IMG/VR virus record: IMGVR_UViG_3300014914_000031
Span: 1 to 28,122 of that record
Source: a virus
Strand: one strand, 5' to 3'
Length of the DNA: 28,122 nt
Position 1 is the first letter of the stretch. Each line of letters starts with the position of its first letter. The notes below the pieces were generated by a model. The model saw nothing but the letters and a program-made list of their open reading frames with translations. It did not search any database and was not told the origin of the DNA. The translations under genes and the position numbers were made by a program. Of this stretch, positions 1-28,122 are shown piece after piece.

Positions 1-374
1 CATGTACCTAGCCCCAGAGCTGCGCCGCCAAGAAGCTTGCCCATCTGCTCCCCTTTATTCGGAGCGTCACTCTTCATTATTTTGTAGCCTTCATACGCAG
101 GTAGCCCGTAGAAAAGGCCGCCACCTACAGCACCCATCACGCCTTTACCGGGGTGGAACCCTTGCCGAATTAAGCTGCCTTTAGCTAAGCCTTGACCTGA
201 CATAATCTGCTTGGATGCTTGGATAGGGTTACCTACGGCCATCTCTTTTACGGTCTTACCGAAACCTTTAAGCTTTGGGAGTACTTTGGTCGCAAGAAAA
301 CCAGCGCCGCTGGCTTCTTTAGTAATTCCTAAGCGGTACATTGTCTGAATGTAGCCTTGTTCGTACGGTAACAT
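1..374 (-). CDS. Glycine-rich phage protein, C-terminus beyond window
   Basis: An open minus-strand frame starts with ATG at 374 and runs off the left edge, giving about 124 residues. It begins MLPYEQGYIQTMYRLGITKE. The start overlaps the stop of the upstream beta' C-terminal gene (ATGA), which supports translational coupling and this start. The visible part is basic up to about residue 70, then has a glycine-rich hydrophobic stretch (around residues 80-100, including GAVGGGLFYGLPAYEGY) and another Gly/Ala/Leu run at the window edge (GKLLGGAALGLG). Such segments suit a membrane-active or virion-internal protein, but this is inference. I do not recognise a family. It is the last visible member of the RNA polymerase-containing minus-strand operon. 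Confidence 0.7.
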   Translation of the reverse strand, partial: MLPYEQGYIQTMYRLGITKEASGAGFLATKVLPKLKGFGKTVKEMAVGNPIQASKQIMSGQGLAKGSLIRQGFHPGKGVMGAVGGGLFYGLPAYEGYKIMKSDAPNKGEQMGKLLGGAALGLGT

Positions 375-2173
375 CAATAGCGCCCCTTTTTACCTTGGCC
401 AAATTCTAGGCCAAAAGCGTACGCAGGAACAGGGCTTGTTCCGTGGATGTTAGAAATGTCTCCGAAATGAGCGCCCTGCTGAATCGTAGCTTTCAAATTT
501 CTGTGTGCTAATCTTGCCATCCAATCGGGATTAAGAAGGGGCGCCCGAGTTGCAGGTTTCATTATAAACTCTACAGAAGGGGCCCTCGGAGCTATAAGAA
601 CATTCTTCACCCCTTCCTTACGTAAGTCCTTCACTACGTTGGAAGTTACTCGTGTGCCTGCAGTGTGTTGGAGATATTCTTTCCCTAAGGTTTCTCCCTT
701 GGCATCATTGAGAGAAAGTGTCTTGGTGTTGTTGCGCAGGATCGTCCTGAAGTGGTTGTAGTTTACGACATCCCCCGGAATAAAGTTTTTACTGGGGTCT
801 TCCAGGATCTTTACGTGGTTAAGTTCCCCTTTGGCCAAGAGTTCAAAGTGGCGTTGGTCTAGGTTACGTCCCTGATTTTTGTACAGGTCTTTCAGCGTAT
901 CTACCATGTAGCGCCGACCAGCACCCAACCCTTTGTACTTCACTACCTCATCAGGTTTAGGGATACCTTCACCCAACGCATCTCCTCGGGTCACCGTGTC
1001 CCCGGCCTTCACTTTGACACCAAGATTGGGGCTTATGTAGTGCTGGGTTGTACCGACATTCACAAAATGTCCTCCCTGAGGAGCCTTCTCTACTCTGCTT
1101 ATCTTGCCATCCTCTGAGGCCAAGGTGGCTTTATTTTGGAATTGTTTGGGAGACTCGATAATCTGCCTAAAGCCTTCCATTCCCTGAACCTGCATTCTAT
1201 CTGAGGCAACGGTACGGACACCATGCTTAGCATTCAGTGCGAATTGTGTGAGGGGCTCAGACATGGCTTGTGCCGCTCTGATTCCTACGTTGGTCCCGAT
1301 GTCATGTGACCCACCATTCTCATTGAGGCCCTGACATTTCTGACATACACCATCACCGGCCTCACAGGTCATAGGAGAACGCACAAGTACTTTCTTCTTA
1401 TCTTTCGCTAACCGCGCCTGTCCCTGCGGAGTGATGAGTGTTCCTGCCTGAAGGCCGCTCTCGGTCCTGGCCAGGTACCTATCTACTACGTCAGGACTCT
1501 TGGCTTCCATGAGGATACCGTTGGTTGTTCCGCAATCACTCTCGGTAACAACGATGTCGTTCATGTTGTTTACCAGAATCTTGGACAACTCTCCCGGTTC
1601 TGAAACTGAGGTACTGGACTTAATTGCGTCCATGATAGCTTCGTTTCCAGCTGCATAGTAGTCTGCAGGAGAAAGTCCTTCGCTATATGCGCGCTCAATA
1701 ATCCAGGGAGTGACTTTTCCGTTAGCATCTCTGGCATATACTGGGCTGCCTACAATCTTCATGTATTGAGTGGGAGAACCTCGAGCACCACTCTGTACCT
1801 GCTTAGTCATACTGCCACCATGTCGCATAGAGGAATCTAGTACACGATTAAACGCCTGCTCTGCAGCATTTCGGCGCTGAGTGTCCGTTGTGGCACGTCT
1901 GAACTGATCAACATAGGGCCGCATTACAGCGTCACGCTTCCCGTACTCGGGAGCAATATCGTCCAGACCAATGGATAACCCTTCCTGGGTAGCTACCTCG
2001 TCCCCCACACGCTTAAGAGAGGTGATCGTGCTTGTGTACAGCGTAGGATTGTTTTTTGCCAGGGTGTTCATCATCTGGTTCAGCCGCTTCTTACCTAATG
2101 CACCAGTTATTTTGTGTCCTGAAGGCAATTGTTCATTGAGAAGAAAGCGCCCAAATGGTTGCGACTCAGCCAT
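374..2173 (-). CDS. RNA polymerase beta' subunit, C-terminal half (separate gene)
   Basis: This 599-aa protein is the missing downstream part of the beta' subunit whose N-terminal half is fused to beta at 7880-14770. Recognisable landmarks in order: LSIGLDDI (residues about 66-72, bacterial 'VSIGIDDM'), the bridge-helix region around 160-188 (GLSPADYYAAGNEAIMDAI), the four Zn2 ligands C214, C270, C277 and C280 (ESDCGTT; MTCEAGDGVCQKCQG), and the trigger-loop region 293-322 (NVGIRAAQAMSEPLTQFALN). Further downstream are the KVKAGDTVTRGDALGEG barrel-like segment and the clamp-proximal C-terminus (YKGLGAGRRYMVDTLKDLY). It should assemble with the beta-beta'N protein to form the catalytic core. 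The start ATG overlaps the upstream stop (TAATG). The split from beta'N by nearly 6 kb and seven genes is unusual. The identification is firm from motifs. Confidence 0.93.
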   Translation of the reverse strand: MAESQPFGRFLLNEQLPSGHKITGALGKKRLNQMMNTLAKNNPTLYTSTITSLKRVGDEVATQEGLSIGLDDIAPEYGKRDAVMRPYVDQFRRATTDTQRRNAAEQAFNRVLDSSMRHGGSMTKQVQSGARGSPTQYMKIVGSPVYARDANGKVTPWIIERAYSEGLSPADYYAAGNEAIMDAIKSSTSVSEPGELSKILVNNMNDIVVTESDCGTTNGILMEAKSPDVVDRYLARTESGLQAGTLITPQGQARLAKDKKKVLVRSPMTCEAGDGVCQKCQGLNENGGSHDIGTNVGIRAAQAMSEPLTQFALNAKHGVRTVASDRMQVQGMEGFRQIIESPKQFQNKATLASEDGKISRVEKAPQGGHFVNVGTTQHYISPNLGVKVKAGDTVTRGDALGEGIPKPDEVVKYKGLGAGRRYMVDTLKDLYKNQGRNLDQRHFELLAKGELNHVKILEDPSKNFIPGDVVNYNHFRTILRNNTKTLSLNDAKGETLGKEYLQHTAGTRVTSNVVKDLRKEGVKNVLIAPRAPSVEFIMKPATRAPLLNPDWMARLAHRNLKATIQQGAHFGDISNIHGTSPVPAYAFGLEFGQGKKGRY

Positions 2174-2532
2174 TAGAAGGCACCTGGAATAATGGTGCTA
2201 CTGCCTTGTGTGAACTCCAGAGGGATTGTATCCGGAGACCCCCACTGAGTACTGCGATTCAAACGCCCCTCTACGCCGGTATCATCCTGAGAGGTAGAGG
2301 CGTCTCTACTTACAGGTGTTTCCATCTGAGATAACGCGCCAGCTAATTGACCTGCAGGAACGTTCTCGTCCTGCGAGTCTAGCGGCTGAGATACTTCAGT
2401 GTTTGTGGCAGGACCCTGCACATGGGTCTTACTTGCGCCCAGTTTCCGCAACATGTCCTGACGCCCTCTTTTGTAGGCGCTGCTGTGTCCCAATTTATGC
2501 ATGAGCCTGGAAAGCCTCTTTGTTCTAAACAT
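2173..2532 (-). CDS. Small basic/hydrophilic phage protein, unknown
   Basis: This encodes 119 residues. I chose ATG 2532 (MFRTKRLSRLMHKLGHSSAY) because GGAG lies 9 nt upstream, whereas the longer frame to 2598 has no evident ribosome-binding site. The first 40 residues are strongly basic (RTKR, YKRGRQDMLRKLG). The rest is Ser/Thr/Gln/Asp-rich with low complexity and looks disordered. The stop overlaps the start of the beta' C-terminal gene by one base (TAATG), so the two are probably translationally coupled. A small nucleic-acid-binding or polymerase-associated role is possible from position and charge, but nothing in the sequence proves it. No family recognised. Confidence 0.65.
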   Translation of the reverse strand: MFRTKRLSRLMHKLGHSSAYKRGRQDMLRKLGASKTHVQGPATNTEVSQPLDSQDENVPAGQLAGALSQMETPVSRDASTSQDDTGVEGRLNRSTQWGSPDTIPLEFTQGSSTIIPGAF

Positions 2533-2570
2533 CGTATGTTTCTCCGAAGCATCATTAACTGTTCTTTTGA

Positions 2571-2578
2571 ATTTTATA
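2571..2578 (-). promoter_or_regulatory. Possible -10-like element before the 119-aa / beta'C gene pair
   Basis: The 99-bp gap between 2533 and 2631 is the largest break in this part of the operon. On the minus strand it carries TATAAAAT, 38 nt upstream of the ATG at 2532. A -35 match at the right spacing is poor (TTTTGC). It could give the beta' C-terminal gene its own transcript, but this is a weak call from sequence alone. Confidence 0.2.
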
Positions 2579-2631
2579 CTATTTGGCGTGGAAGGCAAAA
2601 CCCTAAGTTCTTTACGGCGTAAGTGGGATAG

Positions 2632-3846
2632 CTAGATTTTTACTTTAAGATTACCTGTAAACAGTTCCGGAACTATACGCGTAACCACTTCTGAAGCAGA
2701 ACGGACAGGTTTGTAGAGTTGTTTTTTGATACTCTCAGGGAGTGTCTCCTGTACCAGATACTGATACCCTGGGTGAGATTCTTCGTACTTCTGGACCTTT
2801 TCTTGCGGCGCAAGAACATACCCTTTTCCTATGCTCAACTTCCGTGCTTTTCCTGAGCTTGCAGGCTCCACTACCGCCTCATCCGTAATCAGGTTGAGAT
2901 AGGGTGACCGCTTAGCTGTTCTATTCATAGCAAGAATTGCAGTATCTCCGTAGCTATCATCGGAAAGCAGCCCTCTACGCGTGACAAATACTTCATCGCG
3001 CAGTCTTTCCTGCAGCTCTTGTTCATTTAAGTCTGAGGGGGAAGTACGCTTCCCTACTCCACCGACCTCAAGATTACGCAATAACCCTCTGCGAGATAGT
3101 TCACGTGCAGGCAAGACTCCTCCCGACTGAATCACGGAATCTCCTGCAGATGTTCTATGTCCTACGACATCCTTACGCAGTAAGAATCGAAGGAAGCGGT
3201 CCCGCGCCTCCCTATCTTCCAGGTCCACTACTGTAGATGTTTTTTCGTGCTCTGAAGTGCGGGACAAAGTGGGAGTGTCGAGTATCTCCCGTAAGTTACG
3301 TTTAAATCTTCGGTAGCGTATTTTGCTAAAAAAAGGAGTATCACGCAAAAGCTGTTTTTGCTCCAACAATTGTTGCTTCAATTCAGGAGGCAATGCGGCA
3401 ATCTGGCGCTTACTTGCGGGAAGGGCTTTCCGGTACTTTCGCGCTAAATCTCCTGTAGCAATGGCCAGGTCTACAGGATGCCCGCTTATCCCGGGCTCGT
3501 GCCTGGTATATACGGCGTAAGGTGCGCCAGGTACGTTATATGGGCTCGACGTAAAATCTCCGGAAGCATCCAACTTACTGCGCGCAGCAGTGAACCTGTC
3601 TCGATCAGCAATGTTGGAGAAGAAGTCTATATCTACAGAGTCAGGCAGGTTTGTCTCAGTGTACATAGACCCTGTGAGTGCAGGGTTGAGGTCAAACCGT
3701 TTTTTTATCTGCCTCTTCTCTGCCGCAATGCCCTTGTTCACATCAGACACGGCATACTGGGAAGAACCTACTTCAGGGGTAAATAGCCGTTCTATCCTGT
3801 TAAAGATAGATGGGGTTACGAGTTTACGGAGTTCTTCTGTATCCAT
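2632..3846 (-). CDS. Putative nucleotidyltransferase-like protein
   Basis: This encodes 404 residues. The frame is open to 3987, but I start at ATG 3846 (MDTEELRKLVTPSIFNRIER) because it begins 10 nt after the previous gene's stop, while the longer form would overlap that gene by about 130 bp. No strong Shine-Dalgarno is visible, so coupling is likely. Around residues 65-75 there is SVDIDFFSNI and later HPVDLAIATG, together resembling the D-x-D and third Asp of the pol-beta/MNT nucleotidyltransferase fold (as in AbiEii-type proteins). A basic helical segment follows (SKIRYRRFKRNLREIL). The C-terminal half (GGVLPARELSRRGLL, then EVFVTRRGLLSDDSYGD) looks like a separate domain that I cannot assign. 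Function is tentative; the coding call is good. Confidence 0.7.
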   Translation of the reverse strand: MDTEELRKLVTPSIFNRIERLFTPEVGSSQYAVSDVNKGIAAEKRQIKKRFDLNPALTGSMYTETNLPDSVDIDFFSNIADRDRFTAARSKLDASGDFTSSPYNVPGAPYAVYTRHEPGISGHPVDLAIATGDLARKYRKALPASKRQIAALPPELKQQLLEQKQLLRDTPFFSKIRYRRFKRNLREILDTPTLSRTSEHEKTSTVVDLEDREARDRFLRFLLRKDVVGHRTSAGDSVIQSGGVLPARELSRRGLLRNLEVGGVGKRTSPSDLNEQELQERLRDEVFVTRRGLLSDDSYGDTAILAMNRTAKRSPYLNLITDEAVVEPASSGKARKLSIGKGYVLAPQEKVQKYEESHPGYQYLVQETLPESIKKQLYKPVRSASEVVTRIVPELFTGNLKVKI

Positions 3847-3856
3847 GATAGCTTGC

Positions 3857-4603
3857 TTAATACCGCGGCTGACTTCTTTGCAGGGCCTCTGCCGCGTGAC
3901 CGTAGCCGCGCTTGCGCAAGTCAGCTTGCTGTCCTGCAATCCGACGTCCTTCTGCAAGACCGCCAGCTGCTCCGACACCGCTTCCAAGAAGAGAACCTAT
4001 CACTATATCCCCGATAGAACTATTGCTACCGAGTGATCCTATAGCGGCACCCGACAATGCACCCTGGACCCCCCCGCGCAAGGCCTCCTGCCGCCCTCGC
4101 CTAGATGCCTCCGCTTCGTACTCCTCAGGAGAGACTTTTTCGACTAAATCCGACTGCGCTTCCCGCGTGTATTGTTCTAGCAGTTCCTGTAAGGTACCCT
4201 CATCTATGTCGTAAGGTATCCTCCCTCTTCGCGCTATATCTCCTGTTACCTGCCCATAATGTTTTGCCTGACTAGCAGCACCTCGTCGAAGCAGTTGGCC
4301 AAGACCTGCTCCCGCACCCGCACCTATTCCAGCACCGATGGCCGCCCCTCCAGCTCCACCTGCACCCGCACCTACAAGACCTCCGATCCCTGCGCCGACA
4401 CCTCCCCCAATGAAAGGAGCCTTGCGCCCTCCTCGGTATGTAGTGTCATATTCTCCCTGAGCTCTATCGGCAACATCTTGCTCTGATATACCTTCACGCA
4501 GCCGCCTGCCGGCTACTCCTCGCGCAATCTCTTCATCTGTAATGGAGCCTTCAGCACACTTAAGAAGGGCTTCATCTGCTATCTGGTTTGCTGTTTTACG
4601 CAT
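3857..4603 (-). CDS. Tagged glycine-zipper protein (probable membrane-active virion protein)
   Basis: This encodes 248 residues, starting at ATG 4603 behind AGGAAGG. It begins with the shared tag MRKTANQIADEALLKC, found in three other proteins of this region. After a charged segment come two glycine-zipper blocks: residues about 65-105 (repeated GxGxGxGG patterns such as GGVGAGIGGLVGAGAGG) and about 178-215 (GVQGALSGAAIGSLG, IGSLLGSGVGAAGG). Between them is a charged helical stretch. Such Gly/Ala zippers occur in membrane-inserting and ejection proteins, so a role in membrane penetration or as an internal virion protein is plausible, but this is inference. The gene sits in the polymerase operon. 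A 39-bp DNA segment covering its start region is repeated exactly at 5000-5038. Confidence 0.8.
   Translation of the reverse strand: MRKTANQIADEALLKCAEGSITDEEIARGVAGRRLREGISEQDVADRAQGEYDTTYRGGRKAPFIGGGVGAGIGGLVGAGAGGAGGAAIGAGIGAGAGAGLGQLLRRGAASQAKHYGQVTGDIARRGRIPYDIDEGTLQELLEQYTREAQSDLVEKVSPEEYEAEASRRGRQEALRGGVQGALSGAAIGSLGSNSSIGDIVIGSLLGSGVGAAGGLAEGRRIAGQQADLRKRGYGHAAEALQRSQPRY
4559..4603 (-). repeat. Tag peptide copy A (N-terminus of glycine-zipper protein)
   Basis: The codons specify MRKTANQIADEALLK. The DNA segment 4572-4610 is identical over 39 bp to 5000-5038, and resemblance continues into the ribosome-binding region (AGGAAGGCCAAAAGAAG against GGAAAGGACCAAAGAAG). Confidence 0.9.
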
Positions 4604-4632
4604 CTTCTTTTGGCCTTCCTAAATATTGTCTG

Positions 4633-5031
4633 TTAGCTTGCGGGTCCAACTTTTCCAAGTGGGCCAAAGAGACTAGTACTGCCACCTACCTCGTCAGGAT
4701 GTGGCGTCAGCGCTCCTCCGAAAGGATTATACGCATTTTCACCTTTGCGGTGCTGATCAGCAACGTACTGTGAGTGCCGTGCCGATGCAGTAGGGTGGTC
4801 GCCGTCCTCGGTACCAAACCTAAGAGTTGCTAGCAAATTTGCCCAATTTCTACTTCCATCGGGATTAGCATGCCCAATCGCGTCCTCCTCTTGGAGCCTT
4901 CGCGCTTGCGCCAAATATCGCTGGGTATCTATGTCTGCCATGTCAGCGTCAAAGGCGTGGCCTTTATCTGTCACAGAAAATCCTAGCTTAGTTAGAGCCT
5001 CATCTGCTATCTGGTTTGCTGTTTTACGCAT
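4633..5031 (-). CDS. Possible internal-start product: tagged 132-aa protein
   Basis: The in-frame ATG at 5031 is preceded by AAAGGA at about 9 nt. Its upstream sequence is homologous to the ribosome-binding region of the independent tagged gene starting at 4603. Translation would give 132 residues starting MRKTANQIADEALTKLGFSV and ending GPLGKVGPAS, mostly hydrophilic (DTQRYLAQARRLQEED; ARHSQYVADQHRKGENAY). Whether this is made in addition to the 318-aa form cannot be decided here. No family recognised. Confidence 0.4.
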   Translation of the reverse strand: MRKTANQIADEALTKLGFSVTDKGHAFDADMADIDTQRYLAQARRLQEEDAIGHANPDGSRNWANLLATLRFGTEDGDHPTASARHSQYVADQHRKGENAYNPFGGALTPHPDEVGGSTSLFGPLGKVGPAS

Positions 5032-5589
5032 CTTCTTTGGTCCTTTCCATACGGTACCTATTAGCTTGTAGATAAGCTTAGTCTGTTTGGGTGTAAACAG
5101 CCAACGCTTGTTTACTGTCTTATCTGCCCAGGACTTCGGAGTGTTTCCGCGCTCTTCCGACATGGCGCACCAATCGGCAACCATTTCTCCGATATCGAGG
5201 TCTGACATCTTAGTGGCGTCAATGGCCTTATCTGGAATACCGTCCCTGTCTCCCTTAGCTAGAAGACCCGTCTTTTTAGATTGATGAAACTCCGGGTGGT
5301 GAGCGTTGTTCAAGATGTGGTGTTCCGCGGCTCTATCGATTCGTGCCTGCATACCCTCGGGCAGCTTAGGGTCGACTCCATCATCTTTACACTTGTACTG
5401 CCACGTAAGCCAGATGTACGGTTCGAGCTCATCTTTACCGTACTTACTAGCATCATGTGCTTTCCCCCGCGCTATAATTCCTTCCATCTCCGGGAACTTT
5501 TTAGCGATAATACCACAGTACTTCTGCACCAAGGAGATGTGGCGTTTGGTGCGTGTTTCGAAGTACTTTTTTATCTCAGGAGTGGCCAC
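4633..5589 (-). CDS. DUF5662-like protein fused in frame to a tagged C-terminal region
   Basis: This encodes 318 residues. It starts at GTG 5589 directly after the helicase stop (TAAGTG), with only a weak GGGA upstream. Residues 1-185 resemble the phage DUF5662 family, an HD-like fold: GKAHDASKYGKDELEPY, then AEHHILNNAHHPEF and MVADWCAMSEERG supply conserved His/Asp positions. Catalytic activity is unproven. At residue 187 an in-frame Met opens the shared tag (MRKTANQIADEALTKLG), followed by about 115 residues of hydrophilic sequence without a recognised domain. The junction falls exactly at a tag start codon preceded by AAAGGA, so the frame may be a fusion of two ancestral genes or may express a second, shorter product. 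Confidence 0.75.
   Translation of the reverse strand: MATPEIKKYFETRTKRHISLVQKYCGIIAKKFPEMEGIIARGKAHDASKYGKDELEPYIWLTWQYKCKDDGVDPKLPEGMQARIDRAAEHHILNNAHHPEFHQSKKTGLLAKGDRDGIPDKAIDATKMSDLDIGEMVADWCAMSEERGNTPKSWADKTVNKRWLFTPKQTKLIYKLIGTVWKGPKKMRKTANQIADEALTKLGFSVTDKGHAFDADMADIDTQRYLAQARRLQEEDAIGHANPDGSRNWANLLATLRFGTEDGDHPTASARHSQYVADQHRKGENAYNPFGGALTPHPDEVGGSTSLFGPLGKVGPAS
4987..5031 (-). repeat. Tag peptide copy B (internal in the DUF5662-like frame)
   Basis: The codons specify MRKTANQIADEALTK. It shares an exact 39-bp segment (5000-5038) with copy A at 4572-4610, then diverges at synonymous sites (GAG GCT CTA against GAA GCC CTT). This suggests recent duplication or gene conversion between neighbours. 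Confidence 0.9.
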
Positions 5590-5838
5590 TTATTTTTTCC
5601 CAATCTCAGGATACTTAGCGCGGACTTTTGCACGTACTTGAGCCTTCTCTTCACTTGTCCCGAACTGGGAAACTCTAGCTAAGGCGTTGCGTGCATGTGC
5701 TTTATCTGGAATAGGATACGCTTCTTTATCCGGTACTGCAAATTGCTTCTTTGGAAGGGCGTCACGTCTGGCTGTGGACAAGACTGCACCACACTTGAGA
5801 AGAGCTTCATCTGCAATTTGATTCGCTGTTTTTTCCAC
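5590..5838 (-). CDS. Possible internal-start product: tagged DUF6582-like small protein
   Basis: An in-frame GTG at 5838 has AAGGA 7 nt upstream, a better ribosome-binding arrangement than several accepted starts here. The product would be 82 residues: the tag (M/V-EKTANQIADEALLKCG) followed by a complete DUF6582-like domain. Phage genes of this family usually stand alone near head genes, which favours an independent small protein recently joined to the helicase frame. Alternatively it is simply a helicase C-terminal domain. Confidence 0.45.
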   Translation of the reverse strand: MEKTANQIADEALLKCGAVLSTARRDALPKKQFAVPDKEAYPIPDKAHARNALARVSQFGTSEEKAQVRAKVRAKYPEIGKK

Positions 5839-7224
5839 TGTAGATTCCTTGTTACGTAACAAATCAAGCAACTGGCTATTCAATGCTTTTTTATTTTTTG
5901 CCATATTCGCCAACACATGCTCTACACCTTCAGGTGTTCTCCCCAAAAGGCCACCTATAACGCCGGGACGTGGATGGGCGATATACCTTCGAACATCAAC
6001 TTCGCGCTCTTTTTCAGGTAACGTGCCATGCGATCCATGTCGGATAGCCCGACCAATTACCTGCTCCAGCTTCTCCTCATTCCAATGAGGCTCTAGAACC
6101 TGGACCTGGCGGGTATTCTTCAAGTCCAAGCCTTCACCGCCTGCAGAGGATAAGAGTAGAGCGCGTATCTTACCTTCATTATAGTCACTGACAAGTTGTG
6201 CGCGGGACTTCTGGCTCATCTTTCCGGTGAATACCCCATGTGGAATCTTAGCCTCGCCTAATGCTTTAGAATAGTCCCCTAGTGTGTCCAGGTAATTAGA
6301 ATAAACTACAGCATTACCTTTGCCTCCCTGTAAGTCGGCTAACGCCTGTTGCAGCTTAGGGGTAATCTTCGTCCCATCGCCCTTCTCGAACCTCTTGGTC
6401 GAACCACCTATCTGTCGTGTCTGTGACTGGAACACATTAAGGCGTGGGAGGTCTTGCTTGGAAGGGGGCAAGCCTGCCTTAAGTCGCATCCTCGATGTGA
6501 AAGGCAATTTCCCCCAGGCAAGATCGTGTAACTGCGTCTGGGATTTTGACATAGGGACAGTTACGGTAGTATCCGTACGGCGAGGAAAATCCCCGCCTGA
6601 TTGTTCGTGGTAGTCCACCCACTTAGATAGTTGAGCGCGAAGCTTTTTTTTATTCTTCAAAGAAGGTTGCGTGTTTCCTCCGAGTAATGCTCGAATAAGA
6701 CTATCGTCAGGCTTTTGTACGTACTCCAAATCAAACTTTGAGCCTGTAGGGAGAACATCTTGTTGTGCAACCAAATTCACTAGTGGTGCGATATCGGAAG
6801 GACGATTATATACGGGAGTGGCTGTCAGCAGCATCCGTTTAGCTGCGGGGTATTCGCGGAGGAGTTTGTATAGTTTTGTATTAGGGTTTCGAGCTCTATG
6901 TGCCTCATCCACAGTGAGTAGTCTCACAGGAGTACGCTCATCTCTGAGAGCAGCTCCTTGGGCACTTTGCACGTCGATACTAGAAGGCCCTTTAATATGC
7001 TTCGCTATCTCTTTTTTGTAATTTGCAACTAGAGAAGCGGGCGCCAACACTCGAGAGATTCCAGGAGTATCCTCGGCCGCTGCGATAGATGACAGTGTCT
7101 TCCCGGTACCTAAACCATGCGCGACTAATAGCCCTGGCTGGTTGCGCAGGCGCTCAACTACTCGTTGTTGGTGCGGCAATAGCTCGGTAGTTAGTCCTGC
7201 ACGCTTGGTACTTCTGAGAGACAT
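5590..7224 (-). CDS. SF2 helicase/ATPase of viral NPH-I-like type with tagged DUF6582-like C-terminus
   Basis: This encodes 544 residues from ATG 7224, with GGAGG and GGGGAT upstream. Motifs: LLPHQQRVVERL (Q-like), Walker A HGLGTGKTLSS (about 36-46), LLTVDEAHRARNP (DEAH), RMLLTATPVYNRPSD (motif III), the C-lobe SSAGGEGLDL (motif V) and EQVIGRAIRHGSHGTLPEKE (motif VI). The last is very close to the QxIGRAIRxxSHxxLPxxxR pattern of NCLDV NPH-I/VETF-type transcription helicases. Given the polymerase next door, a role in transcription initiation, termination or recycling is a reasonable inference. From residue 463 the tag appears as VEKTANQIADEALLKC, followed by a short domain (KKQFAVPDKEAYPIPDKAHA, then ARVSQFGTSEEKAQVRAKVR) typical of DUF6582 phage proteins. 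That C-terminal piece may also be translated separately. Confidence 0.9.
   Translation of the reverse strand: MSLRSTKRAGLTTELLPHQQRVVERLRNQPGLLVAHGLGTGKTLSSIAAAEDTPGISRVLAPASLVANYKKEIAKHIKGPSSIDVQSAQGAALRDERTPVRLLTVDEAHRARNPNTKLYKLLREYPAAKRMLLTATPVYNRPSDIAPLVNLVAQQDVLPTGSKFDLEYVQKPDDSLIRALLGGNTQPSLKNKKKLRAQLSKWVDYHEQSGGDFPRRTDTTVTVPMSKSQTQLHDLAWGKLPFTSRMRLKAGLPPSKQDLPRLNVFQSQTRQIGGSTKRFEKGDGTKITPKLQQALADLQGGKGNAVVYSNYLDTLGDYSKALGEAKIPHGVFTGKMSQKSRAQLVSDYNEGKIRALLLSSAGGEGLDLKNTRQVQVLEPHWNEEKLEQVIGRAIRHGSHGTLPEKEREVDVRRYIAHPRPGVIGGLLGRTPEGVEHVLANMAKNKKALNSQLLDLLRNKESTVEKTANQIADEALLKCGAVLSTARRDALPKKQFAVPDKEAYPIPDKAHARNALARVSQFGTSEEKAQVRAKVRAKYPEIGKK
5794..5838 (-). repeat. Tag peptide copy D (internal in helicase frame, GTG start)
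   Basis: The codons specify V/M-EKTANQIADEALLK. Residues 3-13 match the other copies exactly, but many codons differ (GCG AAT CAA ATT against GCA AAC CAG ATA), indicating older divergence with the peptide conserved. Confidence 0.85.
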
Positions 7225-7245
7225 CCTATCCCCCTAACCTCCCAT

Positions 7246-7878
7246 CTAGGAAGTATATGTTGACGTAAAGTATCTGTGTGGGGACGCCTGAACGCGCTCC
7301 AGTATCTCAGGCTGCACTGTGCTGTTTACGTCTGTATTCAATAGATGTAAAAGACGTTTTTTGTCAATGTATCCTTTTTCGGATGATTTACCGCTATAAG
7401 GGTCAGTGTCTCCGTAGGGGTACATTGCAGCAATGCCGGTATATTTGTCCATGTTACCGTAAGCAGTGCCTCCTAGAAGTTTGGCTCTCCCAGATATATC
7501 GAGATTTTCAGGAGCAGGGCCCATCTTTTCCGCATAATCTGCTGCCGCCCGTTTTCTATCTGCCAGGTATTTTGCGTGTGCCGGGTTACTTCTGGTCGTC
7601 GGTAGGCCTCTTAGCCTGTCTATAAATCCTAGGGGGATATCCTCGTATGTCGCAGGAACGGCCCCCAACTGCTTGTGTAAGGCTTGAGACTGAGCATCGT
7701 AGTACTTTCGGACAGCAGCCCAATACTTCTTAGTTGCCTCAGGATCCTCTTGATACTCGTCTCCCGCGGCGCGTAATGCCTCAAGCTTCTTGGGGTCATC
7801 GAATCCTACGATATTTTGGTAGTAGCCTGCACACTTAAAGAGAGCTTCATCTGCTATTTGATTTGCGGTTTTACGCAT
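7246..7878 (-). CDS. Tagged protein of unknown function, directly downstream of RNA polymerase
   Basis: This encodes 210 residues. The frame opens at 7890, but ATG 7878 is preferred: it begins exactly with the tag (MRKTANQIADEALFKCAGYY), has GGAAAG upstream, and overlaps the polymerase stop by only a few bases rather than extending into it. After the tag the protein is hydrophilic, Tyr- and Ala-rich and probably helical (KLEALRAAGDEYQEDPEATK, YWAAVRKYYDAQSQALHKQL), with a C-terminal GYIDKKRLLHLLNTDVNST. There is no signal peptide or clear transmembrane segment, and no family is recognised. Close coupling to the polymerase gene and the tag suggest a protein made and possibly packaged with it; this is inference. 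Confidence 0.75.
   Translation of the reverse strand: MRKTANQIADEALFKCAGYYQNIVGFDDPKKLEALRAAGDEYQEDPEATKKYWAAVRKYYDAQSQALHKQLGAVPATYEDIPLGFIDRLRGLPTTRSNPAHAKYLADRKRAAADYAEKMGPAPENLDISGRAKLLGGTAYGNMDKYTGIAAMYPYGDTDPYSGKSSEKGYIDKKRLLHLLNTDVNSTVQPEILERVQASPHRYFTSTYTS
7834..7878 (-). repeat. Tag peptide copy C (N-terminus of 210-aa protein)
   Basis: The codons specify MRKTANQIADEALFK. It differs from copies A and B at several synonymous positions (ACC for ACA, AAT CAA for AAC CAG) while the peptide is unchanged over the first 13 residues. Confidence 0.9.
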
Positions 7879-7879
7879 C

Positions 7880-10800
7880 TTACTTTCCAATCTTCATTCG
7901 GGTACCTAGATCAATTTTACCGTCATTATACGCCTGCATGGCATCTTTTCTCGTTTTAAAAACTACGGTCTTATTTTTGTTGTCCTGTTCAGAGGCATGG
8001 GCGATTCCCATGATAGCTTCGTGTTGGGGGAATACCATTAATTCATCTCTGGATTTATCTCCAAAGAGAAGGTTAGAGAGTGTCATCTTCTTCACGTCCT
8101 CTACTGCTTTAGGTTGTACAGGGGCATGTACCATCATCGTATCGAAGACAATTAGCTGGTTAGCCGTCATGAAGGTATTGCCGTCTGGAACCGTAAGATC
8201 CCACGCAGTGTGTCGCCCTTCAATAGGCACAACTGTTTCGATGAAGTCCCAGTGAATATCTTCGTTAGTAACAAGTTCAAACCAATTGCCAATGCTATAC
8301 GCCTGAACAACCTCTTCACCCAGAGTCCTGATTACGTCGTAAAGAGCTTCGCGGGAAATTCTTCCGTCCTTCGCAGCATTCGCCAGCTTACGGTACCGGT
8401 TACCTACCGCCTTACGCGCAGTCGCTATTTCTTCTGTCATATTTTTCAGCTTCTTAGACGCATTACCGTGGGTCTTACGAAGAGCTTCGGCCGTACTTAT
8501 TGGAATGGGCACCATGTCCCAACGCGCAGACGTAGCTTCGTTAGGGTCAAAGACTACTTTACTTAGTTTGGCTAGAACTAACCGCTTAGCTTTGTGTGCG
8601 CAAGGAATCTCCGCAGCTATTTTCGCCACATCTGGAGTCGAAAAAGACACCTGGCAGTACCAGTTCCCCTTCTTTTTTTTCTGGTACCATGAGGTGTTAC
8701 TCCTGATGCCCAACATAGTACACAAAATTCCTACGTGGTCTGCTAGCGCCTCAGACATAGTAGTGTACTGCACCATGTATTGAGGTTTGTTTTTAGCCTG
8801 GGCCTTAACAATCGACGCAGAACCGTCAGTGTCGAGAAGTCCTCCGAGTAGCCCCAACAAAAACTCTCTAGGAGCACGCACAAAATACGAAGGTAGCTTC
8901 TTGTTCTTAGCGCCGCGACAGTCTTCCGTTAACTCTCCCAAAAATCTTGCAAACTTTCCAGAGTTAACATGCGTCTTTTTAGATACGCACTTGACGCCAT
9001 TGAACTCGTGTTCATTGACGTATTCCGTGATAGACACTCCCGGCAGGAAATCAGAAGTGATTCTGTCGAATTTCTTCTTAATTTCAGGCTCGACGGTTGC
9101 CAGCCCTACATTAATATATTTTCGATCTTTTGTCCCAGTCACCCACCCATCTCCAGCCCATGCACCTATGTACCAACCTGTATCGCTGTTAAGTTCCGCA
9201 GTATCACAAACGGTACTGTCTTTCAGCGCGACTTCATGCAGCTGTTCCGCTGAAAACAGCTTACGAGGGCGAGGGGTGCCCCAGCCAATTCCATCCTCTG
9301 CCTTAAAACGCTCTAGCTCCCCTGTCGCAGGGTTCAATCCGAACATACTATGGTCGCGTGAAACTTTTACCTTTCGTCCGGTCCTGGTCTCTACCTCTAC
9401 CATTTCCAAGTCATGGTGCACACTGAAGTGCGTAACATCGCACAGCACTACTTTCTGTTGGTCTTCGCTGAAACCAAAAACTTTTACTCCAGCAGGAACC
9501 TCGTACTTTTCTTTGTTACCTTTCATAGCCGCATTCTCCTTGATGTGCGGGCAATCGCTTATGTGCAAACGACTATACTTCCCATCAATCACGAATGCAA
9601 GGTGTGAATCCGCGCTGTCACCGTCGTAATCGGCCGAGAGGCCCTTCTCCATAAAGGGATTTATGCGAATAGTCTTACCTGGAACGGGCTTAGGGTATGC
9701 CCCGAGCATATTGTACCTGTGCAGAGTAGGAGCCCTATTGACCATGACGGGTCTTTCCTTAGCTTCACGCAGAATAGCCTCACGAGCAGCAGGGTGTTTT
9801 TTCTTGATAAGATCCTGGGCCTCCAAGGGCTGATACCCGTTATGTACCAGACGCTTAACCGCAAACTTGTCATACATAGACCAGAGCATGTCCTCAGGAA
9901 GACCTACCTCATCAAGGCCAAGGGTAGTGTCTGGAACAATCGTTCCTCGTCCGGAAATGTCCTGAGTTCTTCGCATAAGTTTCGAATGGAAGTAGCCGTA
10001 CTTAGGGCTTCCTTTGCCTGCAATATTTGTCAGAAAACCTTTGTGCCCTCGCGCTTGAGACTTCAAAGTTGCCGGCTCATTTACCCCGTAAACCGCTCCA
10101 ACAGCCTCTTGCAGTGCCGGACGTAACTTAGCTTCTTCCTCAGGCAAGATTTTTATTTTCTTCACATCTTTAAATTGGTTGTTCAGATACACAAGGTCAC
10201 GGTAAAGAGGGTTCGCATCTCCGTACATTATTTCCTGTCCTCCCTTACCGGGAATAACGGGACGAAATACTGGAGGAATAACTGGAACTTTAGACACGAT
10301 GTACGCCTTGTCTGGCGTAAGGTTCTGTGACTTTAAGGCTCTTATGTACTTAAGCTGCTTTACGTCCCCATCTAACGTAGAGCCACTCTTACGTTTAATG
10401 CCTGCACGTAACGTTTTCTCTCGAGCATCCAGGTCAATCTTCTTAAGTTCAGACTTGATGTGCTTGCCGCCCTTTTCTTTAATTGCGGTATTCAGTTGTG
10501 TATTTGTCATCCCCAGAAAACGGCGCACGGGCTCCTTAAATACAGGGCTCACTATTGGTTCAGCCAAGTCAATATGCGACCACTTGGTACCGCGTAGGCC
10601 TCCTGTCATAGCCGGGTCAAACAGTCCTCCACGTTCCGGCTTAAGATCTTTGGCGCGAATAATCTTGGCGTCTTTAATTTCCCCTGCGGAGAGTTTGAGG
10701 GTATCTGCATCCGTCAGCGGTCCTAGTGAAATAAAACTTCCTTTACGCTCTGAACGGACACCTGCGCCTGTAAGCATGTTCAGAAACTTATCTGCAGCGA

Positions 10801-13800
10801 AAGTAGTCTTTGGAGGAGGCGTGGGATATCCGAGCTGCATGTTCCTCCACCACTCATCGTTCTTCTGGCTCTTTAGGGTCGCTGCTTCCTGGAGAACATT
10901 TCGCGCGTTATGTGCCAATAGGGCATCCATTTCCATTCGCCCTAGAACCTTGGCACTCTGGCTTCCACCTTTAGCGGGCTGCAGGTTTACGTCGTAATTT
11001 TCTACTCCACGAGCAGAGAAGTTTGTGTCCGTAGATTTAAAAAGCTTCAAGGTATATTGGCGACCGACCATCACACCCGGAATCTTCTTACCTGTCCGCG
11101 GGTCGTACACGGTCTCTTTATCTTTAAGCCCGTGCTTCTTAAGGAGATCTTTGGCCCATCGAACATTGTTGTTCCCGGAAAAATTCTCCACCTTAATAGG
11201 CTTACCTGTTTTTTCTACGACCTTGCCCACTGCTGTCTCAATAATTTGACTCGGATTAATTCGAGATACCACGCCTGCAGGAGTAAGCAGAAGGTCGAGG
11301 GTATTTCCTTTCTCGTCCTTTATCATCTGGTCGTCTGGAACAATCTGTGAAATGACACCTTTATTGCCATAGCGCCCAGAATTACCCGACCAAACAGGGG
11401 TACCTTTAACCCGCACATATAGTATGTGGTTAGGTACTGTAATTCCCCAAACTGGTTCTTTCGACGGAACGATACGTTCTGATTGGCCATTTTGAGTACG
11501 TGTGTGCCCGTGGTTAACTTGTGGCTTGCATTTTTTACGCACGATGGATACACGATAACAGGTACTCCAATTAGGGTTCTCTTGTATGTTTACTTTTATG
11601 TTAGCAGCATACCCTGCATGAAGCGCCAGTCGCTGTACATCATCTGCTAATTGCTTAGATACTGTAGTATATACTAAGCTTCCTGTCGCAGTAGCGTGTC
11701 CGTCACAGCCTAGTAAGCCTTCCAGCATCGCCTCAGCAGCATCTGCGCCCCACGAAAAAACTTCACGTGGAATATGTTTGTGTTGTGCGTGCCCAAACTG
11801 AGAAAGGTATTCAGTCAGTTGTCGTGAAGAAATAATATGGCGATCTTTCCTCTGTTGTCCAGTAAACCCACAGTCTGCAATGAGCGTTTTTATCCAAGAA
11901 TGTTGGTCCTTGGAGATACTGTGGTGCTGTCCTTCTATAGTGTGTACCTGCGTGCGGTACTCTATACTGTAATTTTTATCTTTGCGTGCGTGTATCGTGT
12001 AACTCCCATTGGCCAGATAAGCACCTAAAAATCTACACCAAGCTAGCGTGTTTACTACAGGCAGCAACTTAGGTTTACGCCCCGAACCTTTGCGTTCAAT
12101 CCCTGGGATACTGAAGGTAATAGGTGTGGCCCAGTGCCATTTGCCGTCTTTTTTGTGTCGCACACGTTTTCCAATAACCTCGTTTGCGGGAGTAAGAGTA
12201 AATTTTTTACTCCCCCGCTTTTTGACATACAGGTTATGGTTCGGAGTAACTCGCAAGTTAACTTGTTGTGACTCAAGCTCGTACAGTTCTCCGGCTTCAG
12301 CGTACTGGTGCAGTGCGGTGGGTGCGTGCAGTTCAATGTCCCCTTTTTGATTTAACGTATAGCAGATAGTGTCGTACCGCACGTCTGCTACCGGTACCCA
12401 TCCCTCCGATGTCAGCACCTCCGTGTCTTTCGTGTAACAGAGCTTGTCCCCGATAGTAGCGGGCTCCCGAGTTTTCACTGTCAAGGCAATACGCTTAGGT
12501 GTCTTAACTACGTCAATCACTTCACCGGGATGTTCATGGTCCCATGTCTCAGTGCGCTCACGGAAAGGTACCGCCAAAGACTTGTGTAGCTTTCCAAGCA
12601 AGAGATCGTCAGCAGAGAGCTGTGATTTACGGAGGCCAGCCACTAAAGGATCCCCCGGATTAATTTTGGTTCCAGGGCGCATCACCCCATCTTTGTCTAG
12701 GGCATTGTACTGGTCTTTAGTGTAGTCGTGCCCGTAGTAAGTTTTGTGTTTTTCCTTGTTGAATGTCAGGTCGGGATCCCTGGGAAGGACTACCTTGTAC
12801 ATACGCTCTGACGTGAGCTTCTTGGCACCCTTCTCACTGACTACCACTGCGTCATTGGAGTTCGCTCCGTCATACGCCATGTACGCTACTCGAAGATTTC
12901 TCCCTAACGCAAGCTTCCCGTTTCTCGTGAAGTTGGACTCTCCGAGCTGCTGCCCAGTAGTGACCCTGTCACCCTTCTTAACCTTAAGATCATGATTCAA
13001 ATACGTCTTTGCGGCTAGGGGGAAGTTGTGCTCGTAAGGAACCTTTATCACGGTCCCTCCGACAGCACCGGTCTTCACTTTGTCAGGACGGATATAAATA
13101 TAATCGTCATCTACTTTAGTGACTACTCCGTCCACAGGAGCGTTTGGGTTAATCACCCCTCCCATGATGTGCTCAAAGGTTGTCCCTGTATCTGACTTCA
13201 CCTGGATGAAAGGTTCTTCTCTGTCTACCAAAGAAAGAGACTGTACCTGCATCTTGGATCCCATTACTGCACGGTTCCCCTGCGCTGACTCCAGGAACGG
13301 GATCAGGTTAGTCGTGGGGCTGTACAGAGATGATACATGCGGCATCTGATATTTAACCTTAGACGCAGACACCTTACGGAGTTGCCCATCCTCCAACGCG
13401 TCAACTGTCCCAGACAGCTTCTGGTTTGGGAATGCAATAATTGATTTCTGCAACTGGCCAGCACGAACGTAGGTGCCCTTACGGCTCTTAGCGTCTATCA
13501 GGGGTACATAAATATTCCCTCTCGCGTCACGCTTAGCTGCCATTGCCGCACGCACATCGATCCCTGCCCGAAAAGATTCCGGGGTTCTGATAGGGTCAAG
13601 CGCGCCTAGCTGTGTAACATGTACCTGCCGAGCTTCCATAGGAATAGCACGCTCCGACGAGATTCCACCCTCTCCCAAAGAAGTGACCCGCATAGATGCG
13701 TCGATCAACTCCATAGGATTCGTCTGAGTAGGTACAGATGACAATTGAGAGCTGTTCAGAAACTTAATAAGCCCGGAAGTAAATGGTCCGGAAGGCATAA

Positions 13801-14770
13801 TCCTTTTTACGTCAGGTGTAGCCTCTGACTTAATTATTGCTTTGCGCCCAATGTCTCTGGCGTCGAGCTTAATGCGCTCCTTAAAGAAATCATCGACACT
13901 ATGGAACGTCTTGAAGTCAAGATTGTCACGGTCATCTACTTCATCTGTGTTCTTAAATATGCGCAGGACTTTATTTGAAGCATCCAGAAGACTATCGGGA
14001 GATACTTTATCGTAAGCCTTTCCCAATGTCTGCTGCGTAACTTCCGGATCCATTTTTGCGTCATCATATTTTTTAAAAATCTCAGTTATCTTTGTATCTG
14101 AATCCGCTCCGGCAGTACGTCGGTACTCGGGTACGAGCTTGGAGTAAAGTTTGTCTACTGTCTTGTCTGAATTTTTCCAGAGTTTCTTGAAGTTGGTATC
14201 TGCCAGTTGTTTCCCCCAGGACTTGGCAATACGGTCGTGGTCCATGCCGGACTTACGGAGGATAGGATAAAGGGGAATCTTAGTAGTCCCGTACTCTAAT
14301 TGGGGTTGGCCCTTTTCAGGATCCATACTCACATTAAAGTTAGACCCACCTACGACATTGAAGCTGGCTTCCAATATACCGTTAGCACGTTTTCGCGCAT
14401 AGACTCCGGGCTTAGGGCGTACCATGTTTGAGACGGAGTACTCATTGCCTCCTACGATCATAGTATGTCGGGGGGTGAACCAAGGTACTCTGGCAAGAGT
14501 AAAGTCTTTTTCCTCTCCTACAGTTGCGCCCTTCTGATCTTTCAGTTTAACTGTGCCCTTAACACTCTCAAACAACGTGTCTCCACGCAAGATAGCTTTC
14601 TTCTGTAGATTGGAAGAATAGTCCTTCTCGTCAAACTTAATATCAGACACTTCAAGAACACGGTTACGCGATTTCAAAGGGAAGGATTCCTCGAGGCCTT
14701 CCTTTATCTTCTCACGGATCATTCTTCTTCGCGTACCGGGATCTACCAAGACTGATGTTAGTTCGGGCAT
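7880..14770 (-). CDS. RNA polymerase beta - beta' N-terminal fusion with two inteins
   Basis: This encodes 2296 residues from ATG 14770, with GGAGG 6 nt upstream. Residues 1 to about 1330 are beta: an N-terminal lobe (VPWFTPRHTMIVGGNEYSVS), the GDKL...SGRYGNKGVIS active-centre segment split by intein 1 (778-1130), and GRMEMDALLAHNARNVLQEA near the beta end. From about 1340 it continues as beta' (LSAGEIKDAKIIRAKDLKPE, SGRGTIVPDTTLGLDEVGLP, NRAPTLHRYNMLGAYPKPV) to the catalytic loop ADYDGD (D1714, D1716, D1718). There intein 2 (1719-2210) interrupts before TMMVHAPV. The frame ends 86 residues later, so bridge helix and trigger loop must come from the gene at 374-2173. The mature spliced protein would be about 1451 residues. 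The beta' N-terminal Zn1 cysteine module appears to be deleted between GLFDPAMTGG and KWSHIDLAEP. The polymerase call is very secure; exact domain edges are approximate. Confidence 0.95.
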   Translation of the reverse strand: MPELTSVLVDPGTRRRMIREKIKEGLEESFPLKSRNRVLEVSDIKFDEKDYSSNLQKKAILRGDTLFESVKGTVKLKDQKGATVGEEKDFTLARVPWFTPRHTMIVGGNEYSVSNMVRPKPGVYARKRANGILEASFNVVGGSNFNVSMDPEKGQPQLEYGTTKIPLYPILRKSGMDHDRIAKSWGKQLADTNFKKLWKNSDKTVDKLYSKLVPEYRRTAGADSDTKITEIFKKYDDAKMDPEVTQQTLGKAYDKVSPDSLLDASNKVLRIFKNTDEVDDRDNLDFKTFHSVDDFFKERIKLDARDIGRKAIIKSEATPDVKRIMPSGPFTSGLIKFLNSSQLSSVPTQTNPMELIDASMRVTSLGEGGISSERAIPMEARQVHVTQLGALDPIRTPESFRAGIDVRAAMAAKRDARGNIYVPLIDAKSRKGTYVRAGQLQKSIIAFPNQKLSGTVDALEDGQLRKVSASKVKYQMPHVSSLYSPTTNLIPFLESAQGNRAVMGSKMQVQSLSLVDREEPFIQVKSDTGTTFEHIMGGVINPNAPVDGVVTKVDDDYIYIRPDKVKTGAVGGTVIKVPYEHNFPLAAKTYLNHDLKVKKGDRVTTGQQLGESNFTRNGKLALGRNLRVAYMAYDGANSNDAVVVSEKGAKKLTSERMYKVVLPRDPDLTFNKEKHKTYYGHDYTKDQYNALDKDGVMRPGTKINPGDPLVAGLRKSQLSADDLLLGKLHKSLAVPFRERTETWDHEHPGEVIDVVKTPKRIALTVKTREPATIGDKLCYTKDTEVLTSEGWVPVADVRYDTICYTLNQKGDIELHAPTALHQYAEAGELYELESQQVNLRVTPNHNLYVKKRGSKKFTLTPANEVIGKRVRHKKDGKWHWATPITFSIPGIERKGSGRKPKLLPVVNTLAWCRFLGAYLANGSYTIHARKDKNYSIEYRTQVHTIEGQHHSISKDQHSWIKTLIADCGFTGQQRKDRHIISSRQLTEYLSQFGHAQHKHIPREVFSWGADAAEAMLEGLLGCDGHATATGSLVYTTVSKQLADDVQRLALHAGYAANIKVNIQENPNWSTCYRVSIVRKKCKPQVNHGHTRTQNGQSERIVPSKEPVWGITVPNHILYVRVKGTPVWSGNSGRYGNKGVISQIVPDDQMIKDEKGNTLDLLLTPAGVVSRINPSQIIETAVGKVVEKTGKPIKVENFSGNNNVRWAKDLLKKHGLKDKETVYDPRTGKKIPGVMVGRQYTLKLFKSTDTNFSARGVENYDVNLQPAKGGSQSAKVLGRMEMDALLAHNARNVLQEAATLKSQKNDEWWRNMQLGYPTPPPKTTFAADKFLNMLTGAGVRSERKGSFISLGPLTDADTLKLSAGEIKDAKIIRAKDLKPERGGLFDPAMTGGLRGTKWSHIDLAEPIVSPVFKEPVRRFLGMTNTQLNTAIKEKGGKHIKSELKKIDLDAREKTLRAGIKRKSGSTLDGDVKQLKYIRALKSQNLTPDKAYIVSKVPVIPPVFRPVIPGKGGQEIMYGDANPLYRDLVYLNNQFKDVKKIKILPEEEAKLRPALQEAVGAVYGVNEPATLKSQARGHKGFLTNIAGKGSPKYGYFHSKLMRRTQDISGRGTIVPDTTLGLDEVGLPEDMLWSMYDKFAVKRLVHNGYQPLEAQDLIKKKHPAAREAILREAKERPVMVNRAPTLHRYNMLGAYPKPVPGKTIRINPFMEKGLSADYDGDSADSHLAFVIDGKYSRLHISDCPHIKENAAMKGNKEKYEVPAGVKVFGFSEDQQKVVLCDVTHFSVHHDLEMVEVETRTGRKVKVSRDHSMFGLNPATGELERFKAEDGIGWGTPRPRKLFSAEQLHEVALKDSTVCDTAELNSDTGWYIGAWAGDGWVTGTKDRKYINVGLATVEPEIKKKFDRITSDFLPGVSITEYVNEHEFNGVKCVSKKTHVNSGKFARFLGELTEDCRGAKNKKLPSYFVRAPREFLLGLLGGLLDTDGSASIVKAQAKNKPQYMVQYTTMSEALADHVGILCTMLGIRSNTSWYQKKKKGNWYCQVSFSTPDVAKIAAEIPCAHKAKRLVLAKLSKVVFDPNEATSARWDMVPIPISTAEALRKTHGNASKKLKNMTEEIATARKAVGNRYRKLANAAKDGRISREALYDVIRTLGEEVVQAYSIGNWFELVTNEDIHWDFIETVVPIEGRHTAWDLTVPDGNTFMTANQLIVFDTMMVHAPVQPKAVEDVKKMTLSNLLFGDKSRDELMVFPQHEAIMGIAHASEQDNKNKTVVFKTRKDAMQAYNDGKIDLGTRMKIGK
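8141..9616 (-). mobile_element. Intein 2 with LAGLIDADG endonuclease, in the beta' catalytic loop
   Basis: The 492-aa insert lies between ADYDGD and TMMVHAP; removing it restores the canonical alignment ADFDGD-xMxVH. It begins with Ser1 (SADSHLAFVIDG) and has a block-B-like VKVSRDHSMFGL. Two LAGLIDADG-like motifs are present: WYIGAWAGDGWV and LLGLLGGLLDTDGSAS, both keeping the acidic residue. Block F/G is HTAWDLTVPDGNTFMTANQL followed by IVFD, with Thr as +1 nucleophile. The last residues Phe-Asp replace the usual His-Asn, so the splicing chemistry is non-canonical or depends on Asp. The endonuclease looks intact. Confidence 0.9.
11381..12439 (-). mobile_element. Intein 1 with degenerate LAGLIDADG endonuclease, in beta
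   Basis: The 353-aa insert lies between GDKL and SGRYGNKG. It starts with Cys1 (CYTKDTEVLTSEGWVPVADV), has the block B TPNHNLYV, and ends with the block F/G segment WGITVPNHILYVRVKGTPVW then SGN before Ser+1. Terminal Asn is kept, with Gly in the penultimate place instead of His. Endonuclease motifs are FLGAYLANGSY, where the usual Asp is Asn, and LEGLLGCDGHAT. Splicing looks viable; DNA cleavage may be impaired. Confidence 0.9.
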
Positions 14771-14795
14771 AGAAGTCCTCCAGAAAGTTATCAGA

Positions 14796-14825
14796 AGTAT
14801 AAGACAGTCAATGCTAATTCGTAAA
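14796..14825 (-). promoter_or_regulatory. Candidate promoter for the RNA polymerase gene
   Basis: In the 168-bp gap 14771-14938, the minus strand has TATACT (14801-14796), 18 nt downstream of TTTACG (14825-14820). This would place a transcription start about 20 nt before the ATG at 14770. A TTGACT (14811-14806) is also present but too close to pair with that -10. The string TATACTT is also found upstream of the sigma gene. The rest of the gap shows nothing beyond the ribosome-binding site and a G8 run at 14930-14937. Confidence 0.35.
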
Positions 14826-14938
14826 GACCTATTGGTATAAGCGTATGTAGTCTAAAGAGGCTTACACAAAGAAAGGAAGCATCATGGTTATTGTACCGTT
14901 CTTGATCTTAGCGATTTTCCTGTAAACGCGGGGGGGGT

Positions 14939-15526
14939 TTATTCCTCCCCAATCGAGGAAGACGTAGCTTTGGCTGCTGCGTCTTTTTTGGCTGCAACAG
15001 GATCTGTAAATGCTCCCGCTACATTAGGCGGCCACACTGCGTTGTCTTTTTTAAATTTATCCGCCTTCTCATTCTTACGTGCCGCCGCAGCATCAACCTC
15101 AAACCAGCTTAGGTGTACACACCTTGTTCCGTCATGGAGATTGAAATACTCTCGGGTATCGAGGAGGCCCTTACCCGCAAGGATATTGTCTACGGCAACC
15201 TTGTACTCATCATTGTGAGTGTGCGGGCAGGTATACTCCCCGGTCTCTGGCAACGTAACCTCGTCATCTTTCCCGTTATTAATCTGCGCCAAACAGCGTT
15301 GGCAACTATGGAAGCTGCGCCAAAGCACAAACACTTTGGTGAAGCTGCGATAGCTGAGCTCTACCCCTCCACCCTGAGAGGGCTTCTGCATGTACGGACT
15401 CTCGAGCTTCCCAAACGCACTGGGCATCTCTACTGCTGGAGTGTTGTCTGCCACAGTAGGCATCGCACGTGACGCCTCTATCGTATGTGAGAAGTTCCTG
15501 GGACCTGAATTACCGTTTTCAAACAT
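14939..15526 (-). CDS. Cys-containing phage protein, unknown, downstream of portal
   Basis: This encodes 195 residues from ATG 15526, 2 nt after the portal stop, with GGGGAT upstream. The N-terminal third is Pro/Ser-rich and probably disordered. The middle has SFHSCQRCLAQINN, then EYTCPHTHNDEY and TRCVHLSWFEVD, a Cys/His set that could bind zinc. The C-terminus is Lys/Ala-rich (ARKNEKADKFKKDNAVWP; DPVAAKKDAAAKATSSS). Direct coupling to the portal gene suggests a head or packaging role, but I do not recognise the family. Confidence 0.7.
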   Translation of the reverse strand: MFENGNSGPRNFSHTIEASRAMPTVADNTPAVEMPSAFGKLESPYMQKPSQGGGVELSYRSFTKVFVLWRSFHSCQRCLAQINNGKDDEVTLPETGEYTCPHTHNDEYKVAVDNILAGKGLLDTREYFNLHDGTRCVHLSWFEVDAAAARKNEKADKFKKDNAVWPPNVAGAFTDPVAAKKDAAAKATSSSIGEE

Positions 15527-15528
15527 AG

Positions 15529-17259
15529 TTATATCCCCGCGCTGCTCTTAGCTGCTTGTGTGGCGCTCGTTTGCTGTTGTTCCAGTCGCTGGATTACAAC
15601 AGAGTATAGAATATAGTCTGAGGTCTGCAGCTCATGAAGCTGACTCTTACGTTCGCCTTCCGGCATCTGCATTAACTGCTCTACAATCTGATCAGCCTGC
15701 CCAATAACCTGTTGCTGGTCATACTGCGCCGGCCCTACGGCAGCTTCCTGCTGTGCCTGCAAAGCCATACTCTGCTGGAACTTATCAACCTCATTTTGGA
15801 TGTCCCGGTTCCTACGCATGCCGTTCAAGGTCTCCTGCTTGATACGCTCTTCTTCTTTTTTGGGATCTATATCGTTGATCTCAGCGATTAGCGTGTCAGA
15901 GATGATAGGCTGTCCCGATTCTTTCCCTTGCTGCCAGAGCTGCATAAGAATGTTCTGCCGGTTAACGTCATCCATCATCTTGAATTTTGTCATACCTACA
16001 GGGATCTTCTGCCAGCCTAAGAACTTAGAGCAACTGTTATCTACCCATTGGAGCAGGTCTTTCAGGTCATTAATGTGCGTCTCGAGTTGGTTCTCTACTA
16101 GGCGCAGAGTAGTCTCCATCCCATTCTTGGAGAGTCCCCCATAAAGAAATTCAATAGGAACTCCCATAGCAGACACGATGCTCTTCTCTGCAGACTCAAT
16201 TTCTGCGAGGGTCATTAGTGCTCTTCCGTTGCCGCCTACCTGAGTCATTCCCATGGGTATAGGAGACCACATCATATGTAGAGGATCTTTGCGCCACTTC
16301 TTAAAGTTGCGCTCCATCTCAGACTGCCACTTGCCCAGACTGATCTGCTGCAGCGGATCTGCAACAGAAGATTGTTGGGCAGGATGCACCAATCGGAAAG
16401 GTGTCAGATAGTCGAGAGCAATTGCTTCATTGGCTTTACGGAGTATAGCCGTGAAGTGGAATAGCTGCAGTGCTGTAATTAGCGGAGGCAGACCCCACTG
16501 TGGGTTGATGCCTGCGGGCCCTCCCATCTTCATGTGGAAGACAACATTAGGTGCAAATCGGAAGGGCTTATGTTTTTGGATGGCCTTCAGGAACCCCATA
16601 GGTAATGTGTCGATAAGGGTCTTGTGCCCCTCGTTTACCCTGAGAATCACGTCCTGAGGAATATCGTAGTAGTAGATAGACTCCCCTGTCATGGGGTTGT
16701 GGTCGATAGTAATCTTTTTCGGGTCCCACCGAATAAAGTTAATGCGTCGGCTCTGTACTATCTTGTGGTCCTCAACATCCTTACCCTCAGTAGCCACTTT
16801 GTTGTTGCAGGACTTACATGTGTACTTGAACTGTAGGTTCTTTACACTGAAAGAATAGTTAGTGTTCTGTATGTTAGACAGTGTCTTGCATCGGGGGCAT
16901 CTCAAATATCGAATAAAAGGCTGGTACATAGACATAAACATGTTCCCGTACACAAACTTATCCAAGGTAGCTTTGATCAAAAGCTCCCTGGATCGGAGCA
17001 CCTGCTCGTGTAGATACTTATGTTTTTGTTTTTGGTTCTCATTGGTAGTGTTGTACGTGAGCTGTGTAATCGGGTATTCCCCGAACTTACGCAGTACCGC
17101 ATAGATATGTGCCGAATTGTAGAACAGGTACTCACACCACTTAAATAAGTCCCGCAATCTCTTGGGAGTATATAGCTGGCTCTGCGTATAGTAGGGGCTA
17201 GAGTGTGTCGCCCCTTTAGCATTCGTAGAAAAAGGATCAATTACCTGATAATCTGCCAT
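15529..17259 (-). CDS. Portal protein with inserted zinc ribbon
   Basis: This encodes 576 residues from ATG 17259, with AAGGAG upstream. Portal-type features include the N-terminal helical region (LRDLFKWCEYLFYNSAHIYA), the conserved core with NEAIALDYLTPFRLVHP, and the long-helix/crown segment AEIESAEKSIVSAMGVPIEF followed by LYGGLSKNGMETTLRLVENQ. The C-terminus is Gln-rich and coiled-coil-like. Residues C121, C124, C148 and C151 (CPRC...CKSC) form a zinc ribbon inside the wing region, an addition not found in typical small-phage portals. The portal would form the dodecameric ring at the packaging vertex. It is the first gene of the minus-strand operon, divergent from the helicase at 17318, with a 58-bp gap in which I see only the two ribosome-binding sites. 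Confidence 0.82.
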   Translation of the reverse strand: MADYQVIDPFSTNAKGATHSSPYYTQSQLYTPKRLRDLFKWCEYLFYNSAHIYAVLRKFGEYPITQLTYNTTNENQKQKHKYLHEQVLRSRELLIKATLDKFVYGNMFMSMYQPFIRYLRCPRCKTLSNIQNTNYSFSVKNLQFKYTCKSCNNKVATEGKDVEDHKIVQSRRINFIRWDPKKITIDHNPMTGESIYYYDIPQDVILRVNEGHKTLIDTLPMGFLKAIQKHKPFRFAPNVVFHMKMGGPAGINPQWGLPPLITALQLFHFTAILRKANEAIALDYLTPFRLVHPAQQSSVADPLQQISLGKWQSEMERNFKKWRKDPLHMMWSPIPMGMTQVGGNGRALMTLAEIESAEKSIVSAMGVPIEFLYGGLSKNGMETTLRLVENQLETHINDLKDLLQWVDNSCSKFLGWQKIPVGMTKFKMMDDVNRQNILMQLWQQGKESGQPIISDTLIAEINDIDPKKEEERIKQETLNGMRRNRDIQNEVDKFQQSMALQAQQEAAVGPAQYDQQQVIGQADQIVEQLMQMPEGERKSQLHELQTSDYILYSVVIQRLEQQQTSATQAAKSSAGI

Positions 17260-17317
17260 TTGGCATGCTCCTTATGTGCACATTCCGCTATCAAAGCATA
17301 GTCCAGGAGGACTTTCC

Positions 17318-19360
17318 ATGAAAATCGACTTTACCACTATTCTAAATGTACCTGTATTTGCAGTACATGAAAATGGTCTGCCTTGGAAACGGGTATATGG
17401 CGCGACCCGTGACCGTAAGAATAAGCGCTGGATGTTTCCTGCCTACAATCCATTTCTTCCGTACGTACTTCACGACCTGCCCTGTGTTTGTCCTGATGCT
17501 GAGTTTACTCCAACAGCGCAGGAATGGCTAGACAATATACTTACAGAAGAAGCAGCCCAGGCACAGGCAGAAGCTCACGAATACAAGGGACCGCATGTTC
17601 CGTTTGAACACCAGGTAGCGGGTGTGGCGGAGCTTCTGCGTAATCACAGATGGCTGCTCAGATGGGAGATGGGGACAGGTAAGACCCGTGTGCCTATTGA
17701 TGTTTTGGATGAACTCAAGCTAAAGGCACTTGTTCTGTGTCCTCTGATAGCTACAGACAATTGGGCGGACGAAGTACACATGCATACAGATGGTACGTTG
17801 ACGTCTCGCATCATGGCAGGCAAAAGTGCCCAACATAAGCTGGATGTTATGTCCTATGAATCGGACGTTGATGCCTTTATCGTGACGTACGATACTGCAA
17901 AGCGTTACGGTATTCCGACTATCTACCGTGAAGCTTGGAAGGTATTCGAAGATGCCGGATCATACCCCACTGAAGCGTTGAAGGCCACATTACGGCGTAC
18001 GAACTCACGCACCAAACAGACAGAAATGGCCAAAAATTGGGTAAAAGGAAAGCCTACCCGAGAACTTACTTTGGAGGTCAAAGAAGCTGTGGGAGATACT
18101 CCACAATGGTTAGTGGATTTAAATTTTCAAGTTGCAATCTGTGACGAGTCACATCGATTCAAATCAATGGAGACTCAGCGTACCAAAACAATTCTGGAGC
18201 TTGTGAAGCATATGCCCAGACGTTGGTGGCTTACTGGAACAGTATCCCTGGGAGATCCTAGAGATCTTTATCCTCAGTTACGGGGACTAGGGCGATTTCT
18301 GGCACCAGAAAGCTACAGTGACTACGTGAGTAACCACGTAGCCTTCTCGACGACACACAAACATATGGTGACTGGATTTAAAGGGATCCACCTGCTGAAT
18401 AAGCGGGTTAATATGTGCTCCAGTGAACGTCGACTATTGGACTGTGTAGATCTCCCTGCTCGGAAAGACATAAACCTGATGTTCGAATTGTCACCTGCGC
18501 AGATGCGGGACTACAATAGTGCGATACAAGAGATGGTTATTGAGACCCCTGACGCAGATCCCATTGAGCTGCAGCACGGGGCTATGCGTATCGCCAAACT
18601 GTTACAGCTTTGTAGCGGGTTTCTGTACAACACCAAAGGAGACGAAACCTGTGACGGCTGTGCGTACTTAGCCCAGTGTGTAACTGAGAGCATTGCTCCT
18701 GGATCTCGCCGATGTGCCAAGAAGGATACAGTAGGCGCAGCTGCTACTCGTGAAGTACTGCGCTATCCTACCAATCCTAAGCTGCAGGTATTGAAAGAAC
18801 TCCTTAGGGATCTTTTCGAGGAGCAGAACAACAAGGTTATTGTCTGGGCAACGTTCCAGGCGGAGATGGACGACATAGAAGCATTGCTAAAGAAACTTGA
18901 CGTACAGTATGTGCGTGTAGATGGGAGCAACACAAAAGACATAAAGAAACACAGCACGCAATTCCAAACGGATCCAGACTGTAGGGTATACCTTGGGCAG
19001 ATACGGACAGGGATTGCAATTACAATCACTGCCGCTGCGTATACCGTGTACTACAGCAGGTCCTGGTCGCTGGAAGATTGGGAGCAATCCCGAGGAAGGA
19101 ACTATCGAATAGGACAAAAGAATCCCGTCACCGTGTATCGGCTAGTGGCTCGGGGTTCAGTAGAAGAGAAGCAATTACTGGCACTCGGGAACCGCAGAGA
19201 CCTCTCTCGAGCACTGACAAACGTCGTCAGCTGTTTAAGCTGTTCTAAATATTCTGAGTGTGTTATTAACGGAACACAGCCTTGGGCAGAAGAGTGTGTG
19301 CTGAGTACTAGCATGCCTCGTGTAGTAGCAAAAACCGGCATCATACGCCCTAAACGATGA
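17318..19360 (+). CDS. SNF2-type SF2 helicase with two four-Cys clusters
   Basis: This encodes 680 residues from ATG 17318, with AGGAGG 7 nt upstream; the longer frame to 17276 lacks such a site. Motifs: VPFEHQVAGVAELL (Q-like), Walker A EMGTGKT (about 117-123), AICDESHRFKS (DESH box), WWLTGTVSLGDP (motif III), KVIVWATFQAEMDDIEALL (C-lobe start), LGQIRTGIAITITAA (motif V) and EQSRGRNYRIGQKNPVTVYR (motif VI), all SNF2-like. Two similar cysteine sets occur: CDGCAYLAQC plus a later Cys (C-x2-C-x5-C...C) within the C-lobe, and CLSCSKYSEC plus a later Cys near the C-terminus. They could bind zinc or an Fe-S cluster. It leads the plus-strand replication/repair cluster, so a DNA remodelling role is likely. 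Confidence 0.9.
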   Translation: MKIDFTTILNVPVFAVHENGLPWKRVYGATRDRKNKRWMFPAYNPFLPYVLHDLPCVCPDAEFTPTAQEWLDNILTEEAAQAQAEAHEYKGPHVPFEHQVAGVAELLRNHRWLLRWEMGTGKTRVPIDVLDELKLKALVLCPLIATDNWADEVHMHTDGTLTSRIMAGKSAQHKLDVMSYESDVDAFIVTYDTAKRYGIPTIYREAWKVFEDAGSYPTEALKATLRRTNSRTKQTEMAKNWVKGKPTRELTLEVKEAVGDTPQWLVDLNFQVAICDESHRFKSMETQRTKTILELVKHMPRRWWLTGTVSLGDPRDLYPQLRGLGRFLAPESYSDYVSNHVAFSTTHKHMVTGFKGIHLLNKRVNMCSSERRLLDCVDLPARKDINLMFELSPAQMRDYNSAIQEMVIETPDADPIELQHGAMRIAKLLQLCSGFLYNTKGDETCDGCAYLAQCVTESIAPGSRRCAKKDTVGAAATREVLRYPTNPKLQVLKELLRDLFEEQNNKVIVWATFQAEMDDIEALLKKLDVQYVRVDGSNTKDIKKHSTQFQTDPDCRVYLGQIRTGIAITITAAAYTVYYSRSWSLEDWEQSRGRNYRIGQKNPVTVYRLVARGSVEEKQLLALGNRRDLSRALTNVVSCLSCSKYSECVINGTQPWAEECVLSTSMPRVVAKTGIIRPKR

Positions 19361-19367
19361 GGTACGG

Positions 19368-19727
19368 ATGCGAATTATTCTGGAAAAGAAAGACCTCCTT
19401 AGCTTGCTGGGGAAGGCCCTGGGGTACCCACTCGAAGATGACGATGTAGAGGTGACTGCTGATCCCTTTGAGGTGCGTATCAGTAGCGTCCGCTTAGGCG
19501 AGCTGGCACACACTGATGCACCACCGGTCTCCACAATCTCTCCACCAACACCAGTAGAGGTGATGACCGGGTACCCGGATGACGATGACCCTTCAATGGA
19601 CGGACTCATCCATCAAAATGAACGTATGCAGGAGCAGGGCGGAGATGCCCCTATGGTTAGAGAGCATCTAGGTATGGCAGAGAGCTATACTGCACCCCCT
19701 CCAGGCGTAGAACGAAACTCGAGGTAA
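19368..19727 (+). CDS. Small acidic phage protein, unknown
   Basis: This encodes 119 residues from ATG 19368, behind GAGG, 7 nt after the helicase stop. The N-terminus (MRIILEKKDLLSLLGKALGY) is amphipathic and ordered. The rest is acidic and Pro-rich with DDDD runs and looks disordered. It lies between the SNF2 helicase and the Cas4-like nuclease, so it is probably co-transcribed with them. No family recognised. Confidence 0.7.
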   Translation: MRIILEKKDLLSLLGKALGYPLEDDDVEVTADPFEVRISSVRLGELAHTDAPPVSTISPPTPVEVMTGYPDDDDPSMDGLIHQNERMQEQGGDAPMVREHLGMAESYTAPPPGVERNSR

Positions 19728-19733
19728 AAACTT

Positions 19734-20585
19734 ATGACAAAACCATATGAATCAAAGTTTGTATACCCACCTGATTTCTTTGACCCCAAACTCCCGAAAG
19801 GAGTGATGTCCCCTTCACAACTAGATACCTATCGGCGCTGTCCCCGGCAATATATGTACGCATATGTAGAAGGGCTTATCAGTCCTCCGGGTATCGCTAT
19901 GGCAAAAGGACGCTCAGTGCACCATGGAGCGGAAGTCACACACCAGCACACAATTGACCACGGGGAACCGTTGCCCTTAGAGGCGGCTACCCAGTCAGTA
20001 GCCGACCACTATGACGGAGAGCTGGAAGACATTGAGGATCTGGAAGGCAATGACCCAGGACTATTGAAAGACAGGACACTGTATTGTTTCCAGGCGTACT
20101 ACACACAGGCGGTGCCTAAGATACGTCCTGTAAAAGTGGAGCATGCTTTTGCACAGAAGATAGGTATTGTACCTATGCGTGGACTCATTGACCTGGTGGA
20201 TGAAATCACTGCAGCGCCAGATGATCTTACTGTGGATGACGACCCAGAGAACCCTCCAATGCTAGAGGTGGTCTCAGACTTAAAAGTCGTTAAAGCCAAG
20301 TGGTCTGCTCAAAAAGTACGGCACGCACCTCAGCTCACTATCTACGCCATTGTTGAGAACCAATCACGCATTCGTGTCGACCTTCTTCTCGATCAGAAGT
20401 CAGGCATCCGCTACGCTCCTCTAAGGGCAGAACGTACCGCTATTGACAAAAGACTGGTGATTGAAGATATTGAGGAGACGGCATACAACATTAAAGAAGG
20501 CTATTTTCCACGGTGTGATCCTACCTCGTGGGCGTGTACCACATCATTCTGTGGGTACTATGAAAGGTGTAGAGGAGCGAAATGA
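19734..20585 (+). CDS. Cas4/RecB-like PD-(D/E)XK nuclease with Fe-S cysteines (first copy)
   Basis: This encodes 283 residues from ATG 19734. The N-terminal SPSQLDTYRRCPRQYMYAYV places the first cluster cysteine at C36, and GRSVHHGAEVTH follows (conserved His of the family). The core has GLIDLVDEI and VVSDLKVVKAKWS, the D...D-x-K nuclease signature, then HAPQLTIYAIV (motif with Gln). The C-terminal CTTSFCGYYERC gives C268, C273 and C279, completing the four-Cys [4Fe-4S] arrangement of Cas4/AddB-type exonucleases. Such phage proteins process DNA ends in recombination or replication. The gene overlaps the endolysin start (ATGA). A second, divergent copy is at 25747-26589. Confidence 0.88.
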   Translation: MTKPYESKFVYPPDFFDPKLPKGVMSPSQLDTYRRCPRQYMYAYVEGLISPPGIAMAKGRSVHHGAEVTHQHTIDHGEPLPLEAATQSVADHYDGELEDIEDLEGNDPGLLKDRTLYCFQAYYTQAVPKIRPVKVEHAFAQKIGIVPMRGLIDLVDEITAAPDDLTVDDDPENPPMLEVVSDLKVVKAKWSAQKVRHAPQLTIYAIVENQSRIRVDLLLDQKSGIRYAPLRAERTAIDKRLVIEDIEETAYNIKEGYFPRCDPTSWACTTSFCGYYERCRGAK

Positions 20586-21787
20586 AATCCATTACGGCGT
20601 ATACAGGCATGGCACAAAAGAAGTTCTGGGATACAGTAAGCAGCGAAGCAGATAGTGCGCACACGCTGCTTGTTGAGGTCTGGGAGGAAATCCAAAAAGG
20701 TGTCGTAGTGTCTCAGGAGGACGCTGTTGCCTGCCTGGACGCGCTGTTTATTGACTCGCATGCTCGGATCAAAAAGCACTCTAAGGCTCTGGCTAAGTAC
20801 TACCCTACGAAGCAGTATTCGAAGAACAAGCTCAAAGACCTGGAGCATGTGTGGTGGGTAGACCACTTCACTGCAGGGATCTCTGCGATGTCTACGCTGA
20901 ATTGGTTCAGTGCCAAGCAGCGCAAAAATGCAAAAGGGAAGATGAAATATAATGGGGCCTCTACGCACTTCGTCATGCCCCACTACCAGCTTCCGTTTTA
21001 TATTATTCCACTTACGCACAAGGCGTGGCATGAACCAAAGCGGAATAAGGACTCCTGGTCAGTAGAGATGGTTAATGCGGGGGGCCTCCGCCTGTTTAAG
21101 GACCAGTGGTGTTACTGGCCAAGCGGACACAAGGATCCCGAGACAGGTAAGAGGATTCCGTATTCCAAATCTTTGCCCAAAAATTTGGTAAAAGAGCTTC
21201 CACCAGTAAGACTCGATGTGCCTTTTAGAGGACACTCTGTGATGCAGCCTTTTACTATTGATCAGATAAAGAACTGCATCACGCTTAAGCGGCTCGTACG
21301 TTTCGCAACAGGGTCCCGTTTATCGCAGGAACGTATGTCTCAACACCAGGACTGGAGAAAAGGAAAGTCCGATATGGGACCGCTATGGCCTTATGTAGAG
21401 ATAAACGAGGCCGCCTTCAACATTCTTCCTATTGATGAGTACGGGTTCATACAGCAGTACGAGTACTTGCTAGATGAGGTAGGTGAAGTGGTTGAATTTA
21501 CGGGCATAGAAGATGAAGAGGAGAATCCTGAGTACGGCACAAAGGTGCCTACCCATGATAATGACGACGATGACGAGAAGGACGCTGTGCTGGACATGGA
21601 AGACGTGCAGATTGCTCTGGTAAACCTGGGACATGCTATAGCAGTAGACGGTGTTTTCGGAAAGAACACCCAGAGAGCTGTGATGCGGTTTCAGGATGAT
21701 TGGAATAAACGCAACCCCGAATCTACCATACAGGTAGACGGGATACCTGGCCCGAATACGTGCCAATGTATAAAGGAGAGTAGCTGA
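20582..21787 (+). CDS. Endolysin: N-acetylmuramoyl-L-alanine amidase (Amidase_2) with peptidoglycan-binding domain
   Basis: This encodes 401 residues starting in the ATGA overlap with the preceding nuclease. After an N-terminal helical region (1-85) comes an Amidase_2/PGRP fold: VDHFTAGISAM (zinc His95), GASTHFVM (129), KAWHEP (H150), SWSVEMVNAGG (E162), and the distal HQDWRKGKSDMGPLWPY, matching the H...K-x-D-P-G pattern of the family. After an acidic linker (DNDDDDEKD) the C-terminus (DVQIALVNLGHAIAVDGVFG, KNTQRAVMRFQ) is a PG_binding_1 domain. It would cleave the stem-peptide amide bond at host lysis. Its place among replication genes, without a visible holin, is unusual. No signal peptide is visible. 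Confidence 0.88.
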   Translation: MKSITAYTGMAQKKFWDTVSSEADSAHTLLVEVWEEIQKGVVVSQEDAVACLDALFIDSHARIKKHSKALAKYYPTKQYSKNKLKDLEHVWWVDHFTAGISAMSTLNWFSAKQRKNAKGKMKYNGASTHFVMPHYQLPFYIIPLTHKAWHEPKRNKDSWSVEMVNAGGLRLFKDQWCYWPSGHKDPETGKRIPYSKSLPKNLVKELPPVRLDVPFRGHSVMQPFTIDQIKNCITLKRLVRFATGSRLSQERMSQHQDWRKGKSDMGPLWPYVEINEAAFNILPIDEYGFIQQYEYLLDEVGEVVEFTGIEDEEENPEYGTKVPTHDNDDDDEKDAVLDMEDVQIALVNLGHAIAVDGVFGKNTQRAVMRFQDDWNKRNPESTIQVDGIPGPNTCQCIKESS

Positions 21788-22188
21788 TGACCCTAAAAAT
21801 GAAGCTGGACAATGAGTGTGGGCGCTGTGGGAAAACTACAACAGTGGAGACGAACATGGAGGGAGCAAAGGCGCACATCGAGCGTGATGAAGCGTTGAAC
21901 ACTGTTATTGCAGCAATGGAAGTGGTCGCAACTGAGCTCGACGTAGAGACTGCTCCCGAACTCATAGTGTTCCACCGTTACGGAGGCAAGGGTGCCTATA
22001 AGGTGGAGACGCTGAACAATCTGTGCAGCAGCACGGACACTGCAAAACGGAAGCGTGGCTGTTCTGCAAGAGTAAAGAACCTTCTGGATGAAGTTTTCGC
22101 CAGAGTGGAGCGGCCTCCAACGAAGAAGGTTGCGAAGAAGTCTGATACGAAAGAGAAGACTCCAGACGCGAAACCTAAGAAGGGGTAG
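21787..22188 (+). CDS. Small zinc-binding protein with Lys-rich tail
   Basis: This encodes 133 residues; its ATG overlaps the endolysin stop (TGATG). The N-terminal CGRC and a later C...C pair (LCSSTDTAKRKRGC) make a likely zinc ribbon bracketing an acidic helical segment. The C-terminus is Lys/Pro-rich and disordered (PTKKVAKKSDTKEKTPDAK), consistent with nucleic-acid contact. No named family recognised. Confidence 0.7.
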   Translation: MTLKMKLDNECGRCGKTTTVETNMEGAKAHIERDEALNTVIAAMEVVATELDVETAPELIVFHRYGGKGAYKVETLNNLCSSTDTAKRKRGCSARVKNLLDEVFARVERPPTKKVAKKSDTKEKTPDAKPKKG

Positions 22189-22190
22189 CT

Positions 22191-22346
22191 ATGGAAAAGT
22201 ATGGGGTTGAAGAAAAGAAGTCTGAAGATAAAACTGCACAGGAAGACATCCCTAAATGTCCCAGCTGCGGTAGAAGGTTACGGAACCCAACGGAAACAGG
22301 AGTTGTGTTATGCCCGAGATGCGGAAGCGAACCATTCGAAGAGTAA
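22191..22346 (+). CDS. 51-aa zinc-ribbon protein
   Basis: A short frame, ATG 22191 to TAA 22346, encodes 51 residues. The N-terminus is charged; CPSCGRRL and CPRCGSEPFEE form a compact two-knuckle zinc ribbon. It starts 2 nt after the previous stop and overlaps the next gene by 37 nt in another frame. The clean zinc-ribbon spacing supports a real gene; the partner is unknown. Confidence 0.7.
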   Translation: MEKYGVEEKKSEDKTAQEDIPKCPSCGRRLRNPTETGVVLCPRCGSEPFEE

Positions 22347-22564
22347 CCGTAGCTCCTAAGCAGATCCTCCGTAGGATCAGGGCACTGTACATGGTTACGT
22401 ACAATGACCCTCGGCCTCTTCAACCCCTATCGATTGAGTTGTTCCATACGTTGGGTGACATCTTAGAAGGTGTGCCTCCGGAAGAGCTCGATCTTCATTT
22501 GATCGACAAAACAGCACTCATAGACGAATTGGACTATGACGCAGATGACAAGGAATCATCGTAA
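22310..22564 (+). CDS. Small phage protein, unknown
   Basis: This encodes 84 residues. ATG 22310 has AGGAG 7 nt upstream, which justifies the 37-nt overlap with the zinc-ribbon gene. The first 25 residues are basic (MRKRTIRRVTVAPKQILRRI) and the C-terminal half is acidic (EGVPPEELDLHLIDKTALID), ending DYDADDKESS. No family recognised. It is followed closely by the ParB-like gene. Confidence 0.65.
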   Translation: MPEMRKRTIRRVTVAPKQILRRIRALYMVTYNDPRPLQPLSIELFHTLGDILEGVPPEELDLHLIDKTALIDELDYDADDKESS

Positions 22565-22575
22565 AGGAAACAAAG

Positions 22576-23490
22576 ATGACACAGAAAAAGAAGCAAGAAG
22601 CGGAAGTGGGAAATGTTCTCCCTGAATCTATCTCCGTAAGTCAGGTGGTACTGCCCGATAAGTGGAATCGGGACAAAGCAGGTGATCTGAAAGGCCTGAT
22701 CCGCTCAATCAAACAAGCTGGGCAGTTAGTGCCCATCGTTGTGCGGAAGGTGGGAAAAGACAAGTATGAAGTATCCGATGGACGCCGCAGACTCCTGGCA
22801 CTAAAGGAGATTGGTGAGAAGACAGTACGTATTACTTCTGCTCAAGGTGCACCTGAGGATGACTACATCAACAGCCTGGTGATCAACCTGCAACGTGCCG
22901 GACACAATCCCATGGAGAAAGCTCGGGTGTACCGAGAGCTCAGTGAGACTGGGATGCTGCACAAAGACATTGGGAAGAAGTGTGGCGATGTAACGGAAAG
23001 CTCCATCAGCCAGCACCTCGCATTCTTCGAGCTGCCGGCCAAGATGCAACGGGCATTGCGTGACGCTAACATCACCCCCGGACACGCGCGCCAACTACTT
23101 CGGGCAAACGAGGAAGAAGACATGGCCTTCCAGGAGAAGCTGTACGATAAGATGTCCGCACATGGGATGTCCGTATCTGACTCCGAGGAAGTGGTGGCAC
23201 ATTATGTACACCGTAAAGAAGAAAAGGCTCAGGCAAAAGCTGCCAAGTCAAAGAAGCCTACTGACGGAAAACCTGCCAAGACAAAACCTGCACGTGCAGG
23301 AAGGAAGATTGCGGCTGTCAATTACGACGAGTACGACATTAAGCCTCCGGCAGAAAGCAAGATTCGAGAGTATCTACGTACATACGACGACATGCGAACA
23401 AAGACTCGCAGTCCCCGGAAGCAAGCGCACTACAAAGATGTGTTGTTTGGGATGGAACTCGTTGCAGGTATTATAGAGTTCGAAGACTAG
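22576..23490 (+). CDS. ParB/Srx-domain DNA-binding protein
   Basis: This encodes 304 residues from ATG 22576, with AAAGGAA upstream. Residues about 15-120 are a ParB N-terminal domain: LKGLIRSIKQAGQLVPIVVR, then YEVSDGRRRLLALKEIGE (the place of the GERRxRA motif, here DGRRRLLA), and NLQRAGHNPMEKARVYREL (the NxxRxxLxPxExA box). A helix-turn-helix follows (MLHKDIGKKCGDVTESSISQ, HLAFFELP) with DANITPGHARQLLRA. A Lys/Ala-rich linker leads to a conserved-looking C-terminal helix. There is no ParA neighbour. Phage ParB-like proteins may act in genome segregation or as regulators; which applies here is open. It ends overlapping the stop of the convergent sigma gene. Confidence 0.88.
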   Translation: MTQKKKQEAEVGNVLPESISVSQVVLPDKWNRDKAGDLKGLIRSIKQAGQLVPIVVRKVGKDKYEVSDGRRRLLALKEIGEKTVRITSAQGAPEDDYINSLVINLQRAGHNPMEKARVYRELSETGMLHKDIGKKCGDVTESSISQHLAFFELPAKMQRALRDANITPGHARQLLRANEEEDMAFQEKLYDKMSAHGMSVSDSEEVVAHYVHRKEEKAQAKAAKSKKPTDGKPAKTKPARAGRKIAAVNYDEYDIKPPAESKIREYLRTYDDMRTKTRSPRKQAHYKDVLFGMELVAGIIEFED

Positions 23491-24506
23491 ACGCAAATAT
23501 CAGATACTTGTTTCAGAGATTTTCGGTCCATCTCTAAACGCAAAAACTTCAATACATCTTCTTTAATTTGACGTACTCGCTCTGGAGTAATTCCGGTTAT
23601 TGCAGCCAATTGATGTAGACTCTTGGATTGTGACCGACGTTCCCCTTGCGGGATATTGTAGTATTGCATTAAGATAAAACGATCTCGTTCGCGAACTATC
23701 ATCTTGGTGATTACTTTATGTACTAATGAAGTAGTATCTTTTCCAATGGTGTCTGCTTCGATATTATGGTTATCGGTAATTGGGAGGTTATCGATAGTCA
23801 TGAACGAGTGGATTGCAGCACTGTCGTCCACTAGAATAAACTCATGTGCGGGTTTAGTACATGGGTATTCTAGGGCGGCATCTAACAGCTCGACATCTTC
23901 TACACGTAAATCACAGTGTTTACATATGTAAACCCCACACTTCTGTGCTTTGCTTTGTGCTTTTTGTCGATGGGAAGGAATGTGAATTAGATGACTACTG
24001 TGTATTTCATCCATCATTTCTTTTCTAATCCACCAGGCAGCATACGTTAAGAAACGTGTTTCCCGAGTTACATCGAATTTATCTACTGCAATAATTAAAC
24101 CTAGATTCCCTGCAGAAACCAGGCGCTGTACGTGTATTGGATTCTTAGTAATCTTACGTGCAGTTGTCATTACGAAACGTAAATTAGAGACTATTAACTT
24201 ATTTCGTGCTTCAAGATTCCGATCCGAGCCACAAGAGGGACAATACTTTGGTGCGATAACTACGTCGTATTTAAGTGAACATTCCTCGCAAACATGTGCT
24301 CTGTTTCTGGTTAGTGCTGGAGTTAATGTAGCACACCTGGGACAGTTAGTAACTGGTACGCGTTGAGGGAGACAACGCGAACAGTGTGCGCATGTATGGT
24401 ACTGTAATAGCAGTGCTTTTTCCTCAGACGCAGTCAACACAGGGTGTTTACCTACATCCACATAATAATCGCGGAATACACGATCCGCAAAGAAATCATC
24501 TGGCAT
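23487..24506 (-). CDS. Sigma-70-like factor with inserted zinc ribbons
   Basis: This encodes 339 residues; ATG 24506 has AGGAGGT 6 nt upstream, so the longer frame to 24542 is rejected. Residues about 12-36 resemble region 1.2 (YYVDVGKHPVLTASEEKALL). A Cys-rich insert follows (C39, C42, C45, C55, C58, C73, C76, C89, C92) carrying at least two zinc ribbons. Region 2 is intact (RNKLIVSNLRFVMTTARKIT, RLVSAGNLGLIIAVDKFD, FLTYAAWWIRKEMMDEI), with the aromatic/AWWIR segment used for -10 recognition and melting. In the region 3 place is another Cys insert (C190, C195, C198, C216). Region 4 (RFILMQYYNIPQGE, then SLHQLAAITGITPERVRQIK) keeps the helix-turn-helix. It probably programs the phage RNA polymerase, or the host's, for phage promoters. 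Confidence 0.93.
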   Translation of the reverse strand: MPDDFFADRVFRDYYVDVGKHPVLTASEEKALLLQYHTCAHCSRCLPQRVPVTNCPRCATLTPALTRNRAHVCEECSLKYDVVIAPKYCPSCGSDRNLEARNKLIVSNLRFVMTTARKITKNPIHVQRLVSAGNLGLIIAVDKFDVTRETRFLTYAAWWIRKEMMDEIHSSHLIHIPSHRQKAQSKAQKCGVYICKHCDLRVEDVELLDAALEYPCTKPAHEFILVDDSAAIHSFMTIDNLPITDNHNIEADTIGKDTTSLVHKVITKMIVRERDRFILMQYYNIPQGERRSQSKSLHQLAAITGITPERVRQIKEDVLKFLRLEMDRKSLKQVSDICV

Positions 24507-24548
24507 TAGAGTACCTCCTGATGTTGACTGTAATAAAAACAACTAGAC

Positions 24549-24567
24549 AGCGCAAGTATACAGCGCT
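24549..24567. promoter_or_regulatory. Inverted repeat in the divergent sigma / Cys4-protein promoter region
   Basis: AGCGC (24549-24553) and GCGCT (24563-24567) flank AAGTATACA. The dyad overlaps a TATACTT string on the minus strand (24560-24554), a possible -10 for the sigma gene, with TTGAGA 19 nt further up. It could be an operator or a two-way promoter. The rest of the 114-bp gap shows only the two ribosome-binding sites. Confidence 0.35.
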
Positions 24568-24620
24568 AATATCCTTAGCTCTCAACAAAACAAAAAATGA
24601 GCACAAGGAGAAAGTAACCA

Positions 24621-25655
24621 ATGACTAAGAAGAAAAACGACGTCTCCCCCGCAAAAGAAACCCCCGAAAAAGAACCAGAGAGCGCTATCGTCCCTGCAAA
24701 TGAATTCGGAGGTTCCATGCTGCTGAAGCAGCTAGGTGAGAATAATGATCTCTTTGTACAGCAGTATGGCGAGAAAATACTGCGTATTGACAAAGAGAAC
24801 TTTGACGAAGACAAGGTATGGGAAATAATCTGGGCACTCCCGGATGAGATGCAGGACCCACTCTCAGACATCATGCAGAGAATGAATACCGAACGCAAAG
24901 GTATCCTCTCGTCCAACAGCCAACCGGAATTCCTCGAGCTCCGGTTGTTCCAGGGAACAGGTGCAGACCCTAATCGCCCGGAGACTGCGATCCCCGGACA
25001 GTTCTATCTGTCATCTAAAGAGAACGTAGGTACGGTGTTCTCCGGTACGGTCCTCACCATATGGGAAGGAAGCACCATGTGGGGAGATCGAGACGGAGAC
25101 AGCGCGATACGGATGCCGCTATGTACCTCGATGGATCGCAAGCGAGGTTCCAAGTTCGGTGACTGCGAATCCTGTCCATATCGCCCCTGGAAAGACAACA
25201 AGCCGAATGACTGTAACAACGATGTGATGGCTTTCATGCTGTCCAAGGATATGAAGGACATAGTTCTGGTAAGGTTCCAGCGGACTTCCGAGCCTGCAGG
25301 ACGCCAGCTCATGAAGCTGGTTAAGCGCAGCAAGAATCCCTGGCAACGTTGGTACAACATTACATCGGAGAAGCGTACCTCTTCGCAGGACAAGAGCAGG
25401 CGCTGGTATGTGATGCAGGTACAGGCAGCAGAAGGCGATGAGCAGAGTGTAGACCCGAAGCTCCACGCATTCTGTGACGCAATGTGCACCTCTGCGGAGC
25501 GTGACTTCCTGTACGCAGGGATTGCCAGGATCTACCGGCAAGCTCAGCGTGTAATGGAGGAGGATGCAGACGTGCCCTCCGTGGGAGTAGAGCCTGATGA
25601 CGACGACACAACTAATGACATGACGTCAATGCCCAAAGCATCTGACGATATGTAG
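24621..25655 (+). CDS. Cys4 protein with acidic tail, probable single-strand DNA-binding/replication protein
   Basis: This encodes 344 residues from ATG 24621, with AAGGAG upstream. The N-terminus is charged and disordered (1-28), followed by a helical region to about 95. The central beta-rich part (VGTVFSGTVLTIWEGSTMW) contains C168, C182, C185 and C198 (CESC with flanking Cys), a likely zinc site, then FMLSKDMKDIVLVRFQRTSE and RQLMKLVKRSKNPWQRWYNI, which resemble an OB-fold binding surface with aromatic and basic residues. The C-terminus is a typical acidic tail (EPDDDDTTNDMTSMPKASDD). This layout fits a phage single-strand binding protein acting with the primase downstream. The name is an inference; the gene itself is certain. 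Confidence 0.75.
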   Translation: MTKKKNDVSPAKETPEKEPESAIVPANEFGGSMLLKQLGENNDLFVQQYGEKILRIDKENFDEDKVWEIIWALPDEMQDPLSDIMQRMNTERKGILSSNSQPEFLELRLFQGTGADPNRPETAIPGQFYLSSKENVGTVFSGTVLTIWEGSTMWGDRDGDSAIRMPLCTSMDRKRGSKFGDCESCPYRPWKDNKPNDCNNDVMAFMLSKDMKDIVLVRFQRTSEPAGRQLMKLVKRSKNPWQRWYNITSEKRTSSQDKSRRWYVMQVQAAEGDEQSVDPKLHAFCDAMCTSAERDFLYAGIARIYRQAQRVMEEDADVPSVGVEPDDDDTTNDMTSMPKASDDM

Positions 25656-25661
25656 GCCTTT

Positions 25662-25731
25662 GGGATAGGAGGGAGAGGGGGAGGAGTTTTGATTATTTTC
25701 GCCTCTCTCTCTCCTTCCTGTCCCTTTTTTT
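25662..25731 (+). terminator. Strong intrinsic terminator
   Basis: The 5' arm GGGATAGGAGGGAGAG (25662-25677) pairs over 16 positions with CTCTCCTTCCTGTCCC (25709-25724), using two G-U wobbles. Seven T residues follow (25725-25731). It separates the Cys4 protein gene from the second nuclease gene. Confidence 0.88.
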
Positions 25732-25746
25732 ACTGAGGAGACCCCT

Positions 25747-26589
25747 ATGCCTTTCGACATTACCCCATCAGAAACAGTATTGAAGTATGCCCCTTGGTCA
25801 CTAAGTAAGGCGAATACTGCTAAGGATTGTCCTCGCAAGTTCTACTTCAATTACGTCGTAAAGAAAAAAGGGGTAACCAACGCAGATGCTTTGGTAGGTC
25901 AAGCGACCCACTCTGCACTGGAGTTCGCATTGGAAGGGCGTCCCCCATTACGGGCCATTGAGTTTGCAATGGAAAAGTATCCGCTGACAACTAATGAGCA
26001 GGAACGGGTAATGGTGTTTCAGCCTGCAATTGAAAACTTCTTGCGAAGCTTCAAACACTACTGCACTCAGCATCACGCACAACCTCCGCAGTACGAACAG
26101 AAACTTGCAGTAGATATCAACGGAAAAGCCGTCGCTAACTTTTTTGATAATAAAAAAGTATTCTTGCGCGGCGTACTAGATATTGCAGTACTGTTTAAGC
26201 GCAAACCATACGCTTTGGTACTCGACCACAAGACAGGTAAAGACCGAGGACTACACTACTACGCACAGCAGTTTCTGATTTACCGTATTCTAATGAAAGC
26301 TCAGTACCCTAATCTGACCAAGATACTCTCAGGAATCAACTGGGTAAAAGCAGACCGTATTGATCTGGGCGACTTTGTAGATACCCCTAACATCGAAGGC
26401 CCTATGGCGGCCTTTATTGAGTTCCTGAACGAATCAACCAAGGATCTCGGAGACCTCTCTGAGTACAGACAGAACCGACTATGCGATTGGTGTGACTACA
26501 AATCGCAGTGTCCTATGTTCAACCCGAAGGCAAGTGCCGATGTCATCGAAACAGAAGAAGACGAAAGGACTGACCTCCCAACAACTTAA
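25747..26589 (+). CDS. Cas4/RecB-like PD-(D/E)XK nuclease with Fe-S cysteines (second copy)
   Basis: This encodes 280 residues from ATG 25747, with GAGGAG 7 nt upstream. SLSKANTAKDCPRKFYFNYV gives the first cluster Cys (C28), and VGQATHSALEFAL is the conserved His motif. FLRGVLDIAVLF and ALVLDHKTGKDRG carry the D...D-x-K nuclease signature, and YYAQQFLIYRIL is the Gln-Tyr motif. The C-terminal CDWCDYKSQC supplies three more cysteines. The arrangement matches the copy at 19734, but sequence identity is clearly low, so they are old paralogues or independent acquisitions. It overlaps the primase start by 50 nt. A DNA-end-processing exonuclease role is likely. Confidence 0.88.
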   Translation: MPFDITPSETVLKYAPWSLSKANTAKDCPRKFYFNYVVKKKGVTNADALVGQATHSALEFALEGRPPLRAIEFAMEKYPLTTNEQERVMVFQPAIENFLRSFKHYCTQHHAQPPQYEQKLAVDINGKAVANFFDNKKVFLRGVLDIAVLFKRKPYALVLDHKTGKDRGLHYYAQQFLIYRILMKAQYPNLTKILSGINWVKADRIDLGDFVDTPNIEGPMAAFIEFLNESTKDLGDLSEYRQNRLCDWCDYKSQCPMFNPKASADVIETEEDERTDLPTT

Positions 26590-28122
26590 ACGTATCTGGC
26601 AGCAGATAAGCGTTGACGACTGGCTCGAACTTTTTAGAGCGTACCTGCCACAAAATGGCTTTGCTCTACGTGCCAAAAATACGTTATTGGGTCGATGTCC
26701 GAATCCTGACCACGCAGACCAAACTCCTTCCTTCTGGCTATTTACAGGTCCAGACACAGGTGATCGCTGTTACGGTACCTGTTTCGGGTGCGGCTTTTAC
26801 ACTAGGGACCCCATTGAACTAGTTTCAATGGCCCAAGGTGTCGGGAATACAGAGGCGCTGCAGTACCTTCAGGAAAGGTACGCACTCAGCTTCCTTCCCA
26901 AGAAGGCCGCAGCCGAGCTAGAAGCTCGACGTATGAATCAGCAGGTAAAGAACGCAATTTATACTGCTGCAAAGTTCACTCTTGTGGACGCAATCGCAAA
27001 TCCTAACGTGCATCCGTATGCAAAAGAAGGGACTGACTGGCTCCTTAACCACCGTAAGATAGACAAAGGCTCTCTTGCACAACTGCCTGTAGGGCTTATG
27101 CCTCCTCTTTTAGACCTGCAGAAGACTCTGACAATGCAATACAAGCAGAGGCTCAAGAGTTGGAAAGCGAAAACAAGTGGTCCAAAACCGGAAGACTTAA
27201 CGGACGCAGTAACCACGTACCTGGAAGCTACGTATAACAGTAGCAAGTACAATGGGTCGATTATGTTCCCGCTACATACGAGCCCTCGTGACATAGGAAG
27301 GATAAAGCTCCGAGTCCCTACTACGGGAGAAAAAGAGATAGTCTTTCCAGCGGATGAGTACGAAGAGTACTTAGGGCTGTTCGGACTCGGCTGGGACCAG
27401 TACAGCGCTTTCTTTAAGAATGGGAAGCTGCCTGCTATCTATCTCGTAGAAGGTGAAATGGACGCCCTGACAGTGATGGACCGCTTCTTACGTGCTGGAA
27501 AGATACAGTTCCCTATCGTATCCGCAGGAGGCTCCAGTAGCGTTTCGTACTTCGAGCCTATCCTACATGGCGCAGGCGTAGAGTCTGTCTACTTCGTAGG
27601 AGATAGTCCTATTGCAGGTAACGGTGACACAGTAATCCAAGGTTGGTTAGGGGGTATGAAGAAGCTCCCTACCCGCATCTTTGTAGGGTGGGATGCGCTG
27701 CAGCCAGCCACAGACATAGATGAAGCTGTACACGACCCTAAGATAGGCATGCCCAAAGTAGAAGAGGTGCTGTGGAAGAAGTCCGCACAGAACTTTGTGA
27801 TGCCATGGAGCTGGGCCTTTGACAGGGCGCGGCAAGAGCTTGACGCAATGGACGCGGAAGACCATCGCGCACACATCGAGAAAGCCTCAGAGCATGGTAG
27901 GTACTTAAAGCATAGACTCGATGAAGCGGCATACGTGAACGCCATCGCAAAAGCTTATGAGCATATCCCTGAGCGTATTCTGAAGCTGGAGATAACTACC
28001 CGAGAAAATAACGCTCTAGGTTTTATCTATCGAATCAGAGAAGCTCTTGCTGACTTGTTTCATGTTGTCGGCACTGAGGTAAAGAAAGGAGGTAGAGCTC
28101 TTGTTCTGTATCACAAAGAGAA
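26540..28122 (+). CDS. DnaG-type primase, C-terminus beyond window
   Basis: The frame opens at ATG 26540 (MSSKQKKTKGLTSQQLKRIW) inside the end of the nuclease gene and stays open for 527 codons to the right edge. The N-terminus has a CHC2-like zinc site: C53, H58, C81 and C84 (GRCPNPDHADQTPSF; CYGTCFGCG), with an extra C77. From about residue 300 the TOPRIM motif appears: AIYLVEGEMDALTVMD (E304), then VYFVGDSPIAGNGDTVI for the acidic second motif. The rest is helical and may lead to a helicase or helicase-interacting domain outside the window. It would make primers for phage replication. The overlap implies translational coupling with the nuclease. Confidence 0.88.
   Translation, partial: MSSKQKKTKGLTSQQLKRIWQQISVDDWLELFRAYLPQNGFALRAKNTLLGRCPNPDHADQTPSFWLFTGPDTGDRCYGTCFGCGFYTRDPIELVSMAQGVGNTEALQYLQERYALSFLPKKAAAELEARRMNQQVKNAIYTAAKFTLVDAIANPNVHPYAKEGTDWLLNHRKIDKGSLAQLPVGLMPPLLDLQKTLTMQYKQRLKSWKAKTSGPKPEDLTDAVTTYLEATYNSSKYNGSIMFPLHTSPRDIGRIKLRVPTTGEKEIVFPADEYEEYLGLFGLGWDQYSAFFKNGKLPAIYLVEGEMDALTVMDRFLRAGKIQFPIVSAGGSSSVSYFEPILHGAGVESVYFVGDSPIAGNGDTVIQGWLGGMKKLPTRIFVGWDALQPATDIDEAVHDPKIGMPKVEEVLWKKSAQNFVMPWSWAFDRARQELDAMDAEDHRAHIEKASEHGRYLKHRLDEAAYVNAIAKAYEHIPERILKLEITTRENNALGFIYRIREALADLFHVVGTEVKKGGRALVLYHKE

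Follow-up and report, generated by a model that had tools for sequence, protein, structure and literature searches.

Why should four proteins that are otherwise unrelated begin with the same peptide? The question is raised by an uncultured large phage (IMG/VR record IMGVR_UViG_3300014914_000031), whose entire 28,122-nucleotide stretch of DNA is called the window below. A preliminary description of the window had suggested capsid targeting and processing, as in phage T4, and had placed four copies of the peptide within it. We investigated these copies, their occurrence in other genomes, and the motif in which they end.

A common peptide at the head of four genes

We found the pattern MRKTANQIADEAL-x-K-[CL]-[AG] with starts at 4603, 5031, 5838 (GTG) and 7878, all on the minus strand and exactly where the preliminary description had them. 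This 17-residue peptide (the tag) heads four proteins, encoded by genes A to D. The features concerned are as follows.

306–377, minus strand: a second type of N-terminus, YEQGYIQTMYRLGITKEA, with the same terminal motif L-x-K-x-A, in the gene after beta′
3857–4603, minus strand: candidate cargo gene A, 248 aa, glycine-rich, 14 GxxxGxxxG
4553–4603, minus strand: tag A, MRKTANQIADEALLKCA, N-terminus of the glycine-zipper protein; ATG at 4603 with AGGAAGG upstream; predicted cut after LLKCA
4633–5031, minus strand: candidate cargo gene B, 132 aa if the tag is the start, unassigned
4981–5031, minus strand: tag B, MRKTANQIADEALTKLG, inside the DUF5662 frame, with its own ATG at 5031 and AAAGGA
5059–5565, minus strand: DUF5662 domain (E 1.2e-27), upstream of tag B, in frame and with no intervening stop codon
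5590–5838, minus strand: candidate cargo gene C, 82 aa, DUF6582/phrog_16160-like domain
5788–5838, minus strand: tag C, VEKTANQIADEALLKCG, inside the helicase frame; GTG start at 5838 with AAGGA
5851–7185, minus strand: SNF2-type helicase, homologue of gp217 of Salmonella phage Arash
7246–7878, minus strand: candidate cargo gene D, 210 aa, directly downstream of and adjoining the RNA polymerase (RNAP) beta gene
7828–7878, minus strand: tag D, MRKTANQIADEALFKCA, starting at ATG 7878
7880–14770, minus strand: fused RNAP beta/N-terminal beta′ gene with two intein-like inserts, untagged, a marker of the phage group

KTANQIADEAL is identical in all four tags. Over 12 codons, pairs of tags show three to six synonymous codon differences and at most one amino-acid difference, which bears out the earlier proposal that the peptide is under selection. 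The DNA flanking the four tags is dissimilar, except upstream of A and B, where 20 of 24 bases are common. As had also been proposed, the proteins are alike in the tag alone, and no similarity among the four is left once it is removed. Distant homology between B and D was considered and rejected; the BLAST match was carried by the tag and disappeared with it. In a profile scan, the window tags score 42–48 bits, whereas shuffled sequence does not go above about 14.

Tags B and C do lie inside other frames, as previously noted. The DUF5662 domain occupies residues 9–177 of its frame and is followed by tag B, while the Arash helicase homologue aligns to residues 14–458 and tag C comes after it. 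Each internal tag has a start codon and a Shine–Dalgarno match, and across the phage group such matches are stronger at internal tag starts than at other in-frame internal ATGs (p = 7e-5). The glycine-zipper match of protein A is below the curated cut-off; its orthologue in another record (G007 39028) is likewise tagged (E 2.4e-28), as is the orthologue of protein C in G001 (E 1.9e-19). No family was matched in a search with protein D.

Distribution of the tag

Looser patterns were needed in the search of related phages, because the exact string TANQIADEA had no match in viral contigs beyond the window. With these, sequence comparison establishes 27 instances of the tag (K-T-A-x-x-I-A-x-x-V-L-x-K-V-A) in eight records, which belong to a single phage group related to Arash and have RNAP and other genes in common with it. 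Most of the instances score 27–48 bits in the profile scan, well clear of the ceiling of about 14 bits for shuffled sequence, and the tag is retained in orthologues. The strict pattern has no match in 84,980 bacterial and archaeal genomes, and its matches in viruses are all inside the same phage group, so that the tag does not appear to be the N-terminus of a domain common elsewhere, the outcome that would have spoken against the earlier proposal. A tblastn search of isolated phages with a 20-residue query gave no match, and neither the tag nor prohead cleavage at K-x-A was described in the open-access papers searched.

Many of the tags are genuinely N-terminal, each beginning at a start codon of its own behind a Shine–Dalgarno sequence. 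Others are interdomain, namely B, C, one in a LigD protein of G004, and those in polyprotein-like frames of G001 and G007. In the window, as in G003 and G004, the tagged genes have RNAP beta on one side and beta′ on the other; elsewhere in the group they are distant from RNAP. In another 79 loci, the head modules contain no tags beyond those already known; tagged genes are therefore mostly located elsewhere or confined to a subgroup.

No tag was found in Arash or in Vibrio phage D69, and the tag is therefore dispensable for packaging across the group at large. The virion proteome of Arash (‘Arashvirus’) is known; its virions contain RNAP and helicase, the latter being gp217, the homologue of the window helicase (PMC10585845). 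The suggestion that the tag loads the transcription machinery is thus not borne out, since the RNAP genes are untagged and both RNAP and helicase are packaged in Arash, where the tag is missing.

K-x-A as a candidate prohead-protease site

The preliminary description had placed a cut after A-D-E within the tag, but [AGS]-x-E is not conserved there (A-x-E at those positions in only 8 of the 27 tags). The tags end in L-x-K-x-A instead, with K-x-A in 23 of 27 and K-x-[AG] in 25 of 27. The genes for protease, scaffold and capsid protein lie outside the 28-kb record of the window, and L-x-K-x-A was inferred as the protease motif from relatives. In these, K-x-A flanks the protease core on its two sides in 63/64 and 60/64 sequences, versus a background of 18%. 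A model of the protease is ordered at residues ~39–232 and disordered at 1–36 and 233–248. Its fold matches T4 gp21 (Z 9.8 over 129 residues; ranked first by VIA-align, with herpesvirus proteases next), although plain Foldseek retrieved gp21 weakly and a PDB sequence search returned nothing relevant. The family match is to PHROG 18299, head maturation protease (E 2.4e-11). By gp21/assemblin fold and by family, the enzyme of the relatives is a gp21-like prohead protease.

The N-arm of the major capsid protein (MCP) carries K-x-A in 42/42 clean sequences. In the scaffold, 643 of 1024 lysines are within K-x-A, which is strongly enriched (516 vs 151); A-x-E is mildly enriched (365 vs 268) and K-x-G is not. 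Site counts in the head modules of relatives are 13, 23, 25, 16 and 6, where about 3 would be expected in each, and the Arash proteins with at least five virion peptides have 44, against 15.8. In a fused paralogue of G007, the mature start AITPEEIA is kept with only MSKAA before it, indicating that the site outlives the loss of the remaining tag. Thus, the end of the tag appears to match the prohead-protease site of the group, as marked by these comparisons. Counting against this, two window tags end in K-x-G; the tag start MRKTA is a second K-x-A, which makes the cut position uncertain; and several motif-bearing Arash proteins have near-complete reported peptide coverage, in a column that looks unreliable. 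A separate idea, that the tag is a copy of a scaffold helix (consensus G.AFADaA; for example, FADTVMNKFA in G004), was suggestive by eye, and the similarity is not above that of shuffled sequence.

The proteins behind the tag avoid the motif. In 4,255 residues, K-x-A occurs 13 times against 34.5 expected (z −4.3), and this scarcity would be expected of cargo exposed to a K-x-A-cutting protease. K-x-G is also avoided, while A.K, R.A, E.A and K.V are not.

A putative capsid-targeting and processing sequence

From these patterns we infer cleavage at K-x-A, targeting to the head and the location of the cargo. The tag is probably a capsid-targeting and processing sequence that acts like that of T4, with a sequence and a cleavage rule of its own; the kind of explanation first suggested is therefore supported. 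The peptide, of consensus M-[KR]-K-T-A-x-x-I-A-x-x-[VA]-L-x-K-[VC]-[AG], probably forms an amphipathic helix and would draw its protein into the prohead core during head assembly. The prohead protease would then cut after the terminal L-x-K-x-A, as it would in the scaffold, the N-arm of the capsid protein and its own ends. The cargo (the glycine-zipper protein, the DUF6582-like protein and two unknown proteins) would stay inside the head, possibly for ejection. In the longer frames, tags B and C may each have two roles, starting translation internally and marking the cut that separates enzyme from cargo. The tag may even constitute a transferable prohead code in a widespread group of uncultured large phages, which we hold to be about evenly balanced: a 17-residue tag, placed N-terminally or, with an internal start, at the junction of fused domains, would load varied cargo and be removed by a new K-x-A-specific protease, and any gene acquiring it would come to encode packaged cargo.

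Alternatively, the tag might link the modules of polyprotein-like head proteins and provide the site at which the prohead protease separates them, with other parts of the proteins responsible for targeting. The interdomain tags fit this explanation, as does the MSKAA case, where K-x-A by itself suffices; we nevertheless consider it unlikely, since many tags are true N-termini and the conserved I-A-x-x-V-L, which has no counterpart at scaffold sites, exceeds the needs of cleavage. The position of tagged genes between RNAP beta and beta′ could suggest a docking peptide for a common non-head partner, such as the phage RNA polymerase, a helicase complex or an intracellular compartment. This is improbable in view of the head-protease motif at the tag end, the avoidance of K-x-A by the cargo, and the tagged genes distant from RNAP.

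The bases common to A and B upstream might mean that a gene start, with its ribosome-binding site and first codons, was recently duplicated and supplies translation starts, the peptide having no function. Synonymous differences have accumulated while the peptide was held, and both diverged phages and orthologues have kept it, so that this explanation is very improbable. Chance, in the form of a common helix N-terminus without shared origin, is hardly credible, as the profile scores and the absence of the strict pattern from bacterial and archaeal genomes already contradict it.

Capsid-targeting sequences have experimental support in very few phages, T4 (PMC9958956) and P1 (PMC9024508) among them. 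If the tag is such a sequence, a recurrent, readable signal would allow the packaged proteins of uncultured phages to be listed from sequence alone, and the K-x-A rule would predict the mature ends of capsid, protease, scaffold and cargo proteins over dozens of contigs. Its compactness would also make the tag a candidate means of bringing selected proteins into phage heads in laboratory systems.

The gp21-cut sequences of T4, like the tag, are short N-terminal peptides on otherwise unrelated head proteins, and the tag, too, would be removed at a terminal motif by a prohead protease (of gp21 fold in the relatives). Unlike the T4 sequence of about 10 residues (PMC9958956), the tag has ~17 (KTAxxIAxxVLxKVA), with the putative cut after K-x-A, and is also present at internal starts within frames and at the junctions of fused domains. 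Proteolytic head maturation, as proposed here, is found in phiKZ and SPN3US, in which the capsid protein, the protease and internal proteins are processed (many propeptide sites, gp245; PMC10052503). The motif there is A-x-E rather than K-x-A, and SPN3US propeptides are mostly 111–254 residues (PMC10052503). Arash resembles the tag-bearing phages in its RNAP, portal, MCP, protease and helicase homologues and in K-x-A in protease, MCP and scaffold, and differs in lacking the tag. In phage P1, an N-terminal signal within the first 30 residues of DarB is sufficient to load a reporter into heads, and no common sequence was found among the Dar proteins (PMC9024508); here, in contrast, a single sequence is common to many proteins.

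Four tag copies in the window

The window is a complete virus record of 28,122 bases and represents a fragment of a larger phage. We found the tag in it four times:

4603, minus strand: ATG start of tag A
5031, minus strand: ATG start of tag B, in a longer open frame, after a DUF5662 domain
5838, minus strand: GTG start of tag C, in a longer open frame, just past an SNF2 helicase and ahead of a DUF6582/phrog_16160-like domain
7878, minus strand: ATG start of tag D

Coordinates in the preliminary description were right for all four copies, and B and C do lie at start codons in the DUF5662-like and helicase frames where it had placed them. The full unit comprises 17 residues, M-R or V-E followed by KTANQIADEAL-x-K-[CL]-[AG], with the core KTANQIADEAL common to all copies. 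Pairs of copies differ synonymously at 3-6 of 12 codons and in 0-1 amino acids, and once the tag is removed sequence comparison shows no relation among the four proteins, which bears out both the synonymous divergence under a held peptide and the otherwise unrelated proteins claimed earlier. The flanking DNA is dissimilar except upstream of A and B (20 of 24 bases alike). Tags B and C each begin at a start codon backed by a Shine-Dalgarno match. In the full tag set, such matches are stronger at 10 internal tag starts than at the 3,986 remaining internal ATGs that lie in frame (p = 7e-5). The Arash homologue of the SNF2 helicase upstream of tag C aligns to residues 14-458. The last residue of tags B and C is Gly, and a second K-x-A is present at the tag's beginning (MRKTA).

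Spread of the tag and the proteins that carry it

A profile scan found 27 tags in eight records, the window and the related viral records G001-G007 (genes being simple open-frame calls), with the consensus K-T-A-x-[QE]-I-A-x-x-V-L-x-K-V-A. Most score 27-48 bits, while shuffled sequence, which controls for composition but does not capture every aspect of protein structure, tops out at about 14; sequences of related phages are not independent draws. G006 47610, at 13.5 bits, cannot be told from noise; at G007 39838 the copy is weaker (20 bits) and in part degenerate. Relaxed patterns recovered tagged proteins in other viral contigs. A strict pattern occurs in 0 of 84,980 bacterial and archaeal genomes, which speaks against a common N-terminus outside the phage group, a doubt raised in the preliminary description. 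The tag is absent from Salmonella phage Arash and Vibrio phage D69; tag-bearing records have genes for RNAP, portal, terminase, protease or capsid in common with Arash.

Tagged proteins include glycine-zipper proteins (window A, G001, G004, G006, G007), DUF6582-like proteins (window C, G001) and a LigD-like protein (G004). The tag is kept between the orthologues window A and G007 39028, and window C and G001 142595. Tagged genes recur in the region that separates the RNAP beta gene from the beta' gene:

window 3857-7890
G003 41580-43339
G004 12996-14934

K-x-A as the likely prohead-protease site

K-x-A is likely the cleavage site of this protease group, with P3 Lys and P1 Ala, because it is enriched or placed in the scaffold, the capsid N-arm and the borders of the protease core. 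The motif was read from relatives; the 28,122-base record does not include the genes for protease, scaffold and capsid of its own phage. The protease family match is 'head maturation protease', and the core has a fold similar to those of T4 gp21 (Z 9.8) and the assembly proteases of herpesviruses. K-x-A occurs before the catalytic core in 63 of 64 protease sequences and after it in 60 (background 18%), with K233 and A235 invariant in an alignment of 26 sequences. Both sites fall at the borders of the core, since the AlphaFold model is ordered at about 39-232 and disordered at 1-36 and 233-248. The scaffold-like gene is the next after the protease gene; this position first revealed five scaffolds and five neighbouring proteins, and D69 followed. 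Of the 1024 lysines in 64 scaffold candidates, which were chosen for having five or more K-x-A, 643 fall in K-x-A and only 128 in A-x-K. The capsid N-arm has K-x-A at residues about 25-33 in 42/42 sequences (up to 43 where starts were extended upstream; one further frame artefact excluded).

In Arash, the proteins detected in virions by five or more unique peptides contain 44 [LIVM]-x-K-x-A sites against 15.8 expected (sd 3.6), and undetected proteins 2 against 6.6; the motif was first spotted in these virion proteins, so these counts are no independent test. Independent of that set are the protease, scaffold and capsid results above and the head modules of G001, G002, G003, G004 and G007, the modules having 13, 23, 25, 16 and 6 sites against about 3 expected each; outside the modules, counts are much nearer expectation (largest excess G003, 20 vs 9.6). 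K-x-A as the inferred site extends far beyond tag-bearing phages, being seen at protease ends, capsid N-arm and scaffold in 79 loci (L091-L169). One of these loci has an interrupted protease, whose SMG motif likely holds the nucleophile serine:

L159 10001-13039, plus strand: prohead protease split right at the SMG motif by a long intein-like insert

A candidate loading signal and a possible second leader

We infer from these sequences that the tag is a prohead loading signal, later cleaved off. It would bring the attached protein into the prohead core, and the prohead protease would then remove it by cutting after L-x-K-[VC]-[AG]. The phiKZ-like cut after A-D-E proposed earlier does not fit, as A-x-E is at that position in only 8 of 27 tags. 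Downstream of tags, K-x-A is depleted (13 observed vs 34.5 expected, sd 5.0, z -4.3), as is K-x-G (ratio 0.56), whereas A-x-K, R-x-A, E-x-A and K-x-V in cargo (ratios 1.21-1.37) and K-x-A in untagged ORFs (1.09) are not; tagged cargo thus behaves as if the protease had access to it. A fused protein of G007 looks, by its sequence, like a head polyprotein:

G007 39829-42402, plus strand: frame of 857 residues holding two tags plus an MSKAA site that lacks the rest of a tag

One stretch of it is paralogous to the cargo of window tag A, and comparison of the free (...VLAKVA|AITPEEIA) and fused (...MSKAA|AITPEEIA) paralogues indicates that the site and mature start were kept and the rest of the tag lost. 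Part of this frame resembles ATP-grasp enzymes by eye.

In this proposal the tag acts as do the T4 capsid targeting sequence (PMC9958956, PMC5694885) and the DarB signal of phage P1 (PMC9024508), but its own sequence and cleavage rule differ; the likeness is functional and descent from either is not claimed. Loading of the transcription machinery through the tag, also suggested earlier, is not supported for RNAP, whose genes have no tag. The window helicase could be carried into the head through in-frame tag C; internal initiation there may equally yield a separate small tagged protein instead. Arash packages both RNAP and helicase, by a route other than the tag.

Two further features were found in the window:

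7880-14770, minus strand: fused RNAP beta/beta' frame with two intein-like inserts
306-377, minus strand: a second N-terminus type, [FY]xxGYxxALxxLGLxKxA, carried by the gene that follows beta'

The inserts show LAGLIDADG near residues 1013-1081 and Intein_splicing at 1761-2208; the L005 homologue (10001-14353) is 75% identical and intein-free. The second N-terminus, which ends in K-x-A and recurs in L105, L106, L107, L109, L110 and L116, may be another head-processing leader.
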